Assembly: GCA_019637295.1 (NCBI GenBank)
Contig: JAHBVX010000002.1
Span: forward strand, 124,001-188,000
Origin: Polyangiaceae bacterium
GTDB taxonomy: Bacteria; Myxococcota_A; Polyangia; Polyangiales; Polyangiaceae
Direction of reading: 5' to 3'
Length of the DNA stretch: 64,000 nt
Both the position numbers and the translations under genes were made by a program. Positions 1 through 64,000 of the stretch are shown here, piece by piece. The notes beneath the pieces were generated by a model. It worked only from the letters and a program-made list of their open reading frames with translations, did no database searches and had not been told where the DNA came from. Each line of letters opens with the position of its first letter. Position 1 is the first letter of the stretch.

Positions 1-1449
1 CGGGCTCGACGCGAGCAGCCCGGCGAGCTCGCGAGCGCCCACGAACTCTGCGTCCGTGTGCTCCGTGCCGACTATGGCCCCGCTCGCGTCCACGGGAAAG
101 CCCGCGTCCATCGTGCGGTGTCGCCCGATGGCGTCGTAGTGCTCGAAGCCGAAGCCGATGGGATCCATCAGCTCGTGACAGCCGCTGCAGGACGGGTCGG
201 CGGTGTGGGCCTCGTAGCGCTCTCGGGTGCTGAGGCTCGGATCCGGATCCGGCGGATTGACCACCAGGTTCTCGGGCGGGGGAGGCGGGGTCTGACACAA
301 CAGCGCCTCGCGCACGAACAGGCCGCGGTAGACCGGCGAGGTCTGCTCCGGACCCGAGAACACCGTCATGACCGACGGATGCGTGAGCAGGCCCGCCCGC
401 TCTGCGGGATCGAGCGTCACCTTGGCCCAGCCGCTGGCGGGTGGTGCGACGCCATAGAGCGGCGCGAGCTCGGCGTTCACGAAGGTGAAGTTCGCGGTGA
501 GCAGGGTCGAGAGCTTGCCGTCGCCGTCGAAGATCACGTGCTCCACGAAGCGGCGCGTCTCCTGAACCATGGCCTGCTTCAACTTGGGCGTCAGCTCCGG
601 GAATCGCACTTCGCTCTTGGTCAGCGTCTGGAGCTCTCCGAGGTGCATCCACTGCACGAACAGCTCGCCAACACCGGCGCGGGCCCGGTCGTCCGCGAGC
701 ATGCGACGCGCTTCCTCCGCGAGCACGACCGGATCCGTCAGACTCCCGTCGTCCGCCCGACCGAGCAGCTCGTCGTCGGGCATCGTCTGCCACAAGAAGT
801 ACGACAGCCGCGTCGCCAGCTCGTGCGGGCGCAGCGTGACGCGACCGCCGCTGTCCCCGAGCGCCGGCGAGCCGTGCTCGGGTCGGTACAGGAAGCGCGG
901 CGACTGCAGGATGGCGCTGATGACCAGCTCGATGCTGCTCGCGTAGTCCTCCTGCGCGCGCTCGGCGTGATACAGCGCCAAGAGCTCGTCGATCTCCATG
1001 GGCTGCAGCGGACGTCGGAACGCGCGTTTGCCGAAGCTCTCGATGAACTGCCGCGCGCACACCGGCTCGCCGGCGCTCTCGGGCGCGCAGCTCGTGTGCT
1101 TGGACAGATCCGCCACCGCGGTCGCGGCGAGCTGCTCCGCCGCCCCTTGATACAGCTCGACGAGCAGCGGCGACACGGTGGCACCCTCGGAGAAGCCACC
1201 GAGCTTCTCGTCCTCGGGGAACGCGCTGGCGGGGGAGGACGCGTCGCCGAGCAAGTCGAAGACGGTGTTATCGTACTCGGCGCGGGTCAGCCGGCGCAGC
1301 GGCGCGGGGCCTACCGCGCACACGCCGCCGGACTGCCCCTTGGGCGTGGTCGTCGGCCCGCTGCGCTCGCCGGGTTCGTCGATGCTGCCCACGCAGCCGA
1401 AGGCCAGCGGGAGGGCGAGGGCTGCGCTGAGCAGGAGCGGTCTACGCAT
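1..1449 (-). CDS. DUF1592/DUF1588-type exported lipoprotein, 3' end cut by the window edge
   Basis: The frame is open from an ATG at 1449 to base 1 (483 codons) with no stop, so the C-terminus lies outside the window. The start gives a hydrophobic signal ending in LAFGC (Cys19), a lipobox-like site. Segments such as RLTRAEYDNTVFDLLGD, ILQSPRFLYRPE and TRLSYFLWQTMPDDELL are typical of the DUF1587/DUF1592 proteins of planctomycetes and myxobacteria. DPSCSGCHELMDPIGFGFEH (around 419-438) is the DUF1588 signature; its C421-x2-C424-H425 could attach heme c. A DUF1585 domain would be expected in the missing part. The biochemical role of these proteins is not established; a redox role on exported substrates is inference. 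It diverges from the gene at 1604. Confidence 0.85.
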   Translation of the reverse strand, partial: MRRPLLLSAALALPLAFGCVGSIDEPGERSGPTTTPKGQSGGVCAVGPAPLRRLTRAEYDNTVFDLLGDASSPASAFPEDEKLGGFSEGATVSPLLVELYQGAAEQLAATAVADLSKHTSCAPESAGEPVCARQFIESFGKRAFRRPLQPMEIDELLALYHAERAQEDYASSIELVISAILQSPRFLYRPEHGSPALGDSGGRVTLRPHELATRLSYFLWQTMPDDELLGRADDGSLTDPVVLAEEARRMLADDRARAGVGELFVQWMHLGELQTLTKSEVRFPELTPKLKQAMVQETRRFVEHVIFDGDGKLSTLLTANFTFVNAELAPLYGVAPPASGWAKVTLDPAERAGLLTHPSVMTVFSGPEQTSPVYRGLFVREALLCQTPPPPPENLVVNPPDPDPSLSTRERYEAHTADPSCSGCHELMDPIGFGFEHYDAIGRHRTMDAGFPVDASGAIVGTEHTDAEFVGARELAGLLASSP

Positions 1450-1603
1450 GACGTCGAGCAAGTAGAGCAAGCACCGCGCCAGCCGGGTGCGCCGCGGATC
1501 TCGTGGAGTTTCGCGGGTTCATCGGCGCTGCAGCCGCGAAGCGCACCCCCGGGCCGCCAAGCTCGGGTTGGCAGCGGCGGCGCGGCTGGCGCAAGCTCGC
1601 CGC

Positions 1604-2662
1604 GTGCTGAGCCTCGACCGTCTCACCCTCGCCGCCGTCGCCGGCGCCGCGCTCGGGCTCGGCTGCGGGGATTCATCCGAGCCCGAGGCCGAGGCGCCCA
1701 TTCACTGGGACTTCGAGCCCTTCGTCGGCAGCGACGCGCCCGTGGACGTGACGACGGACCGGCTTTGTGCCGAAGCCGCGGATCCGGACGCAGCGCCCGA
1801 CGAGGTGTTCATCGACTGCGAGCTCGAGGGCGCCAGTTTCGCCCCCGACGCGCCCGCGCCGACGAGCGCGCTGCGGGTCATGACCTGGAACGTCGAGCGC
1901 GGCGTGAAGCTCGACGGTCAGATCGCATGGCTCCGCGACGACGCCTCGTCTCCCAAGCCCGACGTGCTCCTGCTGAGCGAGCTGGACCGGGGCTGTTCCC
2001 GCAGCGGCTCGCGCAACGTAGCGCGCGAGCTCGCCGAGGCCCTGGGCATGAACTACGTGTTCGCGGTCGAGTTCTTGGAGCTGCCGCGCGAGGCCGGCTC
2101 CGGCGGCCAGATCACGGACACCTGCGAGCACGGCAACGCCATCCTGTCGCGCTACCCCCTCGGCAACGTCAAGGCGCTGCGCCACACCGCGAACAAGAGC
2201 TGGCGCGACGTGGCCGGCGAGCCACGCCTGGGTGGACGCGTGCTGGTGATGGCGGACATCCAGGTAGGCGCGCGCTTCGTGCACCTGTTCTCCTTGCACT
2301 TCGAGTCGAGCCCCGCGGACAATGACATCCAGATCGCGCAAGCCATCGAGACCGCGGACCTCGGCAAGGCGCTGCCCTTCGGTGTCGCGGTGGCGGGCGA
2401 CACCAACGCGCCGTTTTACAACTTCGTCTTGCTGGGCAACTCCGCTCCGGGCATCGACCGCGTGACCGAGGCGTTCTTCGAGCGAGGCTACCGCGACACC
2501 CACGCGGCGTTGCCGCTCGAGGAGCGGGGCACCCGGGGCCCCTTGGTCATCGACCTGATCTTCGGTAGAGGTCGGCCCTGGTCGAACCCCGGCATCTGCG
2601 ACCCCACCGTGTGCGATCCCCTCTCGGACCACCGCGCCGTGTGGGCCACGCTTCGCCCCTGA
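1604..2662 (+). CDS. Endonuclease/exonuclease/phosphatase (EEP) family lipoprotein
   Basis: 352 residues from GTG 1604. The open frame reaches back to 1487, but only the GTG start places a signal sequence at the N-terminus, ending in LGLGC, a good lipobox. The body carries EEP-fold landmarks in order: MTWNVERG (about residue 92), LLSELDRGC, GNAILSRYP, LHFESS, VAGDTNAP and C-terminal SDHRAVWATL. These supply the Asn, Glu, Asp, Asn and Asp-His residues used for metal-dependent phosphodiester cleavage. Substrate cannot be read from the sequence; DNA, phospholipid or a phosphate ester are all possible for an exported member. The following FAD enzyme starts 17 bp after the stop, suggesting cotranscription. 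Confidence 0.85.
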   Translation: MLSLDRLTLAAVAGAALGLGCGDSSEPEAEAPIHWDFEPFVGSDAPVDVTTDRLCAEAADPDAAPDEVFIDCELEGASFAPDAPAPTSALRVMTWNVERGVKLDGQIAWLRDDASSPKPDVLLLSELDRGCSRSGSRNVARELAEALGMNYVFAVEFLELPREAGSGGQITDTCEHGNAILSRYPLGNVKALRHTANKSWRDVAGEPRLGGRVLVMADIQVGARFVHLFSLHFESSPADNDIQIAQAIETADLGKALPFGVAVAGDTNAPFYNFVLLGNSAPGIDRVTEAFFERGYRDTHAALPLEERGTRGPLVIDLIFGRGRPWSNPGICDPTVCDPLSDHRAVWATLRP

Positions 2663-2679
2663 ACCTCGAGGAATCCGCC

Positions 2680-4356
2680 ATGACCAACCTCCGCCATGAT
2701 CGATTTCGCAAGCTGGACCGCCGAGACTTCGACGTCGTCGTCGTCGGGGCGGGCGTCGGCGGCTTGACCGCCGCGGCCCTGCTCGCCCAGCGCGGACGCA
2801 GCGTGCTGGTGCTCGACCGTCACTACCTCGCGGGCGGCAACGCGACGATCTTCAAGCGCCCCGGCTACGAGTTCGACGTCGGCGTTCACTACGTGGGTCA
2901 GTGCGCGTCGGGCGGACCACTGCCATGCATCCTCGAGGCCGCGGGGGCGCGCGTGAAGTTCAACCCCATGGATCCGGACGGCTTCGACACGCTCCTGGTC
3001 GAGGGGCGCGAGTTTCGTGTGCCCATCGGCCTCGACGCCTACCGGGAGCGATTGGTCGCGCACTTCCCCGCGGAGCGCGAGGGAATCGATCGCTACATCC
3101 GTTTCTTGCAGGGCGCCGAGGCGATTCAGAAGACCGTGCAGAGCCCGCGGCAGGGCCTGCGCGGCCTCGGCACGCACGCCCGCGGGGCGCTGACGGCGCT
3201 CCGCTGGGTGGACTCGACCCTCGGACAGTTCCTCGACACCTGCACCCGCGATCCGGCCCTGCGCACGGTGCTCGCGGGCGAGGCCGGCACCTACGCGGAG
3301 CCACCCAGCCGAGCGTCCCTGGCGCTGCACGCGGCGCTGATGCTGCATTACCTGGAACAAGGCGGCTTCTACCCCGAGGGCGGCGGTCAGGTGATGGCCG
3401 ACGAGCTCGCCGCATCCATCGAGCGCAGCGGCGGCAAGCTCCTGCTCTCCTCGCGCGTGACGGAGATCCTGGTGGAGAACGGCCGCGCCGTGGGCGTCAG
3501 CTTCGAGAACAAGCACCTCGGACCGACGACGGTGCGGGCCCGCGCGGTCATCTCCAACGCGGACATCAAGCGCACCTTCCTGTCCTTGGTGAATGTCCGT
3601 CACTGGTCCGGCAAGGCGCTGAAGCGCGCCAAGAGCTGGGAGATGGCGCCCGCGCTCGGCGTCGCCTACCTGGGAGTGAAGCGCGAGGTCTTCGCCAAGC
3701 TGCCGCGCAACACCAACTACTGGGTGTATCCGCACACCGACTTGGACGCGCTGTACGACGACGCGCGCGCCGGGCGCATGACGAGCGATCCGATGGTGTA
3801 CGCGACGATCGCGTCGCTGAAGGATCCGACCAACCCGCGTCTATCGCCGCCCGGAGTGGTCAACCTGCAGCTCATGACCGTCGCGCCGTCGCAGCCTTCG
3901 GCCTGGGGCGTGAGCGACGCGCAGGTTCAGAGCGGCGAGTACAGCGAGTCCGAGCGTTACTTGGCAGAGAAGGTGGCCTTTGCGACGCGGATGAAGCGCG
4001 TGGCGGAGCAGGCGCTGCCCGGCCTCGGACAGAGCGTCGTCTTCGAGGAGGTGGCCACCCCGCTCACCCACTCACGCTACACCCTGTCGACGGGCGGCAC
4101 CTCCTACGGCCTGGCGCTCACCCCGTCGCAGTTTCTGCACCGCCGGCCCGGCGCCAAGACGGAGATCGAGGGCTTGTACCTGTGCGGCGCGAGCTGCCAG
4201 ATGGGACACGGCATCTTGGGGTCCATGGTCAACGGCGTGGTCGCCGCCGCGGCGCTCGCCGGGCGCGAGGTGTTCACGGACGCGATGGCGGGCCGTCGCG
4301 CGGCGCGCTCGGCCGCGCCGGGGGTCGCTGGGAGCCCCGCGCCAGCGATGGGTTGA
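2680..4356 (+). CDS. FAD-dependent oxidoreductase of the phytoene desaturase / retinol saturase type
   Basis: 558 residues from ATG 2680; upstream in-frame codons lie inside the previous gene and were not used. Residues 19-28 (VVVVGAGVGG) are the dinucleotide-binding turn, followed by GRSVLVLDRHYLAGGNATIF, where an Asp/Glu-type residue binds ribose. FDVGVHYVG is characteristic of the all-trans-retinol 13,14-reductase (RetSat)/CrtI-like group. The C-terminal GLYLCGASCQMGHGILGSMV is the second FAD-contacting segment. Such enzymes saturate or desaturate polyene chains; the true substrate here (carotenoid, retinoid or another lipid) is unknown. No other carotenoid genes are nearby. Its stop overlaps the next start by one base (TGATG), implying translational coupling to the metallophosphoesterase. 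Confidence 0.85.
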   Translation: MTNLRHDRFRKLDRRDFDVVVVGAGVGGLTAAALLAQRGRSVLVLDRHYLAGGNATIFKRPGYEFDVGVHYVGQCASGGPLPCILEAAGARVKFNPMDPDGFDTLLVEGREFRVPIGLDAYRERLVAHFPAEREGIDRYIRFLQGAEAIQKTVQSPRQGLRGLGTHARGALTALRWVDSTLGQFLDTCTRDPALRTVLAGEAGTYAEPPSRASLALHAALMLHYLEQGGFYPEGGGQVMADELAASIERSGGKLLLSSRVTEILVENGRAVGVSFENKHLGPTTVRARAVISNADIKRTFLSLVNVRHWSGKALKRAKSWEMAPALGVAYLGVKREVFAKLPRNTNYWVYPHTDLDALYDDARAGRMTSDPMVYATIASLKDPTNPRLSPPGVVNLQLMTVAPSQPSAWGVSDAQVQSGEYSESERYLAEKVAFATRMKRVAEQALPGLGQSVVFEEVATPLTHSRYTLSTGGTSYGLALTPSQFLHRRPGAKTEIEGLYLCGASCQMGHGILGSMVNGVVAAAALAGREVFTDAMAGRRAARSAAPGVAGSPAPAMG

Positions 4357-5402
4357 TGCGCCAGCGCGTGCTGCTCGGTCTCGCGATCGCCGCCGCCCTG
4401 TCCGCGGTCGGCGCTGGCGCCTGGCGCTGGCGCGCCAACAACCTCGAGCCCTCACCCGACCCGGCGGCGGTGGGTTCGTCGCGCGCGGTGGTGCACGACA
4501 TCACGCGCCGCAGCGAGCGCCGCGGCGGCCTCGACGTCACCTTCTTCGCAGCCAGCGACACGCACCTCGGCTTCGACTCGAGCGAGCACGACCTGCTCGG
4601 CAAGCTGCACGACCCGCTGACCCGACCGCGGGGAGTGGAGCTGGTCAACCAACGCCAGATCCGCGACATGAACGCGATGCCCGGTCGGCCCTGGCCCGCC
4701 GAGCTGGGCGGAAACATCGAGCGGCCCCGGGGCGTGCTCATCAGCGGCGATCTGACGGAGAACGGCGACCCCTGGCAGTGGCGGCACTTCGTCGCTCACT
4801 ACGGCCTCAACGGCGGCGACGGTCTGCTCGCTTTCCCCGTGTTCGAGGGGCACGGCAACCACGACAAGCACCACAGCTGGTACGTCCTCGACCGCATTCG
4901 CGAGCGCCACGGCGCTACGCGCTACGCCTTCGACTGGGACGACCTGCACCTGGTGTGCCTGGGCGAAGCGCCCGACGACGACGCGCTAGCGTGGCTGGCG
5001 CAGGATCTCGCGAGCGTGGGGCGCGAGCGCCCGGTGATCGTCTATTTTCACTTCCCGCTGCAGGGGCCGTACTCGGAGGACAACTGGTTTGGGCGCGGCA
5101 ACTACCGCGACACCTTCGCGACGGCGGTCACGGGCTACAACGTGATCGCGGTCTTCCACGGTCACTTTCACGCCTCGGGTCGCTATCGCTGGCGAGCTCT
5201 GGACGTGTACAACATGGGCGCCGCCAAGCACCGCCGGTTCGCCTTCGGCGTGGTGCGCGTGACCGACGACCGGCTCCGAGTGGCGAGCTGGCACCACGGC
5301 GACCAGCACTGGGAGTGGTGGCACGAGAAGCCTATCAACGGCTCCGCGGTCACCCCGCGCGCGGGCGGCGAGCGCGCCGATCAGGGCGCGATGTTCGATT
5401 GA
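4356..5402 (+). CDS. Membrane-anchored or exported calcineurin-like metallophosphoesterase
   Basis: 348 residues. The ATG at 4356 overlaps the upstream stop by one base. An N-terminal hydrophobic stretch (LLGLAIAAALSAVGAGAWRW) looks like a signal or anchor with no lipobox Cys. All five metallophosphoesterase blocks are present: SDTHLGF, ISGDLTENGDP, EGHGNHDKHH, VYFHFPLQG and FHGHFHASGRY, giving the Asp/His/Asn ligands of a dinuclear metal site. The wording resembles exported phosphoesterases of the purple-acid/sphingomyelinase-like side of the superfamily, but substrate is not deducible. Sharing a unit with an EEP phosphodiesterase and a lipid-type FAD enzyme hints at lipid or cell-envelope metabolism; that is inference. 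Confidence 0.85.
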   Translation: MRQRVLLGLAIAAALSAVGAGAWRWRANNLEPSPDPAAVGSSRAVVHDITRRSERRGGLDVTFFAASDTHLGFDSSEHDLLGKLHDPLTRPRGVELVNQRQIRDMNAMPGRPWPAELGGNIERPRGVLISGDLTENGDPWQWRHFVAHYGLNGGDGLLAFPVFEGHGNHDKHHSWYVLDRIRERHGATRYAFDWDDLHLVCLGEAPDDDALAWLAQDLASVGRERPVIVYFHFPLQGPYSEDNWFGRGNYRDTFATAVTGYNVIAVFHGHFHASGRYRWRALDVYNMGAAKHRRFAFGVVRVTDDRLRVASWHHGDQHWEWWHEKPINGSAVTPRAGGERADQGAMFD

Positions 5403-5459
5403 GGACGGCACTTTCCGTCACCGCGGGCTGAACGACCCACAGAACGCCGGGATGGTAGT

Positions 5460-6590
5460 ATGCTCCGAACAGTGAAGCGCAGCACCCTCCCGCTGATCTT
5501 GGTCGTGTTGGTGGCGCTGCTGGCCTGCAAGGCGAAGCCGAGGATCACGACGGAGACGACCCCGGTCGACGATCAGCTGATGGTGCGCATCGACGTCAGT
5601 CCCGCGAGCGCAGGCACCGCGCGCCTCCACGGTCAGGCCGCCTTCGAGGGCGTGGGCGCCATCGAAGTCGCGAGCGACGGGACGGCCAGGGCTTTGGTGC
5701 CCCTCGCCGACGTCCCCATGGGAAAGCACACGATCACCGTGACCTTCACCGGCCCAGGCAAGGGTCTGGCGAGTACCTCCGAGGGCAAGACTACCTTCAC
5801 GTTCGACCGGACGCCCATCGTGCCCACCCTCGTGCTGAAACCCGTGGCGCAGCCCGGCGCCACCACGCTGACATGCAAGGGCGACCTGTGCGCCGAGGGC
5901 ACGAGCCTAGCCATCACCTCCGAGGCGAAGCTGTCCGTCGACCTGACGTCCTGCGACGGCTGCACCGTCGAGGTCTTGGGCCAGAAGTTCGCGGTGACCG
6001 GGGACAGCACGCCCGCGCTCGTCGATCTGATCCCCGTCGTCGGCGCCGCACCCGTGAGCGAGCTCGCGAGTCTCGGGTACCTGAAGGTCCCCCTGAAGGT
6101 CAGGACGAAGGAGGGCGGCGTCGCAGACTCGAGCGCCGACCTGCTGGGCTCGGTGATTGGCGCCGTCGTGTTCAATCGAGTCGCGCTCGGCCCCCTCACG
6201 TTTCCCGGAGACGGCCCTGCCGCGGACTCGCCGACGAGCGCCATCGTCGTGCGGAGAGACGTGGGCTACGGCGTCGTGACCCTCGTGGGTGATGCACGAG
6301 TCGGCAGCGACATCGACCTCGTAGGGCTGGCCAAGGCCAGCGAGCACAGCCTCGGCAGCTGCGGCGTCTACGAGCACTCGAACACCAAGGAGCGCGTGAA
6401 CGTCGCCCACAAGGGGCTCTCGTATCAGGTGACCCTGGTCGACCGCCGGACGGGCAAGACTCGCGGGCAACGCAGCTTCCGGCCCGTGAATCAAGGTTGC
6501 CACGGGCAGCTCGTCGCGGGCGTGAAGACCGTCTACAGCCGCCCCGCTGCGTCCGAGATCGACACCTGGGCCCGCACGTTCTTTCGGTGA
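5460..6590 (+). CDS. Lipoprotein of unknown function
   Basis: 376 residues from ATG 5460 (a GTG at 5472 is possible). The signal sequence LPLILVVLVALLACKAKP ends in a clear lipobox, LLAC. The mature part is about 350 residues, rich in Val, Thr and Asp, reading as beta-strands. Two close Cys pairs are visible (TCKGDLCAEG and SCDGCTVEVLG), and a distal segment holds SCGVYEHSNTKERVN and GQRSFRPVNQGCHG. I recognise no enzyme motif. A 57-bp gap separates it from the metallophosphoesterase and 18 bp from the glycosylase gene, so it may share their transcript. Confidence 0.75.
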   Translation: MLRTVKRSTLPLILVVLVALLACKAKPRITTETTPVDDQLMVRIDVSPASAGTARLHGQAAFEGVGAIEVASDGTARALVPLADVPMGKHTITVTFTGPGKGLASTSEGKTTFTFDRTPIVPTLVLKPVAQPGATTLTCKGDLCAEGTSLAITSEAKLSVDLTSCDGCTVEVLGQKFAVTGDSTPALVDLIPVVGAAPVSELASLGYLKVPLKVRTKEGGVADSSADLLGSVIGAVVFNRVALGPLTFPGDGPAADSPTSAIVVRRDVGYGVVTLVGDARVGSDIDLVGLAKASEHSLGSCGVYEHSNTKERVNVAHKGLSYQVTLVDRRTGKTRGQRSFRPVNQGCHGQLVAGVKTVYSRPAASEIDTWARTFFR

Positions 6591-6608
6591 CGCTCCCCCG
6601 CGACGTCC

Positions 6609-7703
6609 ATGAGCGCCTCGCGGTCCCTCAGCCTCGTCGACCTCCGGCGCTTCGCCCTCGCGCGCAGCCTCGTCGAGTCGCGGTCGCTGGCCGCCGCGGT
6701 CGAGCGCATGGGGTTCGTGCAGGCGGATCCCATCCGGGCGCCCGCTCGGGCGCAGGATCTCATCTTGCGTCATCGGGTCTCGGGTCATCGCGCGGGGGAT
6801 CTGGAGCGGCGCTACGGCAAGCTCGCGATCGAGGAGGACTCGTTCGTCAACTATGGCTTCTTGCCGCGGCGGCATGTCGAGCTGATGCATCCTCGCGCTC
6901 CGCGTCGAGCCTGGGACAAGCCGACGACGCGGCTCGCGGCGCGCGTGCTGGAGTTCGTACGCGAGCTCGGTGAGGCGCATCCGCGTCAGGTGGACGCGCA
7001 CTTCGCGCGCGGCACGGTGAGAAACTACTGGGGAGGCTCCTCCAGCGCCACGACCCACCTGCTCGACGGGATGCACTTCCGAGGCTTGCTGCGGGTGGCT
7101 CGACGCGATGCGGGGATTCGTATCTACGCGCCACGGGAGCCAGCGACGAAGCCGCCGGGTGCATCGTCGCGGCAGGCGGCGGCGGACGCGCTGCTCGCGC
7201 TGGCCGTCGCGCTGTACGCGCCCTTGCCGAAGGCCACGCTCGGCCAGCTGACGAGTCGACTCCGCCACTCGGCACCCCAGCTCTCGACGGAGCTGGGAGC
7301 GGCGCTCCGCCGGGCCCACTCGCAGCTCGGGCGCGCGCGGATCGCTGACGTGGACTGGTACTGGCCGGCGGCGGAAGAGCCGTTGCGATTCGCGGATTGG
7401 GACCGGAGCGAGCGGGTCCGCTTCGTCGCCCCCTTCGACCCGATCGTCTGGGACCGGCGCCGCTTCGAACACTTCTGGGGTTGGGCGTACCGGTTCGAGG
7501 CCTACACGCCCGTCGCGAGGCGAAAGCTCGGCTACTACGCGTTGCCGCTCGTGTGGCGAGACCAAGCCATCGGCTGGTGCAACTTCACGGCTGAGGGCGT
7601 CCGCCTGGGCTACGTGGCGGGCCATGCGCCCCGTGAGCGAGCCTACCTGCGCGAGCTAGACGCCGAGGTCGAACGCATGCGTCGCTTTCTGGAGGTTCGG
7701 TGA
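6609..7703 (+). CDS. YcaQ/AlkX-like DNA glycosylase (HTH_42, formerly DUF1006)
   Basis: 364 residues from ATG 6609. The opening SLSLVDLRRFALARSLV and the motif FVQADPIRAPARAQDLIL match the winged-helix HTH_42/YcaQ family; Q-A-D in that motif fits the Q-x-D catalytic signature of the AlkX/YcaQ branch, while AlkZ proteins carry Q-x-Q. Later segments DSFVNYGFLPRR, FVAPFDPIVWDRRR and HFWGWAYRFEAYTPVARRKL are also typical of the family. Characterised members remove alkylated bases or unhook interstrand crosslinks. A general housekeeping or self-resistance repair role is therefore likely; no toxin or natural-product genes adjoin it. It starts 18 bp after the preceding stop. Confidence 0.85.
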   Translation: MSASRSLSLVDLRRFALARSLVESRSLAAAVERMGFVQADPIRAPARAQDLILRHRVSGHRAGDLERRYGKLAIEEDSFVNYGFLPRRHVELMHPRAPRRAWDKPTTRLAARVLEFVRELGEAHPRQVDAHFARGTVRNYWGGSSSATTHLLDGMHFRGLLRVARRDAGIRIYAPREPATKPPGASSRQAAADALLALAVALYAPLPKATLGQLTSRLRHSAPQLSTELGAALRRAHSQLGRARIADVDWYWPAAEEPLRFADWDRSERVRFVAPFDPIVWDRRRFEHFWGWAYRFEAYTPVARRKLGYYALPLVWRDQAIGWCNFTAEGVRLGYVAGHAPRERAYLRELDAEVERMRRFLEVR

Positions 7704-7727
7704 AGCCTGCTGCCCGACGCCCGCGCT

Positions 7728-7754
7728 GGGTATCCTAGCGCCCGCGCGATACCC
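7728..7754. promoter_or_regulatory. Inverted repeat upstream of the acyl-CoA dehydrogenase
   Basis: GGGTATC at 7728-7734 is mirrored perfectly by GATACCC at 7748-7754 across a 13-bp spacer. A second small dyad, CGCAA-TCG-TTGCG, follows at 7759-7771. They lie just past the glycosylase gene and 120-165 bp before the dehydrogenase start. They could be regulator sites or the stem of a weak terminator for the upstream gene; no T-run follows. Confidence 0.35.
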
Positions 7755-7831
7755 CTGACGCAATCGTTGCGCGAAGGCCTTGCCACCCGCGCCGCTCTGC
7801 GTCAGATTCCGCACGACGCGACGCGGCACGC

Positions 7832-7841
7832 CCGTTGCAGC
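7832..7841 (+). promoter_or_regulatory. Half-site CCGTTGCAGC shared with the palindrome at 41872
   Basis: CCGTTGCAGC lies 52 bp before the acyl-CoA dehydrogenase start. The same ten bases form the left half of the palindrome at 41872-41891 in front of the window's other acyl-CoA dehydrogenase. A common regulator of the two genes is a possibility, not a demonstration. Confidence 0.3.
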
Positions 7842-7893
7842 TCGGTATCCGGTCCCACCCACCACGATCCCGAGGGGGAAGTAGGAGCCTGTC

Positions 7894-9735
7894 ATGTCCC
7901 AACCCCAGAACCGCTACAAGGCCGATCTGCGTGAGCTCGACTTCGTGCTGTTCGAGCAGTTCCGCCTCGGTGAGCTCCTGGGCACCGCGCCCTTCGAGGC
8001 CTGGGGCGAGGAAGAAGTGCGCATGACCCTCGCCGAGGTGTATCGCTTCGTCACCGAGGTGACCGGCCCGCTCAACGCCGTCGGCGACGTGGAGGGCTGC
8101 AAGCTCGTGGACGGCCAGGTGCGCACCCCCAAGGGGTTTCGCGAGGCCTGGCAGCGCGTCTACGAGTCGGGCTTCAAGAGCCTGGTGGTGCCCGAAGAGT
8201 TCGGCGGACAGAACGCTCCTCGCGCGCTCGCGGCGCTGGCGACCGAGCTGACCACCGGCTCGAACACGGCCTTCGAGATGTACCCGGGCCTGACCCTCGG
8301 CGCCGCGGATCTGATCGAGGCCTTCGGCACGCCTGAGCAGCGGGAGCGGTACTGCGCCAAGATGTTCGCCGGGGAGTGGGCCGGCACCATGTGCCTGACC
8401 GAGCCCGCCGCCGGCTCGGACGTGGGCAGCTCCGTTTGCCGCGCCAGCAAGAACCCCGACGGCACCTACACCATCACCGGCAGCAAGCTGTTCATCAGCG
8501 GCGGCGATCAGGACCTGACCGAGAACATCATCCACATGGTGCTCGCGCGAACCGAGGGCGCGCCGAAGGGCACTCGCGGCCTGTCCCTGTTCATCGTGCC
8601 CAAGCGTCGCATCGACGACGGCGGCAACAGCGGCGAGCCGAACGACGTCAAGTGCGTGTCCCTCGAGCACAAGATGGGGATCAACGGCTCCTCCACGGCG
8701 CTCCTGCAGTTCGGAGACGACGGTCGCTGCATCGGCGAGCTGTGCGGCAGCGACGAGCTGCAGGGCATCAAGCAGATGTTCAAGATGATGAACTACGCCC
8801 GCATCGGCGTGGGGCTCCAAGGCCTGGGCATCGCGAGCGCCGCGTACCTGGCCGCGCTCGAGTACGCCAAGGAGCGCAAGCAAGGCCCCAACATCAAGAA
8901 CTGGAAGGACGCCGACGCCCCGCGAGTCGCCATCATCGAGCACCCCAACGTTCGCCGTATGCTGCTGTCGATGAAGGCCGAGGTGGAGGGCATTCGCGCG
9001 CTTATCGTGAAGGCCGCGGTGCACCTCGATCGCGCCGCCACGTTGGCCGGCAAGAACGACGACGAGGCGCTCTATCACCAGGGTCAGGTGGAGCTGCTCA
9101 CGCCGCTCATCAAGTCCTACAGCTCCGACATGGCCTTCCGCGTCGCGGAGACGGCGATTCAGGTGCACGGCGGCGTGGGCTACACGCGCGACTACCCCGT
9201 GGAGCAGCACTGCCGGGACTCGAAGATCTTCAGCATCTACGAGGGCACCAACGGCATTCAGGCGCTCGATCTGGTCGCGCGCAAGCTCGGCCAGAACGGC
9301 GGGCAGAACATGCAGCGCTTCCTGGGAGACGTCGCCGCCTTCGTGGAGAAGAACAAGAGCCACGCCGTGCTAGGACCTGCGGTCGCGCTGCTCTCGGCCG
9401 CGCACGAGGCGGTGGGCCAGAGCACGATGCAGTTCATGGCTTGGTTCGGCGCCGGCGAGATGGAGCTCATCCCGCTGAACGCGAACCGCTTCTTGCTCAT
9501 GATGAGCCAGCTCACCGTGGGCTGGCTCTTGCTCGACGCTGCCGTCATCGCGCTCGAGAAGCAGAGCGCACTGCCCGCGGACGCGCCGGACCAGGCGTTC
9601 TACGCAGGCAAGCAGCACGCCGCGATCTTCTTCGCGAACCAGACGCTGTCGGCCATCCCCGGCTCGGCCCGGGCGCTGGCGGCGGGGGACAAGAGCGCGA
9701 TGCAGATCCCAGACGCGGCCTTCGCCACGGTGTGA
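7894..9735 (+). CDS. Acyl-CoA dehydrogenase, large DmdC-like subtype
   Basis: 613 residues, about 200 longer than classic acyl-CoA dehydrogenases. The ATG at 7894 has AGGAG at 7883-7887. The extra length is an N-terminal helical segment (about 1-60) and a C-terminal extension, as in the DmdC-like group (3-methylmercaptopropionyl-CoA dehydrogenase relatives). FAD/substrate signatures are MCLTEPAAGSDVG and TYTITGSKLFISGGD; IQVHGGVGYTRDYPVEQH and SIYEGTNGIQALDL carry the usual catalytic Glu in YEGT. It should introduce the alpha,beta double bond of an acyl-CoA, passing electrons to ETF. The true acyl group is unknown; DMSP-type sulphur substrates should not be assumed. It appears monocistronic and ends in a hairpin terminator. 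Confidence 0.9.
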   Translation: MSQPQNRYKADLRELDFVLFEQFRLGELLGTAPFEAWGEEEVRMTLAEVYRFVTEVTGPLNAVGDVEGCKLVDGQVRTPKGFREAWQRVYESGFKSLVVPEEFGGQNAPRALAALATELTTGSNTAFEMYPGLTLGAADLIEAFGTPEQRERYCAKMFAGEWAGTMCLTEPAAGSDVGSSVCRASKNPDGTYTITGSKLFISGGDQDLTENIIHMVLARTEGAPKGTRGLSLFIVPKRRIDDGGNSGEPNDVKCVSLEHKMGINGSSTALLQFGDDGRCIGELCGSDELQGIKQMFKMMNYARIGVGLQGLGIASAAYLAALEYAKERKQGPNIKNWKDADAPRVAIIEHPNVRRMLLSMKAEVEGIRALIVKAAVHLDRAATLAGKNDDEALYHQGQVELLTPLIKSYSSDMAFRVAETAIQVHGGVGYTRDYPVEQHCRDSKIFSIYEGTNGIQALDLVARKLGQNGGQNMQRFLGDVAAFVEKNKSHAVLGPAVALLSAAHEAVGQSTMQFMAWFGAGEMELIPLNANRFLLMMSQLTVGWLLLDAAVIALEKQSALPADAPDQAFYAGKQHAAIFFANQTLSAIPGSARALAAGDKSAMQIPDAAFATV

Positions 9736-9744
9736 GCCGCGCTC

Positions 9745-9777
9745 AAGAGCTGTCGAATAATCGACAGCTCTTTCATT
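9745..9777 (+). terminator. Rho-independent terminator after the acyl-CoA dehydrogenase
   Basis: AAGAGCTGTCGA (9745-9756) and TCGACAGCTCTT (9761-9772) form a perfect 12-bp stem around ATAA, followed by a T-rich tail. It begins 9 bases after the stop at 9735. It lies between convergent genes, and the A-run on its other side means it could also stop transcripts arriving from the minus-strand lipoprotein operon. Confidence 0.88.
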
Positions 9778-9889
9778 CTTTCACCGGGGAGGCACGCGCC
9801 TCCCCGCCCCGCCGAAGTGAATTCGTCGGGGCCCCACCCCACGCGGGCCGGCTCCGCCGGCGCGAACTGGGTCATTTCCTGACAGCCCT

Positions 9890-10672
9890 TCACTCCAGGA
9901 GCAGGGTGCACTCGCCGACTCCCTCGGGGTTGCGCGCGAAGTGGACGCACACGCCCTCGCCGACAGGGCAGGCCGGCAGGCCTCCCTCCACGGCGCGACA
10001 CAAGCGGCGGCAGGCACCGCCCACGCAGGACGCGCCGGCCACGCAGCGCAGGGTGCTCGAGCACGCCTGCCCAATGGCGACGTCTCCGGACGGAGCGCAG
10101 GCGACGTTGCCGATCGGATCGACGATCTGACAGGTGCGCCCGGGCTCGCTGGCGCATGCCTGCGCGTCGAACAAATCACAGGTACCCACGGGCGCGCACA
10201 GATCGGCGCCCGCGTACTTGGCTTGCGCCGGATCGGTGCTGCCCGCGGGCAGCAAGAACAGCTCTTGGATGCAGCTCTGCCCGGCGGGGCACGCCGACCA
10301 GTCGCCACCGCAACACAGCTTCCGACACACGCCCGGGGCGCCACCCGTGAGTCCCACGCAGAACGCGCCGCGCTCGCAGTCGTTCCAGCCCGTACACGCC
10401 TGACCAGGCGCCGCGGCGCCGGCGCTCTGACACGCCGGAGGCCACGCTCCGCTGCCAGGCGGAGTCGTCGTGGGTAGGCAGCTGCCGCCCGACGGGCAGT
10501 CTTGCGCCTGGTAGTTGCACTCACCGGGCTGACAGAGCAGCTCGCCATCCGGGGGATCCGGCTTCACGCCACCGCCGTCGAACACGGTCGGACCAGAGTC
10601 GGGTCGCGCCTCGTCCGCGGGTGTCGAGCCACAGCCCGCGGCCAGCAGCAGAGCCAGGGCAAGGGTCTTCAT
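9890..10672 (-). CDS. Cysteine-rich lipoprotein of unknown function
   Basis: 260 residues. MKTLALALLLAAGCGS is a short signal with lipobox AAGC. The mature protein holds over 20 Cys in short clusters such as CQPGECNYQAQDCPSGGSC, CRKLCCGGDWSACPAGQSC and CVGGACRRLCRA. This spacing resembles the small disulphide modules found in many myxobacterial surface proteins. No catalytic motif seen. It is the last gene of a minus-strand run starting at 14864, 9 bp after the gene before it. The disulphides imply folding outside the cytoplasm. Confidence 0.78.
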   Translation of the reverse strand: MKTLALALLLAAGCGSTPADEARPDSGPTVFDGGGVKPDPPDGELLCQPGECNYQAQDCPSGGSCLPTTTPPGSGAWPPACQSAGAAAPGQACTGWNDCERGAFCVGLTGGAPGVCRKLCCGGDWSACPAGQSCIQELFLLPAGSTDPAQAKYAGADLCAPVGTCDLFDAQACASEPGRTCQIVDPIGNVACAPSGDVAIGQACSSTLRCVAGASCVGGACRRLCRAVEGGLPACPVGEGVCVHFARNPEGVGECTLLLE

Positions 10673-10681
10673 GGGCCAGCG

Positions 10682-11509
10682 TCAGTAGTGGAACTTGACG
10701 GAGTAGGAGGTGCACTGATCCGCCGGACCTTGATCCATCCGGATGTAGACCGTCGAGCCGTCGTTGCTGCCGCTGCAGTCGGGGGTCGCCTTCAGCGTGC
10801 CGCCGCTCGGGATGCAGCAGCCCTTGCGCCCATCGGGGCTCGTGGCCTGCGTCGCCGGTGAGGCGCAGGCCACGGCGACGCCTGGGCACTCGAAGAACGC
10901 ACACAGCCGGGCCTGCGTGGTCGTCTCGAAGGACGGATCGACCACGCAGCCAGCCACGTCGCTGGCGACCACGCGATAGAAATCCACGTCCGTCGCGCCG
11001 TCGAGCTTGGCCACGACGGTCTTGCCGGTGCTGTCGCAGTCGGTCATGGCGCCGAGATCCGTCGCCGTGGCCTCGGTCTCGTTGGGCTCGAAGCCGATGT
11101 CCAGACACGAGCTGCCCCCCGTCCCGCCGCCGGTGCCACCGCTGGGGGCGCCGCCGGTTCCGCCGCTCGACGTGCCGCCGCTCGACGTGCCGCCGCTCGA
11201 CGTGCCGCCGCTCGAGGTGCCGCCGCTCGAGGTGCCGCCGCTCGACGTGCCGCCGCTCGACGTGCCGCCGGCGCCCGAGCCCGCAGCCCCCGCGCTCCCG
11301 GCCGACCCAGCCACCAGGCACGAGAGGCCGTCGGCGCTGCACACCGGGTGACTGGCTGGGCAGCAGCCGAGCAGCGAGCCGGACCCGCTCAGGCAGGCAT
11401 TCGGCGACTCGGACGGACACGACGAGGTGCCGCCACCGACGTCGTCCCCCGAACCACAGGCTGCGGCGAGTCCGAGGGCGGCAAGAAGCAGGAGCGTTCG
11501 CGTCATCAT
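10682..11509 (-). CDS. Lipoprotein with Gly-Thr-Ser repeat linker
   Basis: 275 residues. The signal MMTRTLLLLAALGLAAACGS ends in lipobox AAAC. A Cys-bearing segment (CPSESPNACLSGSGSLLGCC) precedes a linker of seven GGTSS units encoded by a 15-bp tandem repeat. The C-terminal half begins LDIGFEPNETEATATDLG and continues DVDFYRVVASDVAGCV; this pattern (PNE.., then D.D.Y/F) resembles the pre-peptidase C-terminal type beta-sandwich of secreted proteins. No enzymatic domain is present. Its ATG overlaps the upstream gene's TGA by four bases (ATGA), so translation is probably coupled. Confidence 0.78.
   Translation of the reverse strand: MMTRTLLLLAALGLAAACGSGDDVGGGTSSCPSESPNACLSGSGSLLGCCPASHPVCSADGLSCLVAGSAGSAGAAGSGAGGTSSGGTSSGGTSSGGTSSGGTSSGGTSSGGTSSGGTGGAPSGGTGGGTGGSSCLDIGFEPNETEATATDLGAMTDCDSTGKTVVAKLDGATDVDFYRVVASDVAGCVVDPSFETTTQARLCAFFECPGVAVACASPATQATSPDGRKGCCIPSGGTLKATPDCSGSNDGSTVYIRMDQGPADQCTSYSVKFHY
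11161..11265. repeat. Seven tandem 15-bp units encoding GGTSS
   Basis: Seven adjacent copies of CGCCGCTCGACGTGC; copies four and five differ by one base (GAGGTGC). The array is in frame in the lipoprotein at 10682-11509 and encodes its flexible linker. Such arrays change copy number easily, so linker length may differ between strains. Confidence 0.9.
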
Positions 11510-12702
11510 AGGGCCGGCGGAAAGAGGGTCGAGTCGAGCTTGGGTTTGGTCGCAGCGCTAGCCATGGACACGAAGCCGCTGCCTTGATTGATCTCGATCT
11601 GGATGGGCTTCAGGGCCGTCGAGCAGCGCAGCACCATGAACTCGGCGGCCAGATCGCCGCCGGGGAAGATCGCGCTGGGCGCGTCGGGCGTGAGGTCCGC
11701 CGGGATGTGACCGTGCACCTCGAGGAAGACGTCGCTGGTCGCAGCGCTGCCGACCCCAGGTCCGAGGAACGCCCAGATGGCGTCGGTCACCTCGTCGTTC
11801 TGCTCCCGCAGCCCGAGTGAGCCACCCGCGTGCGTGATGGTGCCCGTGTACAGCACGATGAAGTTGAACTGATCCGAGAGCAGCGTCCCTCCGAGCGTGT
11901 TCATGCCCGGGATGTCCGTCACGGCGAACTGATTGGCGTTGGTGGGATCGATCCAAGACGCGAGGGGCACGCCGGCGACGATGTCCTCGCCGAGCGCCAG
12001 CTCGGTGCTCTTGGCGCGCGCGAAGTTCCAGATCACCGAGCGATCCGGGCCCGAGACGACGCTCTTCTCGCAGAACGCCCCCGCCATGGCGCCGCCGTTG
12101 GCGAACACGCGCACGATCGCGGTCAGGCCGCTGGTGGGCGCGGGCCACGCGCCCTCGGTGTAGGTCTCGGTCCCTGCGCTCGTGACGACCTGCAGGGTGC
12201 GCGGGCTGCCGGCCGTCACCGTGAGCGAGTACGACTCCTGCTTGCCGTTGTCCGGATCCACGGGCCACCCCGCCGGTACGGTGAGCGTGGTGTTCACGGT
12301 CTGGTCGTCGCCCTGCACTTGCATGATGCGTAGGCGGCGCCGGCGCGCAGGACCGTACGGATTTCGAGTCTCTGCCCAGAGCAGCGAGCCCGCGTCGAAC
12401 TCGAGCTGGATCGCCCGCTGCTTGCCCTCGCGGGTCTGCAGCCCGCTCCAGACGCTCGTACCCAGCGCGGCGAGCAGCGCGCTCTGAGTGCTGCCGCCGG
12501 TCCCGCCGGTGGCGGCCACACCGCCGCTGCCGCCGCCCGCGAGCCCGCCGGTGCCGCCGGTCCCGCCTGCGCCAGCTCCCGCTTGGCCTCCGCCTCCCGC
12601 CGCGCCCGCCGCGGCGCCGTACCCGCCACCGCCGCCGTCGTCGCCGCAGGCGCTCACCAGCGAGCACGCCAGCACCACCGCGAGCCAGTCCGTTCGCTTC
12701 AT
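11506..12702 (-). CDS. Lipoprotein of unknown function with Gly-rich linker
   Basis: 398 residues from ATG 12702, which has GAGGTGAGG eight bases upstream; a GTG at 12708 would instead overlap the previous stop. The signal ends VSACGDD (lipobox VSAC). Residues about 25-60 are Gly/Ala/Thr-rich. The remaining 330 residues are not recognised; they contain beta-type stretches such as GVPLASWIDPTNANQFAVTD, FIVLYTGTITHAGGSLGL and ADLTPDAPSAIFPGGDLAA, which would suit a beta-sandwich or ligand-binding fold. Position inside an exported-protein operon suggests a surface role. Confidence 0.72.
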   Translation of the reverse strand: MKRTDWLAVVLACSLVSACGDDGGGGGYGAAAGAAGGGGQAGAGAGGTGGTGGLAGGGSGGVAATGGTGGSTQSALLAALGTSVWSGLQTREGKQRAIQLEFDAGSLLWAETRNPYGPARRRRLRIMQVQGDDQTVNTTLTVPAGWPVDPDNGKQESYSLTVTAGSPRTLQVVTSAGTETYTEGAWPAPTSGLTAIVRVFANGGAMAGAFCEKSVVSGPDRSVIWNFARAKSTELALGEDIVAGVPLASWIDPTNANQFAVTDIPGMNTLGGTLLSDQFNFIVLYTGTITHAGGSLGLREQNDEVTDAIWAFLGPGVGSAATSDVFLEVHGHIPADLTPDAPSAIFPGGDLAAEFMVLRCSTALKPIQIEINQGSGFVSMASAATKPKLDSTLFPPAL

Positions 12703-12704
12703 GA

Positions 12705-14864
12705 TCACGCCTCACCTCTCGACCGACGACGCCCGAGCGCGAGCGCGAGCGCGAGCAGCGCCCACGCGAGCGAGCCCGTGCCCGAGCCGCGCGCGCTGCG
12801 ACATCCGCAGCCACCGTCATCTCCGCTCCCGGTCTGGGACGGCAGCGTGGAACCCACTCCACCCGAACCGCTGCCCCCGGTGCCGAGCCCCGGTGGCGGC
12901 TTCGGCAAACCGGCGATCTCGATGCCCACGCAGGTGGCGGGAGTGGCCCCGAGCTCGGGCGGGTGCGCGCGACTCAAGGTGCCGCGATGCGCCGGATCCG
13001 CGACGAGCGAAACCAAGTCCGTGAGCTGACAGCTCTGAGTCGTGGGGCTCGACGCGAACGACGCGAGCGAGCCGTCGTGGCACTCCACCGGGCTGTCCTC
13101 GGACGCGGTGGACGTGAAGGTGGTGCCATCCGACAGCCGCACGCTGAGCGCGCCGGCCACGTCGATTCCGAGGGGGAACACCGCGTCCCGGAGGTAGGGG
13201 CACACGCCGACCTGCATCCAAGACACCACGTAGGACGCGTCGAACGTCGCCGGACCGATGCCGATCGGATCCTCGCCCACCGGCAGCACCGAGCGCGAGT
13301 CCGCCATGGCCACCAGCGCGACGTTGACCGAGTGGCCGAACAGGCCGCTGTCGAGCACGTAGTCGAGGGCCGTACCGGCGGCTCCCGCCGGCGCCGCGGC
13401 CAAGAGGCGCGCCTCGAACTCGCTCTTCGCCGACGGGTAGGCGAGCTTGTACTGCTCGACCAGCTCGCCGATGAACGCCTGGGCTTGATCGATGGCGTAC
13501 TGCTTGACCGCGTCTTTGATGGGCGCGATGACGGGATCGAGCAACGCGGCGATCAGGTTCGGAATGCTCACGTTCACCCCCACGGCGTTGAGCGCGTTCT
13601 GCAGCGAGATGAGCCAGTCCGGGACGACGGCCTGAGTGAGCGTCGTGTAGTCGATGTTGGTCAGGTCGTTGCCCCAGGTGGTGAGCGGCGCGAACGCCTG
13701 GGCGACGTCGGCCTTGCTCACCGCGAAGCCGTCGCTGTCCGCGGTGATGGGCTCATTCAGTTTGTCGGACAGGTTCTCGACCGTGTCCAGATACGCCGGC
13801 GTGAAGCGCGCGAGGTCGAGCGCGAGCTCGTCGCTCAGCTTGTCGAACGCCGACGGCAAGGGGTTGTTGCCCGCGTCGAAGCGCGGCGCGAGCAGGGCCA
13901 CGTACACCTTGTACTTGGCGTACAATGACGCGCAGGTCGCCGAGCACGCGGTCTGGTCGTCGGACGTACCGAGCTGTCCGTCCGAGCCCGCCGTCACACC
14001 GAGCGTCGCGCCGTCCGCGGTGGCCGGATTCTGCAGGTCCTTGATGGTCTGCTCGATGCTGGCGCGCAGCGCCACTCGGCTCTGATCGATCTCGCTCAGG
14101 TAGATCGGCGTGAGCACGAGGTGCTCCGCCGGCGCGATGTCCGCGCTCTGCAGGATGGTCACCAGGGAGGCCGACGGATTGGCCGCCTTGGCCGCGTCGA
14201 GCTTGCCCTTGGCGTGGTGCGCCACCAGCTTCCACAAGGGGCTGTCGAGGTTGAAGTAGGCGCGCTGCACGAAGCTCTTCGGGATGACGTGGGCCAGCTT
14301 GCCCGTCGTGAAGGCGTCGGGCTTCGCAGTCAGGATCGCGTTCTGGATCATCGTCTCCGCGGTGATGTGCCGGGTGACGTTGTCCAGCGAGAAGGCGCGG
14401 TTGCTCGTGACCGGGTTGAGGGTGAACGTCTCTCCGGTCAAGAAGTTCACGTAGTGATGCGCGACCGCGTCGGTGGAGCCATGCAAGAAGCACCCGAGCG
14501 CATACGCCCGCTCGGCGGGCAGCAGCGCCGCCTCGTACAAGAGCTGGCACTGCTCGAAGGGTCGCTGGCCGATCGCGTGCGACGGATCCGTCATGCCGGG
14601 GAACGCGGTGTTATCCGGTCCCACGGCGCCCGCGCGAAACTCGAGCGGATGATTCACGATGGCGTCGGCGTCCTGCGCGGAGAACTGCACCGCGTGAGCG
14701 CCGAAGCGCAGCGCCGCCGCCTGACCGCCGCCGGCGATGATGGCGTCGCGCACCTCGTTCGCCAGCGCGATGTGCACGCGCGTGCTGAAGGCGGCCGCGG
14801 GCGAGCTGACCGCCAAGAGCGCGCCCGTAGCCAGTGCCGCCCCAACCGTCCGCCTGAGCCTCAT
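12705..14864 (-). CDS. Zinc-dependent phospholipase C-like protein with MYXO-CTERM tail
   Basis: 719 residues from ATG 14864; the open frame extends further upstream but only this start gives a signal peptide (ALATGALLAVSSPAAAFS) followed by FSTRVHIALANEV, the usual mature beginning of the bacterial zinc-dependent PLC-like family. HAVQFSAQDADAIVNHP and GCFLHGSTDAVAHHYVNF supply the His/Asp residues expected of the zinc cluster. The middle, to about residue 630, is mostly helical and unrecognised. The C-terminus has GCGCRSARG, a hydrophobic helix and GRRRSRGEA: the myxobacterial sorting tail. It is probably anchored to or released from the cell surface. First gene of a minus-strand unit with three lipoproteins; the next ATG lies 2 bp after its stop. 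Confidence 0.82.
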   Translation of the reverse strand: MRLRRTVGAALATGALLAVSSPAAAFSTRVHIALANEVRDAIIAGGGQAAALRFGAHAVQFSAQDADAIVNHPLEFRAGAVGPDNTAFPGMTDPSHAIGQRPFEQCQLLYEAALLPAERAYALGCFLHGSTDAVAHHYVNFLTGETFTLNPVTSNRAFSLDNVTRHITAETMIQNAILTAKPDAFTTGKLAHVIPKSFVQRAYFNLDSPLWKLVAHHAKGKLDAAKAANPSASLVTILQSADIAPAEHLVLTPIYLSEIDQSRVALRASIEQTIKDLQNPATADGATLGVTAGSDGQLGTSDDQTACSATCASLYAKYKVYVALLAPRFDAGNNPLPSAFDKLSDELALDLARFTPAYLDTVENLSDKLNEPITADSDGFAVSKADVAQAFAPLTTWGNDLTNIDYTTLTQAVVPDWLISLQNALNAVGVNVSIPNLIAALLDPVIAPIKDAVKQYAIDQAQAFIGELVEQYKLAYPSAKSEFEARLLAAAPAGAAGTALDYVLDSGLFGHSVNVALVAMADSRSVLPVGEDPIGIGPATFDASYVVSWMQVGVCPYLRDAVFPLGIDVAGALSVRLSDGTTFTSTASEDSPVECHDGSLASFASSPTTQSCQLTDLVSLVADPAHRGTLSRAHPPELGATPATCVGIEIAGLPKPPPGLGTGGSGSGGVGSTLPSQTGSGDDGGCGCRSARGSGTGSLAWALLALALALGRRRSRGEA

Positions 14865-14962
14865 TGCTCGGCAGTGTAACAAAGCCCGAAGCGCGAGGCC
14901 CGCAATCGCCCGGATCCGTGAGGTTTGTGCGCCGGGGCGCGCCGGGGTATGCGATCGGAACC

Positions 14963-15520
14963 ATGCGATTCGCCATTCTCCTGGGCCCGATCTTGCTGTG
15001 CCTCGTGAGCTGTGGAGGCTCCGCGCCGCCGCCCGAAGCGCCCCCGCCGGTGGAGCCACCCACGGCGCCGCCGCCCCCACCCGAGCCGGTGGACACGACC
15101 GAGCCGCCGGAGCCGCCGGACGAGCCGCCGCCCCCGCCGCCCGAGCGCGTCAAGTCCACCTCGACGATCGGCGGGACGAGCATCACCGAGGTGACCGGCG
15201 AGGAGATCGTCGCGGCGCTGCAGAAGCTCGGTTGGGCCCCGGAGAACGTCGCCATCACCGGCGGCACCGTCGGCAAGTACGAGAACCTGCGCATGGGCAT
15301 CGCCACCGCCAAGCTGGTCGGGCACCTCGAGATCGTTCGTCCCGCGGCCGAGCCCACCGGCAGCAGCGCCAGCATGATGCCACCGAAGGATCAGAAGGCC
15401 ATGCACGAGAGCACCGCAGCGGTGTACCTCGACCCGACCGCGGACGTGGTCATCATCATCGTGGTCGAAGGCAAGCAAGCCGAGGCCAAGAAGCTCTTGG
15501 ACAAGTTGGTCAAGAAGTAG
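14963..15520 (+). CDS. Proline-rich lipoprotein of unknown function
   Basis: 185 residues from ATG 14963, the start that gives a signal ending LVSCGGS (lipobox LVSC). Residues about 20-60 are Pro/Glu-rich, a likely wall-spanning spacer. The C-terminal part (TSITEVTGEEIVAALQKLG, then VAITGGTVGKYENLRMGIAT) reads as a small alpha/beta domain ending VDPTADVV-type strands and a Lys-rich helix. No recognised motif. It starts 98 bp from the divergent PLC-like gene, and the zinc-ribbon protein follows after 24 bp, suggesting an operon. Confidence 0.75.
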   Translation: MRFAILLGPILLCLVSCGGSAPPPEAPPPVEPPTAPPPPPEPVDTTEPPEPPDEPPPPPPERVKSTSTIGGTSITEVTGEEIVAALQKLGWAPENVAITGGTVGKYENLRMGIATAKLVGHLEIVRPAAEPTGSSASMMPPKDQKAMHESTAAVYLDPTADVVIIIVVEGKQAEAKKLLDKLVKK

Positions 15521-15544
15521 CCAACAGCCCACGCGAGGTGGACC

Positions 15545-16528
15545 GTGGACGAGAAGGTATACGAGATGCTCTGGGACTGCCGCTACTGCGGCACCCAGAA
15601 GCTCCTGGGCAAGACGCACCGCCACTGCCCGAGCTGCGGAGCGCCGCAGGAGAACGCTCCCCGCTATTTTCCGCCGGACGAAGAGAAGGTCGCCGTCCAA
15701 GATCATCAGTTCTTCGGCGCCGACCTGGTGTGTCCGCACTGCACGGAGAACCAGAGCCGTCGCTCGAAGCACTGCGGAGCGTGCGGCGGACCGCTCGAGG
15801 GCGCCGCCGAGGTAGCCCGTCGCGCCGACGTACTCAGCGGCGGCGCGACGCCCCCGCCGGCCGCGAAGAAGTCGAACGCCGGTAAGATCATCGCTGCCGT
15901 GTTGCTGCTGGGGTTGCTCGGCGCCGTCGCACTGGCGTTGGTGTTCTTCTTGTGGAAGCGGGACGCCGCGTTCGAGGTCGCCGAGCAGACCTGGGAGCGC
16001 AGCATCGCGGTCGAGCGGTATGGCCCGGTGGAGGACAAGGCCTGGTGCGACGAGCTGCCGAGCGGAGCCGAGGTGATCTCACGCAGCAAAGCCAAGCGCT
16101 CCACGCAGAAGGTCGAAGACGGCGAAGACTGCAAGACCCGCAAGGTGGACAACGGCGACGGAACCTACACGGAGAAGCAGGAGTGTACCCCTCGCTACAA
16201 GGACGAGGCGGTGATGGACGACGAGTGCAAGATCCGCGTCAAGCGCTGGTCCGTCGTGCGTACGGAGAAGAGCCAGGGGCCCGGCGACCAAGCGCCAACC
16301 TGGCCCGAGGTGCGGCTAGCGAAGGAGGGCGACTGCGAGGGCTGCGAGCGTGAGGGGGAGCGCAAGGAGACCTACCGCGTCGTGCTGGCATCTTCGGGCA
16401 GCAGCGAGCACTCGGAGTGCGAGGTCGACCCCAGCCGCTTCTCGCGCCTCGGTCCCAAGACGCGGGTCAAGGGCCAGGTTCGCGCGCTCGGGGGTGGAGT
16501 CGTGTGCGACAGCCTGACGCCAGAGTGA
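15545..16528 (+). CDS. Double zinc-ribbon, single-membrane-span protein; paralogue of 60784-62022
   Basis: 327 residues from GTG 15545, with GAGGTGG just upstream. Two Cys4 ribbons lie at the N-terminus: C-RY-C...C-PS-C (about 12-36) and C-PH-C...C-GA-C (about 63-81). After a Pro/Ala linker comes one membrane span (IIAAVLLLGLLGAVALALVF, near 118-137) and an ectodomain of about 185 residues. The ectodomain begins WERSIAVERYGPV and contains NGDGTYTEKQECTPRYKDEA and VKRWSVVRT. The layout matches uncharacterised zinc-ribbon membrane proteins in many bacteria. Ribbons cytoplasmic, ectodomain outside is inferred. The close copy at 60784-62022 has the same order of parts. Role unknown; signal sensing or scaffolding is possible. 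Confidence 0.78.
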   Translation: MDEKVYEMLWDCRYCGTQKLLGKTHRHCPSCGAPQENAPRYFPPDEEKVAVQDHQFFGADLVCPHCTENQSRRSKHCGACGGPLEGAAEVARRADVLSGGATPPPAAKKSNAGKIIAAVLLLGLLGAVALALVFFLWKRDAAFEVAEQTWERSIAVERYGPVEDKAWCDELPSGAEVISRSKAKRSTQKVEDGEDCKTRKVDNGDGTYTEKQECTPRYKDEAVMDDECKIRVKRWSVVRTEKSQGPGDQAPTWPEVRLAKEGDCEGCEREGERKETYRVVLASSGSSEHSECEVDPSRFSRLGPKTRVKGQVRALGGGVVCDSLTPE

Positions 16529-16533
16529 GCAAC

Positions 16534-17697
16534 TCACCGCTCGATGGCGCGCGGCTCACCAACGTGCTCCTCACCTAGGGTCACCCTTGCCGGCAACCCC
16601 GCCTCGAGCAGCGTCCAGCGTTGCTTCTCCGCGGCGCCGTGCTCCAGGGGTCCGAGCACGAGGGAGAACCCCGCGTCCTCTTGACGGCGAGTCTCGAACA
16701 CGCGCAAGGAAGCGCCGCGCGCGTCGATGCGTCGCCCGAGGGTCAAGAGCGGCGCAACCGTGGCGGCGCGATCGATCTCGACGAAGTACGCGTCGTCGAG
16801 GAACACCGAGATGACACCGAAGGGCACCTCCCCTGCCTTCGGACGCAGCGACAAGCCGCGACACAGCAGCGTCGGACTCACTGGGACGGGGCTCTGCCAC
16901 TCGGCCAGCGGCTTGGCTACGCCGCGGGCGACGATGCGGAGCTGAAGCCCCGCGAGCAGATCCTGCGCCGAGATGGGCAACGCGAGCGACGTCCACGGCG
17001 GCGCGCCGCTGCCCTCGGCCTGCATCACCACACACTCCTCGCGGGCCGCCCCGGCGCGCACGCACGCCTCCGCGCCGCCCGCGGGGATGCTCGCCAGCAC
17101 GCGCGCGGCGTCGCCCAGGGGCGTGAGCGCGCTCACACGCGCGCGGTAGCGCGCCTGCGTCAGCTCGGGCCGACACGGGATGCAGCTACGACCGGACGGA
17201 CACTCGCGGAGCTCGGGCTTCGCGGCCTTGCACTCCTTGCCAGCGCAGCACCCCGCGCCGCAGCTCTCGCGAGCAGGCAGCAGGATGGGCGCTTCGGCGC
17301 GCGCCTCGGCCGCCGCCTCGAGAGGCACGATCCGGGGCTCGACGCTCGCGCCCGTGGCGGGCGTCGACTGCGGCTCGCGACTCGCGACCACGAACAACAC
17401 GCTCGCCGCGGCCGCGCCCAGGGCGACCGCCACGAGGTGAGTGCCCCAGCCGAAGCGTCGCGCGCGCTCGTCAGCCAGGGAGACGACCCGAGCGCTCTGG
17501 GCCCCAGGCTCCGCCGCCGTCAGCGGCGCTCGCTCCCCCAGCTGCCGGAGGCGCGGGGGCAGCTCACCCGTGAACTCCTCGCCTGCCGCCTCGGCGCGGC
17601 GCACCTCGGCCTCGGTCGTCGGGATCAGCTCGCGTGACAGCGCGCGACAGGCGAGCGCCGACAGCTCCGGATCGTCTTGGTCGTGCGGGTCCGTCAT
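16534..17697 (-). CDS. Probable anti-sigma factor with Cys-rich extracytoplasmic domain
   Basis: 387 residues. The ATG at 17697 overlaps the ECF sigma gene's stop by four bases (ATGA). The layout is a cytoplasmic part (1-83, with LACRALSRELIPTTEAEV), one membrane span (84-106) and a large outer part. I do not see a classic HxxxCxxC zinc anti-sigma motif. Just outside the membrane sit seven Cys between residues 146 and 175 (ESCGAGCCAGKEC, ECPSGRSCIPC), followed by about 210 residues including VVMQAEGSGAPPWTSLALPI. Anti-sigma function is inferred from position, coupling and topology. The Cys cluster might sense metals or thiol state. It ends 5 bp from the convergent zinc-ribbon gene. Confidence 0.7.
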   Translation of the reverse strand: MTDPHDQDDPELSALACRALSRELIPTTEAEVRRAEAAGEEFTGELPPRLRQLGERAPLTAAEPGAQSARVVSLADERARRFGWGTHLVAVALGAAAASVLFVVASREPQSTPATGASVEPRIVPLEAAAEARAEAPILLPARESCGAGCCAGKECKAAKPELRECPSGRSCIPCRPELTQARYRARVSALTPLGDAARVLASIPAGGAEACVRAGAAREECVVMQAEGSGAPPWTSLALPISAQDLLAGLQLRIVARGVAKPLAEWQSPVPVSPTLLCRGLSLRPKAGEVPFGVISVFLDDAYFVEIDRAATVAPLLTLGRRIDARGASLRVFETRRQEDAGFSLVLGPLEHGAAEKQRWTLLEAGLPARVTLGEEHVGEPRAIER

Positions 17698-18368
17698 GAC
17701 TCCTCCTCCGGCGCGGCGCCGTCGGCCACCACGAAAGCCTTCAGCTTCTGCAGCGCCCGCTTGCGGATCGCGCGGATGTTGTCGCTCGTGATGCCCCACC
17801 GGGTGGCGAGCTCGGCGCTGACCTCGTTGGGCAGCCGTTGATGGGGTTCGCCGACTCGCTGGTACAGGGCCGTCACGCGCAAGACATCCTGCTCGCGCTC
17901 GCTCAACTGCGCCAGGCCCCGGCGCAAGGCGCGGACCTCGTCGGTGGAGCTCGGCGCCTCGTCGATGTCGTCGCAGCTCACTCGCTCGAGGTACGGCGAT
18001 GCGCTGACCTCGCGCTGCCGACTCAGCTGATCCGCGAGCAGGTTCTGCGCGATGCGACCCAACCACGCCCGCGTCCGCAGCCTCATCCGCTCGGGATCGT
18101 CGATGCCGTCGCGATCGAACGTGTGCGCGCGCTCGAAGGCGCGATGAAAGGTCTCCTGCACCAGGTCCTCCGCGCCAATCCCGGCGTGCGCGAGCAAACG
18201 CGACGAGCGACTCATCAGCACGCCGTACAGGTAGCGTACGTGCCTCTCGTACAGCTCCGCCTCGGCGCGGCGAGCAGCCGCTCCGTCCCGCGCTCGCTGC
18301 GCCACCCGGCGCAGCAAGACGGCATCGTCCGGCGGAGGCGTTGACGACGACAAGCTCGGGGAAACCAT
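17694..18368 (-). CDS. ECF-type RNA polymerase sigma factor
   Basis: 224 residues from ATG 18368; an in-frame GTG at 18410 would extend it into the inverted repeat and is less likely. Sigma region 2 is visible as AEDLVQETFHRAFERAHTFD with RAWLGRIAQNLLADQLSRQR; region 4 as LAQLSEREQDVLRVTALYQR and a helix-turn-helix in ELATRWGITSDNIRAIRKRA. The linker between them is about 45 residues. An upstream N-terminal segment of about 30 residues is Ser/Pro-rich. It is the promoter-proximal gene of a two-gene unit with the anti-sigma candidate, and its promoter region is shared with the divergent deacetylase. Confidence 0.88.
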   Translation of the reverse strand: MVSPSLSSSTPPPDDAVLLRRVAQRARDGAAARRAEAELYERHVRYLYGVLMSRSSRLLAHAGIGAEDLVQETFHRAFERAHTFDRDGIDDPERMRLRTRAWLGRIAQNLLADQLSRQREVSASPYLERVSCDDIDEAPSSTDEVRALRRGLAQLSEREQDVLRVTALYQRVGEPHQRLPNEVSAELATRWGITSDNIRAIRKRALQKLKAFVVADGAAPEEES

Positions 18369-18390
18369 GGCACACGCTCGCTCGAGAGCG

Positions 18391-18439
18391 TCTACGGAAA
18401 AGCGTGACACCGGCCTCGAGCGTCACGCTTCGCGGTAGA
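18391..18439. promoter_or_regulatory. Long inverted repeat in the sigma factor / deacetylase divergent region
   Basis: Arms 18391-18408 and 18422-18439 match at 15 of 18 positions; the inner AAGCGTGAC / GTCACGCTT (18400-18408 and 18422-18430) is perfect. The 13-bp centre is at 18409-18421. It occupies the middle of the 77-bp gap between the ECF sigma ATG (18368) and the deacetylase ATG (18446), so the same motif faces both genes. It could be a two-way ECF promoter element or an operator. Confidence 0.6.
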
Positions 18440-18445
18440 CCGTGC

Positions 18446-19423
18446 ATGAAACGCTTCTGGCTCCTGCTCACCGCACTGCTGACCTTCGCTTCCTCCGGGC
18501 TGGCCAGCGAGGGGGCCGCCCCTGCCCCGGGCGCCGCCTGCGACGCCGGGCCCACCGCCGTACCGACCGTGCACTCGCGCTCCCCAGCGGCGCCGGGCCG
18601 CGTGACGCTGACCTTCGACGACGGTCCCCACCCGGGCAAGACGCCGCGGGTGCTCGATCTCTTGCGCGAGCAGCAGCTGACCGCCACCTTCTTCTTGGTC
18701 GGGCACGCCATCCGCAAGAACACCTTCCGGCTCGTGCAGCGCATGGTGGCCGAAGGGCACACCCTCGGCTCCCACAGCTACAACCACGACGTGAACATGG
18801 CGCTGCGGCGCAGCGGCCCGAAGGCCGTCGAGTACGTCCGCGGTCAGCACGAGGTCACGCAGATCTTGATCGAGCTCGCGCTGCTCGCACAGTCCGAGGT
18901 GCAGTTCGAGCAACTGTTCATGCGCGTCTTCGAAGAGAAGCAGTTTCGCTACCTACCCTCGGGCAAGCTGCGCCACTGGCAGCAGTTCGCGAACAATCAC
19001 CGCGCGCTGTTGAACGAGCAGGGCTACGCCCCGGGCAAGCGGCCCTACCCCATTGTGTTCTCGCGACCGCCGGGCGGAAATCCCTACGTAGCCGGCGGCG
19101 AGAAGTGGCAGCGCGACGTGTACGACGAGGCGCTGCGCGCCCTCGGTCACGTCAACGTCCTGTGGCACTCCGAGTCCGGCGACACCCACCCGCACAAGAA
19201 GCACGACTTCGCCTTCCTGACGGAGAACCTGCGCCGCGGCGCCCGTCGCGGCGGCGTAATCTTGATCCACGACTACATCCGCACCGACGCGCTAGTGAGC
19301 GCCCTGGGCGAGATGAAGCGCTCGGGACAAGTCAGCATCGTCCCCCTGACGGCGCCAGCCCAGAGCAAGACGACCGCGTGCTCGAGCGAGCAGCTCAGCG
19401 TCGCGTCGAACCCCGGCAGCTGA
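18446..19423 (+). CDS. Exported polysaccharide deacetylase (NodB/CE4) with a large insertion
   Basis: 325 residues from ATG 18446, with signal peptide FWLLLTALLTFASSGLASEG and no lipobox Cys. CE4 motif 1 is VTLTFDDGPHPGKT (catalytic and metal Asp), motif 2 is GSHSYNHD (the two metal His). Between motif 2 and the next core block, FSRPPGGNPYVAG (the R-PP-G motif), there are about 110 residues, longer than usual, holding helical segments such as LALLAQSEVQFEQLFMRV. The C-terminal block GVILIHDYIRT contains the catalytic His. It should remove acetyl groups from amino sugars of peptidoglycan or an exopolysaccharide. Promoter shared with the ECF sigma factor suggests envelope-stress control. Confidence 0.85.
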   Translation: MKRFWLLLTALLTFASSGLASEGAAPAPGAACDAGPTAVPTVHSRSPAAPGRVTLTFDDGPHPGKTPRVLDLLREQQLTATFFLVGHAIRKNTFRLVQRMVAEGHTLGSHSYNHDVNMALRRSGPKAVEYVRGQHEVTQILIELALLAQSEVQFEQLFMRVFEEKQFRYLPSGKLRHWQQFANNHRALLNEQGYAPGKRPYPIVFSRPPGGNPYVAGGEKWQRDVYDEALRALGHVNVLWHSESGDTHPHKKHDFAFLTENLRRGARRGGVILIHDYIRTDALVSALGEMKRSGQVSIVPLTAPAQSKTTACSSEQLSVASNPGS

Positions 19424-19469
19424 TCGCTCCCCATGTCGGTCCGGCGCGGAAACGCCGCGCTGCCGTGTG

Positions 19470-19790
19470 CTATACGTCGCTTTGGATGCGATGACTGGCC
19501 AAGCAGCCGAGATGATGCAGGGGCAGCGCTGCGGACTCCATGGCGTGCAGCTGCGTAATCGGAAGCGGGGTAACCCGCGTCTCGGCACTCCGCGTGGTCA
19601 CGAACTCTTCCACCGCGCATGGCAGGCGGAGCTTGCCATGCCTGACCTTGAGCGCGATCTCCCACGGCACCGCCGCGGAGAGCAAGAGCACGTTGCGTTC
19701 GTCCTCGAGGTGCCGGCGCACCTTGGCCGAGAGACGCTTTGGTGCGGCCCGCATCCAGATCCAGACCTGGGTGTCGAGCAGAATCCTCAT
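19470..19790 (-). CDS. VapC-like PIN-domain toxin, C-terminally truncated
   Basis: 106 residues. MRILLDTQVWIW (first PIN Asp) and AAVPWEIALKVRHGKLRLP (the Glu block) match PIN toxins of the VapC type, as does PITQLHAMESAALPLHH. Family members then continue with a DPFDR-like block and 15-20 more residues carrying the remaining acidic metal ligands. Here the frame instead reads LGCLASHRIQSDV and stops. The missing acidic residues probably leave it inactive. The ATG overlaps the antitoxin stop by four bases (19787-19790). A weak 6-bp hairpin at 19444-19460 follows. Confidence 0.7.
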   Translation of the reverse strand: MRILLDTQVWIWMRAAPKRLSAKVRRHLEDERNVLLLSAAVPWEIALKVRHGKLRLPCAVEEFVTTRSAETRVTPLPITQLHAMESAALPLHHLGCLASHRIQSDV

Positions 19791-20077
19791 CGGCGACGGC
19801 GCTCGTGCCCCGTACGCCGCGCGCCTTTCCCCGGCGCTATCGCCTCGCCGTAGAATGCGGCGATCACTTCATCGGATAGCGGAGCATCGAAGTCGTCGGC
19901 AATCCACACCGCCCGTTCGTCACCGCCGAGGCACCGCGGTCCCTCCGCGCTTTCGAGGGGAACCAGGCGCGCCACGGGCCGCCCGGCATCGGCGATGATG
20001 ATCTCCTCGCCGGCGCGTACGCGCCTGAGCAGACGCGACAGCTGCGTCTTCGCCTCGTACACGTTTACGGAACTCAT
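19787..20077 (-). CDS. PHD/YefM-family antitoxin
   Basis: 96 residues. NVYEAKTQLSRLLRRVRAGE followed by IIIADAGRPVARLVPL is the standard PHD/YefM N-terminal DNA-binding fold. The C-terminal half (VWIADDFDAPLSDEVIAAFY) is the segment that normally wraps the toxin; it is intact and ends in a basic GKGARRTGHERRRR tail. ATG 20077 agrees with the family's usual start. It is transcribed first and coupled by a four-base overlap to the toxin. Promoter and operator are visible just upstream. Confidence 0.85.
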   Translation of the reverse strand: MSSVNVYEAKTQLSRLLRRVRAGEEIIIADAGRPVARLVPLESAEGPRCLGGDERAVWIADDFDAPLSDEVIAAFYGEAIAPGKGARRTGHERRRR

Positions 20078-20083
20078 CCGCGA

Positions 20084-20113
20084 AATCTAGGCTTGGTCAA
20101 GAGCTTGGTCAAG
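20084..20113 (-). promoter_or_regulatory. Toxin-antitoxin promoter overlapping two CTTGGTCAAG operators
   Basis: On the minus strand TTGACC (20107-20112) is followed after 17 bp by TAGATT (20084-20089), a good housekeeping promoter. Two identical dyads CTTGGTCAAG (20092-20101 and 20104-20113), 12 bp apart, cover the -35 box and spacer. This layout fits autorepression by the antitoxin. The expected start point falls at or next to ATG 20077, so the mRNA may be leaderless. Confidence 0.6.
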
Positions 20114-20243
20114 GTTCAGGCATGACAACTGCGGCGGCTGGATGCACCTGTTGTGCGCGATGATGGCGCAGCTGGACCACAGCATCGACCTGCGCGAAGG
20201 CGCGCTCCAAGAAATGAGCTTGGCGCAACCGCGCGGTGACGCC

Positions 20244-21407
20244 TCAAGCTGGCGCCGCCAGGGCGCTCTTCGACGACTCGCGTCGGCCGGCCAGCGCCTT
20301 GCCACCCCAGGCGAAGAAGTACGCCGCGATGGTCAGCTCGAGGTAGCTGTGGAACATGCTCAGGCTCAGGTACACGTTGCGAGCGCGGGTGGCGCCGAAG
20401 AAGGCGGCGGCGACGACGGCCAGGGCCGCCATGGCCACCAGCGCGATGCCGAGCGGACCGAAGTCCGCGAACGCGGAGCGCACGGAGGTGCGAAACGGCG
20501 TCGGGGCCTCCCGGGCGACGTCGTCTTGCGGGATGAGCAGCAGCCACGCCGAGTAGTGCACCGACTGCAGGAACACGTAGCTGTAGAGCAGGCCATAGGA
20601 GTGCTCCCAGCGAAAGCCCGGCGCGACCCACTCCGCAGCCACCGCGAAGTGCAGGCCCATGGCGCTCAGCCCCCCCACGGACTCGGTGAGCTGCCACGGA
20701 TGGGCGAAGAACAGCACCGCCGCGGCTCCAAAGATCACCGCCAGCGGAATGAGCGCCGCGCGGCGACTGCTGCGAAACAGCCACAACCAAAGCCCGACCG
20801 CGATCAGGTTGTGCAGGTGCACGAACACCAGCCGCGTCCAGCCGGGCTCCACCCAGGAGAACCACGCCAGCGCGCCGAGCACCGGCAGCGCGAGAAACGC
20901 GCGACCCCCGGACGGGACGAGCTCGTCCCACGGGTTTGCCCCGGTCGCGCGCGCGGCGCGACGCTCCGAGTGGCGCTTGACGGCGCCCGCGATCAAACCG
21001 AGCAGAATCCACACGCACACGAAGGCGTGCTCGGCCCGCGCCAAGACGATGCCCCGCGCGCCGGTCTCCTGGAAGATCCGAAAGGCGATCAGCGACGCGC
21101 ACGCGATCCACACCACGTGCTTCCACCAAGCGGGTAGCGCGCGACGCAGCACGAGGTAGCGCACGTCCGCGGCCACGTGCAGCACCCCGAGCAGCACGGG
21201 CCCGAGCACGAACAAGAGCATCGGGAACGTCGCCGCGAGCGTGAACGCCACCAGCGCGTGGCCGACCGCCAACAGCGTGACGCGCCGATCCCGACGGACG
21301 AGCCACTCGCTCAGCGAGGGGATCCGCAGCGCCTGCTGCAGCAGCAGGCGCCGCAGCCGATCGATCGGCGCGGCCGCTCGCTCGAGAGCGAGCGCGCCGC
21401 TCGTCAC
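20244..21407 (-). CDS. Polytopic membrane protein of unknown function
   Basis: 387 residues from GTG 21407, which overlaps the upstream stop by four bases (GTGA). I count about nine hydrophobic spans, e.g. LLAVGHALVAFTLAATFPML, FVLGPVLLGVLHVAADVRYL, FVCVWILLGLIAGAV, LVFVHLHNLIAVGLWLWLF and VAMAALAVVAAAFFGAT. Several His sit near spans (GHALV, VLHVAADVRY, VHLHNL, SMFHSYLELT), which could bind metal or heme. The pattern recalls polytopic membrane oxygenases such as the Brp/Blh type, but I cannot confirm that. It follows a MYXO-CTERM protein and is translationally coupled to it. Confidence 0.75.
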   Translation of the reverse strand: MTSGALALERAAAPIDRLRRLLLQQALRIPSLSEWLVRRDRRVTLLAVGHALVAFTLAATFPMLLFVLGPVLLGVLHVAADVRYLVLRRALPAWWKHVVWIACASLIAFRIFQETGARGIVLARAEHAFVCVWILLGLIAGAVKRHSERRAARATGANPWDELVPSGGRAFLALPVLGALAWFSWVEPGWTRLVFVHLHNLIAVGLWLWLFRSSRRAALIPLAVIFGAAAVLFFAHPWQLTESVGGLSAMGLHFAVAAEWVAPGFRWEHSYGLLYSYVFLQSVHYSAWLLLIPQDDVAREAPTPFRTSVRSAFADFGPLGIALVAMAALAVVAAAFFGATRARNVYLSLSMFHSYLELTIAAYFFAWGGKALAGRRESSKSALAAPA

Positions 21408-21859
21408 TCCTGGCCCCGACCCTTGCGGCGACGCGCCACGGCCCAAGCCAGCGCGCCCAGGGCGCCCCACAGCGCCGAGAGCGAGGCACCCGCCTGCCAC
21501 GGCCGCACGGCGCAGCCGCCGTCGTCGTCACTCGACTGTGAGGTGCCGCTGCCGCCGGTGCCGCTGCCGCCCGTGCCGCTGCCGCCCGTGCCGCTCCCGC
21601 CCGTGCCCGCGCTGCCGCCGCCCGCCCCGCCCGCGTTCGGCTGGCACAGATCGCAGTCCACCTCGAAGCCGCCATCCGGCCCCGGCTTCTGGCACTTCTG
21701 CGTCACGCAGGTGCCGGGCGACTTGAAGTCCGGCGGCGCGGTGTTGCAGGCCGCGCCGGGGGTGTTGCAGGAGTCTGGCGGCGGGACGTCCGCGCTCGCG
21801 CTCGCCACGACGAGTGATGCTGCCAAGAGCGCCCCGAGGGACGCGATTCGTTTCGACAT
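21404..21859 (-). CDS. Small MYXO-CTERM exported protein with GTGGS repeats
   Basis: 151 residues from ATG 21859, the start that gives a signal peptide (SLGALLAASLVVASASA). The mature N-terminus has six Cys (SCNTPGAACNTAPPD, GTCVTQKCQKPG, DCDLCQPN). A linker of four to five GTGGS units follows, then DDDGGCAVRPW, a hydrophobic helix and ARRRKGRGQE, a MYXO-CTERM tail. Members of this class are exported and anchored by the tail. Its stop overlaps the start of the membrane protein at 21407, the strongest hint to a partner. Confidence 0.78.
   Translation of the reverse strand: MSKRIASLGALLAASLVVASASADVPPPDSCNTPGAACNTAPPDFKSPGTCVTQKCQKPGPDGGFEVDCDLCQPNAGGAGGGSAGTGGSGTGGSGTGGSGTGGSGTSQSSDDDGGCAVRPWQAGASLSALWGALGALAWAVARRRKGRGQE
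21543..21602. repeat. Four tandem 15-bp units encoding GTGGS
   Basis: Four adjacent copies of GTGCCGCTGCCGCCC with single-base changes. They are in frame in the MYXO-CTERM protein at 21404-21859 and encode its linker. The unit differs in sequence from that at 11161-11265 although the peptide type is similar. Confidence 0.85.
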
Positions 21860-22073
21860 GCCGCAGAGGATGCGGCATCGCCGGGAGGGAAGCAAGCGTG
21901 CACCCGGCGGCGCCCGCTAGCACCAGGCGCGGCTTCCTGGCGCTGGGACTTGAGCGCTCTCCCACCCGCACTGGGGCATCGCGCCGACCGTGCAGCGGTC
22001 GCTGCAGATTGCCGAACCGCCGGGAGCTGGGGCTCAGGCACCTCGGGGAGACGACCGATCTGCACTGACGGGG

Positions 22074-22481
22074 CTATGGGATCGTCACGCCACCGATCGG
22101 GTGCGGGTTGAAGGCGACTTCCCATCGGAAGCCATCGGGATCGGTGAAGTAGCCGCTGTAGCCGCCCCACTCGCGCTGCTGGGCGTCGTGGACCGTTGCG
22201 CCCGCAGCGAGAGCCGTCGCGAGGGCCGTGTCGACCTCGGCAGGGGACGCGACGTTGTGCGCGAGGGTGAACGGCAGCGTGCCGCCACGCGTGACGTCGC
22301 CGATCTCGGCCCGGGCTCCGTCCTCCGTCCAGAGGGAGAGCACCAGCTTGGTGCCAACGTGGATCATCACGACGTCGTCCCCCGTGAAGGCGGCGGGCCA
22401 GCCGAGCCCGTCGACATAGAAGCTGCGCGCCCGGCCAAGGTCGGCGACGACGAGCGTCACGAAGTTCAGGCGAGGTTCCAT
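22074..22481 (-). CDS. VOC-superfamily protein (glyoxalase/bleomycin-resistance fold)
   Basis: 135 residues from ATG 22481. It has the paired beta-alpha-beta units of the family: LNFVTLVVADLGRARSFYVD (first unit) and TLPFTLAHNVASPAEVDTA with YSGYFTDPDGFRWEVAFNP (second unit). The GYFTDPDGFRWEV ending is typical of COG0346-like members. VOC proteins include lyases, dioxygenases and binding proteins; the metal-ligand set is not clear enough to choose. Gaps of more than 200 bp on each side suggest it is transcribed alone. Confidence 0.82.
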   Translation of the reverse strand: MEPRLNFVTLVVADLGRARSFYVDGLGWPAAFTGDDVVMIHVGTKLVLSLWTEDGARAEIGDVTRGGTLPFTLAHNVASPAEVDTALATALAAGATVHDAQQREWGGYSGYFTDPDGFRWEVAFNPHPIGGVTIP

Positions 22482-22709
22482 GCCCTGGTTCTACCCGGAG
22501 GGGCGCTGCAGCGCATAGGTGGAATGAAGGGGGTAGTTGGAGAGCGTCTGAGCGCCGAAACGGCGGCTGCCAGAGCGCGAAGCACCATGGGTGCGCCGCA
22601 CTTGGCGCGTTTCTCGAGGGCTCTGTAGACCAGGATGGGAAACGTCACCGGCGCCGCGCGCGACGCCATCGGGAAGCGCCGCGATCACGTGCGCACGACA
22701 CCCGCGCGG

Positions 22710-23516
22710 TCAGGGCACGACCTTCATCACGTAGTTCGGGTAGCGGACCGCGAAGGCAAGGCGCACCGTCTGCGCATACTCGGGGCTGCCCTTCTTCGCC
22801 TCCACGGTGGTGAGCACGTCGCGTCCGTCTTTGGCCGTCAGGTAGCTGACCACCAGCCGCTCCTCCGCGTCGATCCCCTTCCAGAAGGTCTCCAGGAACA
22901 GCGCGTTGCCTTCCCGATTGACGAGCTCGAGCTTCGGCGGCGTCACGGTCAGATCCAGCGTGCCCACCTTCGCGCCGTCGCGGCTGAACTCCAGCTTGCG
23001 CACGGACCGCGGCGGGCTCTTGTCCTCGAACCGACCCGGCGCCTGCAGCACCTCGAACCCACGACGCCGTAGCAGCTCCTCGATGGCGAAGGGGTACAGG
23101 TGGTCACCCGGCGCCGCCTCCGTGCTGCCGTAGGGGCCCCGCGTCCCGGGCTCGTCCGGCGGCAAGTGCACGTTCACCGAGATGGGCGCGGCGCCCTGCT
23201 CCTTCACCAGCTTCTCGAGCGCGAGCGCGTCGTCGTTGGCGCTGTGCAGCACCAGGCGCCAGGGCTTGCCAGCCAGCACCTCCACGACCCCGAGCTCGTG
23301 GCCGTCCTTGTAGATCCGAAACCACTTGTCCACCTGCTGCTGAACGAAGCGTCCGTCTGCCGGCGCGGCGCTCGGAGTGCTCGATGGGGCCGGCGCTACC
23401 GACACCGACGCGACGGGCGCGCCGGGAGCCGCGGGGGCTGAGCGGTCGTCACAGCCGCCCACCAGCGCGGCCAGGGTCACCAGGGCCGCGCAGGCCCGCG
23501 CTGGCAAGGTCGTCAT
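22710..23516 (-). CDS. Lipoprotein of unknown function
   Basis: 268 residues from ATG 23516. The signal ends LVGGCDD (lipobox VGGC). After an Ala/Pro/Ser-rich linker (about 25-55) comes a 210-residue domain with KWFRIYKDGHELGVVEVLAG, LVLHSANDDALALEKLVKEQ and a C-terminal VRLAFAVRYPNYVMKVVP. Charged and strand-rich, it reads as a soluble periplasmic domain, perhaps ligand-binding. No recognised motif. It stands apart from its neighbours, with a 394-bp region upstream. Confidence 0.75.
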   Translation of the reverse strand: MTTLPARACAALVTLAALVGGCDDRSAPAAPGAPVASVSVAPAPSSTPSAAPADGRFVQQQVDKWFRIYKDGHELGVVEVLAGKPWRLVLHSANDDALALEKLVKEQGAAPISVNVHLPPDEPGTRGPYGSTEAAPGDHLYPFAIEELLRRRGFEVLQAPGRFEDKSPPRSVRKLEFSRDGAKVGTLDLTVTPPKLELVNREGNALFLETFWKGIDAEERLVVSYLTAKDGRDVLTTVEAKKGSPEYAQTVRLAFAVRYPNYVMKVVP

Positions 23517-23618
23517 ACCGAGAGCTTACGCACGACCCGGCCGCGGGATCTCGTGTTTCCTTGTTGGTCAGACGCGGGAACGTCGCGGCGCGCCGCGTTG
23601 CGCCGTGATCACGCGAAC

Positions 23619-23683
23619 GCTCGGGCGAACCGGGCTGAGCTCGGGCGAACAAACCGCGGTCAGCTCGGCCAAACCAACCGCGG
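23619..23683. repeat. Degenerate direct repeats, period 20-24 bp
   Basis: GCTCGGGCGAAC occurs at 23619-23630 and 23639-23650, with a variant GCTCGGCCAAAC at 23663-23674. Interleaved with it, AACCGCGG occurs at 23652-23659 and 23676-23683. The spacing is not constant, so this is not a CRISPR array; it may be regulatory or slippage-derived. Confidence 0.55.
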
Positions 23684-23847
23684 CTGGGGCGAGCGAACAC
23701 TAGGCAGATGTCGAGCATGGGGTTGGTCTGGCTGCCATGGCGGCACACAGGACGGACATGCACAGACTGCACAGCGCGCCGTCGTAACCGCACAGCGCCC
23801 GCAGGCGCCACGGCAGTGAGCACACCCGCTGCCGGAGGTTTCTTCAT
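23660..23847 (-). pseudogene. Possible small cysteine-rich protein gene with an apparent frameshift
   Basis: An ATG at 23847 follows a perfect AGGAGGA (23854-23860, six-base spacing) and begins MKKPPAAGVLTAVAP. That frame then turns Arg-rich and runs on into the next gene. From about 23824 a different frame reads GCAHCRGACGRCAVTTARC then AVCACPSCVPPW and stops at 23660-23662; it has regular CxxC spacing but no start codon of its own. Joining them needs a one-base shift. Either this is a broken or mis-sequenced Cys-rich mini-protein gene, or the Cys pattern is chance in GC-rich DNA. Function unknown. Confidence 0.3.
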
Positions 23848-23853
23848 GGGGGC

Positions 23854-23860
23854 TCCTCCT
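23854..23860 (-). promoter_or_regulatory. Perfect Shine-Dalgarno sequence before ATG 23847
   Basis: On the minus strand AGGAGGA is followed by GCCCCC and ATG. It is among the strongest ribosome-binding sites in this window, although no long conserved ORF follows, which is why the small-gene candidate deserves attention. Confidence 0.6.
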
Positions 23861-23910
23861 GGCGCCGGCGGGCTCAGCCAGAGTGTACCCAGCATGCGCG
23901 GTCGGCGGTC

Positions 23911-25260
23911 TCAGCTCAGCCCGTGCTTGTGCAGCTTGTAGATCAACGCACGACGAGAGATACCGAGACGCTTGGCGGCGCGGGTGCGGTTGTTGTTCTC
24001 TGCCTCGAGCGCCGCGACGATGTTCGCTCGCTCGACGGCCGAGAGCTGATGGTCGAGCGCTCCGCTGCCGCGAGCGGCTTGGAGCGGCGCCACACCTTGG
24101 GTGATCGCCTGGGGCAGGTGTTCGGGCGAGATCGTCTCGTCGGCGAGCACGAACGCATGCTCGATGGCGTTCTTCAGCTCCCTCACGTTCCCGGGCCAGG
24201 TGTGCGCCGACAGCACGTGCGCCGTAGACTCCGCGATGCGGGGGGTGGCGCGACCGAACCGCTGCGCGAACTCGACAGCGAAGAACTCCGCCAGGAGGGG
24301 CACCTCACTCTTGCGCTCGCGCAGCGGCGGAACCACCAAGGTGAACGCCGCCAACCGATAGTACAAGTCCTCACGAAAGCGCCCAGCCCTGGCCTCTTGC
24401 TCCAAGGCCCGGTGGGTCGCGGCCAAGATTCGCACGTCGACCCGCAGCTCCTGGGTAGAGCCCACTCGTGTGATGGTGTGATGCTCGAGGAAGTGGAGCA
24501 GCTTGGCTTGCAGCGCCAGCGGCAGTTCGCCAACCTCGTCGAGAAAGAGCGTGCCGCCGGCTGCGGCCTCGACGTAGCCCGTCCTGCGGCGATCGGCACC
24601 GGTGAACGCGCCGCGTTCATGCCCGAATAGCTCACTCTCCATCAGGCCCTGGGGCGTGGCCGCGCAGTTGAAGCGCACGAACGGCGCGCTCGCACGCATG
24701 CTCTCGGCGTGGATCGTGCGCGCCACGACGTCCTTGCCGACCCCGGTCTCGCCGAGTATCAAGCAGGTGGTCGGCGTCTGTCCGAGGCGTCGAGCCACGC
24801 TCATCACGCGCTGCATCTCCGGGTCCGCGATCACCACACTCGGCCCGTGGTCACCGGCGCTTGCGCCCAGGTTCGTCCCACGCGGCATGGCGCGCACCAT
24901 CGCCACCAGCACCTCGACCGAGCCAATGGCGATGCGACTGCCGCCGCTGAGCTCTTGCCTGGCGTTCTTCAGCTCCGCGTCGTCGATGCGTGTACCATTG
25001 CGACTGCCCAGGTCCTCGAGGATCACCGCTCCGGCCCGGCGAAAGACGCGCGCATGCAAGCGCGAGACGCGGGGTTCGTCGACGCGAACGGTCGCCGTAG
25101 GGTCACGGCCGATGGTTACCTCGCCGTTGGTGAGCTCGAGGGTTCGGGTACTGCCATCCGCGCCGACCACCACCAGAAAGCACCGGGCGAGTCCCGCATC
25201 AGGAAGAGCGGTTTCCCCCGCCTCGGTAGCGGCGTCGAACTCGGTGCTAGGTCGGGGCAT
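23911..25260 (-). CDS. FHA-domain sigma-54-dependent transcriptional activator
   Basis: 449 residues from ATG 25260 (ATG 25269 also possible). Residues about 28-118 are an FHA domain: VTIGRDPTATVRVDEPRVSR with LHARV and DLGSRNGTRID, the phosphothreonine-binding loops. The AAA+ domain follows with Walker A GETGVGKD (170-177), the sigma-54 contact GAFTGA (217-222), Walker B GGTLFLDEVGELP (near 236-248) and WPGNVRELKNA. A Fis-type helix-turn-helix closes it (NRTRAAKRLGISRRALIYKL). FHA replaces the usual receiver, so the activator should respond to Ser/Thr phosphorylation. The kinase gene starts 67 bp away on the other strand, an obvious candidate partner. Confidence 0.92.
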   Translation of the reverse strand: MPRPSTEFDAATEAGETALPDAGLARCFLVVVGADGSTRTLELTNGEVTIGRDPTATVRVDEPRVSRLHARVFRRAGAVILEDLGSRNGTRIDDAELKNARQELSGGSRIAIGSVEVLVAMVRAMPRGTNLGASAGDHGPSVVIADPEMQRVMSVARRLGQTPTTCLILGETGVGKDVVARTIHAESMRASAPFVRFNCAATPQGLMESELFGHERGAFTGADRRRTGYVEAAAGGTLFLDEVGELPLALQAKLLHFLEHHTITRVGSTQELRVDVRILAATHRALEQEARAGRFREDLYYRLAAFTLVVPPLRERKSEVPLLAEFFAVEFAQRFGRATPRIAESTAHVLSAHTWPGNVRELKNAIEHAFVLADETISPEHLPQAITQGVAPLQAARGSGALDHQLSAVERANIVAALEAENNNRTRAAKRLGISRRALIYKLHKHGLS

Positions 25261-25327
25261 CGGACCCATCGAGCATATCCGAGCCCAGCCGCGACGCGCG
25301 AGTGGCTCTAGGATATAGTGCGCGCAG

Positions 25328-26782
<1,455 letters not shown>

Positions 26783-26901
26783 CGCGGGTCGGTAGCGGGC
26801 CGAGAGTCTGTTGCCTTCCCGCGATGAGCCCAGCCGCGGAGGCATGGGGAACGCGTCTGCCACCTGGCCCGGAGCGGCGCCGTCTGCGTTCAGCGCGCTC
26901 C

Positions 26902-26952
26902 ACTGCGCAGACTTCGTCGCGTTCGGGCCGGGGTGTACGAAGTGTGCGCAGT
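26902..26952. other. Long hairpin between the kinase and vWA lipoprotein genes
   Basis: ACTGCGCAGACTTCGT (26902-26917) and ACGAAGTGTGCGCAGT (26937-26952) pair at 15 of 16 positions around a 19-base loop. It starts 120 bp after the kinase stop and ends 82 bp before the next ATG. No T-run follows on either strand, so it is not a standard terminator. It may be a structured leader, a regulator site or a repeat-element relic. Confidence 0.55.
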
Positions 26953-27034
26953 CCACGCGCCCCGCTCAAGCGCGAATCCCACTAGTCCTCTACGAGGCGC
27001 GAAACTTGCTTGGTGTGGCTCGACGGAGAGCGAT

Positions 27035-28297
27035 ATGTACGATGATGGCAACGGGCGGGATCGATCGCTGCGGACCAAGCTCGGGGTCGCTGCCGCGGTG
27101 GCGATCGCGGGAACGTGGGCAGCATGCTCGGCGAGCCCCGCCGGCAGCGCCGGCCCCGGCGGCAACGGCGGCAGCGGCGCCGGCGGAGGCGGCGCGGGCG
27201 GGTCAGGGGGGAGCGGCGCCGCAATCGCCGTCGACGGCTCGAGCGATGCCCCGGCCGACCCGGACGCCGCGTGCGCGGCCAAGACCGCCAAGGCGACGGT
27301 GATCTCGCGACCGATCGACGTCATCTTCCTGGTCGATACCTCGGGCACGATGGCGCCGGTGATCAACGCGGTGGTCGCGAACATCGATGTCAACTTCGCG
27401 GCCATCATCGGAGCCAGTGGGCTCGACTATCGGGTGATCGTGATCTCGAAGCACGGGACCGCCGCCAACTCCGGAGCCTGCTTCAAGAGCCCGCTCAGCC
27501 TGACGAACTGCAGCCCCGTCCCCGCCGCGCCCGCCAACAATCCGCCGAAGTTCTTCCACTACGATCCGGGAACGCACCTCGGAAGCTCGAACATGTATCC
27601 GGTGACGCTCAATGGCTACAACGCGCCCGATGCCCACGGACTCGCGCCGAGCGGGTGGTCCGCGTGGGTGCGCGACGACGCCTTCAAGACCATCGTGCTC
27701 ATGACGGACGGGACCTCGGAGGGAGGCTCGCCGCTGAAGGCTGCAGCGTTCGACGCGGCGCTCTTGGCACTCAACCCGCCACGCTTCGGAACGCCGGGCA
27801 AACGAGACTACGTGGCTCACGCTTTCGTGGGTCTCGCCGCGAACAATCCCCCCACGCAGCCGTGGACCGCGGCTGATGGAGTCATCACGGGTACGTGCCC
27901 GGGGCTCTCGGTGTCTCCCGGCTTCATCTATCAAGACCTGAGCATCCTGACGGGTGGGCTGCGGTTTCCGCTCTGTCAGTACGCCGCGTTCGATCAAATC
28001 TTCAAGGTAATCGCGCAGGGCGTCATCGAAGGCGCCAAGCTCGATTGCGAGTTCGAGATGCCGGACCCGCCGCCTGGCGAGACCCTCGATCCGAGCACGA
28101 TCATCGTGAAGTTCACGCCCGGTGCGGGAGCTCCGGTGCCGTTCCAACAGGTCGCAACCGCGGCCGCGTGCGGGTCACAATCGTTCTACATCGAGCAGAA
28201 CGTGATCCGACTGTGTCCCGACGCTTGCGCGACTGCGCAAGCGGACCCGCAAGCGTCCCTGGACATCCTGTCCGGGTGCAAGACCTACGTATTCTGA
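27035..28297 (+). CDS. von Willebrand factor A domain lipoprotein
   Basis: 420 residues from ATG 27035, preceded by CGGAGAG; upstream in-frame codons give no signal. The signal region VAAAVAIAGTWAACSASPAG has lipobox WAAC. A Gly/Ser linker (about 35-65) leads to the vWA domain: DVIFLVDTSGTM is the MIDAS motif (DxSxT), and IVLMTDGTSEGG the second metal-contacting strand. The C-terminal part has paired Cys (LDCEFEMPDPP, RLCPDACATA). Such myxobacterial lipoproteins are presumed surface adhesins or scaffold proteins; ligand unknown. Gene stands alone. Confidence 0.82.
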   Translation: MYDDGNGRDRSLRTKLGVAAAVAIAGTWAACSASPAGSAGPGGNGGSGAGGGGAGGSGGSGAAIAVDGSSDAPADPDAACAAKTAKATVISRPIDVIFLVDTSGTMAPVINAVVANIDVNFAAIIGASGLDYRVIVISKHGTAANSGACFKSPLSLTNCSPVPAAPANNPPKFFHYDPGTHLGSSNMYPVTLNGYNAPDAHGLAPSGWSAWVRDDAFKTIVLMTDGTSEGGSPLKAAAFDAALLALNPPRFGTPGKRDYVAHAFVGLAANNPPTQPWTAADGVITGTCPGLSVSPGFIYQDLSILTGGLRFPLCQYAAFDQIFKVIAQGVIEGAKLDCEFEMPDPPPGETLDPSTIIVKFTPGAGAPVPFQQVATAAACGSQSFYIEQNVIRLCPDACATAQADPQASLDILSGCKTYVF

Positions 28298-28573
28298 AGC
28301 AGCTCTCCCGCGCTGCGCCTTCGTGCCCCCGCCACCCCCCGGTCCTAGTTCCAGAGAGCGAGTACGACACCTCGGAGGACGACCTGGAGGCAGCGCTCGT
28401 CGAGCTACGCGAGGGTTCGTTTTCGGGTGGCACGGGCGCATCCGACGGCGCGGGCACGTCGCCCAACCGACGCGCCCACGCGCGACTCGGCGGCGACCAC
28501 CAGACGCGCGCGGCGCTTCGACCGAGCGCGGAGCGCCGCCCCCGGGACGTGCTAGCGTCGCGCCACGACGGTC

Positions 28574-29380
28574 ATGCTGATTCGCCGTGAGCCCCTTCCG
28601 CCACTGAGGCCCTACGTGTCCGCGCTGTGGGCAGAGAGCGGCGCGAGCTCCGCGGCAGCATGCGCGGCGCGCGAGCGGGTACTGCCGACCGGCGCGACCC
28701 ACCTGGTGTTTCGCCTGTCGCCCGAGCCGCTGCTCCTCTACGACGAGCCCGCAGGCGCACCCCGGGCGGTCGGTCACGCGGTCGTCGGCGGACCGAGGTC
28801 CGAGGCGTACCTGCGCGACGTCTCCGTCTCGGCCGCGACGGTCGGGGTACAGCTCAGAGCCGGCGCCGCCGGTCTGCTGTTCGCGGGCTCCGCCGCCGAG
28901 CTGTCCGGTGCGCACACTCCGCTCGAGCAGCTCTGGGGCAGCGCCGCCGAGCGGCTCCGAGAGCACCTCGCGGACCTTGGCGACCTCGACGACCGGCTCG
29001 ACTTGCTCGAGCGGGTGCTTCTCGCGCGCGTGCCCAGCCTGCGTGACGTCCACCCAGTCATCATGAAGTCGCTCGAGCGCGTGGGTCGGGGCGTCGCCAT
29101 CCGCGACGTCGTCAGCGACAGCGGCTACAGCCACCGTCGGCTGCTCTCGCTGTTCCAGGGCGCCGTGGGCCTCACGCCCAAGCGCTACGCCAGAGTGCTG
29201 CGCTTCGGCCGCACCCTGCCGAGGCTCGCGCACCCGGGGGCGAGCCTCACGCAGGTGGCGCTCGCCGAAGGCTACGCGGATCAGGCGCATTTCACCCGAG
29301 AGTTCCGCGAAATGGCGGGACTCTCTCCGAACGCCTACCGTGCCCTCGCGCCGCGCCACAGCCACCACGTCCCCGCGTGA
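28574..29380 (+). CDS. AraC-family transcriptional regulator
   Basis: 268 residues from ATG 28574. The N-terminal 150 residues (REPLPPLRPYVSALWAESG, GHAVVGGPRSEAYLRDVSVS) resemble the DUF6597-type effector domain common in AraC regulators of myxobacteria and actinomycetes. The C-terminal double helix-turn-helix is AIRDVVSDSGYSHRRLLSLF, then LTQVALAEGYADQAHFTREF with REMAGLSPNAYR. Effector unknown. The VOC gene 77 bp downstream on the same strand is the nearest likely target or cotranscript; small AraC/VOC pairs of this type are frequent, but no function follows from it. Confidence 0.88.
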   Translation: MLIRREPLPPLRPYVSALWAESGASSAAACAARERVLPTGATHLVFRLSPEPLLLYDEPAGAPRAVGHAVVGGPRSEAYLRDVSVSAATVGVQLRAGAAGLLFAGSAAELSGAHTPLEQLWGSAAERLREHLADLGDLDDRLDLLERVLLARVPSLRDVHPVIMKSLERVGRGVAIRDVVSDSGYSHRRLLSLFQGAVGLTPKRYARVLRFGRTLPRLAHPGASLTQVALAEGYADQAHFTREFREMAGLSPNAYRALAPRHSHHVPA

Positions 29381-29456
29381 GGTCAATTTCGTTCAAGACG
29401 GCAGCACGCGCCGATAGCAGGCTGACGGGGTCCACTCGAACCACGAGGAGTTGCCC

Positions 29457-29900
29457 GTGTCCGTCCACGAACTGTTCGCCTACCTTCGCGTCAAGAATGC
29501 CTCCGGGGCCATCGAGTTCTACCGGCGCGCCTTCGGTGCCGAAGAGAAGTTTCGCTTGGTGGAGCCAGGCGGCCGCATCGGTCACGCCGAGCTCACCTTC
29601 GGCAGCTACACGCTGATGTTGTCCGAAGAATTTCCGGAGTTCGGTCTGGTTGGGCCCGAGACGATTGGCGGAACCACCATGAGCATCCACCTTCACGTGG
29701 ACGACTGCGACGCGATGCTCGCGAAGGCCGTGGCGGAGGGCGCCACGCTGCTGCGACCGGCCTCGGACGCCTTCTACGGCGAGCGCTCCGGAACCGTGAG
29801 GGACCCCTTCGGCCACGAATGGATGATCGGGCACGAGCTCGAGCAGGTCTCGCCCGAGGAGATGCAGCGCCGCTACGACGAGCTGATGAAGAAGAGCTGA
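29457..29900 (+). CDS. PhnB-like VOC-superfamily protein
   Basis: 147 residues from GTG 29457, chosen because GAGGAG (29445-29450) lies six bases upstream; a TTG at 29451 would abut it. The sequence has the PhnB/COG2764 pattern: LRVKNASGAIEFYRRAFGAE, IGHAELTFGSYTLMLSEEFP, then HLHVDDCDAMLAKAVAEGA and VRDPFGHEWMIGHELEQVSP. Members are often annotated as glyoxalase-like; catalytic role is unproven. It follows the AraC regulator on the same strand. Confidence 0.87.
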   Translation: MSVHELFAYLRVKNASGAIEFYRRAFGAEEKFRLVEPGGRIGHAELTFGSYTLMLSEEFPEFGLVGPETIGGTTMSIHLHVDDCDAMLAKAVAEGATLLRPASDAFYGERSGTVRDPFGHEWMIGHELEQVSPEEMQRRYDELMKKS

Positions 29901-29943
29901 GCGCGCGCGTCTTCGCAGCCCACAGCCAAGCCAGCACCCGCGC

Positions 29944-30027
29944 TCACCCCTCACCCCTCACCCCTCATCCCTCATCCCTCTTCCCCCTGCCCGCTGTCCG
30001 CTGCCCTCTGCCCGCTGCCCCCTGCCT
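29944..30027. repeat. Heptanucleotide repeat, 12 units
   Basis: Twelve units of seven bases: three TCACCCC, two TCATCCC, one TCTTCCC, then CCTGCCC, GCTGTCC, GCTGCCC, TCTGCCC, GCTGCCC and CCTGCCT. All are pyrimidine-rich on the plus strand. It lies between convergent genes and is not translated. The 7-bp period argues against coding origin. Confidence 0.85.
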
Positions 30028-30066
30028 ACGCCGAGCCTCCGCTCCCGCGTCGCACCGGCCCCGCTC

Positions 30067-30420
30067 TCAAAGCGGAACCCCGACCGCCCGGAGCAACAGC
30101 CCCGCCGCGACGCTCACGCCGTTCGCGATCAGCGCGATCGCGAGCGCCCGGAGCCAACCCAGCTTGGGGAAGACGAGGCGGTAAGCGAGCGTCTCGCTGC
30201 TGACGGCCCAGGTCTCGGCGACGACGAACATCCACAGGTAGGTCATGCCCAGTTCGGGAAAGACGAACCACACCGCGGGGTGGCTCGCGACGTTGACGAG
30301 GGTGACGGCGCCAAAGCGTCGCAGGCGTGACTCCCGAGTGGCGCGCAGCATGGGCACGGCCACGCACGCCTCCGAGAGCCAGGTGACGAGGAACGCGCGA
30401 AACCAGAGGCTGACGTACAC
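30067..30420 (-). CDS. Small integral membrane protein of unknown function
   Basis: 117 residues from GTG 30420, seven bases after the MCE gene's stop; longer frames run inside that gene and were not used. It is almost all hydrophobic, with about four spans: WFRAFLVTWLSEACVAVPML, FGAVTLVNVASHPAVWFVF, YLWMFVVAETWAVSSETLAY and ALAIALIANGVSVAAGLLL. No recognised motif. Following an MCE-family gene so closely suggests cotranscription and possibly a role in the same envelope process. Confidence 0.68.
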   Translation of the reverse strand: MYVSLWFRAFLVTWLSEACVAVPMLRATRESRLRRFGAVTLVNVASHPAVWFVFPELGMTYLWMFVVAETWAVSSETLAYRLVFPKLGWLRALAIALIANGVSVAAGLLLRAVGVPL

Positions 30421-30427
30421 CGAACGC

Positions 30428-31891
30428 TCAGGGCCCGGGGGCGAACGGCAAGATGGTCTTGAGGTCTTCGTCGTTGAAGCGCAGCTGAAGCCCGACGAAG
30501 TAGTCGCGACGGTCCGGGCTGAGGATGTCGTCCACACCCGCGAGCAGCCACAAGCGGGACACGAACTGGTAGCCGAGCCCAACACGCCAGCGCGGGAGGA
30601 CGACCTCGCCGAAGCCGAACAGATCTTGCGTGAGCTCGAAGCGGTCCTGGAACAGGAGCGTGTCGAGGCCGACGCCGCCGGTCGACTCCTTGATCCCGAA
30701 CCGTCCGACGAAGGGACCCATTCGCTGGGCGAACTGCAGCGAGAAGCGGAACGAGTTGGTCGTGACGGTGCGCACCTGCCGGTAGTGGGGCGGGTCGTTC
30801 GGGTTGGTGCTGTCCACGTCGATCTGCTCGAAGCGCGTCAAGCCGCGGGGATCGTTGACGATCTCGATCGAGTAGTACTTGTCCTCGCGGGGCTGCAGCC
30901 GCAGCTCCACGTAGCTCTTCACGGTGCTGGAGAGGAACTGGTAGTCCGTGCGCAGTCCGACGACGGTCTGCAGCCGACTCAGGCCGCCGACGAACTCGCC
31001 GATGTTCTCGGCCACGCCCTCCACTTCGTTGATGAGCTTCTCGTCCTTGGTCAGGCGGCCGAGAGTGCCCTCGCCACGTTCGAGTCGACCGCTGACCGTG
31101 TCGAGGTTTGCGAGCGCGCTCTCGAGGCTGTTGCTGGCGCGGTTCACCTTCTCGATGATCTGCCGCACCTCGCCGTCGGTCGCTTCGCCCTGCTCGCCCT
31201 TGGCCAAGAGCTCGCGGATCTCCTTGGTGCTGACCCGCACGTTCTCGAGGATCTTCTCGACCTCGGGCTCGCCCTTGCGCGTGATGTTCTCGACGTTGGT
31301 CAGGATGTTCTTGATGCTCTGACGATTCTCGCGCACCGTCTTGTTCAGCGCGTCGGTCACGTCGGCGAGGTTCTGCAGCGTGCCCTTGAGGTTGTCCTCG
31401 CCCTCCTTGGTACCGATGGAGGCAGCCAAGCTGTCGGCCACCTTCTTGATCTGTTTGGCGATGTCGGACACGTCCTTGAGGATCTCGTCCGTCGTCGCCG
31501 CCTCGATCACGGTGCGAATGCGATCCCCGTTCTCGAGCTGCACGCGCCCCTCGGTGCCTGGCGCGATGCCGATGAAGTACTCGCCGAGCAAGCTGGCGCT
31601 CACCTTGCTGGCCGCCGCGTCCTCGTACAGCGGGACGTCCGCGCGGACGCGGATGTCGATGCGGGCCTTGCCGTCTTGCAGCCGGATGCTCTCGATCTGC
31701 CCGACGGGGATGCCCGCGATGCGCACCTGCGAGTGCTTGGCGATGCCCGTCGCGTCGTCCATCAGGGCATAGACGACGTATCCGTCCGTACCGGCCGCCT
31801 TCTTGCTGACGAACTGGTAGATGAAGACGCCCGCGATTACGGTGACTATCGCGAACACCCCCACTTTGACCGAGGTGGAGAAGCGATTCAT
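30428..31891 (-). CDS. MCE/MlaD-family lipid-transport protein with beta-rich C-terminal extension
   Basis: 487 residues from ATG 31891. An N-terminal anchor (VGVFAIVTVIAGVFIYQFV, 10-28) leads to the MCE domain (about 37-115: GYVVYALMDDATGIAKHSQV, LLGEYFIGIAPG). Residues 130-300 are a long helical or coiled-coil region (DILK.. through LESALANLDTVSGRLERGEG). The last 170 residues alternate short strands (LRTDYQFLSSTVKSYVELRL, DKYYSIEIVNDPRG, RWRVGLGYQFVSRLWLLAGV) and look like an outer-membrane barrel or barrel-associated domain. This would let one protein reach from inner to outer membrane. No permease or ATPase genes are adjacent. Its ATG overlaps the divergent ATG at 31890. Confidence 0.85.
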   Translation of the reverse strand: MNRFSTSVKVGVFAIVTVIAGVFIYQFVSKKAAGTDGYVVYALMDDATGIAKHSQVRIAGIPVGQIESIRLQDGKARIDIRVRADVPLYEDAAASKVSASLLGEYFIGIAPGTEGRVQLENGDRIRTVIEAATTDEILKDVSDIAKQIKKVADSLAASIGTKEGEDNLKGTLQNLADVTDALNKTVRENRQSIKNILTNVENITRKGEPEVEKILENVRVSTKEIRELLAKGEQGEATDGEVRQIIEKVNRASNSLESALANLDTVSGRLERGEGTLGRLTKDEKLINEVEGVAENIGEFVGGLSRLQTVVGLRTDYQFLSSTVKSYVELRLQPREDKYYSIEIVNDPRGLTRFEQIDVDSTNPNDPPHYRQVRTVTTNSFRFSLQFAQRMGPFVGRFGIKESTGGVGLDTLLFQDRFELTQDLFGFGEVVLPRWRVGLGYQFVSRLWLLAGVDDILSPDRRDYFVGLQLRFNDEDLKTILPFAPGP

Positions 31892-33143
31892 GAAGAACGC
31901 CGCTGCAAGGAGGGTATCAGTCGCCTGGGCAAGGGTCGACTTGTGGCACCTTTTTGGGCCGCTGGCCCTGTTATTTGCGCTCGGCTGCGGCTCTCCACCG
32001 GCGCCCGAGAGCGCCGGCCACTCGTCGGACGCAGCGGCGGCCCCCACGCCGGAGGCCGCGCCGGACCCCGAGCCCGACTGGTCGCCACAGACCGCCTCCC
32101 CCCACCCGGCGCAAGAGTCGTCCGCCGACTCCGCGGCGCTGGCCGACTGCGCGCGGACCGACGCCGCGCTCGGCCGCGTGGCCGTCACCATGGCCGCGCG
32201 GCTGGCGGATGGCCGGCGCATCGCGGACACGGCGGAGCTCGGCCACGAGCTGCGGCGCGCCGGGGCGCCCTACGTCTGGCCCCGGGCCTGGTCGCTGGTC
32301 GGGCCCAGCGTCGAGCCTCGACAGGCGGCGGAGCGCGCCGCCGCGTGGCTGGCGAAGCTCCCGCCGCAGGGCGAGCGCCGCTGCGGCGTGGGTCGGGCTC
32401 GCGGCAGCGCCGGCGACGCGGTGGTCGTGCTCATGTGCGACGTGGTGGCCGATCTGCTCCCTCTGCCCTCCCGGGCTCGGACCGGGCAGTGGCTCGAGGT
32501 TCGGGCGCGGATCGGCGGCGCGTCGGAGGCCAAGGTGGTGCTGCTCGGCCCCCGCGGTCCGCCCAAGCCCATCCCGACGGCCATGGTCGCCGGCGAAGCG
32601 CGAGCCCGCTTCACGCCCTCGGAGCCGGGCGCGTGGCTCGTGCAGGTGCTGGCCAACGTCGACGCCGGCCCGAGGCCCGTCGCCGAGGCCTGGGTGTTCG
32701 CGGACGCGGCTCCGCCGAGCGCCTTCCAGAGTGAGTCGGCGCCGGGGGAGCGCGCCGGGGGCGCCGACACGCCTGCCGGCGCATTGCTGGCCATGATGAA
32801 CGCAGCCCGCGCGGCAGAGGGGCTGCGACCCCTGACGAGAGATGCGGCGCTCGAGGAGGTCGCGCGGCAGCACGCCGAGGCCATGCGCAGCCGGGGGCTG
32901 CTCGCGCACGACGCCGGCGAGGGTGGGGTCTCGGCGCGCCTGCAGGCGGCGGGCCTGACGCCGTCGTCCTACGGCGAGAACATCGCCCGCGCCGAGAACG
33001 TAGCGCGGGCCCACCGCGTGATCTGGGCCAGCCCCTCGCATCGCGGCAACCTGCTCGACCCCCGCTATGGCGCGGTGGGGGTCGCTGTGGTCGAGGACCA
33101 GAGCGTCGTGTGGGTCGCGCAGATATTCGCCACATTCCGTTGA
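31890..33143 (+). CDS. CAP-domain (SCP/PR-1) lipoprotein
   Basis: 417 residues from ATG 31890. This start overlaps the divergent MCE start by two bases; a TTG at 31941 behind AAGGG is the alternative. The signal LFGPLALLFALGCGSPP has lipobox ALGC. A Pro/Ala/Glu-rich stretch and a middle domain of about 200 residues (GAWLVQVLANVDAG-type beta) precede a C-terminal CAP domain: LLAMMNAARAAEGLRPLTRD, EEVARQHAEAMRSRGLLAHD, GENIARAENVARAHRVIWAS, SPSHRGNLLDPRYGAVGVAV. The conserved His and Glu of the CAP cavity are present. Function in bacteria is uncertain: surface binding or proteolysis are suggested. Confidence 0.83.
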   Translation: MKNAAARRVSVAWARVDLWHLFGPLALLFALGCGSPPAPESAGHSSDAAAAPTPEAAPDPEPDWSPQTASPHPAQESSADSAALADCARTDAALGRVAVTMAARLADGRRIADTAELGHELRRAGAPYVWPRAWSLVGPSVEPRQAAERAAAWLAKLPPQGERRCGVGRARGSAGDAVVVLMCDVVADLLPLPSRARTGQWLEVRARIGGASEAKVVLLGPRGPPKPIPTAMVAGEARARFTPSEPGAWLVQVLANVDAGPRPVAEAWVFADAAPPSAFQSESAPGERAGGADTPAGALLAMMNAARAAEGLRPLTRDAALEEVARQHAEAMRSRGLLAHDAGEGGVSARLQAAGLTPSSYGENIARAENVARAHRVIWASPSHRGNLLDPRYGAVGVAVVEDQSVVWVAQIFATFR

Positions 33144-33241
33144 GTTGCCGCCGCACGCGGGCAGGGAGGCGACAAACGAGGCCGCCGCCGTGCTCCAGGC
33201 TTTCCAATGCCGACCGGGTCGGGGTACTTTCCGCCGTGCGC

Positions 33242-34966
33242 ATGCCTCGCTCCATCCTCTCCCGGTCCTCCGCTCCTGCTCGCGCGCTCGCCGTCGTGCT
33301 CGCCTTCATAGCGGGCCTCGGGCTCCACGCTCGGTCCGCCAGCGCGCAGACGCGCACCTTCTACCTCGACCGAGCGCAGATCTCCGGCGCGCCGGACGAC
33401 GGTTACATGGTCTGGCGGCCCTACGTGCACGAGAGGACCCGCTTTTACGGCATGGCCGCCTTCGGCTTCACGCTCAACCCGCTGCGCAACGAGACCGTCG
33501 CTCAGGATGGGCGCAATCAGCAACGCATGGCCGATCCGGTCGATGGTCAGATCATCAGCTACCTGAGCATCGGCACCGAGCTCGCGGGGCGCGCGAGCCT
33601 CAACGCCTCGCTCCCCATCGCGCTCTATCAGTTCATCGGCGAGGATCCCCAGCGCTTCGGCGTGGGTGACGGCCTGAACGCCGCCAACGTCGCGACGCAT
33701 GATCTGCGCCTCGACGCCCGCGTGAAGGCATACGAGTCGGACAACCGCAAGCTTCGCCTCGGCCTCGGCGGCGCCTTCTGGATCAAGACCGGCGATCCGG
33801 AGAGCTACACCAGCGACGACCAGAGCACGGGCATGCTGTACGGCTCCGCGGAGTACGACTTCGGCAAGTTCTTCCTCACCGGCATGCTCGGGCCGCACTT
33901 CCGCCCCAACCGAAGCATCGGCGGCGCCGAGGGCGCGCTCTTCCTCGGCTCCGAGCTGCGCTACGCGGTGGGCGCGTTCATCCCCATGCGCGACGGCAAG
34001 GTGCGCATCGGCGCCGAGCTGTGGGGCTCCACGGGCCTCGTGACGACGGACGACGGGGAGAGCTCGTTCTTCCGCGGCCGCAACACGGATCTGGAGTGGC
34101 TGGCCCAGGGTCGCTTCGCCATCGGCCAAGAGCAACGCGTGTGGTTCATGGCCGGCGCGGGCACGCGCCTGGCCACCGGCTACGGCGCCCCGGACGTGCG
34201 CGTGCTCACCTCCATCGGCTATTGGTTTCCGATCAAGGACAGCGCAACCCAGTCTCCAGACCGGCGCATTCGCGTGACGTCGGACGTCGACGAGTACGCG
34301 AAGGACACGGACGGAGACGGCTACCCGGACGACATCGACAAGTGCCCGACCGTCCCGGAGGACGGCAAGCCGCCGGATCCGTCGGATGGCTGCCCGGCGG
34401 ACTCGGATCGCGACGGCGACGGCATCCCGGACAGCGCGGACGCCTGCCCGGACGTGCCCGAGGACATGGACGGCGTGCAGGACAGCGACGGCTGCCCGGA
34501 GGACGACGCCGACAACGACGGCATCCCGGACGCGCAGGACAAGTGCCCGCTCGAGCCCGGACCGGCCAGCAAGAACGCCGAGAAGCACGGCTGCCCGAGC
34601 CTCACCCGCATCACCGAAGACGGCGAGGTCGCGCTGCTCGAGCCGATCCAGTTCGAGTACAACAAGGCCACGATCAAGCGGGAGAGCTTCCCGATCCTCG
34701 ACGAGATCGTGACCTTGATGAAATCGAGACCCAAGATGCGAATAGGCGTCTACGGCCACACGGACAACCGCGGCAACGCGGCGTACAACCTGCGCCTCAG
34801 CAAGCAGCGCGCTGCCTCGTGCCTCGACTACCTGGCCAGCAAGGGCATCGCCCGCAACCGCTTGGAGTCGGAGGGCTTCGGTCTGACCAAGCCCCTCACC
34901 ACCAACGACACGGACGAAGGCCGCGCCAAGAACCGGCGCGTGGAGTTCAAGATCCTGGGCGAGTAG
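33242..34966 (+). CDS. OmpA-family outer-membrane protein with thrombospondin type-3 repeats
   Basis: 574 residues from ATG 33242; signal ALAVVLAFIAGLGLHARSASAQ. Residues about 40-330 alternate strand-like segments (LTGMLGPHFRPNRS, LRYAVGAFIPMRDGKVRIGA) as expected of an N-terminal barrel. Acidic TSP3 calcium-binding repeats follow (DTDGDGYPDDIDKCP, DRDGDGIPDSADACPDVPED, DADNDGIPDAQDKCP). The C-terminal domain has VYGHTDNRGNAAYNLRLSKQ and RVEFKILGE, the peptidoglycan-binding OmpA core with its TD and R residues. It should tie outer membrane to peptidoglycan. Three bases separate it from the convergent peroxiredoxin gene. Confidence 0.92.
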   Translation: MPRSILSRSSAPARALAVVLAFIAGLGLHARSASAQTRTFYLDRAQISGAPDDGYMVWRPYVHERTRFYGMAAFGFTLNPLRNETVAQDGRNQQRMADPVDGQIISYLSIGTELAGRASLNASLPIALYQFIGEDPQRFGVGDGLNAANVATHDLRLDARVKAYESDNRKLRLGLGGAFWIKTGDPESYTSDDQSTGMLYGSAEYDFGKFFLTGMLGPHFRPNRSIGGAEGALFLGSELRYAVGAFIPMRDGKVRIGAELWGSTGLVTTDDGESSFFRGRNTDLEWLAQGRFAIGQEQRVWFMAGAGTRLATGYGAPDVRVLTSIGYWFPIKDSATQSPDRRIRVTSDVDEYAKDTDGDGYPDDIDKCPTVPEDGKPPDPSDGCPADSDRDGDGIPDSADACPDVPEDMDGVQDSDGCPEDDADNDGIPDAQDKCPLEPGPASKNAEKHGCPSLTRITEDGEVALLEPIQFEYNKATIKRESFPILDEIVTLMKSRPKMRIGVYGHTDNRGNAAYNLRLSKQRAASCLDYLASKGIARNRLESEGFGLTKPLTTNDTDEGRAKNRRVEFKILGE

Positions 34967-34969
34967 CGG

Positions 34970-35608
34970 TCACTTGTTCGGCTGAGGCGTGAGCCTCAGG
35001 TACGGCCGGACGACCCTGTAGCCCTTCGGAAAGCGCCGCTCGAGCTCCGCCGGGTCCTGGAGGGCGGGGACGATCACGCAGTCGTCTCCGTCTTTCCAGT
35101 CCACGGGCGTGGCGACCTTGTAGTCGTCCGTGAGCTGGAGCGAGTCGATGACCCGCAAGATCTCCGTGAAGTTGCGGCCCGTGCTGGCCGGGTAGGTGAC
35201 CATGGCGCGGATCTTCTTGTTGGGATCGATGATGAACACGGAACGAACGGTGAGGGTGTCGTTCGCCTCAGGGTGGATCATGTCGTACAGCTGCGCGACC
35301 TTGCGCTGCTCGTCGCCGATGATCGGGAAATTCATCTTGGCGTTCTGCGTCTCCTCGATGTCGCCGAGCCACTTGTGATGGTCCTCGACGGAGTCGACGC
35401 TCACGGCGATCATCTTGGTGCGGCGCTGGTCGAACTCCGCCTTCAGGTTGGCGGCGCGACCGAGCTCGGTCGTGCACACCGGCGTGAAATCCTTCGGGTG
35501 GGAGAACAGCACGGCCCATTGATCACCAATCCAGTCGTGAAACCGAACTGGCCCCATGGTGGTGTTCGCCTCGAAATCGGGTGCAATGCTGCCCAAGTGC
35601 AGTGACAT
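34970..35608 (-). CDS. 1-Cys (Prx6-type) peroxiredoxin
   Basis: 212 residues from ATG 35608, with GAGGAGGA a few bases upstream. FSHPKDFTPVCTTELG holds the peroxidatic Cys in the P-x3-T/V-C setting. The rest (FPIIGDEQRKVAQLYDMIHP, RSVFIIDPNKKIRAMVTYPA, NFTEILRVIDSLQLTDDYKV, DGDDCVIVPAL) and a long C-terminal domain ending KGYRVVRPYLRLTP mark the Prx6/AhpC-TSA 1-Cys group; a partner-independent resolving Cys is not evident. It reduces peroxides in the cytoplasm. A single gene, tail to tail with the OmpA-family gene. Confidence 0.93.
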   Translation of the reverse strand: MSLHLGSIAPDFEANTTMGPVRFHDWIGDQWAVLFSHPKDFTPVCTTELGRAANLKAEFDQRRTKMIAVSVDSVEDHHKWLGDIEETQNAKMNFPIIGDEQRKVAQLYDMIHPEANDTLTVRSVFIIDPNKKIRAMVTYPASTGRNFTEILRVIDSLQLTDDYKVATPVDWKDGDDCVIVPALQDPAELERRFPKGYRVVRPYLRLTPQPNK

Positions 35609-35747
35609 GTCGGTTCCTCCTCGTGCCGCGGTACGTCGCGGGAAGGGCGAGTAGTGTCCCGAGTCAGGCTCGTCAAGCCCGGGGGTACTGCCGGGGGACG
35701 ACAACGGTCGCCCCATCGCCGCCCGTGATGTACCGTAGCGCCCCGCC

Positions 35748-36461
35748 ATGAGACTCCTTCACCTCCTGCTCGGGTCGGTCTTGCTGATGGCCGGGTGCAA
35801 GCGCGGCGTGGGCAGCTCCTGCGACAAGGGCGAGGCGCGCTGTCTCGACCGGGGGCGGCAGCTCGTGTGCGACCAGGGGAAGTTCATCGAGTCCCCCTGC
35901 CGCGGACCCGAGGGTTGCTCGCTGGCGCCCAAGGGCGTCAGCTGTGACGTCTCGGCGAACAAGCCGGGGGATCCCTGCTCCCGGGACGACGAGGGTGCCG
36001 CCGCGTGCACCGACCCGAAGACCCTGATCAGCTGTCGCGGCGGCAGCTATCAGCCGAGCCCCTGCCGGGGACCGGACGGCTGCGTCGCGAGCGAAGGCCG
36101 TCCCAAGTGCGACACATCCGTCGCGACCTCGGGGGACGCCTGCGCCGAGCAAGAGAAGCCCAAGGCCTGCTCCACGGACGGCAAGACCCTGCTCGCGTGC
36201 AAGGGCGGCACGATGCAGACCGAGCTGCCCTGTCGCGGCCCGGATGGCTGCAAGATCACGGCGAGCAAGCTCGACTGCGATCTCACCCTGGCCGAGCTCG
36301 CCGACCCCTGCCCCAGCGAGATGGACGGGCGCCACGCCTGCGCGGTGGATCGCAAGACGATGCTCGTCTGCAAAGACGGGAAGTTCGCCCCCGACTCGCC
36401 GTGCAAGGCGGGGGAGAGCTGCCTGGTGGAGGGCGGCAGCATTCGCTGTGGCAAGCTCTGA
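35748..36461 (+). CDS. Lipoprotein built of four cysteine-rich repeats
   Basis: 237 residues from ATG 35748. The signal LLLGSVLLMAGCKRG has lipobox MAGC. The mature part is four copies of a roughly 50-residue module: C, then a C-x-D/K segment, a L-x-C strand, then PCRGPxGC and a closing C. Examples are SPCRGPEGCSLAPKGVSC, SPCRGPDGCVASEGRPKC and LPCRGPDGCKITASKLDC; the fourth is degenerate (SPCKAGESCLVEGGSIRC). About five to six Cys per unit suggests disulphides. No enzyme motif. A role as surface or matrix protein is a guess. The start is only 140 bp from the divergent peroxiredoxin ATG. Confidence 0.8.
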   Translation: MRLLHLLLGSVLLMAGCKRGVGSSCDKGEARCLDRGRQLVCDQGKFIESPCRGPEGCSLAPKGVSCDVSANKPGDPCSRDDEGAAACTDPKTLISCRGGSYQPSPCRGPDGCVASEGRPKCDTSVATSGDACAEQEKPKACSTDGKTLLACKGGTMQTELPCRGPDGCKITASKLDCDLTLAELADPCPSEMDGRHACAVDRKTMLVCKDGKFAPDSPCKAGESCLVEGGSIRCGKL

Positions 36462-36577
36462 GCCGCGCGCGCAAACCTCGGAAACCCCAGCTGAATCCCG
36501 CGCGGCCTGTAGGTGCGGGTGGGACAGGTCTTGCACCAAGTTGTAGTGGTGGCGACCCGCGCTGCTAGACTCTGGCA

Positions 36578-36603
36578 GGCTCGGGAAGCAAACCCCCCGA
36601 GCC
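36578..36603 (+). other. Hairpin in the leader of the Cys-rich MYXO-CTERM gene
   Basis: GGCTCGGG (36578-36585) pairs perfectly with CCCGAGCC (36596-36603) over a 10-base loop, 60 bp before ATG 36664. It could terminate upstream transcription poorly, stabilise the mRNA leader, or be chance in GC-rich DNA. Confidence 0.4.
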
Positions 36604-36663
36604 AGCGTACGAACCTGGGGCAGCTGCCTGCTTCAGTTTGCTTGGCTCAAGGAGAGATCACTC

Positions 36664-37545
36664 ATGCGAAAGCTCATCACCGCGACCGTTGCCTCGTTGG
36701 CCCTGGCCGCACCCCTGTTCATCACCGCTCCCGCGAAGGCCGACCTCTCGGCGTGCGGCAACATCAAGGTGGAAGCCAGCGCAAAGTGCGAGTTCGTCGC
36801 AGAGGGTGGCTGCGAGGCGAGCTGCACCGAGCTGAAGTTCGAGGCAGCGTGCGCCGCGGAGCTGCAGGCCAGCTGCGAGGGGAGCTGTCCCCAGCTGCCG
36901 AGCGTGGAGTGCTCGGGGAGCTGCGAGGCGAGCTGTCAGGGTAGCTGCGAGGCCGATCCCGGCAATTTCAGCTGCCAAGGCAGCTGCGAAGCGAACATCG
37001 ACGCGGACTGTAACGCGCAGTGCGCCGGCTCCACCGGCGAAGGCAAGAGCGAAGCCGAGTGCAAGGCGTCCTGCAAAGCGACCGCGACGGCGGAGTGCCA
37101 GGGCTCCTGCGCCGGGACCCCGCCCACGGCGAGCTGCGAAGGCAAGTGCGCCGCCTCCTGCGAGGGCAAGTGCACCTACGACTCGCGCCTCGAGTGCCAG
37201 ATCGACTGCCAAGCCAAGGGCCACGCCTCGTGCAAGGCCGAGCTGCAGGGCGGCTGCAGCGTGAACTGCAAGGCGGGCAAGGCCGCCATGAACTGCGACG
37301 GCCAGTACGTCGACTACGGCAACAACGCCAAGGCGTGCGCGGACGCACTGAAGGCCGCCCTCCAGATCGAGGTCACCGGCAGCGCTAGCTTCAACGCCGG
37401 TTGCAGCGGCAACAAGTGCGAGGCCGAAGCCGAGGCGAGCGCGGGCTGCGCGGTCGCTCCCGGTACGAAGACTGGCGACCTGGCGCTGCTCGGCGCCCTC
37501 GCCGCGCTCGGTGCGGCGTTCGCCGGCCGTCGCCGTCGCCGCTAG
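36664..37545 (+). CDS. Cysteine-rich MYXO-CTERM exported protein
   Basis: 293 residues from ATG 36664, behind AAGGAGAG. The signal TATVASLALAAPLFITAPAKA is followed by about 33 Cys in the mature chain. From residue about 30 to 210 they come in short C-x-G/A-x-C steps: CEGSCPQL, CSGSCEASCQGSCEAD, CQGSCEAN, CQGSCAGT, CEGKCAASCEGKC. The C-terminal end, AGCAVAPGT, hydrophobic helix and AGRRRRR, is a MYXO-CTERM tail. Such a protein should be heavily disulphide-bonded or metal-loaded on the surface. The spacing resembles keratin-like or metallothionein-like repeats, but no homology claim is made. Followed by a strong terminator. Confidence 0.83.
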   Translation: MRKLITATVASLALAAPLFITAPAKADLSACGNIKVEASAKCEFVAEGGCEASCTELKFEAACAAELQASCEGSCPQLPSVECSGSCEASCQGSCEADPGNFSCQGSCEANIDADCNAQCAGSTGEGKSEAECKASCKATATAECQGSCAGTPPTASCEGKCAASCEGKCTYDSRLECQIDCQAKGHASCKAELQGGCSVNCKAGKAAMNCDGQYVDYGNNAKACADALKAALQIEVTGSASFNAGCSGNKCEAEAEASAGCAVAPGTKTGDLALLGALAALGAAFAGRRRRR

Positions 37546-37567
37546 TCCCGACCACACCCCACGACCC

Positions 37568-37604
37568 GAGGCGCCGCGCTGGTTCGCGGCGCTTCGTGTT
37601 TTTG
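37568..37604 (+). terminator. Rho-independent terminator after the Cys-rich gene
   Basis: GCGCCGCG (37571-37578) pairs perfectly with CGCGGCGC (37585-37592) over CTGGTT; flanking GAG and TTC extend the stem by three pairs (one G-T). The tail is GTGTTTTTG. It lies 22 bases after the stop, between convergent genes. Confidence 0.82.
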
Positions 37605-37608
37605 TCCT

Positions 37609-38640
37609 TCAATCCGCGGGCACGGCCGGGCGCGGCAGCTCCAGGGCCGCGCCGCCGTCCGCAGCCGCCGGCTGGAAGTCGAGCAGGTAGCCCGCGTCCC
37701 TCAGCCGCGGCAAGAGCGAGGGCAACGCCTCCATCGTGCCCGCGGCGTGCATGTGCAGCAGCACGACCGCGTCCGGACGGACCTGCCCGAGGACGGTGCG
37801 CTCCACGTCCACCGCCGGGGTGTCCTGCCAGTCTCGGCTGTCGATGTCCCAGAGAAAGACGTCGTAGCCGAGCTCGCGAGCGATGCGCTCCACTCGCTTG
37901 TCGATCGCCATCAGCGGCGGTCGGAACAGACGGCAGGTCCCGTGTCCCGCGCCGTTCTCGATCTCGAAGCGAATGAGGTCGTCGGGCAGCCCGAGGGTCA
38001 GGTTGCGGTGACTGAAGGTGTGATTGCACACCCAGTGTCCTTCGTCGACGGCGCGCTCCACCCAGTCCTTGCGCTGGCGCGCCCAGCGCCCCGTCGGAAA
38101 GAAGATCACGCGTGCCTCGTGTTCGCGCAGCACGTCGAGCAGTCGGTCCGCCTGCCGTCGGTCCTGCGGTCCGTCGTCGAACGTCAAGATGACGCGCTTG
38201 CCCTCTCCGGGGACCACGGCCCTCGGCTCGGGCACCTCGGTACGAAAGCCGAACTCCACGCGCGGCTCGTCCGGCAGCTCGATGGTCACCCGCTGCGCGC
38301 GGCCCCCGCGCCAGCGTGTCTCGGGGGCGAGCACGAGCTGCGTCGGGCTCTCCCAGTGGCGCCGAGTGGGCACGTCCGGCTCGAGGGTGACGGTGACTCG
38401 GTCGGCCGGGGCAGGGGCGGACAAGGTGACGCGCACCGGCTCGCCGACGGGCACGCGCTCGCCGAGGGGCGACACACCGATCACCCGCGCGCGAGGTAGG
38501 TCCGGTGGCGTCGTGCCCCTACCGGCCGCGGGCGAGGCAACGGTGACGAGCTCGGCGGCGACCGCGGGGAGCAACGGGGCTGGCGTGTCCGCGGGCAACC
38601 ACGGGAGCGCCAACGAGAGCAGGGAGAGCGGGAGCCGCAC
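37609..38640 (-). CDS. Polysaccharide deacetylase (NodB/CE4) with N-terminal beta domain
   Basis: 343 residues from ATG 38640. The N-terminal signal-like segment LPLSLLSLALPWLPADTP is followed by about 110 residues of beta-type sequence (VGEPVRVTLSAPAPADRVTV, TQLVLAPETRWRGG) with no recognised motif. The CE4 domain starts near 165: VILTFDDGPQDRR (motif 1), WVCNHTFSHRNLTL (motif 2, the two His), CRLFRPPLMAIDK (motif 3), DVFLWDIDSRDWQDT (motif 4) and VVLLHMHAAGTMEA (motif 5, catalytic His). All catalytic blocks are intact. Exported deacetylase of peptidoglycan or polysaccharide. It differs from the enzyme at 18446 in having the extra domain in front. Confidence 0.87.
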   Translation of the reverse strand: MRLPLSLLSLALPWLPADTPAPLLPAVAAELVTVASPAAGRGTTPPDLPRARVIGVSPLGERVPVGEPVRVTLSAPAPADRVTVTLEPDVPTRRHWESPTQLVLAPETRWRGGRAQRVTIELPDEPRVEFGFRTEVPEPRAVVPGEGKRVILTFDDGPQDRRQADRLLDVLREHEARVIFFPTGRWARQRKDWVERAVDEGHWVCNHTFSHRNLTLGLPDDLIRFEIENGAGHGTCRLFRPPLMAIDKRVERIARELGYDVFLWDIDSRDWQDTPAVDVERTVLGQVRPDAVVLLHMHAAGTMEALPSLLPRLRDAGYLLDFQPAAADGGAALELPRPAVPAD

Positions 38641-38728
38641 GGGGCTCGCAGGATAGGCGCATCGGGCCGCCCACGAAATGCCTCGGGCGACGTGTCGCGC
38701 GCGGAGCCGTTCGGACTAACCTCCGGGC

Positions 38729-39895
38729 GTGCGACCGTACTGGCCTGTGTTGTGGGCGCTGCCGCTGGCTTCCTGCCAGCACTGCGCGCCTCCCAGCACG
38801 CCCGACGACCCCAAGCCGGCGGCCGTGCCGGCGCCAATGGTGTCCGTGGCGCCTCCGCCGACGCGAGTCGGACCTCCCCCGGCGGTCGACGCGGCAACGG
38901 CACGACCACCGGCGCTGCTGGCGCCCAAGGCGCCTGCTCGCCTGTGGAAGTCGCCGCCGTCGCCCGCCCTCGCGGATGCGACGTGGACCGGACCCCTCGA
39001 CCCCAAGCTGGACGCCGGCTGGCTCGCGCGGCTGGCGGGCGCGCCCATCGAGTCGGTGACGCTCAACCGAGGCGGCTCGAGCATCACGCTGCGCGCCCGC
39101 TTCGCCGACGGGCAGCGCGCGGCGCTCAAGCCCGAGCAGCGCCGGTGGCGCGTGGGGCATCGCGCGGAGATCGCGGCATATCACCTGGATCGCGCCCTCG
39201 GCCTCGGTCGCGTCGCGCCGGTCGCTGGCCGCAGGCTGCCGCACGCCGAGCTGCGCGCGCACCTCGTCGCCTCCGGGGCCGACGGCGAGTGGCTGGCTCG
39301 CTTCGACGACGAGGTCACGGTCCGCGAGGGTGTGGTGGAGGTCGCCGCCATCGCCTGGCATTCGCGAACCCTGGTCTCGGTGGAGCCACCCCGAGACTGG
39401 CTGGACGGCCTGAGCGCGGACGCGCCGCTGCGCCCAGCGCTCACGCCGCGCCTCGGCGAGTGGTCCGACATGCTGGTGTTCGATGCGCTGATCGACAACA
39501 CGGATCGCTGGTCGGGCGGAAACATCCTCGGCCTGGGTAAGGACGGACCGCTCATCTTGCTGGACCAGGCCGCAGGCTTCAATCCCACGCGGCGCGAGCC
39601 GGTGCTCGACCGCCGCGTGCAGTCCCTCTGTCGCTTTCGCCGCGAGACGGTGGCCGCGCTCGCCGCGCTACGCGCCGGCGGCGCGGTGAAGCTGCTGTCC
39701 ACCTCCCTGGACCACGACGCGCTCGCGCCGGTGCTCACGCCGGCTCAGCTCGCGAGCTTCGACGGTCGCAGCGAGCTGCTCGAGCGCCACATCGAGTCGT
39801 GCGTCGAACGCCTGGGCAGCGAGCGCGTCCACACGCTGCAGTCCCCGCCCCTCGACGACGCCGCGGCGGACACGAGCCCAGAGGCGAGTCACTGA
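38729..39895 (+). CDS. Lipoprotein with a FAM20/four-jointed-like kinase fold (putative exported kinase)
   Basis: 388 residues from GTG 38729. The signal ends LPLASC (lipobox). A Pro/Ala-rich spacer (25-75) leads to a domain with AALKPEQRRWRVG (Lys134), AEIAAYHLDRALGLGRVAPV (Glu147), VFDALIDNTDRWSGGN (Asp259, Asn265) and LILLDQAAGF (Asp279). The order and spacing match the catalytic Lys, helix Glu, DR loop and DFG-like Asp of the FAM20C/four-jointed secretory kinases. This is inference from motifs by eye. If right, it is an ATP-binding enzyme outside the cytoplasm, raising the question of its phosphate donor. Its last seven bases overlap the convergent gene. Confidence 0.68.
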   Translation: MRPYWPVLWALPLASCQHCAPPSTPDDPKPAAVPAPMVSVAPPPTRVGPPPAVDAATARPPALLAPKAPARLWKSPPSPALADATWTGPLDPKLDAGWLARLAGAPIESVTLNRGGSSITLRARFADGQRAALKPEQRRWRVGHRAEIAAYHLDRALGLGRVAPVAGRRLPHAELRAHLVASGADGEWLARFDDEVTVREGVVEVAAIAWHSRTLVSVEPPRDWLDGLSADAPLRPALTPRLGEWSDMLVFDALIDNTDRWSGGNILGLGKDGPLILLDQAAGFNPTRREPVLDRRVQSLCRFRRETVAALAALRAGGAVKLLSTSLDHDALAPVLTPAQLASFDGRSELLERHIESCVERLGSERVHTLQSPPLDDAAADTSPEASH

Positions 39896-40497
39896 TCCTT
39901 GGCCGGGTCGCGTCGCTCGAGCTCCCGGCGCAGGCGCGTGTTCTCCGCCCGAAGGCGCGCGCGCTCCGCGTCGGCCGCGGCGAGCAGTCGCTGCACCTCG
40001 GCCCCCCGCTCACGCTCGGCGAGCACGAGTTTCTCGTAAGCGTGGCTCAGCCGTCTGGACTCGGGGGACCACTTCGCAAAGTACAGGGCGACCGCCGCTG
40101 CCAGCGAAGCAACGAGCACCGCCGCGAGCGAGACGGCGAGGCGGCGTGACGCGCGGGCCTTGGACTCCTCCGTCAGCTTCCGCATGCGCTGAGCGTGCGC
40201 GTGACGGCTCTCGAGCTCCTCGAGACGGGCGGCGGCCTCCGCCTCGATGCGGGCTCGCTCCACCGCGGCGAGGCGCAACGCGTCGAGGCGAGCGGACCGC
40301 TCCCGCACGGAGAGCTCGGCCTGGCGCCGCACCTCCACCTCGGCCCGCTCCTGCCGCATGCGGATCTCCGCGAGCACCCGGGCCTGCTCAGCCTCGGCCC
40401 GGCCTCGCTCGGCCGCCTCCGCTCGCAGGCGCTGCTTCTCGAGCGCCTCGAACCCTTTGAGTGAGAATACCAGGGGAACCTCGCGCATGTCGGCCAT
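39889..40497 (-). CDS. Coiled-coil protein with one membrane span
   Basis: 202 residues from ATG 40497 with GAGGTGG eight bases upstream (a GTG at 40509 is possible). After VPLVFSLKGFEALEKQ come about 100 residues rich in Arg, Ala and Glu with heptad character (EAEQARVLAEIRMRQERAEV). One membrane span follows (LAVSLAAVLVASLAAAVALY, near 124-143) and a second coiled coil (RLRAENTRLRRELERRDPA). No enzymatic motif. Possibly a scaffold or tether between membrane and cytoplasm. Codon use and position suggest a genuine gene. The 3' end overlaps the convergent kinase-like gene by seven bases. Confidence 0.72.
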   Translation of the reverse strand: MADMREVPLVFSLKGFEALEKQRLRAEAAERGRAEAEQARVLAEIRMRQERAEVEVRRQAELSVRERSARLDALRLAAVERARIEAEAAARLEELESRHAHAQRMRKLTEESKARASRRLAVSLAAVLVASLAAAVALYFAKWSPESRRLSHAYEKLVLAERERGAEVQRLLAAADAERARLRAENTRLRRELERRDPAKDQ

Positions 40498-40609
40498 GGG
40501 GTACGCCACCTCGGCCCGCTCGGCGGACCGCCTGAGGCATGAGACAGCCGACGGGGCCCGAGTCTTTGACTGAAGACGCGGGAGGCGTGGCCTGGGACTG
40601 AGCGGATGC

Positions 40610-41752
40610 TCAGAGCCCGAGCTGCTTGGCGATGATGACCTTCATGATCTCGTTCGTTCCGGCGAAAATGCGCTGCACCCGCGCGTCCATGAACGCTCGC
40701 GTGACCGGGTACTCGAGCATGTAGCCGTAGCCTCCGAAGAACTGCAGGCACTCGTCCACGACCCGCGACAACATCTCCGTCTGCCACAGCTTGGCCATCG
40801 AACATTCCTTGACGAGCAGCTTCCCGGAGACGTGCTCTGCCACGAGGCGGTCGAGGAACGCCCGGCCGACCTCGACCTCGGTCGCGCACTCGGCGAGCTT
40901 GAACTTCGTGTTCTGAAAGCTGCCAATGGGTTTGCCGAACGCGCGCCGCTCGCCCACGTACGTGAGCGTATCTTCGAGGATCTTCTCCGCGCTGGCCTGA
41001 CACGCGATGGCAACCACGAGCCGCTCCTGGGCGAGCTTCTGCATCAGCATCATGAACCCCGCGCCCTCGGCGCCCAGCAGGTTGCCCGCCGGCACGCGGC
41101 AGTCTTCGAAGAACATCTCCGACGTGTCCTGCGAGGGCATGCCCATCTTCTCGAGCTTCTTGCCCTTGATGAACCCGGGCGTTCCCGCCTCCACCACGAA
41201 CAGCGAGATGCTGCGGTGCGGGTCGGCGGCGGTGTCGACCTTCGCCGCGACGATGACCAGATCGCACAGCTGCCCGTTGGAGATGAACGTCTTCTGACCG
41301 TTCAGCACGTAGTAGTCGCCGTCGCGCCTCGCCGTCGTGGCGATGGCCGCGAGATCCGAGCCGGTCGTCGGCTCGGTCATGGCCAGAGCGGTCACGATCT
41401 GCCCCGAAGCACACGGCCCGAGCCAGCGAGCCTTCTGCTCGGCGCTGCCAAACTCGTGGATGTAGGGGACGATGATGTCCGAGTGCAGGCTCATCGCGAA
41501 GCCGGACTCGTACGCCCGCGCGAGCTCCTCGATCACCACCACCGAGCACAGGAAGTCGCCGCCTGGCCCGCCCTCCTCCGCCGACAGCCACGGACACAGA
41601 AATCCCGCCTCCCCGGCGCGCCGCCAGGTGTCCCTGTCCACCGAGCCCTGCTCCGCCCAACGCCTCTGGTTCGGCGCGACCTCTCGCTCCACGAACGCGC
41701 GAAAGGACCTGCGGAAGTGTTCGTGCTCTTCGGAAAACAGGACGCGGTCCAT
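40610..41752 (-). CDS. Acyl-CoA dehydrogenase, LCAD/isovaleryl-type catalytic arrangement
   Basis: 380 residues from ATG 41752; the longer frame upstream is not needed because MDRVLFSEEHEHFRRSFRAF is the normal beginning. ALAMTEPTTGSDLAAI and YYVLNGQKTFISNGQLCDLV are the two acyl-CoA dehydrogenase signatures, and QFFGGYGYMLEYPVTRAFMD the third. At the usual catalytic position, IFAGTNEIM has Ala in place of Glu; the base is probably the Glu of KLAQERLVVAIAC, as in long-chain and isovaleryl-CoA dehydrogenases. It is the promoter-distal neighbour of a thioesterase/FadJ/FadI operon on the same strand but is separated from it by a convergent lipoprotein. A palindrome lies 120 bp upstream. Confidence 0.9.
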   Translation of the reverse strand: MDRVLFSEEHEHFRRSFRAFVEREVAPNQRRWAEQGSVDRDTWRRAGEAGFLCPWLSAEEGGPGGDFLCSVVVIEELARAYESGFAMSLHSDIIVPYIHEFGSAEQKARWLGPCASGQIVTALAMTEPTTGSDLAAIATTARRDGDYYVLNGQKTFISNGQLCDLVIVAAKVDTAADPHRSISLFVVEAGTPGFIKGKKLEKMGMPSQDTSEMFFEDCRVPAGNLLGAEGAGFMMLMQKLAQERLVVAIACQASAEKILEDTLTYVGERRAFGKPIGSFQNTKFKLAECATEVEVGRAFLDRLVAEHVSGKLLVKECSMAKLWQTEMLSRVVDECLQFFGGYGYMLEYPVTRAFMDARVQRIFAGTNEIMKVIIAKQLGL

Positions 41753-41871
41753 CGGCGACTCCTTGGCTTGGTGCCTTCCGCAATAGCCGAGTCGAATTTC
41801 CAGGGCAACCGAGCTGGCGGGTGACGCGTGGCGGTGCGGTGATCGCTCGAGCGGCGCGGCCAGGGCCACCT

Positions 41872-41891
41872 CCGTTGCAGCGTTGCAACGG
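41872..41891. promoter_or_regulatory. 20-bp palindromic operator candidate
   Basis: CCGTTGCAGCGTTGCAACGG: perfect 8-bp arms, CCGTTGCA and TGCAACGG, with GCGT between. The word GTTGCA is also directly repeated at 8-bp spacing. It sits 120 bp before the acyl-CoA dehydrogenase start and 28 bp before the divergent lipoprotein start. TetR- and GntR-type regulators of fatty-acid genes use sites of this shape; no regulator gene adjoins it. Confidence 0.6.
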
Positions 41892-41919
41892 CGCCCCGCT
41901 GATCTATGCTGGCGCATTG

Positions 41920-42588
41920 ATGCGCTCGACCGCTCTGCTGCTTGGGGCGCTGCTCGGCGCCTGCGACTCGCCGCCCCGGTCGGACGCGGCCGCCGCGGGG
42001 CCCGCCGCCACCGAGGTCACGCCCGCCACGGGGCCTGCCGGCGCCCAGGCGGCCGCCACGCTGCGCCCGCTCGCGGTCGGTCAGTGGGCGGAGTATCGAA
42101 CGACTCGCGCCGACGGCACCACGAGCAGCGTCAAGTATCAGGTCGTCGCCGAAGAGGAGGGCCAGCACTGGCTCGAGATGTCCAGCGGCGTGGGGCTGAC
42201 CATACAGCTGCTGGTCGCGAGCCGCGGCGCGCAGCAGTCGGCGGACATCGTCGCCGCGCGGATGCGCCTGCCGTCCGGCGAGCTGAAGGAGTCGCGGGGC
42301 GAGGCGCTCGAGAAGCACAAGGTCGGCTTCGGCAAGCTGCTCGGCGACGTGCTCGTGCCGAACCTGCGCGGCAGCGAGCGCCGAGACGTGACGGTGCCCG
42401 CGGGCACCTTCCCAGGGGCGTTTCTGCGGGAGCACGAGAGCGACGTCTCGGGCGAGCTCATCAAGACCCGCACCTTCTCGCACCCCTCGGTGCCCATCAG
42501 CGGGCTGGTGCTGAGCGAAGGGGTGTTGGAGCGGTTTCGCATGGAGCTCGTGGCCTACGGCACGACGGGCGCCAAGAGCAGCCAGTAA
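41920..42588 (+). CDS. Lipoprotein of unknown function
   Basis: 222 residues from ATG 41920, the start that yields a signal (TALLLGALLGACDSPP; lipobox LGAC). After a Pro/Ala/Thr spacer, the mature domain (LAVGQWAEYRTTRADGTTSS, VKYQVVAEEEGQHWLEMSSG, PAGTFPGAFLREHESDVSGE) is strand-rich; the GQW.EY opening resembles LolA/DUF-type lipoprotein domains with a lipid-binding beta half-barrel, but I am unsure. It is divergent from the acyl-CoA dehydrogenase with the palindrome between, so both may answer to one regulator. Nine bases separate its stop from the convergent thioesterase. Confidence 0.75.
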   Translation: MRSTALLLGALLGACDSPPRSDAAAAGPAATEVTPATGPAGAQAAATLRPLAVGQWAEYRTTRADGTTSSVKYQVVAEEEGQHWLEMSSGVGLTIQLLVASRGAQQSADIVAARMRLPSGELKESRGEALEKHKVGFGKLLGDVLVPNLRGSERRDVTVPAGTFPGAFLREHESDVSGELIKTRTFSHPSVPISGLVLSEGVLERFRMELVAYGTTGAKSSQ

Positions 42589-42596
42589 CGAGGCGC

Positions 42597-42989
42597 TCAG
42601 CCGTCGAGCACGTGGTTGTCGAGCACGAACGCCGTGAGCGTTCCGGCCAAGACCTCGCGCGCGCCCACGCTGGCGGTCACCGTCAGGGTGCGCTTCTTCC
42701 CCTTGGTGTCGCTGACCCGCGCGCTGGCGATCACGTCGTCCCCGACCCGCACCGGGGCGACGAAGCGAACCTCCGCGGAGCCCAGCACCACCAACGGATC
42801 GTTGATGGCGAGCATGGCGGCGTGATCCACCAGCCCGAACACGAACCCGCCGTGCACGAGCCCCCGCTCGTCCACCGCCATCTCCGCGGTGGCGCGGAGC
42901 CTCGCCGACGCGAATCCGTCGGACAGCTCCAGCGGCTCGCCACACAGGCGCTGAGAGATGCCCAGGTGGGTGCGAACCTCGGCGCTCAC
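42597..42989 (-). CDS. Hotdog-fold thioesterase (PaaI-like)
   Basis: 130 residues from GTG 42989, which overlaps the FadJ-like stop by four bases (GTGA). FASARLRATAEMAVDERGLV and HGGFVFGLVDHAAMLAIND carry the HGG helix-1 motif and an acidic residue typical of PaaI/YbgC-type thioesterases; GSAEVRFVAPVRVGDDVIAS and a C-terminal LAGTLTAFVLDNHV complete the fold. It should hydrolyse acyl-CoA, likely to free stalled beta-oxidation intermediates. Last gene of the coupled thiolase-FadJ-thioesterase operon. Confidence 0.85.
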   Translation of the reverse strand: MSAEVRTHLGISQRLCGEPLELSDGFASARLRATAEMAVDERGLVHGGFVFGLVDHAAMLAINDPLVVLGSAEVRFVAPVRVGDDVIASARVSDTKGKKRTLTVTASVGAREVLAGTLTAFVLDNHVLDG

Positions 42990-45250
42990 ACCCGCACCCG
43001 CTCCGCAGACTCGGCGCGAGCAGCGCCGGGCCGGCCGGGGAGGGCGCGAGGCTCGCCGTAGAAGGTCGTCCCGCGCTGCGCCATCTCCACGAGCACCGGC
43101 GCCGGAGTGAAGCGCCGGCCGTGCTGCTTCTCGTAGCGCTCGAGGCGCCGCACGACCTCGAGCGCACCCAGAGTGTCTACATAGCGGAAGGGTCCGCCGC
43201 GGAAGGGCGGGAACCCGAGCCCGAAGATGGCCCCGATGTCGCCATCTCGGGCGCTGCGTAGGATGCCCTCCCCGAAGCACAGGGCGGCCTCGTTGATCAT
43301 GGCGAGCGCGCAGCGCTCGGCGATCTCGTGGTCCGGCAACGTGCTGGTCGGCTCCACGCCGAGCACGGCGTACACGCTCTGATCGACGCGCTTCTTGGCG
43401 CCCTTCTTCTTGTCGTCGTACCGGTAGAACCCGCGCTCGTTCTTGCGCCCGAAGCGCTCGTCGGCCACCAGCTTCTCCATTCCGGGCGGGGGCACCATGC
43501 GCTCCCCGAAGGCCTCGAGCATGATCTTGCCCACCTTCTCGCCCACGTCGATGCCGACCTCGTCGAGCAGCGTGATGGGACCGACCGGGTAGCCCCAGTC
43601 CATCAGCGCGCCGTCGAGCTTCTCTACCGCCACGCCCTCCGCGAGCAAGTACGCGGCCTCGTTCATGTAGGGCGCGAGGATGCGCGAGGTGTAGAAGCCC
43701 ACGCCGTCGTTGACCACGATCACCGTCTTGCCCTGCTTCTTGCCCAGCGCCACGCAGGTGGCGGTGACCCAAGGCGCCGTCTTCTCGGTCACGATGATCT
43801 CGAGCAGGGGCATCTTGTGCACGGGTGAGAAGTAGTGCATCCCGATGACCCGCTCGGGGTGCTTCGCCGCGGCGGCGAGTCGGGTGATGGGGATGCTCGA
43901 GGTGTTGGACGCGAAGATGGCCTCGGGGTGGCCGTGCTCCTCGATGTCGCGGATCATCGAGTGCTTCAGCGCGACGTCCTCGAACACCGCCTCGATCACG
44001 ACCTGTGCGTCGCGAAAGCCCGCGTAGTCCAGGGTCGGCGTGATGCGCGAGAGGATGACGTCCCGGTCGTTGCTGGAGAGGCGACGCTTCTTGTAGCCCT
44101 CCTCCACGATGCCGGCGGCGTACTTGACGCCTTGGGCCAGACCCTTGTCGTCCCGATCCTTGAGGCGGACCGGCGTCTTCGCGATGGCGCTCGTGATGTA
44201 CGCGATGCCCGCGCCCATGAGGCCAGCGCCGAGCATGCCCACCTTGGTGACGGGACGCGCCAACACGTTGGGATCGCTCACCCCGGTGTCTTTCTTGAGC
44301 TCGTTCGTCGCTTGAAAGATGCCAATCAGCTGAGCAGCGCCAGGGCTCACCACCAGATCGCCGAAGGCCTGCGCCTCGGCCTCGAGCCCCTCGGCCATGC
44401 CCTTGACCAGACCGACCTTCACCACGTCGAGGATGCGCTCCGCCGCCGGGTAGTTGCCGCGAGTCCTCGCCAGCAGCTGCTTGCGAGCCTGGTCGAACAA
44501 CACCTTGCGCCCGAGGGCGGTCTCGCTGAGCAGCGTCTCGGTCAGCTTCGCCTTGCGCTTCTTCTTCCGGTCCCCTTTGGCGTCCGCCAGCTGCAGCCCG
44601 AACTCGCACGCTGCCTCCAGCAGGATGGGCGCGGGTACGACCTCGTCCACCAAGCCGAGCTTGAGCGCGCGCCGGCCGTCGAGCTGCCTACCCGTGAGCA
44701 TGAGGTCGAGCGCGGCCTGTACGCCCACCAAGCGCGGCAGCCGCTGGGTCCCACCCGCGCCCGGCAGCAAGCCGAGCTGCACCTCGGGCAACCCGAGCTT
44801 CGTCTTCTTGTCGTCCGTGGCGACGCGAGCGTGGCAGGCCAGCGCGATCTCGAGGCCGCCGCCGAGCGCGGGCCCATGGATGGCCGCGACCACCGGCAAC
44901 CGGAACGCCTCGATGCGATCCAGGCCGCGCTGGCCGGCGCGTGACAGCTCTCGGGCGTCGTGAGCCGTGCGCACGTTGCCGAGCATGCGCACGTCCGCCC
45001 CCGCGATGAAGCTGTCCGGCTTGCCGCTGGTGAACACCACCGCTCGCACGTCGCTCGCGCGGTCGAGCTCGTCGAACACCCGCGCCGCGTCGTCCACGAA
45101 CCCGTCCTGCAGGGTGTTCATGGTCTCACCGGGCACGTCCATCCGGATGATGGCCACGCCGTCCGCCCGCTTCTCCACGCTGAACACGGACGCCGTGGCG
45201 CTGCCGTTGCCGTTGCCGCTGTCGCCCGTGTTGCTGCTCGTCGCTTTCAT
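42986..45250 (-). CDS. FadJ/FadB-like enoyl-CoA hydratase / 3-hydroxyacyl-CoA dehydrogenase
   Basis: 754 residues from ATG 45250, which overlaps the thiolase stop by one base. The N-terminal crotonase half has DSFIAGADVRML, IHGPALGGGLEIALACHARV and LGLPEVQLGLLPGAGGTQRL (the two catalytic Glu). Residues about 330 onward form the dehydrogenase: VGMLGAGLMGAGIAYITSAI (NAD binding), NTSSIPITRLAAAAKHPERV, IGMHYFSPVHKMPLLEIIV (catalytic His) and VNDGVGFYTSRIL. The C-terminal domain ends RYEKQHGRRFTPAPVLVEMA. Length and order fit FadJ/FadB alpha subunits. It hydrates enoyl-CoA and oxidises the 3-hydroxyacyl product in beta-oxidation, in complex with the thiolase encoded just upstream. Confidence 0.94.
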   Translation of the reverse strand: MKATSSNTGDSGNGNGSATASVFSVEKRADGVAIIRMDVPGETMNTLQDGFVDDAARVFDELDRASDVRAVVFTSGKPDSFIAGADVRMLGNVRTAHDARELSRAGQRGLDRIEAFRLPVVAAIHGPALGGGLEIALACHARVATDDKKTKLGLPEVQLGLLPGAGGTQRLPRLVGVQAALDLMLTGRQLDGRRALKLGLVDEVVPAPILLEAACEFGLQLADAKGDRKKKRKAKLTETLLSETALGRKVLFDQARKQLLARTRGNYPAAERILDVVKVGLVKGMAEGLEAEAQAFGDLVVSPGAAQLIGIFQATNELKKDTGVSDPNVLARPVTKVGMLGAGLMGAGIAYITSAIAKTPVRLKDRDDKGLAQGVKYAAGIVEEGYKKRRLSSNDRDVILSRITPTLDYAGFRDAQVVIEAVFEDVALKHSMIRDIEEHGHPEAIFASNTSSIPITRLAAAAKHPERVIGMHYFSPVHKMPLLEIIVTEKTAPWVTATCVALGKKQGKTVIVVNDGVGFYTSRILAPYMNEAAYLLAEGVAVEKLDGALMDWGYPVGPITLLDEVGIDVGEKVGKIMLEAFGERMVPPPGMEKLVADERFGRKNERGFYRYDDKKKGAKKRVDQSVYAVLGVEPTSTLPDHEIAERCALAMINEAALCFGEGILRSARDGDIGAIFGLGFPPFRGGPFRYVDTLGALEVVRRLERYEKQHGRRFTPAPVLVEMAQRGTTFYGEPRALPGRPGAARAESAERVRV

Positions 45251-46542
45251 CACGCCGCCTCCAGAACGATTGCCGCGCCGAGTCCGCCCGCCGCGCACGC
45301 GGTACACAGAGCGAGCCCGCCGCCACGGCGGCGGAGCTCGTTCAAGGTTTGTGTGATCTGCCGGGCACCGGTGGCCGCGAAGGGGTGCCCGATGGCGATC
45401 GAGCCGCCCATCACGTTGAACTTGTCCCAGTTGACCTCACCGATGCGCTTGCCGCGCCCGAGGTGCTGTTCGGCCCACTGTTGGCTCTCGAACGCCTGTA
45501 CGTTGGACAGCACCTGCGCCGCGAACGCCTCGTGCATGTCGATGAGATCGAGGTCCTTCAGCTTGATTCCCGCGCGCTCGAGGGCGACCGGCGTGGCGTA
45601 GCTCGGACCCATCAGCATCTGCCCCGCCGGGTCGAGGGCGGCGAAGGCGTAGCTGCGAATGAACCCGAGCACCGGCAGCCCCGCGGCCTTGGCCTTCTCT
45701 TCGCTCATCAAGAGCACCGCGCTCGCGCCGTCCGTGAGCGGCGAGCTGTTGCCCGCGGTGATGGTGCCATGCTTGCGATCGAACGCGGGCTTGAGCTTCT
45801 TGTAGCTCTCCACGTCGCTGTCCCGACGGACGAGGTTGTCGTCGGTGGTGGCAGCGTACTTCGGCGGCGCATACACGTGCATCACCTCGCGCTCGAAGCG
45901 CCCGTCCGCCCAGGCCGCCGCAGCGAGGCTGTGGCTGCGGTGGGCCAGCTCGTCCTGCGCCTGCCGCGTGATGCCGTTCTCCTTCGCCATCTTCTCCGCG
46001 CTCTCGCCCATGGTCAGGCCGGTGCTCGGCTCCTTGAGGGCGGGCGGTACGGGCACCAAGTCTCGGGGTGAGAGGCCGCTGAACGCCTTGAGTCGCTCGC
46101 CCAGGCTCTTGGCGCGGCTGGCGGCGATCAGCGCCTCGGCCAGCTTCTTGCTGACGGCGATGGGCACGTCGCTCGCGCTGTCGGCGCCGCCGGCGATGCC
46201 GCAGTCGATCACTCCCGCCCCGATGCTCTCCGCGACGTTGACCGTGGACTGATAGCTCGTGGCGCACGCACGAGAGACGCTGTAGGCCTCGATGTCACGC
46301 GGCAGCGCCGTGCCGAGCACGATCTCGCGCGCGATGTTGGGCGCGGAGAGCGACGGCACCACCTGGCCGTAGACCAGCTGCTGCACGGCGGCCGGCTCGA
46401 CGCCGCTCTGCTGCATCAGCTCGGTGACGACCATGCGGCCGAGGTCGAGCGCGGACAGGTCCTTGTACGCGGTGCCCGACTTGGCGAAGGGAGTCCTCAG
46501 ACCCGCGACGACGGCCACGCGCCGCCCGTTCTTCTTGCCCAT
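45250..46542 (-). CDS. FadI-like acetyl-CoA C-acyltransferase (thiolase)
   Basis: 430 residues from ATG 46542 with AAAGGAGA upstream; the longer frame is not needed. Catalytic Cys lies in [20 protein letters not shown], the second signature is [20 protein letters not shown] (His), and the last is [19 protein letters not shown] (Cys). Length and the [20 protein letters not shown] insertion agree with FadI-type thiolases of the anaerobic/trifunctional beta subunit group. It cleaves 3-ketoacyl-CoA to acetyl-CoA. First gene of the operon; 130 bp separates it from the unknown gene upstream, where the promoter should lie. Confidence 0.94.
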
Positions 46543-46672
46543 CGTGATGTCTCCTTTGCCGGCGCCGTGAGCCCCGGGGATCCGGTCTCTCGGGAGCCGC
46601 CGCGCGGACTCGTGTCCATAGGCACCATGACGCGACGTGTCAAGCGCGACCCGTCGTGCCCGCGGGCGGCAG

Positions 46673-47164
46673 TCAGCCTGCGCCGGCCAGCTCCGGGGCG
46701 GAGTCGGCGCGGAAGCTGTGCAGCCCGCTGCGGGACGCCGGGGCGGAGAAGCGCACGTCCACCGCGACCCGCGTACCGCGGAGGCCATCGAACAGCGCGC
46801 CGGCGAAGCCGAACATCTGGTGCTTCAGCTCGTCCGGCGCGGTCTCTTCGGCGAACAGCACGAGCCGTCCGCTTCCATGTCGGGTCATCGCGGCGACGGA
46901 GGCGCGCGCCATGCGGTAGCGCGGCGTGAGCAGCCCCGGATCGGCGTCACTCGCGAGCGCGAGCACGATGGTGTCGATGCGATCCCCCGCGTCGAGCAGC
47001 CCGCGCACGCGGCGCACGACGCGACGAGTGAACTCGCCGGCAGACTCGCCGGGCGGCTGCGCTTCGACGATCGCCTTGGCGTACTGCGCTTGCAGCTCCG
47101 CGAGACCTGCCGGAAAGCGCGCTCCCGACTCCATGATGACCAACGCGACCTGCCGCTCGTTCAA
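46673..47164 (-). CDS. Conserved protein of unknown function, myxobacterial type
   Basis: 163 residues from TTG 47164, chosen because AGGGAG lies six bases upstream; a longer frame to 47215 is possible. [20 protein letters not shown] opens an alpha/beta domain ([40 protein letters not shown]) ending in [15 protein letters not shown]. The rhythm is that of a Rossmann-like or USP-like fold, but with no nucleotide motif. Similar proteins occur in several myxobacteria as hypothetical proteins, as far as I recall. It is upstream of the thiolase operon on the same strand. Confidence 0.65.
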
Positions 47165-47485
47165 ATCCTGCTCCCTGCTCTCCGCCGCACCGACTCTGCC
47201 GGTGGCGGGTCTCAAACTCTCAGGGCGACCAAGTCATTCCCCCCGAAGCGCGACCAAGTTCGACGACGGGACATCCCGCCGATGTCCTAGGGTCAAGCAC
47301 GGGACGCAGCAGAGTCAAGGCGACGCGACCGCAAATCTCACGACGCGCCGTGTCAGCGCAGGTTCAGCGCGAGATCGGGCGTGCTCGGGGGCAAGTTCAC
47401 GCCGCCTACAGCGCGCGAATGCGCGTGTCCCACGGGGAAGCCCGGGAGCCGCGCCGGCTGGACGGCGGTCGGCTACACTGGAGCG
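47165..47485. other. 321-bp divergent intergenic region
   Basis: No coding sequence is evident. GCGACCAAGT is directly repeated at 47225-47234 and 47250-47259 (25-bp period), near the start of the minus-strand unknown gene. The rest is plain GC-rich sequence; I see no hairpin or promoter I would defend. Confidence 0.55.
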
Positions 47486-48517
47486 ATGAGCCCGACGCGC
47501 GCGAGGGTCGCCGCGCTGCAGATTGCGGCCCTGGGCACCGTCGCTTGTGGCAGCGAGCAGACGGGTCCCGAGCCGGATCCACCCATTCCCTTCGAGTACG
47601 CGCGGGATGACACGCTGCGCATGGATCAGCTGCAGCTCGTGGCCACGCACAACAGCTACCGGATCATGCCCGAAGGCATGACCATCACGGCGCTGCAGTA
47701 CGACCACCCGCCGCTCGACGTGCAGCTGCGCGAGCAAGGCGCGCGCGGGTTCGAGCTCGACATCCGCTACGACGCCGAGCTCGATACCTTCGTCGTCTAC
47801 CACCTGCCGGTCATCGACGAGCTGACGCACTGCCCGCGCCTCGTGGACTGCTTGCGCGCGCTCGAGAAGTGGTCGCGCAAGCGCCCCGGGCATCACCCGC
47901 TGTTCGTGCAGATCGAGCCCAAGGACGGCCTGCCCGCCGACGCCGAGCCGCTCGTGAGCAAGCTGGAGCAAGAGATCCTGAGCGTGTGGCCCCGCTCGCG
48001 CATCGTGACCCCCGACGACGTGCGTGGCGACTCCCCCACCCTAGCAGCCGCGCTCGCCAGCGATGGCTGGCCCACACTGGGCGAGACCCGGGGCAAGATC
48101 GTATTCTTCGTGGACGACACGAGCAGCTTTCGTGACGGCTACACCCGCGGCGGCAAGGACCTCGACGGCCGCCTCATGTTCGTTGACTCGGACCCAGGGG
48201 ATCCCTTCGGTGGGTTCGCGGTGATCAACGATCCCATCGGGGGCGCGACCTCGATCGCGGCGGCGCTGGCCGCAAACTTCATCGTGCGAACCCGCGCCGA
48301 CGGCGACAACATCGAGCCCCTCGCCGGTGACACGACGCGGCGCGACGCCGCCCTGAGCAGCGGCGCGCAGGTCGTGAGCACGGACTACCCGGTGGCCAAG
48401 CCCGGGGTGAACTTCGTGGTGGAGCTGCCGGGCGGGGCGCCATCGCGCTGCAATCCGGTGACGGCGCCCGCCGAGTGTGCCGCGACGGACATCGAAAACC
48501 CCGCGTTCGTCGAGTGA
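47486..48517 (+). CDS. Calcium-dependent PI-PLC-like phosphodiesterase lipoprotein
   Basis: 343 residues from ATG 47486; the signal LQIAALGTVACGSEQ has lipobox TVAC. LVATHNSYRIMPEG and LDVQLREQGARGFELDIRYD, then VVYHLPVIDELTHCPRLVDC, match the Ca2+-dependent phosphoinositide phospholipase C1-like family (TIM barrel; His of THNSY, Glu/Asp metal ligands in FELDIRYD, second His in VYHLP). Later GKIVFFVDDTSSFRDG and FIVRTRADGDN are also typical. It would act outside the cell on phosphodiester lipids or related esters. Starts from a broad divergent region; 61 bp separates it from the beta-helix gene. Confidence 0.83.
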   Translation: MSPTRARVAALQIAALGTVACGSEQTGPEPDPPIPFEYARDDTLRMDQLQLVATHNSYRIMPEGMTITALQYDHPPLDVQLREQGARGFELDIRYDAELDTFVVYHLPVIDELTHCPRLVDCLRALEKWSRKRPGHHPLFVQIEPKDGLPADAEPLVSKLEQEILSVWPRSRIVTPDDVRGDSPTLAAALASDGWPTLGETRGKIVFFVDDTSSFRDGYTRGGKDLDGRLMFVDSDPGDPFGGFAVINDPIGGATSIAAALAANFIVRTRADGDNIEPLAGDTTRRDAALSSGAQVVSTDYPVAKPGVNFVVELPGGAPSRCNPVTAPAECAATDIENPAFVE

Positions 48518-48578
48518 GCCGCGATCAGGCCGCGAGCTGCTACACTGCGTCGCTGTCGCGAGTGAAAAGGAGTGAGCC

Positions 48579-50105
48579 ATGGGCTGTGTTGGGCGTGCAA
48601 TCTGGGCGTTGGTGATCGTCGCATCCACCGCGTGCGGCGGCGGCGGTGGCGACGGCAGCGGGGCGAGCACCGGCGGCACCGGCGCGGCGAGCGGCGCGGG
48701 CGGCGCGGCCAGCGGTGGCACCGGAGCGGCAGCGGGCTCGGGTGGCACCGGAGCGGCAGCGGGCTCGGGCGGCGCGGGCGCGGCGAGCGGTGGCGGCGGT
48801 TCGTCAGGCGCCTCGGGCGGGACGGGCGGCTCCGCGGGCGGCGCCTGCAGCGGCGTCACCACCTTCGCGGACGGCGCGGTGCCGACGACCGAGGTGCACG
48901 TCAGCCCCACGGGCAACGATCAAGGCGCGGGTACGTCCGCGAGCCCCTTCGCCACCCTGGGCAAGGCCGCCTCCGTCGCCAGCCCGGGCACGGCCATCCG
49001 TCTGCAGCCGGGCACCTACGGCGGGGGCGCGTTTCTCTCCAACCTGTCCGGCACGGCGACCGCTCCGATCTGGATCGGCGGCGTGACCGGCTCTGCCAAG
49101 CCCGTGATCGACGGCGGCGGCCAGGCCATGCAGCTCAGCCGCGTGCGCTACTTGATCGTTCACGATCTGGAGGTGAGAAACAGCACCCAGAACGGCATCA
49201 ACATCGACGACGGCGCCGACTACGCCAACGAAGACGCGACGCGCTACGTCGTCTTTCGCAACCTGACCATCTCGGACATCGGCAGCGGCGGCAACCAAGA
49301 CTGCCTGAAGATGAGCGGCGTGAACGACTTCTGGGTGCTCGACAGCACGTTCACGAACTGCAGCAGCGGAGGCTCGGGCATCGACATGGTGGGCTGCCAT
49401 CGCGGGCTCATCGCGGGCAACACCTTCACTGACATGGGGAGCAACGCCGTGCAGGGCAAGGGCGGCACGGACGACGTCGAGATCCGCCACAATCGCATCA
49501 AGAACGGCGGCCAGCGCGCCATCAACCTGGGCGGGTCCACGGGCTTTCAGTTCTTCCGTCCGCCGCTCTCGACCTCCGCGCCCAACTTCGAGGCCAGGAA
49601 CATTCGAGTGGTCGCCAATTTGATCGAGGGGTCCATGGCGCCCATCGCCTTCGTGGGGTGCGTGAGCTGTGTGGCAGCGCAGAACACCATCGTCAATCCG
49701 ACGAACTGGATCATTCGCATTCTGCAAGAGACCACCTCGGGCAGCGGCTACACCTTCGAGCCCGCGAAGGACGGCGTGTTCGAGAACAACCTCGTCTACT
49801 TCGCGCGGGGCGGGCTCTCCACCTACGTGAACGTGGGCGCGAACACGGACGCGCCGAGCTTCACATTCCGAACCAACCTCTGGTACGCGCACGACAACGC
49901 CGCGCAGTCGCAGCCGACGAACCTGCCCGCCGCCGAGTCCGGCGGCATCTACGGGCAAGACCCGGGCGTCGCCGCGCCAGACTTCGTCACCGGCGCGGGC
50001 AGCCCCGCCGTCGGCCAGGGCACCCACCCCGCCCACGCGCCCGGCGATCTGCTCGGCAAGTGCTGGCAGAACCCGCCCAGCATCGGCGCCTACGAAGGAG
50101 GCTGA
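48579..50105 (+). CDS. Right-handed beta-helix lipoprotein
   Basis: 508 residues from ATG 48579, with AAAAGGAG upstream. Signal IWALVIVASTACGGG has lipobox STAC. A 65-residue Gly/Ser/Ala linker leads to a domain starting TTEVHVSPTGNDQGAGTSAS and PFATLGKAASVASPGTAIRL, the DUF1565/beta-helix entry motif, then stacked coils (YLIVHDLEVRNSTQNGINID, FRNLTISDIGSGGNQDCLKM, HRGLIAGNTFTDMGSNAVQG, IRVVANLIEGSMAPIAFVG) and SIGAYEGG at the end. Fold suits a polysaccharide lyase, hydrolase or adhesin; no active-site set is clear. Its stop overlaps the radical-SAM start by one base. Confidence 0.85.
   Translation: MGCVGRAIWALVIVASTACGGGGGDGSGASTGGTGAASGAGGAASGGTGAAAGSGGTGAAAGSGGAGAASGGGGSSGASGGTGGSAGGACSGVTTFADGAVPTTEVHVSPTGNDQGAGTSASPFATLGKAASVASPGTAIRLQPGTYGGGAFLSNLSGTATAPIWIGGVTGSAKPVIDGGGQAMQLSRVRYLIVHDLEVRNSTQNGINIDDGADYANEDATRYVVFRNLTISDIGSGGNQDCLKMSGVNDFWVLDSTFTNCSSGGSGIDMVGCHRGLIAGNTFTDMGSNAVQGKGGTDDVEIRHNRIKNGGQRAINLGGSTGFQFFRPPLSTSAPNFEARNIRVVANLIEGSMAPIAFVGCVSCVAAQNTIVNPTNWIIRILQETTSGSGYTFEPAKDGVFENNLVYFARGGLSTYVNVGANTDAPSFTFRTNLWYAHDNAAQSQPTNLPAAESGGIYGQDPGVAAPDFVTGAGSPAVGQGTHPAHAPGDLLGKCWQNPPSIGAYEGG
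48714..48767. repeat. Two exact 27-bp tandem units in the beta-helix lipoprotein linker
   Basis: The 27-base unit beginning GGTGGCACCGGAGCG occurs at 48714-48740 and again at 48741-48767 without change. It is in frame and encodes a Gly/Ala/Thr/Ser-rich nine-residue step of the linker. Confidence 0.85.
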
Positions 50106-52435
50106 TGCGCGTCGCGATCTTGTTCCCGCCGCTCAGGGTCTCGCGGGACTTCATCGACTACCCGTACTTCGCCGATCTGGGCGCGGTGCAGGCTGCGGCG
50201 GTGCTGCGGCAAGCGGCTCTAGACGTGGTGCTGCTCGACGCGCTCGCGCGCCCGGGCTCGACGCTGACGGAGGCGGGCAGCGAGCTCGATCTGGGCGAGC
50301 CCCTCGAGTCGTACCTCGACGCGGTGCGCGCCCTGGAGGCGGACGTCGTGCTCATGGCCTATTCACCGTTCCACCGGCCGCCCTCGCGCGCCCACGGCCT
50401 GTCGCAGGCGCTCGAGGTATTGCGGCAGGCGCTGCCCAGGGCCCCGATCTGGCTCGCGGACTTGTACCAGAGCGGCCAGCACTACGTCGACGCGCCGGCG
50501 GCGGAGGTGCTCGCGGCGTACCCGGAGATCGACGGCTACCTGCGCTACGAGGCCGAGACTCGGCTCGCAGTGCTCGTGCAGCAGTGGCAGCAGGCCGGGC
50601 GCGGCGGCGAGCGACGCGTCGTAGACGGCGGCGAGACCGCGGAGCTGGACGCCTTGCCCATTCCCGCCTGGGACCTGCTCGACGTGCCCGCGTACTTCGA
50701 GCTGCAAGCAGCCATCGTGCGCGGTCTCGGTCGCCCGAGCTGGGCCTTTCCCCTGGGGCGTGCGCTGCCCCTGGTGACCAGTCGAGGGTGCCCGTTTCGC
50801 TGCGCGCACTGCTCGTCCAATCCCGGGCTCGCGCCCGGCGCGCCCAAGCGCCAACGCCGGCTGGCACCGGCGCGGCTGCGGGAGGTCATCAGCGCCCTGC
50901 GCGCTCAGGGCGCCGAGCGCGTGCACGTGCTCGACGAGCTGGCCAACGTGAGCGAGCGGCACTTCGACGCGCTGCTCGACGCCCTCTGCGAGCACGAGCT
51001 CGCGTTCGAGATCCCCAACGGGCTGCGCGCGGACTACGTGTTGCCCGAGCACCTCGAGCGCATGCGCGGCCGATTGACCACGCTGAGCGTGAGCGCCGAG
51101 AGCGGCGTGCAGCGCGTGGTGGACGAGGTCGTGAGCAAGGACCTCGACCTGTCGGCCATCGCCCGCGTCGCCGAGCGAGCCCGCGACGCGGGCGTCGCGC
51201 TGCTCATCCACTTCATGATCGGCCTGCCGGGCGAGAGCGCCGAGGAGGTCAACGCGACCCTCGCGTTCGCGCTCGACCTGCACGAGCGCTTCGGCGCCTG
51301 GCCCAGCGTGCAGTTCGCGACCCCGCTGCCTGGTACGCGCCTGGCCGAGCACGCCCGAGGCGCGCTGCCGGTGCTGGACTGGGGACCTCGCTTCCAGCAG
51401 CGACCGAGCGCGCTGTCGCGGGGGCTACCGGAAGCGACCCTGCGCGCGTTCAAGGAGACCTTCGACCTTCGTCTGGCCGCCTCCGGCGGACCCAAGAAGG
51501 CCATCATGAACGTCACCTACCGCTGCAACAACCACTGCACCTTCTGCGCCGTGGGCACGCGCACTCAGGTGGACGGGAACTTCGAGCGGCAGCGCGAGCT
51601 GCTGGTCAAGTACCGGCAGCAAGGCGTGCGGCTGCTCGACCTGGACGGCGGAGAGCCGACCCTCAACGAGCGGCTCTTTGCGCTCATCCGCTTCGCCCGC
51701 AAGCTCGGCTACGAGAAGGTGAACGTGACCACCAACGGTCGCATGGCCGCGTACGAAGCCTACGCCCGCGAGCTGGTTCGTAGCGGCGTGACCAGCGTCC
51801 TGTTCAGCCTGCACGGCCACGAGCCCTGGCTGCACGCGGCGAACGTGGGTGTACCCGAGGCCTTCGAGCAGACCCTGGCCGGCATCGCCAACGTGCAGCG
51901 GCTCGCGGAGCCCGAACTCGAACTCGGCGCGAACGTCACCGTCACCCTGTCGAACCACAAGCACCTAGTCGAGATCGCGGACCTGGTGCACGCGCTGGGG
52001 CTACGCTGGCTCAACATCCAGTTTCTCACGCCCTTCGGGCGCGCGACGAGCACGGTTTGTCCGGACCTACACGCGGCCGCCGAGCAGACCATGCGCGTCA
52101 TCGATCGTCACCGCGACACGATGAAGCTCGCCGTGATCAACGCGCCCTGGTGCGCGTTGCCCGGCTACGAGCAGTTCGTGGCCGCGGACTTGCTCAAGCT
52201 CGAGCGCCACATGCTGTTCGTGGACAACGAAGAGGTGAATCTCTTCGAGTATCTGCGCGAGCAGCGCGAGTACCGAGCCGAGTGCGCGCCGTGTCCGCGT
52301 CGCGTCTTCTGCGGCGGGTTCTACAAAGAGAGCGACGTAGCGGAGCCCACCTGGCTCATCGCGCCGGAAGATCTCGTGCGTCGCATCGAGCCGGCGGGCA
52401 AGACCGGCCCCGCTCGCGAGCGAGGGCGGGCGTGA
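50105..52435 (+). CDS. B12-binding-like, double radical-SAM protein
   Basis: 776 residues from ATG 50105 (TGATG overlap with the beta-helix gene). Residues 1-190 look like the Rossmann B12-binding domain of BchE-type enzymes (VAILFPPL, YFADLGAVQAAAVLRQAA), though no DxHxxG motif is visible. First radical-SAM core: CPFRCAHC (Cys229/233/236), then SVSAESGVQRVVDEV and HFMIGLPGESAEE. Second core: CNNHCTFC (Cys474/478/481), DGGEPTL (514-520) and VTTNGR. A third Cys set, CAPCPRRVFC (727/730/736), could hold an auxiliary iron-sulphur cluster as in Twitch/SPASM proteins. Two complete cores in one chain are unusual; the second resembles peptide- or lipid-modifying enzymes. Substrate unknown. Confidence 0.87.
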   Translation: MRVAILFPPLRVSRDFIDYPYFADLGAVQAAAVLRQAALDVVLLDALARPGSTLTEAGSELDLGEPLESYLDAVRALEADVVLMAYSPFHRPPSRAHGLSQALEVLRQALPRAPIWLADLYQSGQHYVDAPAAEVLAAYPEIDGYLRYEAETRLAVLVQQWQQAGRGGERRVVDGGETAELDALPIPAWDLLDVPAYFELQAAIVRGLGRPSWAFPLGRALPLVTSRGCPFRCAHCSSNPGLAPGAPKRQRRLAPARLREVISALRAQGAERVHVLDELANVSERHFDALLDALCEHELAFEIPNGLRADYVLPEHLERMRGRLTTLSVSAESGVQRVVDEVVSKDLDLSAIARVAERARDAGVALLIHFMIGLPGESAEEVNATLAFALDLHERFGAWPSVQFATPLPGTRLAEHARGALPVLDWGPRFQQRPSALSRGLPEATLRAFKETFDLRLAASGGPKKAIMNVTYRCNNHCTFCAVGTRTQVDGNFERQRELLVKYRQQGVRLLDLDGGEPTLNERLFALIRFARKLGYEKVNVTTNGRMAAYEAYARELVRSGVTSVLFSLHGHEPWLHAANVGVPEAFEQTLAGIANVQRLAEPELELGANVTVTLSNHKHLVEIADLVHALGLRWLNIQFLTPFGRATSTVCPDLHAAAEQTMRVIDRHRDTMKLAVINAPWCALPGYEQFVAADLLKLERHMLFVDNEEVNLFEYLREQREYRAECAPCPRRVFCGGFYKESDVAEPTWLIAPEDLVRRIEPAGKTGPARERGRA

Positions 52436-52439
52436 GCGG

Positions 52440-52886
52440 TCAGCCGTCCCCGTAGTCCCGCAGCATCTTCTTCAGCTCGATCTGGTGGCGCTCCTCCTGA
52501 CCGATCTGCGTGCGCGTGAACTCCTCGAGGTAGATGCTGGCGTTCTCGACCACCGCGAGCAGCTCCTTGTACAGCTTCACCGCCTCGAGCTCGTGGTTGA
52601 GGCTCTCGGTGAGCAGCGCGCGGGTGGAGTGCTCGTTGGACTCCACGATGGGCGCGATGCGGAGCGACGGGTGCCCCTCGAGCCCGGTGAGCAGCTCACC
52701 GACCTGCTGGGCGTGCAGCAGCGACTCCGCCGCTTGCGCCTTGAGGAACCCGACGATGGGCAGGCGGTTGGGACCGGTGACCATCAGCGCGTAGTGCGTG
52801 TAGCGGACGACCCCTGCGAGCTCGTGTTCGAGCACGGCGTTCAGCAGTGCGATGGTGCGCTTGACGTCGAGTTCTCGGAGCGGCAT
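52440..52886 (-). CDS. Ferritin-like (bacterioferritin-type) protein
   Basis: 148 residues from ATG 52886. Four helices with ferritin ligands: LNAVLEHELAGVVRYTHYAL (Glu of helix A), KAQAAESLLHAQQVGELLTG (Glu and His of helix B, spaced E-x3-H in place of the usual E-x2-H), ESLNHELEAVKLYKELLAVV (Glu of helix C) and RTQIGQEERHQIELKKML (ExxH of helix D). A di-iron site is therefore likely; cage assembly and heme binding are not shown. It is 4 bp from the convergent radical-SAM gene and divergent or tandem to none other; it may serve iron storage or redox. Confidence 0.85.
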   Translation of the reverse strand: MPLRELDVKRTIALLNAVLEHELAGVVRYTHYALMVTGPNRLPIVGFLKAQAAESLLHAQQVGELLTGLEGHPSLRIAPIVESNEHSTRALLTESLNHELEAVKLYKELLAVVENASIYLEEFTRTQIGQEERHQIELKKMLRDYGDG

Positions 52887-52917
52887 GGCGCGAGCAGGCG
52901 GTGACGACGACGCGAAG

Positions 52918-54060
52918 TCAAGACGAAGCGCTGGCCAGCAACGGATCCCACGCTCGCCGTCGCGACGCCGCCGGCTGCAGCAGGCGCGCGGGGCCGAGGG
53001 GCTCCGCGAGCGGGTGCTCGTCTCCGAGGACGGCGCGGGCCGTGACCTCGCCCAGCGCGGTCCCGGTGGTCATGCCGAAACCCCCGAGACCTGCCGTCCA
53101 AAACAGGCCGGCGACCCGCGGGTCCGCCCCGGCCACCAGGGTTCGGTCCGGCGCGAAGGTGCGCAGGCAGGCCCAGGACCGCCGCACCCGCGCGTCCGCT
53201 AGCGCGGGCGCGACCTGCGCGAGTCGCTCGGCCAACAGCTCGAGCGCCGCGGGATCGCTGCTCGGCACGCCGGGCAAGGTGCAGGTCTCGTCACACGGGC
53301 TCGCGAGCCAGCCCCCCGACTCCGGGCGAAAGTACGCCTCGAGCTCCACGTCCCAGACCGTGGGCAGCGCCGGCTCGGAAGGCGCGCTCGACTCGAGCAC
53401 CGCGAGGTGACGGCGCACGGGCACGAGCGGCAAGGCCAACCCGGCGCTGGCCCCGAGCGCGGACGCCCACGCGCCCGCAGCGAGCACCACGGCGTCCGCA
53501 TCGAGGGTGCTCCCATCCGCGAGCGCGACGCCCCGGGCGCATTCGCGTCCGAGATTCAAGCGCGCGACCTCGCGACCGAGCTCGATCCGCGCGCCCAACC
53601 GGCGCAGCGCCGCGAGCAGGCTGGTGCAGATGACGTGAGGGTCGAGCACCCCCGCGTCACGCACCGCGAGCGCGTGCTCCGCGCGCCCCCCGCGCAGCAG
53701 CGGCATGCGCGCGACCAAGCTCGGTCCGTACAAGCGCTCCACCGCGACGCCATCGCGTCGACCCAGCCCCTCCAGCTCAGCGAGGGATCCAGGAGCGTTC
53801 CCGACGAGCAGCAACTCGCGAGGCGAGAGCCAGGCGTCGCGACTACCCACGATGTCGTCGAGCAACGCCGCGCTCCGCTGCGCCAGCCAGGCGATCCCCG
53901 GCGAGCGCTCGAGCGGACGAAAGATGGCGGCGTTGCGGCCCGAGCTGTGGCTGAAGGCGTGCGCTTCGGGGTCGAGCACCGTCACCTCGGCGCCAGCGCG
54001 GGCGAGCGCGTGGGCCGTCGAGAGCCCCGCGATTCCAGCCCCGGCGACGATCACGTGCAT
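52918..54060 (-). CDS. DAO-family FAD-dependent oxidoreductase
   Basis: 380 residues from ATG 54060. HVIVAGAGIAGLSTAHALAR then AEVTVLDPEAHAFSHSSGRN is the FAD-binding opening of the D-amino-acid oxidase/glycine oxidase/sarcosine oxidase group, with VVLAAGAWASALGASAGLAL and VRRSWACLRTFAPDRTLVAG and GLFWTAGLGGFGMTTGTALG as later family blocks. Catalysis should be oxidation of an amine or amino acid. The GRN after SHSS and PVRRHLAVLE are typical. Substrate cannot be named. It is upstream of the ferritin-like gene on the same strand with a 31-bp gap, so they may form an operon; it is divergent from the heme A synthase gene. Confidence 0.86.
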   Translation of the reverse strand: MHVIVAGAGIAGLSTAHALARAGAEVTVLDPEAHAFSHSSGRNAAIFRPLERSPGIAWLAQRSAALLDDIVGSRDAWLSPRELLLVGNAPGSLAELEGLGRRDGVAVERLYGPSLVARMPLLRGGRAEHALAVRDAGVLDPHVICTSLLAALRRLGARIELGREVARLNLGRECARGVALADGSTLDADAVVLAAGAWASALGASAGLALPLVPVRRHLAVLESSAPSEPALPTVWDVELEAYFRPESGGWLASPCDETCTLPGVPSSDPAALELLAERLAQVAPALADARVRRSWACLRTFAPDRTLVAGADPRVAGLFWTAGLGGFGMTTGTALGEVTARAVLGDEHPLAEPLGPARLLQPAASRRRAWDPLLASASS

Positions 54061-54203
54061 CAGAGGAGGCCAAGCGTAGGCCCCGTCCGCCGCGTCGGCC
54101 AGGGATTCGTCACTGCCATGACGCAGCCGTCGAGCCCGCTTGCGCCGGCGGCGTTTTGGACCATGATGCGCCGCGCCGGCTGGTGCCGGCGCTGCTCCGG
54201 ACG

Positions 54204-55298
54204 ATGCGCACCCATCCCGCCTCTCGCCCCGTGGTGGTCTGGCTCTGGGCCACCACCCTCATGCTGCTGACGATGATCGTCGTCGGTGGGGTCACGCGTC
54301 TGACCGGCTCGGGGCTGTCCATCGTGCGCTGGGAGCCCGTCGTCGGCGCGCTGCCGCCGCTGAGCGCCACCGACTGGGAGCGCGTGTTCGCGCTGTACCG
54401 CGAGACGCCGCAATACGCCCTCGTCAATGCGGGGATGGACGTCGAGGGGTTCAAGAGCATCTTCTGGTGGGAGTACATCCATCGCCTGCTCGGCCGCGCG
54501 ATCGGCGTCGTGGTGTTCGTGCCGCTCGTCGTGTTCTGGTGGACGGAGCGACTCGATCGCCGACGCGCCCTCGTGCTGTTGGGCATCTTTTGCCTGGGCG
54601 GCCTGCAGGGCTTCATCGGCTGGTACATGGTGCAGAGCGGCCTCATCAACGTGCCGCAGGTCAGCCACTACCGGCTCACGCTGCACCTGAGCCTCGGCTT
54701 TCTGCTGTTCGCCCTGGTGCTGTGGCAGGCGCTCGACGTGAGCCTCGGTGCCGCCCGCCACAGCGCGGTCGACGAGCACCCGCCGAGCCCCGGGTTTCGG
54801 CGCGGCGTCATCGCGATCCTGACGCTCGTCTCGATCACCGCCGTGTCCGGCGGCCTGGTCGCCGGCCTGCGCGCCGGTCACGCCTTCCCCACCTTCCCCT
54901 TGATGCTCGGCCAGTGGGTGCCTCCGGGCCTGCTCGCCCACGAGCCCGTCTGGAGGAACTTCCTCGACAGCGCCGTGACCGTGCAGTTTCAGCACCGCGT
55001 GCTCGCCGTGGCCGTCCTCATCGCGGCCGCCGGCCTGTCGGTCGCGGCGCGCCGCGCGGCGCTCCCCAAGGAAGCCCGCCAAGCCGCGGATCTGCTGCTG
55101 GCGCTGGTGTGCGTGCAAGCAGCCCTTGGCATCACGACGCTCTTGCTGCACGTGCCGGTGTGGGCCGCCGCCGCCCACCAAGGCAACGCCGCGCTGCTCA
55201 TCGCCGGCTGTCTCAACCTACTGCACGTGCTCACCGCGGGCGCCCCCGCCGCGCAGTCCGCTCCCGTCCCGAGCCCTGCCCCCGCCACCTCCCACTGA
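54204..55298 (+). CDS. ctaA: Heme A synthase (COX15/CtaA)
   Basis: 364 residues from ATG 54204; the TTG at 54156 in the same frame would add a non-hydrophobic tail. About eight membrane spans. The four invariant heme-ligand His are visible: WWEYIHRLLGRAIGVVVFV (first), HYRLTLHLSLGFLLFALVL (second), AVTVQFQHRVLAVAVLIAAA (third) and VWAAAAHQGNAALLIAGC (fourth). GGVTRLTGSGLSIVRWEPVV and GALPPLSATDWERVF are typical loops of the COX15-type branch. It oxidises heme O to heme A for aa3-type cytochrome oxidase. No ctaB or cox genes lie in this window, so it is separated from the oxidase cluster. Confidence 0.93.
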   Translation: MRTHPASRPVVVWLWATTLMLLTMIVVGGVTRLTGSGLSIVRWEPVVGALPPLSATDWERVFALYRETPQYALVNAGMDVEGFKSIFWWEYIHRLLGRAIGVVVFVPLVVFWWTERLDRRRALVLLGIFCLGGLQGFIGWYMVQSGLINVPQVSHYRLTLHLSLGFLLFALVLWQALDVSLGAARHSAVDEHPPSPGFRRGVIAILTLVSITAVSGGLVAGLRAGHAFPTFPLMLGQWVPPGLLAHEPVWRNFLDSAVTVQFQHRVLAVAVLIAAAGLSVAARRAALPKEARQAADLLLALVCVQAALGITTLLLHVPVWAAAAHQGNAALLIAGCLNLLHVLTAGAPAAQSAPVPSPAPATSH

Positions 55299-55407
55299 GC
55301 GCTTCCGTGTAGGTGAGACGCGGGCACGTCGGTGGCGCGCCCCCAAAGCCCGCCTACCCGCGGGGGCTCGCGGCGGCTAGGCTCGGCGCCAACGAGAGCG
55401 GCTCCCC

Positions 55408-55863
55408 ATGCACCCAGACCACGAGAGGCGGGCTACGGCCGCAGCGCGGCTCGCTCCGAGCTTGGCCGCCCTGCTGCTCGTGACGCTGGCGGGCTGCGCG
55501 AGCGCCGGAGCTGCGCCACCTACCGCGACGGAGGGCACCCCACAGCGACCGTCGAACGAGGCGCCGGCGGAGCGAGTACTGATCACGCATCCTTCCCAGC
55601 GGCAGGCCGCCGTCGGAAGGCACGTCACCATCCTTGGCCTACAGACGCGCACCAAGATTCCGCAGGTCAATGGCGTCGACGTGGACGGCGACTACGAGCT
55701 ATCCGATCGCCGCGTTCGTGTCGACGGCATCCTGCAGAAGCACGTCGTCGAACCGCGCGAGCGCGATCCGGACGAGCCGGCCATCGCGACGCGCGGCCCG
55801 GGCACGTACTACAGCGTCGTCGACCCGAAGACCGGTGAGCTCGCGCGCACCAGACCCGAGTGA
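55408..55863 (+). CDS. Small lipoprotein of unknown function
   Basis: 151 residues from ATG 55408. The signal LAPSLAALLLVTLAGCASAG has lipobox LAGC. The mature part, about 115 residues, is strand-rich and charged: VLITHPSQRQAAVGRHVTIL, VDVDGDYELSDRRVRVDGIL, TYYSVVDPKTGELARTRPE. It resembles small periplasmic beta-domains but no family is recognised. Follows the heme A synthase after 109 bp; 20 bp separates it from the convergent lipoprotein gene. Confidence 0.72.
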   Translation: MHPDHERRATAAARLAPSLAALLLVTLAGCASAGAAPPTATEGTPQRPSNEAPAERVLITHPSQRQAAVGRHVTILGLQTRTKIPQVNGVDVDGDYELSDRRVRVDGILQKHVVEPRERDPDEPAIATRGPGTYYSVVDPKTGELARTRPE

Positions 55864-55883
55864 CCCGTGGCGGCCCAGGTCCG

Positions 55884-57143
55884 TCAGCGCGGCAGGGACC
55901 ACACCTTGTTGTCCTGGAAGCTGGCCCAGAACACGTGCGTCGCGTTCAGAGCAATGCCCAGCACCGAGCTCGTGTCGGCCGCGGCGCGCGCCACGGTCAC
56001 GGTCGAGCACGCCTCGTCGACGACCAGGATCTCGCTCGACTGGAGCGAGGCGACCCAGATCTTGCCGGCGTCGTAGGCCAGCTGGCCCACGTCTCGGCCG
56101 CTGGTGGCGCCCAGGTCCACGAGCTCCGTGGCGGTGCCACCCGTCAGCGGCATCGACCAGAGCTTCGGGACGCTCGCGCCACCCACGATGAAGCGGGTCG
56201 GGGCCTTCACGACGCTGCGGGTGGTCACGGGGAACGTGCCCAAGGGCACGGGGGTTCCGCCTCCGATCGGGATCTGCAGCAGCGGGCCGGGGTTCGTGAG
56301 TCGCAGCGCGTAGAGGTGGCTGCTGTCCGCGGTGAGTCCAATCCCGTCCGAGCCGAGCGAGGCGACTTGGTTCTGCGAGCTGCCGTTCTTCGCGGCGCGG
56401 GTGACCTCGCCGATCACGTTGGTGAAGTACACGTTCGCGCCCAGCTCGGTGATGCCCATCGCCGAGACGCTCGAGGTGGCGACGAGCTCGCTCGCTCCCC
56501 CGGACACCGGCGCACGACGCACGACGTTGCCGGTGTAGGTGGCGATGTAGACGTGGCTCGCGTCAACGGCGAGCTGCGCGAGCTGCGTGACGCCCGTCAG
56601 TGTGGTCACCAGCGTCGGCGTGCCGGTCAGTGGCGCCGTCGCGCCGCCGCAGCCCGCGGTCCCGCCGCTGCCACCGCTGCTCACCCCGCCGCTGCCACCC
56701 GTGCCGCCGCTGCCGCCCGCGCTCACACCGCCGTTGCCGCCCGCGCTCACGCCGCCGCCGGCGGCCGCGGCCCCCGCGCTTCCACCGAGGCTCGCGTCCT
56801 GCCCGCCGCTGCCACCCGCGCCGCCGCTACCGGCGTCCGGCGGCGCACAGCACCAGAGCACGGCGCCCGGGAGCGGCAGCGTGGTCGCTCCGTTGGCCGC
56901 GCGGCAGCCGCCGTTGTGCACCAGGAGCTCGCGGCACACGTACGTCATCGTGTAGTCCGAGGTGCAGTACACGCCATCGATGCCGGACGCGCGGTCGCAC
57001 GACGAGTGGAGGGTGGTGCTGGAGATCGAGCCCCCCGTGCCTGCCTCGAAGTCCCCATCCACCCCGCCCTCCTCCGGCGCGAGACACGAGCCGGCAGCGC
57101 ACAGCAACAGTCCCGCGAGCAACCACGACGAGCGAGCGCTCAT
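55884..57143 (-). CDS. Lipoprotein with Gly/Ser linker and beta-propeller-like domain
   Basis: 419 residues from ATG 57143, which overlaps the upstream stop by four bases (ATGA). Signal LLAGLLLCAAGSCLAPE has lipobox AGSC. A Cys-bearing segment (SSCDRASGIDGVYCTSDYTM, VCRELLVHNGGCRAANG) precedes a 65-residue Gly/Ser/Ala linker. The C-terminal 250 residues repeat a pattern of LAVDASHVYIATYTGNVVRR, GITELGANVYFTNVIGEVTR, ALNATHVFWASFQDNKVWSL: about five blades of a beta-propeller of the DUF5050/NHL-like sort. Possible binding or surface role. Last gene of a three-gene unit. Confidence 0.78.
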   Translation of the reverse strand: MSARSSWLLAGLLLCAAGSCLAPEEGGVDGDFEAGTGGSISSTTLHSSCDRASGIDGVYCTSDYTMTYVCRELLVHNGGCRAANGATTLPLPGAVLWCCAPPDAGSGGAGGSGGQDASLGGSAGAAAAGGGVSAGGNGGVSAGGSGGTGGSGGVSSGGSGGTAGCGGATAPLTGTPTLVTTLTGVTQLAQLAVDASHVYIATYTGNVVRRAPVSGGASELVATSSVSAMGITELGANVYFTNVIGEVTRAAKNGSSQNQVASLGSDGIGLTADSSHLYALRLTNPGPLLQIPIGGGTPVPLGTFPVTTRSVVKAPTRFIVGGASVPKLWSMPLTGGTATELVDLGATSGRDVGQLAYDAGKIWVASLQSSEILVVDEACSTVTVARAAADTSSVLGIALNATHVFWASFQDNKVWSLPR

Positions 57144-58417
57144 TTGACCAGCAACGCCTCCCCTACGGACAGGTAGTAGTAGAAGCTCCAGGAGTTTCGC
57201 GCAAAGGGGAAGCTCACGAGGTACTCCGGATCGTTGATGTGAAACCGCATGCGGCCCTCGAACGCGTCACCCATCGCACCGAGCGCCTCGATGTGGAAGT
57301 TGACGTTCCGGCTCTTGCGCAGCCCGAAGGCGGGAAGCTCCGGCAGGTTCACCAGGCCGCCGCCGATGGCGACGCCGCCGCTGCCGTCCTTGCTCCTCAC
57401 ACCGTCGCCGCGCGGATGGAACCCCGGCGTGTGCAGCGAGCCGATCAGATTGTAGAGCTGCGGCACCGGCTGGATCAGGTAGGCCGCGTCGACGTCGACC
57501 AACTGCAGGATGTCCTCCGGCTTCAGGTGAGCCGAGATGTGGCGGAACGCGCCCACCTGGTCGTCGACATCGGGGAGCTGATAGTCGTTGCTGGGCGAGA
57601 GGTTCTGCGGCGGCAGCTGGCGCAGACTGCGCACGTACGCCGACACCATGGCCGGCGCCTGCTGCGCGTCCGCGCCCAGCTTGCGCACTCCCGCGGCCAG
57701 CATGGAGACGTCTTGCAGCTCCTCCATGACCGCCGTGGTGAGGAAGGCGCGGATCTTGTCGACGCTCAGGTCCGTGTACACGCCACGGTCCCCCGGTGCG
57801 CCCAGGTAGCCGACCCGACCGCTCAGCCAGGGGCTGGTCACGTTCACGCCGAGCACGACGCTGGTGCGCACCGAGGTCATCCCGCGCCGGTATTCGCTGC
57901 CTCCGAGGCCGAGCATCAAGGGCGCCACGGGCCCGAACCCGCGACCTGCCATGCCCCAAAGCAGGTTGTCGGTGAAGCGCTCGCCCTCGCGCGACGCCAG
58001 GGTCGTGGTCATGGCCGCGGCATAGAAGCCGCACACCCGGGTCCCCCCGTCCTGGCCCGGCTTGCCGCTGCAGTAACTGGCGGCGAAGTTGCTGGCGGTC
58101 AGATCGATGGTCTGGAGCTTGTAGACACCGCTTCGGCAGTTGTCGCCGAAGCAGCCCGGCACCTGGGCCACGCCCCAGATCCAGTTGAACTCGCCGCCCA
58201 TCCGCGTCTGATCGAACGTGCCCATGGGCATGAGCACCCGCTCGACGGCGGCGACGGCGCCGTACACCTGGGCGTTGGTCAGCCCCGCCTGGAGCACCAT
58301 CTGTTGCCGCGCCGTGCCGTCGAAGGCGAAGAACTCGTCGTTGTCCGCCTGCGCGCGCGCGACCGGCGCCGCGGCCAGGCCGAGGGCGACGATCGCAGCG
58401 GTGCGCAGGCTCCGCAT
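57140..58417 (-). CDS. Exported protein of unknown function
   Basis: 425 residues from ATG 58417 (one-base overlap with the upstream stop). Signal peptide TAAIVALGLAAAPVARAQA. The body is about 400 residues without recognised domain: GVAQVPGCFGDNCRSGVYKL, YCSGKPGQDGGTRVCGFYAA (two close Cys pairs), LTTAVMEELQDVSMLAAGVR, AFRHISAHLKPEDILQLVDV and a C-terminal RMRFHINDPEYLVSFPFARN. Length and lack of anchor suggest a soluble periplasmic or secreted protein. The tight overlaps on both sides imply it works with the two flanking products. Confidence 0.75.
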   Translation of the reverse strand: MRSLRTAAIVALGLAAAPVARAQADNDEFFAFDGTARQQMVLQAGLTNAQVYGAVAAVERVLMPMGTFDQTRMGGEFNWIWGVAQVPGCFGDNCRSGVYKLQTIDLTASNFAASYCSGKPGQDGGTRVCGFYAAAMTTTLASREGERFTDNLLWGMAGRGFGPVAPLMLGLGGSEYRRGMTSVRTSVVLGVNVTSPWLSGRVGYLGAPGDRGVYTDLSVDKIRAFLTTAVMEELQDVSMLAAGVRKLGADAQQAPAMVSAYVRSLRQLPPQNLSPSNDYQLPDVDDQVGAFRHISAHLKPEDILQLVDVDAAYLIQPVPQLYNLIGSLHTPGFHPRGDGVRSKDGSGGVAIGGGLVNLPELPAFGLRKSRNVNFHIEALGAMGDAFEGRMRFHINDPEYLVSFPFARNSWSFYYYLSVGEALLVK

Positions 58418-59691
58418 CAGGGCTGCGCCTCCGCCTCGGCGTCGCCGACGGCTGCATCGACGCCACCGTCTGCGGGCTCGACGAGAGGGGTGCCATCCGC
58501 ATGCATGACCACAGCCAGACACTCGGGGATGCTGGCGAGCATGGCGTCGAGGTCGTCGCCGAAGCCGAGCAGCATGTCGCAGTCCATGCGCATCACCTCG
58601 ACGGGGCACACGTAGTGAAGGCGGATCGAGTCGTCGACCTTCTTGACGGCGCAGCGGTAGCGGCTCTCGTACGCGTCCCATCGTGCGCTGGCGAGCTCGG
58701 GATCCTTCGAGCAGGCCTCGGTGCGACTCGCGATGGACAGGCCGACGTCCTTGCACACCTCGTCCGGCGGCAGCTCTTCCCAGGGAGAGCCGCACGCGAG
58801 CAGCGCCGCGAGCACGAGCGCCAGGGACACTGACGTCGCTCGGCCGCTCCGTGACCGGCGGCGCAGCCCGAAGAGCACGAGCGCCAGCAGCGGAACGACC
58901 ATCGCGCCAGACCGGCCACGGCCACCGGGGGCTTCGCAGGTGCAGGTCTCCGGATCGTACAGCCCCACCCGACGCACGGTGCCGAAGTCCACGCAGCGGC
59001 CGGTCATGCACTCCGCCCCGTAGCGGCACTCGTCGTCCGCGGTGCAGCTGGTGGCGCACGCGCCAGACTCGGCGTCGCAACGGTAGGGCGCGCAGTTGGT
59101 CCCGATGCCATCCGGCGCCAGCGACACGTCGTCGTTCCAGCAGGTGGGCTTCGTCCGCAGCACGCACTGGCCGCCTTCGCAGAGGGTGCCGGTGACGCAG
59201 TCGGCCTGGCCGCTGCACGTCGTGAGGCACGAGCTGCCGATGCACCGGTAGTAGCCGCAGTCGGTGGTCGCCGTACCACAGGCGCCCTGGACGCACGCCT
59301 GGGTCACCAGCTTGCCCTCCGAGCACGACACCAACCCGTCGCAGCCGGCTGCCGCCGAGGGGTAGACGCAGCTGGGGCTCGTCCCGTCGCACGCGCCGTG
59401 ACAGCCCCAGAACTCCGACACACACGGCTTGTGCGAGCTGACGCTGCCCGCGGGCACCTTCTCGCAGGTGCCGACCTGGTTGCCGATGCACGTCTCGCAC
59501 TCTGCAGTGCACGCCGCGTCGCAGCAGACGCCCTCGGCGCAGAACCCCGACGCGCACTGCGTGGCGTCGCTGCACGGGGTCCCGAGCGGCGCGGTGCCGG
59601 CGTCCACTCCCCCGTCCGCGCGCGCACCTGCAGCGAGCAGGGACGCTGCGCAGAGCAGGAGCAGGGAGAGCAGCCTCGGGATCACGACCAA
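58417..59691 (-). CDS. Cys-rich MYXO-CTERM-like protein fused in frame to a lipoprotein-like part
   Basis: 424 residues from TTG 59691 (AAGG upstream; GTG 59685 is an alternative). Signal LLSLLLLCAASLLAAGARA. Residues 35-250 hold about 35 Cys in disulphide modules (TPCSDATQCASGFCAEGVCC, DAACTAECETCIGNQVGTC, YRCIGSSCLTTCSGQADC). Residues 250-283 look like a MYXO-CTERM end: CTCEAPGGRG, hydrophobic stretch, GLRRRSRSG. The frame does not stop there: it continues at GTG 58830 (Val288) as SLALVLAALLACGSPW, a perfect lipoprotein signal, then a separate domain of 120 residues with few Cys. Either two genes merged through stop loss, or a second start is used inside. First of three overlapping genes. 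Confidence 0.75.
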   Translation of the reverse strand: MVVIPRLLSLLLLCAASLLAAGARADGGVDAGTAPLGTPCSDATQCASGFCAEGVCCDAACTAECETCIGNQVGTCEKVPAGSVSSHKPCVSEFWGCHGACDGTSPSCVYPSAAAGCDGLVSCSEGKLVTQACVQGACGTATTDCGYYRCIGSSCLTTCSGQADCVTGTLCEGGQCVLRTKPTCWNDDVSLAPDGIGTNCAPYRCDAESGACATSCTADDECRYGAECMTGRCVDFGTVRRVGLYDPETCTCEAPGGRGRSGAMVVPLLALVLFGLRRRSRSGRATSVSLALVLAALLACGSPWEELPPDEVCKDVGLSIASRTEACSKDPELASARWDAYESRYRCAVKKVDDSIRLHYVCPVEVMRMDCDMLLGFGDDLDAMLASIPECLAVVMHADGTPLVEPADGGVDAAVGDAEAEAQP

Positions 59692-59728
59692 CTTTTCACC
59701 TTAGCTGGCGGAGGGGCGCCGCCAAAAG

Positions 59729-59741
59729 CGAAATATTTTCG
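59729..59741. promoter_or_regulatory. AT-rich dyad upstream of the 59691 gene
   Basis: CGAAA-TAT-TTTCG at 59729-59741 is a 13-bp dyad inside the only AT-rich stretch near here, 38 bp before the start at 59691 in its sense. In very GC-rich DNA this stands out and may be a promoter or regulator site of the three-gene unit. Confidence 0.35.
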
Positions 59742-59824
59742 GCTCTTCCGGGCAGGACGGTAGCGGCCGGCGCGGAGCTTCCGGGTAGACATCCTGCAAC
59801 ATGCGGTATGCGCTGTGGCTAGGC

Positions 59825-60751
59825 TCAGCGCGGTACTGGCACCGAGCAGCTGTCTCGAGGCCCCAGCCACGACATCAGGTTGACCCAGAGCTTCTCGATC
59901 TCGGGCAGGCTCTGCCACTCGGAGTCGTACTCGATCCACTCGTCACCCCAGACTACCGCGCGACCTTCGCCGCGCTCGTGGGCATAGGCGACCGGGCCAG
60001 CCGAGATGCTGCCGATTGGGGTGCTGGTGCCACCGCTGCCACCGCTGTCGCCCACGAGGTAGCCGCCGAGGAACGTGACTGACGTCAAACCGACCGTCAC
60101 CGGGTGCGTGGCGAAGCTGGTCACCGGCTCGCTGTGCAGGCCGGGCAAGTAAGAGAGCCCCAGCGGCGCGAGCAGCGAGTTGGTGCGAAAGTCCAGCGCC
60201 GCGCCCGTGTAGCCGGTCATGCTGACGAATCCGCCGCCTGCTTCCACCCAGAGCCTCAAGGCGTCCGCTTCCGTCGTCGTGTAGTCGCGCGACAGTTGGT
60301 CGAAGATCACGACGTCGTACTGAGCCAGGAACGCCGCGTCGAAGGTCTCCGTCGGCGCCGTGTGGCTGCGCTCCACCGAGGTGCCACGCGCCGTGAGCCA
60401 GCCCTGGAAGTTCGCCGAAGGGTTCGAACCCGGGCTGCCCACGATGCCGATGCGCAGGCAGTCGCAGATCCCGTCGTTGCCCACGTCGACGTCGTCGATC
60501 TTGCCGTTGCAGTCGTCGTCGATGCCGTTGCACTCCGTCTCGATCGCCGCCGTCGGTATGCACGCCCCCGCGTCGGTGCTGATGCCGCCGCCGGTCCCCG
60601 ACGATCCGCCACCCCCCGAGCTGCCCGCGCTGCCCCCCGTCGCCGCCGTCGCGCCGCTGCCCCCGAAGGCCCCGGGCCCCGCGGTCTTCCCGTCGTCTGC
60701 CGAGCAACGCAACAGCGATCCGAACGCGAGACAGAGAGCAACCCGGCGCAT
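59825..60751 (-). CDS. Lipoprotein with MopE-type Cys-Asn-Asp motif
   Basis: 308 residues from ATG 60751. The signal ends SLLRCSAD (Cys, lipobox-like). After a Gly/Ser linker (about 25-55) comes ETECNGIDDDCNGKIDDVDV, the repeat found in MopE and other calcium- or copper-binding myxobacterial proteins. The C-terminal 190 residues (CDCLRIGIVGSPGSNPSANF, AAFLAQYDVVIFDQLSRDYT, ALRLWVEAGGGFVSMTGYTG) resemble a class-I-glutamine-amidotransferase-like alpha/beta fold such as ThuA/DUF4350, with no clear nucleophile Cys. Exact role unknown. 33 bp after the zinc-ribbon gene's stop, same strand. Confidence 0.78.
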   Translation of the reverse strand: MRRVALCLAFGSLLRCSADDGKTAGPGAFGGSGATAATGGSAGSSGGGGSSGTGGGISTDAGACIPTAAIETECNGIDDDCNGKIDDVDVGNDGICDCLRIGIVGSPGSNPSANFQGWLTARGTSVERSHTAPTETFDAAFLAQYDVVIFDQLSRDYTTTEADALRLWVEAGGGFVSMTGYTGAALDFRTNSLLAPLGLSYLPGLHSEPVTSFATHPVTVGLTSVTFLGGYLVGDSGGSGGTSTPIGSISAGPVAYAHERGEGRAVVWGDEWIEYDSEWQSLPEIEKLWVNLMSWLGPRDSCSVPVPR

Positions 60752-60783
60752 GTCGGGAGCATACGGCAGCCGGCGTCGTGAGC

Positions 60784-62022
60784 CTAGCGCCCCAGCTCTT
60801 GCACCCTCCCGCCGTCCCACACGCGGAGCATCACTCGGCGCCCTGCGGGGTAGCGGGGCAGCTCGTCGGCGCTCTCGAGCTCCAGTTCATGCTTGCGACT
60901 CGGCTCGCTCACGACCGAGAGCTCGGCGAAGTAGCGCGCGCGCCGCAGCTCGCGCTCCTGCTCACCCACACCCAACTTCCCAGCCGGCTTAAGCTCGTCT
61001 TTGCTCGGCCACCCGGGGGCCTGCTCGCTCCCACCGGCCTTCTCGAGGGTGCGGTGGGGCTCCCACGCCCACACACGCCAGCGATACCACATGGCGTCGC
61101 GTGGCTGGTCTTCGTAGCGTGGCTCCTGGCGGGTGTAGGTCACCTGCTTGGTCCGCGGCACCTGTCGAGTCTTGGTCACGGTGCAGTAGCGCGTGGAGCA
61201 CCGCTGACCGCCGCCGCTGCACTCCGTTCGACAAGTGGCGAAACCGTTCTCGTTGCTCGTGCAGCGCTCCTGGCAGTTCTCCGGCAGGTCCGTGCAGTCT
61301 TGACCGCAGCTCTCTTGCTCGGTGTACGTCTCCGTGTCGTAGCCGTCCGGCTCCGTCACGGTGTAGGGCACCGTGTCGTGGCCCACGAGCACACGCTCGG
61401 TGTGGTGGAAGCGCTTCTCGACGGCGACCACGTCGAGAGCGTCCCTGGGGCGCGCCTCCTCGAACCCCTCGCGCGCCGCGCGGTGATAGCGCTCGACGAC
61501 GACCGTGTGCACCCAGCGGGCAGCGGTCACCTCGCAAAGCTGATCGCGGAACGGCAGCTTGGCCAGCGTCACGACCCGACCCATGCGCTGAGATCCCGTG
61601 CCGGACTGCGACCCTCGCGCTGCCAACGTCAAGCTCACCAGCAGCAGCGCCAGCACCACCCCGACCACGCCGAACAGCGCCACCCGCCAGGGCACGCGCG
61701 CCTCGCGCGCCAGCGCGGGACGCTGCGCAACCATGCGCGCCATCGCCTCGCCTTGACTCGCTCCGCAGCTCTTGCAGGCTCCGTCCAGCGCGCGCTGATC
61801 ACTGCGACAGTAACGACAACGCCAGTTGGCCCCCGCGAGCGCCAGCTTCAGCAGGCTCGGATCCGTCACCGTCGCCGCGGCGGCAGTGTCCCCGGGCATC
61901 TCGTACGGTTCGCTCGGGTCCTTCGCATCACCGCAACCCTGGCACACCGTGTGGCGGCCCAGGTTGCGGTGGGAGCACGCGGTGCAACGCCACATCATCT
62001 CGATCTGACGGCCGCCGGACAC
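60784..62022 (-). CDS. Double zinc-ribbon, single-membrane-span protein; paralogue of 15545-16528
   Basis: 412 residues from GTG 62022, kept over the ATG at 61998 because the paralogue has a GTG start at the same distance. Two Cys4 ribbons: WRCTACSHRNLG with CQGCGD (about 12-32) and WRCRYCRSDQ with CKSCGA (about 67-86). One membrane span (VALFGVVGVVLALLLVSLTL, near 113-132). The ectodomain has VHTVVVERYHRA and VGHDTVPYTVTEPDGYDTET, a Cys-rich part with about 12 Cys (ESCGQDCTDLPENCQERC, CRTECSGGGQRCSTRYC) and MWYRWRVWAWEPHRTLEKAG. Same part order as 15545, but with a larger, Cys-rich ectodomain. Function unknown. Confidence 0.78.
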   Translation of the reverse strand: MSGGRQIEMMWRCTACSHRNLGRHTVCQGCGDAKDPSEPYEMPGDTAAAATVTDPSLLKLALAGANWRCRYCRSDQRALDGACKSCGASQGEAMARMVAQRPALAREARVPWRVALFGVVGVVLALLLVSLTLAARGSQSGTGSQRMGRVVTLAKLPFRDQLCEVTAARWVHTVVVERYHRAAREGFEEARPRDALDVVAVEKRFHHTERVLVGHDTVPYTVTEPDGYDTETYTEQESCGQDCTDLPENCQERCTSNENGFATCRTECSGGGQRCSTRYCTVTKTRQVPRTKQVTYTRQEPRYEDQPRDAMWYRWRVWAWEPHRTLEKAGGSEQAPGWPSKDELKPAGKLGVGEQERELRRARYFAELSVVSEPSRKHELELESADELPRYPAGRRVMLRVWDGGRVQELGR

Positions 62023-62058
62023 GGCCGGGAGGATAGCTCACTCGAGCCCCCGAGTCCG

Positions 62059-63996
62059 TCAGTTCGACCCGCAGCTGCAGTAGGGATCGGCCTTGGCGGC
62101 CTTGGCGCAGATCCAGTCCCACGCGCCGGAGCAACAGTAGGCGTCCTTGGCGCAGACGGAGGCCGCGCACGAGGAGCAGCCCGTGGGCAGCGCGCTGCCG
62201 GCCTCGCACTCGCTGTGCGAGCAGCTGCTCTGGCCGTCGGCGCACTCGCTCGCGCACGCGCCGGGGCTGTCTCCGGCGAGCTCCACGCAACCTTGATCCC
62301 AGGTTCCGGACGGATCGCAACACGACGGCTTCTGGATGCACACCATGTTGGCGCAGCTGCTGCAGCCGACGTTCAAGGGCGCACCCACCTTGCACGGCGA
62401 GTGGGCGCAACCGGCTGCGCCCTTCTTGCAGTCGGGGATCGGCACGAGCTGAAAGGCGCGGGCGATGAAGATCGCGGCTTCGGCGCGCGTGGTAGCGCGA
62501 CCCGGACAGTACTCGGTGGAGCTGCAGCCCTGGGTGATGCAGTACGCGGCGAGGGTCTCGATCTCTTGGTACAGCCAGGAGCCGGCGGGCACGTCGTCGA
62601 AGGACGGCTCCGTCGTGGTGACCAGATTCAGACCGGCGGCGCGCCGCACGAGCGCCGCCGCAGACGCGCGGTTGGCGGGCTCCGACGGACAGAAGCGCCC
62701 GTTGCCGCAGCCGCTGGTCCAGCCCGCCGCCGCCGCCGCTTCGATGGCGCCGTAGGAGGGGGAGGACGGAGCGACGTCGCTGAAGGTCGGTTTCGCAGGA
62801 GTCAGCGGCGAGAGTCCGGCGGCGCGCACCAGCATGGTGACCAGCTGCTCTCGCGTGATCGAGCAGCTGGCGCAATACAGGGGCGGCTCACTGCTGCAGC
62901 CCTGGGTGATGCCCGCGTCGAGCAGCGCGATGGCTTCGTCGTGAGCAAACGACCCCGGCGGCATGTCGCGGAAGGGCTCCGACTCCGCGCCGGGGACGGG
63001 CGACGAACCGCAAGAGCAGCTGACCGTGCGCGGCGCGCCGACGAGCTGCTGTGGCTCCTTCGTCTCGGGGTCGATCGCGTACGCGTACACGCTGTGGTTC
63101 TTGCCGTCGCGCAGCGAGGACGGGAACGGCACGGAGTAACCGTGGTCGCAGGAGCCGAGGACCTTGCACAGATCTGCGCGAGGCAGCTCCGCCTTGGTCG
63201 TCACCTTCAGCGAGTGCTCCTTGTCGATGGGGCCGTCGAAGGTCAGGACGACTTCGATGGCTCCCGCGCCCGCGTCATCGTCGAAGGCCCAGCCCTCGAT
63301 GTTGGAGCAGCCAGCCGAGTCGAGGTAGCCGCGGGCGTTGGAGGCAGGCGCGTCGTCCACCCCGTTGCGCCGGATGGCCACGTACGCGCTGCCCAGGGTC
63401 TTGGACCCATAACGGCAGCCCGTCGAACAGCCAGCGCACTCGTACACCATGGCGCTCCCCGCCGACGTCCAGCGGTCGAAGAGCACGATGTGTCCGCCCG
63501 TGTTGGCCGCGTTGCGGTACACCAGCGCGTCCGCGGGCTGGAGATCCGCGCGCGCGATGCGCTTCCAGTGGATCTCGTTCCAGCGAAAGTGAGACGTGCT
63601 GTAGGGGTGGCTATACTTCGGGATGGGCGTCGGTCCGGGGACCTGCCACACCTTGGCCACATAGCCCGAGCAGTCGGCGCCATACTCGGGACCGCCGCCG
63701 GTGGCGGAGTGGGAGCACTTGGGGCAAGAGCCCGAGCACGAGCCCAGGAACTTCTTCTCGGTCGGATCCCACTGGTCGCGGCCCCACCAGTACGAGTAGC
63801 CGACGCCGGTCTGCGCCAGCGCGATGATCTCGGCGCGGCTCATCCCGGCCGTCACGGCCTGTTCGACGGTGGCTGTGGGCTCGGCCTCGCTCCCGGGGGC
63901 GTTCTCGCGATCGGCAGGATCGAAGGACGCACAGGCGATCGCGAGCGACAGCGCTAGGGTGGTGGAAGCCGCGGAGACGATGCGTCGAGCGATCAT
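62059..63996 (-). CDS. NlpC/P60 peptidase with three SLH domains and Cys-rich C-terminal repeats
   Basis: 645 residues from ATG 63996. Signal STTLALSLAIACASFD with lipobox-like AIAC. Residues 50-200 are an NlpC/P60 (CHAP-like) cysteine peptidase: GVGYSYWWGRDQWDP, EYGADCSGYVAKVWQVPG (catalytic Cys), NTGGHIVLFDRW (His). A beta domain (205-330: WAFDDDAGAGAIEVVLTFDG) follows. Three SLH domains: FRDMPPGSFAHDEAIALLDA, FSDVAPSSPSYGAIEAAAAA and FDDVPAGSWLYQEIETLAAY, each ending in an LV/IARA helix. The last 120 residues have two Cys modules ending SCCDPSGTWDQGC and YCCSGAWDWIC. Probably cleaves and binds peptidoglycan while attached to the wall. 37 bp from the next gene. Confidence 0.85.
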   Translation of the reverse strand: MIARRIVSAASTTLALSLAIACASFDPADRENAPGSEAEPTATVEQAVTAGMSRAEIIALAQTGVGYSYWWGRDQWDPTEKKFLGSCSGSCPKCSHSATGGGPEYGADCSGYVAKVWQVPGPTPIPKYSHPYSTSHFRWNEIHWKRIARADLQPADALVYRNAANTGGHIVLFDRWTSAGSAMVYECAGCSTGCRYGSKTLGSAYVAIRRNGVDDAPASNARGYLDSAGCSNIEGWAFDDDAGAGAIEVVLTFDGPIDKEHSLKVTTKAELPRADLCKVLGSCDHGYSVPFPSSLRDGKNHSVYAYAIDPETKEPQQLVGAPRTVSCSCGSSPVPGAESEPFRDMPPGSFAHDEAIALLDAGITQGCSSEPPLYCASCSITREQLVTMLVRAAGLSPLTPAKPTFSDVAPSSPSYGAIEAAAAAGWTSGCGNGRFCPSEPANRASAAALVRRAAGLNLVTTTEPSFDDVPAGSWLYQEIETLAAYCITQGCSSTEYCPGRATTRAEAAIFIARAFQLVPIPDCKKGAAGCAHSPCKVGAPLNVGCSSCANMVCIQKPSCCDPSGTWDQGCVELAGDSPGACASECADGQSSCSHSECEAGSALPTGCSSCAASVCAKDAYCCSGAWDWICAKAAKADPYCSCGSN

Positions 63997-64000
63997 GGCT

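Follow-up and report, generated by a model that had tools for sequence, protein, structure and literature searches.

A predicted FAM20-type lipoprotein kinase in a member of the Polyangiaceae, with an active site that appears wired differently from that of animal FAM20s

The window, by which we mean the whole 64,000-nucleotide stretch of Polyangiaceae bacterium DNA analysed here, encodes a putative lipoprotein whose C-terminal ~300 residues are, judged by sequence and predicted structure, a FAM20-type kinase domain. FAM20 kinases make the secreted phosphoproteins of animals, FAM20C acting at S-x-E, and prime proteoglycans, and the window protein is, at the level of sequence and model comparison, a clear relative of these Golgi kinases for secreted proteins and sugars, with an active site that is wired differently. 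We infer that its substrate and site of action lie outside the cytoplasm. The accessible portion of a survey of Legionella, human and amoeba kinases places the FAM20 cluster among the eukaryotic- or Metazoa-specific ones (PMC9758233), and no description of bacterial FAM20 proteins, including FAM20 in myxobacteria, was found in the literature searched, which lay outside subscription papers. The gene, its parts and its divergent neighbour are as follows.

37609..38640, minus strand: polysaccharide deacetylase, divergent neighbour (Pfam PF01522, E 6.6e-24)
38729..39895, plus strand: gene for a putative FAM20-like lipoprotein kinase of 388 aa, starting with GTG
38729..38776, plus strand: putative type II signal sequence at the N-terminus, lipobox L-A-S-C16, read by eye
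38777..38959, plus strand: Pro/Ala-rich linker, aa 17-77, from the sequence
38960..39853, plus strand: kinase domain as modelled, aa 78-375 (pLDDT 92.5, pTM 0.92)
39128..39130, plus strand: Lys134, aligned to FAM20C Lys285 (ion pair)
39167..39169, plus strand: Glu147, aligned to FAM20C Glu311 (ion pair)
39503..39505, plus strand: Asp259, aligned to FAM20C Asp458 (catalytic)
39521..39523, plus strand: Asn265, the catalytic-loop Asn of canonical kinase folds, which animal FAM20s lack in the alignment
39563..39565, plus strand: Asp279, aligned to FAM20C Asp478 (metal)
39629..39631, plus strand: Cys301, in the alignment column of the second Cys in the CC motif of FAM20
39800..39802, plus strand: Cys358, predicted to pair with Cys301 in a disulfide (C341-C400 in Hydra Fam20)

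A first-pass annotation had proposed a FAM20C- or four-jointed-like kinase fold from short motifs, and these are correctly placed, with Lys134 in ALKPEQ, Glu147 in AEIAAYHLDRAL, Asp259 and Asn265 in DNTDRWSGGN and Asp279 in LILLDQAAGF. Profile similarity to kinases, on which the annotation had staked its claim, was overwhelmingly to FAM20. The PF06702 (Fam20C) model scored 52.7 bits over aa 241-367 of the open reading frame (E 5.7e-14; curated cut-off 26.8 bits), phmmer against PDB sequences returned FAM20C as top match (E 9.2e-15), and a profile built from 19 bacterial relatives (A1) covered the whole domain of human FAM20C at E 1.1e-40 and matched the xylosylkinase Hydra Fam20 (PDB 5xom, 5xoo) at E 5e-33; its best match outside FAM20 reached only E 0.12, and PI4KII E 0.34. 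The model of the related FAM198/GASK1 family (PF15051) matched the window protein itself at E 0.0093-0.017, under its curated cut-off, and in an NCBIfam scan of the kinase open reading frame no model scored above its cut-off. None of the searches returned a model or structure of four-jointed.

The structural comparison with FAM20C that the annotation had suggested likewise returned a FAM20 fold: 286 residues superpose on FAM20C (PDB 5yh3, 5yh0) with an rmsd of 2.9, Z 27.2 and 26% identity, which would indirectly place the named residues in one pocket. The first 28 Foldseek matches of the model to the PDB were all FAM20 entries, and by VIA-align the nine best of the matches listed were FAM20 entries, which superposed over 276-288 residues (Z 26.1-27.9, rmsd 2.8-3.0), Hydra Fam20 at Z 27.8 and rmsd 2.8 over 276 residues. 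PI4KII (Z 16.8), CtkA (15.2) and HipA (about 11; 11.5) share the kinase-like fold, but their scores fall far under those of FAM20, and actin-fragmin kinase scored 12.4. Membership in the FAM20-like superfamily is thus as firm as sequence and predicted structure allow. Chance occurrence of the motifs is ruled out by the PF06702, phmmer, A1 profile and structure matches, and a generic HipA or PI4K relative as nearest kin was rejected, both being far lower by profile and by structure.

The N-terminus, MRPYWPVLWALPLASC, reads by eye as a type II signal peptide with the lipobox LAS-C16, and a hydrophobic N-terminal segment ending in Cys can be seen, also by eye, across the clade to which the protein belongs (the window and loci L051-L061, 12 rows). 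Our self-written strict lipobox expression, which includes a hydrophobicity cut-off, flagged 19 of the 69 open reading frames of the window and missed the kinase, with a hydrophobicity of 1.12 against the cut-off of 1.2. The protein is probably lipid-anchored in the envelope.

The genome searches covered the phylum. Matches at E <= 1e-3 occurred in 39 of 59 genomes (the window's own and relatives), with close orthologues (E <= 1.1e-66) in 7 of the family's 37 genomes, counting the window's own; the A1 profile matched 81 of 282 genomes of the phylum, many of them multi-copy, and PF06702 matched 27 of the 282, with 22 above cut-off. A contig scan with two short peptide patterns, a basis on which the resulting list is no measure of spread, returned 46 loci, nearly all titled Myxococcota or Deltaproteobacteria MAGs and two from Acidobacteria. 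The window together with 42 of these loci (L077, L082, L084 and L086 excluded) forms the alignment A3, and among its 43 members the models matching at E <= 0.01 were PF06702 (36), FAM198 (21, the best at 9.8e-7), HipA_2 (4) and PI3_PI4_kinase (2). Cargo of mobile elements was considered and set aside, as tblastn of plasmids and phages gave no match at E 1e-3; a scan of viral contigs with a single kinase sequence returned no relative. The own genome holds one other copy that we found, a distant one (L098:13-2112, plus strand) encoding a 699-aa putative lipoprotein with a formylglycine-generating-enzyme-like domain (PF03781, E 6.8e-9) and a divergent FAM20-like kinase domain (A1, E 1.5e-33).

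We then compared active sites across 57 bacterial rows (the 43 of A3 and 14 chosen from L013-L050, with L014 and L092 being nearly one sequence) and five animal FAM20s. In FAM20C, according to the accessible part of its description, K285 and E311 form an ion pair, D458 is the catalytic Asp, D478 binds metal, and E306, from a FAM20-specific loop, is an indispensable Mn ligand (eLife 06120); K271 is given as a second phosphate-binding Lys in the accessible part of eLife 23990. The counterparts of K285, E311, D458 and D478 are all present in the window protein, and conservation among the bacterial rows is near-complete: K134 in 55/57, E147 in 56/57, D259 and R260 in 57/57, N265 in 56/57 and D279 in 57/57. 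The FAM20 active-site match claimed by the annotation hence stands for Lys134, Glu147, Asp259 and Asp279 and fails for Asn265, which does not belong to the FAM20 pattern: in this column no animal row has Asn, the five showing T, T, M, S or a gap.

Other columns also separate the two sets. The ion-pair Lys and Glu lie 13 residues apart in the window protein and in 54 of the 57 bacterial rows, versus 26 in FAM20C and 24-26 in the animal rows; the FAM20 loop bearing Glu306 is absent from the window protein. At the E306 position, where the alignment within the loop is uncertain to the residue, animals have E, E, E, Q and D; bacteria have mostly A, S or T, the window V142, and only two of 57 an acidic residue, rising to 11 of 57 if any acidic residue across the stretch aligned to aa 137-146 is counted. 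L094 and L095, the two acidobacterial relatives, sit on a long branch; where they align to this loop, they carry an acidic residue. The K271 column holds K in all five animals and T120 in the window, with R or K two residues further on in 52 of the 57 bacterial rows. The Asn265-type loop of the bacterial rows we take to be the canonical kinase-fold loop. From the E306, K271 and N265 columns it would so appear that the bacterial enzymes retain the canonical catalytic loop, and that in animal FAM20s a metal ligand comes from a loop peculiar to these enzymes.

The window protein also lacks the Cys-rich middle segment of FAM20C and three of its four disulfides, while the C-terminal Cys pair is kept (C301, C358) together with a helix insertion (within the stretch aligned to aa 310-328); it is, unlike FAM20C, a putative lipoprotein. 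Compared with Hydra Fam20, which is Fam20B-like, T114, Q115, H301 and K321 are replaced by S117, S118, W261 and A282, the Tyr148-Tyr151 loop is missing, and none of the alignable Gal-Xyl contacts of Fam20B is retained (Y214 and Y253 unmapped). Because the tested features of both enzymes fail, the protein is by sequence neither a FAM20C nor a FAM20B, and is better placed in a branch of FAM20-like proteins whose metal site is more canonical.

The Cys pair and helix insertion bear on where the animal enzymes came from. In the solved structure of Hydra Fam20 the residues aligned to C301 and C358 form a disulfide (C341-C400), and both traits occur in 12/12 clade rows and 5/5 animal FAM20s; among the 45 other bacterial rows none has both Cys (L045 has one), and the helix insertion is lacking there too. 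A tree from all columns splits animals plus the clade from the rest with support of 99/99, and after removal of the trait columns and of six divergent rows 943 of 1000 bootstrap trees retain this split. By AU test, a tree joining the animals to a neighbouring group of bacteria was not rejected in the reduced set (p 0.31), nor were two alternative placements in the full set (p 0.26 and 0.30), and the trees are unrooted, with five animal rows that deviate in composition on a long stem (2.4). The link of animal FAM20s to the clade is therefore suggestive at the sequence level. A tentative and rather doubtful scenario is that the animal kinases have their source in this myxobacterial clade, whose envelope lipoprotein kinase would have been transferred into an early animal ancestor, in which case the canonical Asn would have been lost in the animal line, its job taken by the new Glu306 loop, and the C-lobe disulfide and helix insertion would be bacterial heirlooms. 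Transfer from animal to bacterium, the opposite direction, we think less likely, since the clade is without the animal active-site features.

With moderate confidence, from sequence and model, we favour a lipid-anchored cell-envelope kinase of FAM20-type fold that would move the gamma-phosphate of a nucleotide, presumed to be available there, to a hydroxyl of an envelope or secreted substrate. In such an enzyme K134 and E147 would position the nucleotide phosphates, N265 and D279 would hold metal ions as in canonical kinases, replacing the FAM20-specific Glu306, D259 would act as base, and a C301-C358 disulfide would brace the C-lobe; the Cys pair, lying where the solved FAM20 disulfide sits, fits an oxidising compartment. 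Against such a kinase count the scarcity of ATP outside the bacterial cytoplasm and the missing counterpart of Glu306. The substrate would be a surface polysaccharide or glycan more probably than a protein, a guess prompted by the divergent polysaccharide deacetylase at 8 of the 11 clade loci that could be assessed and by the order of events in animals, where the glycan kinase Fam20B arose before Fam20C; the loss of every alignable Gal-Xyl contact counts against it.

A kinase that acts on proteins of the envelope or secretome, as FAM20C does on secreted ones (eLife 06120, accessible part), is a somewhat unlikely alternative: FAM20C does outrank the xylosylkinase in the profile search (E 1.1e-40 versus 5e-33), but this ranking reflects overall similarity rather than specificity, and the F299/F300 loop and F354/P357 segment through which FAM20C dimerises have no counterpart in the window protein by alignment. 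We consider it unlikely that the protein is a pseudokinase or allosteric partner resembling FAM20A, in which, as far as the accessible part of eLife 06120 states, Gln at the E306 position abolishes activity. That position is indeed non-acidic in 55 of the 57 bacterial rows, the window's among them; however, all canonical catalytic residues, Asn included, are kept across rows of about 30-55% identity, a near-invariance that argues against a pseudokinase, and the single, distant second copy in the own genome offers no close active partner. Other chemistry on an envelope substrate, such as AMPylation, is very improbable: some kinase-fold proteins do AMPylate or glutamylate (PMC10870513, accessible part), but the catalytic Asp is present in 57/57 rows and the solved structures nearest to it are those of phosphotransferases or of FAM20A.

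The window and loci L051, L052, L053, L055, L056, L058 and L060 have the divergent deacetylase next to the kinase gene; it is missing at L057, L059 and L061, and L054, at a contig end, is outside the count. L051-L053 say little on the pairing because a larger block is conserved there too, and a functional reading is weakened by an acyl-CoA dehydrogenase gene that stays near the kinase in the same seven loci as the deacetylase; the pairing may be plain synteny. Also near the kinase, at 36664-37545 (plus strand), is a gene for a Cys-rich repeat protein whose C-terminal tail, hydrophobic and rich in Arg, resembles a surface-sorting signal; it is found likewise in L051-L053, L056 and L060. A convergent gene (39889-40509, minus strand) overlaps the kinase open reading frame by 7 bases; its product is coiled-coil, apparently membrane-bound and without a Pfam match, and has relatives in the same place in L051-L053. 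In a sister group (L065, L067, L069-L072, L074, L079, L081-L084 and others), a PAD_porph (agmatine deiminase-like) gene lies 3' of the kinase in 16 of the 46 loci, about 13 bases past it in L067, a carbon-nitrogen hydrolase follows in 15 and an ornithine cyclodeaminase-like gene lies upstream in 14, a neighbourhood that by gene content is a polyamine-type operon. A lipoprotein-like gene follows the kinase at 3 of the 46 loci (L062, L066, L093); the one directly downstream in L062 (6960-8819, plus strand) has an IgGFc_binding domain (PF17517).

A bacterial FAM20 branch suggests extracytoplasmic phosphorylation in bacteria, and with its apparently different metal site it provides an expressible, mutable outgroup with which one can test how the FAM20 active site arose. 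The myxobacterial kinase may in this way reveal the form that animal Golgi kinases had before animals had them.

Follow-up and report, generated by a model that had tools for sequence, protein, structure and literature searches.

Gene and reading frame

Radical-SAM enzymes mostly have one core. The window analysed here is a stretch of 64,000 nucleotides from a Polyangiaceae genome of 7.65 Mb that has 64 Radical_SAM matches, and it contains a gene, called DUAL, whose product has two. The features at the locus and the evidence for each are listed below.

48579..50105, + strand: beta-helix lipoprotein, judged incidental (Pfam Beta_helix; no homologue in 79 orthologue loci)
50095..50101, + strand: AAGGAGG, ribosome-binding-site-like, inside the 3' end of the beta-helix gene (from sequence)
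50105..52435, + strand: DUAL, the two-core radical-SAM gene, 776 aa (ORF, two Radical_SAM stretches, 78 full-length orthologues)
50105..50644, + strand: Rossmann-like domain of B12 type at the N-terminus, residues ~1-180 (Pfam B12-binding under cut-off, AlphaFold2, Foldseek, invariant columns)
50747..51379, + strand: core 1 (radical-SAM), residues ~215-425, with CX3CX2C at 229/233/236 (Pfam 224-388, AlphaFold2, Cys in 77 of 78)
51491..52144, + strand: core 2 (radical-SAM), residues ~463-680, with CX3CX2C at 474/478/481, GGEPT at 515-519 (Radical_SAM at window 51506-51904, AlphaFold2, Cys in 77 of 78)
52151..52339, + strand: C-terminal twitch-like region, residues 683-745, with C683, C727, C730 and C736 (all four in 78 of 78)

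The start of DUAL and the stop of the beta-helix gene overlap by one base (TGATG at 50103-50107). Pfam Radical_SAM matches the product in two stretches (E 9e-33), which the whole-genome scan places at C12:174774-175271 and 175506-175904, corresponding to 50774-51271 and 51506-51904 of the window. A sequence-only reading of this DNA had reported CPFRCAHC at residues 229-236, CNNHCTFC at 474-481 and CAPCPRRVFC at 727-736, and all three are found there. It had also claimed that a single polypeptide carries two complete cores. On this the two Pfam stretches, the cysteine conservation and a confident AlphaFold2 model (54 sequences, mean pLDDT 88.8, pTM 0.88) agree.

DUAL loci were recovered 79 times from the public genome set, and 78 full-length sequences, including the window protein, were aligned. 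Each CX3CX2C triad is kept in 77 of the 78 and the four C-terminal cysteines in every one, so DUAL is not a frame error. The 78 full-length orthologues rule out an accidental fusion as well and speak against the concern, raised with the original claim, that the halves are separate genes joined here by such an error. The two triad exceptions, L062 (SSS in core 2) and L083 (core 1 lost), lie on one common contig in genome G075. Relatives beyond Myxococcota come from two MAGs, one bacterial (L076) and one with the label Nanoarchaeota (L077). On the 12-kb contig of the latter (L077:971-11985), ORF reading gives DUAL and seven more radical-SAM genes, one of which encodes 817 aa with two Radical_SAM stretches.

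Among the best 25 of 67 NCBIfam matches, none spans the whole of DUAL and each best stretch covers one half, far under its cut-off. No paper on the family was found in the open-access literature, a coverage outside which most subscription journals lie. DUAL represents a conserved myxobacterial enzyme family, apparently undescribed so far.

Two halves of different type

In the AlphaFold2 model, strands and helices alternate in the N-terminal domain, where Y19, P20, G26, G64, G124 and E149 are invariant. The Pfam B12-binding profile gives 16.4 bits against a cut-off of 32.1 on residues 23-117 of the window protein. It reaches E<=0.01 in 12 of 54 relatives, with values down to 1e-5 in some and 2.4e-6 in L064. 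Foldseek with the DUAL model ranks MgmA first (9ccb, E 1.6e-14), followed by AprD4, TokK, CysS and TsrM, with further matches to SuiB, BlsE, viperin, SkfB, PqqE and MoaA, and it finds in DUAL the class B fold of a Rossmann domain followed by a radical-SAM barrel. In a profile search residues 216-422 match AprD4 and MgmA, AprD4 being the best at E 1.8e-21. The model gives good support for a resemblance in fold between the N-terminal half and cobalamin-dependent radical-SAM methylases, and cobalamin binding is predicted. The B12-like domain of the sequence-only reading is therefore recovered by fold and seen weakly by sequence, where Pfam stays below its cut-off.

It is quite possible, although we consider it the less probable case, that core 1 uses no cobalamin at all and that the Rossmann-like domain is a relic beside SAM-only chemistry, which would be a variant of the Hxs-type role proposed below. 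The sub-cut-off Pfam score and the rank of AprD4 as best profile match for the core 1 region are consistent with this, whereas the rank of MgmA as best fold match and the E values of the B12-binding profile in some relatives, above all L064, argue for cobalamin. AprD4 also calls for caution about cobalamin binding, as this enzyme, close to the DUAL model in fold, works as a radical-SAM diol dehydratase and not as a methylase.

The C-terminal half gives a different set of matches. The profile search with residues 455-713 finds BlsE, SkfB, PqqE and viperin. Scores of 88.1 bits against HxsC (TIGR03977, cut-off 267.9) and 109.5 bits against HxsC4 (NF038332, cut-off 500) lie under the curated cut-offs, and filing DUAL under either family was rejected; its C-terminal half is clearly related to HxsC/HxsC4, yet is no member. 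Since the profile matches split cleanly by half, the halves represent two different radical-SAM types and not an internal duplication.

After the second barrel, only C683, C727, C730 and C736 are conserved among the 78 orthologues, and the seven-cysteine SPASM pattern with two auxiliary clusters is absent. The four invariant cysteines fit a twitch-type site for a single auxiliary [4Fe-4S] cluster, which is predicted. The third cysteine cluster that had been pointed out, CAPCPRRVFC, is thus real and its cysteines are kept in all 78 sequences; a fourth invariant cysteine, C683, had been missed.

Association with Hxs-type and other radical-SAM proteins

Co-occurrence was counted in 290 genomes of the class with cut-offs that we set (DUAL E <= 1e-47, HxsB E <= 1e-60, HxsC4 E <= 1e-90, and E <= 1e-50 for a radical-SAM protein of ~600 aa); the counts take no account of shared ancestry. 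DUAL is present in 91 genomes, patchily inside several families. Uncorrected for ancestry, the ~600-aa radical-SAM protein is found in 89/91 genomes with DUAL and 3/199 without it, HxsB in 86/91 and 10/199, and HxsC4 in 70/91 and 1/199. The five DUAL genomes that lack HxsB (G140, G145, G148, G241 and G282) are incomplete (65-86% complete). These genes neighbour one another in many genomes, and all four lie inside about 18 kb in, for example, three of them (G142:C1:470-489 kb, G072:C78:12-28 kb and G018:C72:28-46 kb). Clustering of the neighbours at DUAL loci places the ~600-aa protein in 38 loci and a radical-SAM group of ~330 aa in 40, with HxsB, HxsD-like and other small proteins nearby in fewer. 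Proteins of the aKG-HExxH peptide beta-hydroxylase type are also among the neighbours, as are HxsD-like proteins.

In the genome of the window DUAL stands alone, and its presumed partners are scattered on other contigs. A cluster at C1:860-874 kb holds a ~600-aa radical-SAM protein, HxsD-like proteins and a methyltransferase-like protein, whose homologue in L077 (27% identity, E 1e-39) is encoded by the gene that immediately precedes DUAL. A true HxsC4 is encoded separately at C1:900 kb (577 bits against a cut-off of 500), and HxsB matches at C8:35.5 kb and C21:94 kb score above theirs, so that the genome has HxsB together with an HxsC-type radical-SAM protein, two components of an Hxs system. 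HxsD falls just under the cut-off of TIGR03976 (48.6 against 50) and exceeds that of HxsD_rel NF038315 (73 against 41). A second HxsB/HxsD set and a second ~600-aa radical-SAM protein lie in a radical-SAM island in C21:75-105 kb (L134, L135), with presumed partners at C21:84-99 kb. Also in the island are a hydroxylase of the aKG-HExxH type and a protein of 1071 aa that matches B12-binding above cut-off and has two CX3CX2C motifs. The gene clpB (named from sequence) adjoins the C1 cluster here and lies near DUAL in L009, L011, L012 and L062, which hints that the set was formerly together.

No credible HxsA His-Xaa-Ser repeat precursor was found in the genome of the window (best E 0.5, 12 bits). 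Another candidate precursor, the small conserved neighbour c149 (10 loci and two own copies), was rejected: no family matched it above cut-off, and neither repeats nor a core-peptide pattern were seen in it.

Copies that divide the two cores

Paired DUAL copies are found in three genomes, G075 (L062, L083), G233 and G246 (L144-L147). In copy A the N-terminal half is 57-60% identical to the window protein and the C-terminal half has drifted to 30-40%; the core 2 cysteines are serines in G075 and still present in G233 and G246. In copy B it is the C-terminal half that is kept (59-68% identity), while the N-terminal half has fallen to 29% and the core 1 cysteines are lost. For comparison, two intact orthologues give identities of 59-65% and 68-72%. 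Copy B adjoins HxsC4 in G075 and G246. In trees of the halves, those that are intact in the G075 pair group apart from their counterparts in G233 and G246, which suggests that the split arose in two events, although the trees are not clean-cut on one versus two.

The reciprocal decay of the cores looks like a division of two separable functions; the steps are taken as separable because, in some genomes, each has a copy to itself. The earlier suggestion of a two-step enzyme gains support from this split as well as from the two cores, the conserved cysteines and the model. Additionally, in L064 (4685-7891) DUAL is continuous with a third radical-SAM region of ~300 aa, giving a protein of 1069 aa with three Radical_SAM stretches.

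Proposed role

We propose that DUAL is a bifunctional radical-SAM enzyme that carries out two separable steps in an Hxs-type (HxsB/HxsC4/HxsD-like) peptide- or protein-modification pathway, with a probability of about 0.6. Core 1 and the Rossmann-like domain would perform class B (cobalamin-type) chemistry, most simply the methylation, or some other activation, of an unreactive carbon. Core 2 would use a single auxiliary iron-sulphur cluster on C683, C727, C730 and C736 for a second radical modification, similar to those by HxsC, PqqE or SkfB. The two steps would have one peptide or protein as their common substrate, which the other enzymes of the set also handle, and a peptide fits with the neighbouring aKG-HExxH-type peptide beta-hydroxylases. 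Several points stand against the proposal: no precursor was found, HxsA giving E 0.5 in DUAL's own genome; the window's DUAL is alone, its presumed partners being on other contigs; the sub-cut-off B12-binding score and the nature of AprD4 leave cobalamin binding a prediction; and the co-occurrence counts take no account of shared ancestry.

DUAL may instead be a small-molecule biosynthetic enzyme (for a cofactor, a nucleoside or an antibiotic-type product), which we regard as rather unlikely. FbiC, in F420 synthesis, is a precedent for a two-core protein that makes a metabolite (PMC6450877), core 2 also resembles BlsE and viperin, and the substrate of AprD4 is the aminoglycoside precursor paromamine. 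However, the constant companions of DUAL are Hxs-type and other radical-SAM proteins, and none of its recurring neighbours was recognised as a typical gene of small-molecule biosynthesis.

A much broader form of protein modification, which we hold to be improbable, would make the DUAL family the hub of an assembly line of five or more radical-SAM enzymes that modifies many secreted MopE-type metal-binding repeats, that is, a post-translational modification of surface lipoproteins in myxobacteria on the scale of the proteome. At family level the density of MopE-type repeats in the sample is 17 per Mb with DUAL and 4 without it (~4x, from loose candidate counts with phylogeny uncontrolled), and the trend in the family- and order-level sample has exceptions. 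MopE-type proteins occur in 265 of the 290 genomes and some MopE-rich genomes have no DUAL; as a substrate of DUAL they were set aside as a lead only. A lipoprotein-like gene with a MopE-like CNGIDDDCNG motif lies at 59825-60751 of the window.

Finally, that DUAL works with the beta-helix lipoprotein, modifying it or a surface lipid, is very improbable and was rejected: the one-base overlap and common direction favour it, but a homologue of the lipoprotein is found at none of the 79 DUAL loci, the upstream gene in the same-genus locus L009 is unrelated, and genomes that have DUAL show no clear difference in beta-helix density from those that lack it (p = 0.07). Of the coupling that the sequence-only reading had drawn, only the one-base overlap in this genome therefore stands. 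The role at the cell surface that had been built on it, on a lipid or on the lipoprotein, is unsupported because this partner is not conserved; the conserved partners are radical-SAM and Hxs proteins. As claimed, the ferritin-like and FAD genes downstream lie in the opposite orientation; among the 79 loci, only L009 has the ferritin, FAD and CtaA genes in common with the window. A PI-PLC-C1-type protein with a signal-like N-terminus (47486-48517) adjoins the lipoprotein and also has no homologue in the orthologue loci. DUAL's real genomic association is with the multi-radical-SAM set and not with the beta-helix lipoprotein.

With the Hxs-type role, the Hxs system would grow from two radical-SAM proteins to at least four. 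As far as the open-access literature goes, with most subscription journals outside its coverage, that system is predicted and not biochemically solved, and HxsB and HxsC receive brief mentions only. Throughout a large bacterial class the DUAL family has kept two unlike cores in a single chain. The three genomes in which each core has its own copy make the need for two radical steps in one protein directly testable.

Comparison with known systems

FbiC, the Fo synthase of F420 biosynthesis, is a fusion of CofH and CofG homologues (PMC6450877) and, with two radical-SAM cores in one chain, sets a precedent for DUAL. It differs in that its cores appear to be of other families by the matches found, CofG, CofH and FbiC being absent from the best 25 of 67 NCBIfam matches to DUAL, and no F420 context was seen around DUAL.

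MgmA is a B12-dependent radical-SAM enzyme that methylates a glutamine of methyl-coenzyme M reductase, a protein substrate, and is built of a Rossmann domain, a partial barrel and a C-terminal domain (PMC11796369). As the best fold match (9ccb) it shares this build with DUAL, but it has one core only and 18% identity, and a protein substrate and cobalamin use are only predicted for DUAL. AprD4 (PDB 6fd2), the best profile match of the core 1 region, differs in having one core and a small-molecule substrate.

PqqE, SkfB and other SPASM-twitch peptide maturases resemble DUAL in the profile matches of core 2 and in the C-terminal CX2CX5C site, whereas DUAL has four cysteines for one site against the seven of SPASM. 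HxsC and HxsC4, the radical-SAM maturases of the His-Xaa-Ser system, are related to the C-terminal half of DUAL, which travels with HxsB and HxsC4; DUAL differs from them in scoring far under their cut-offs and in having an extra B12-type radical-SAM half.
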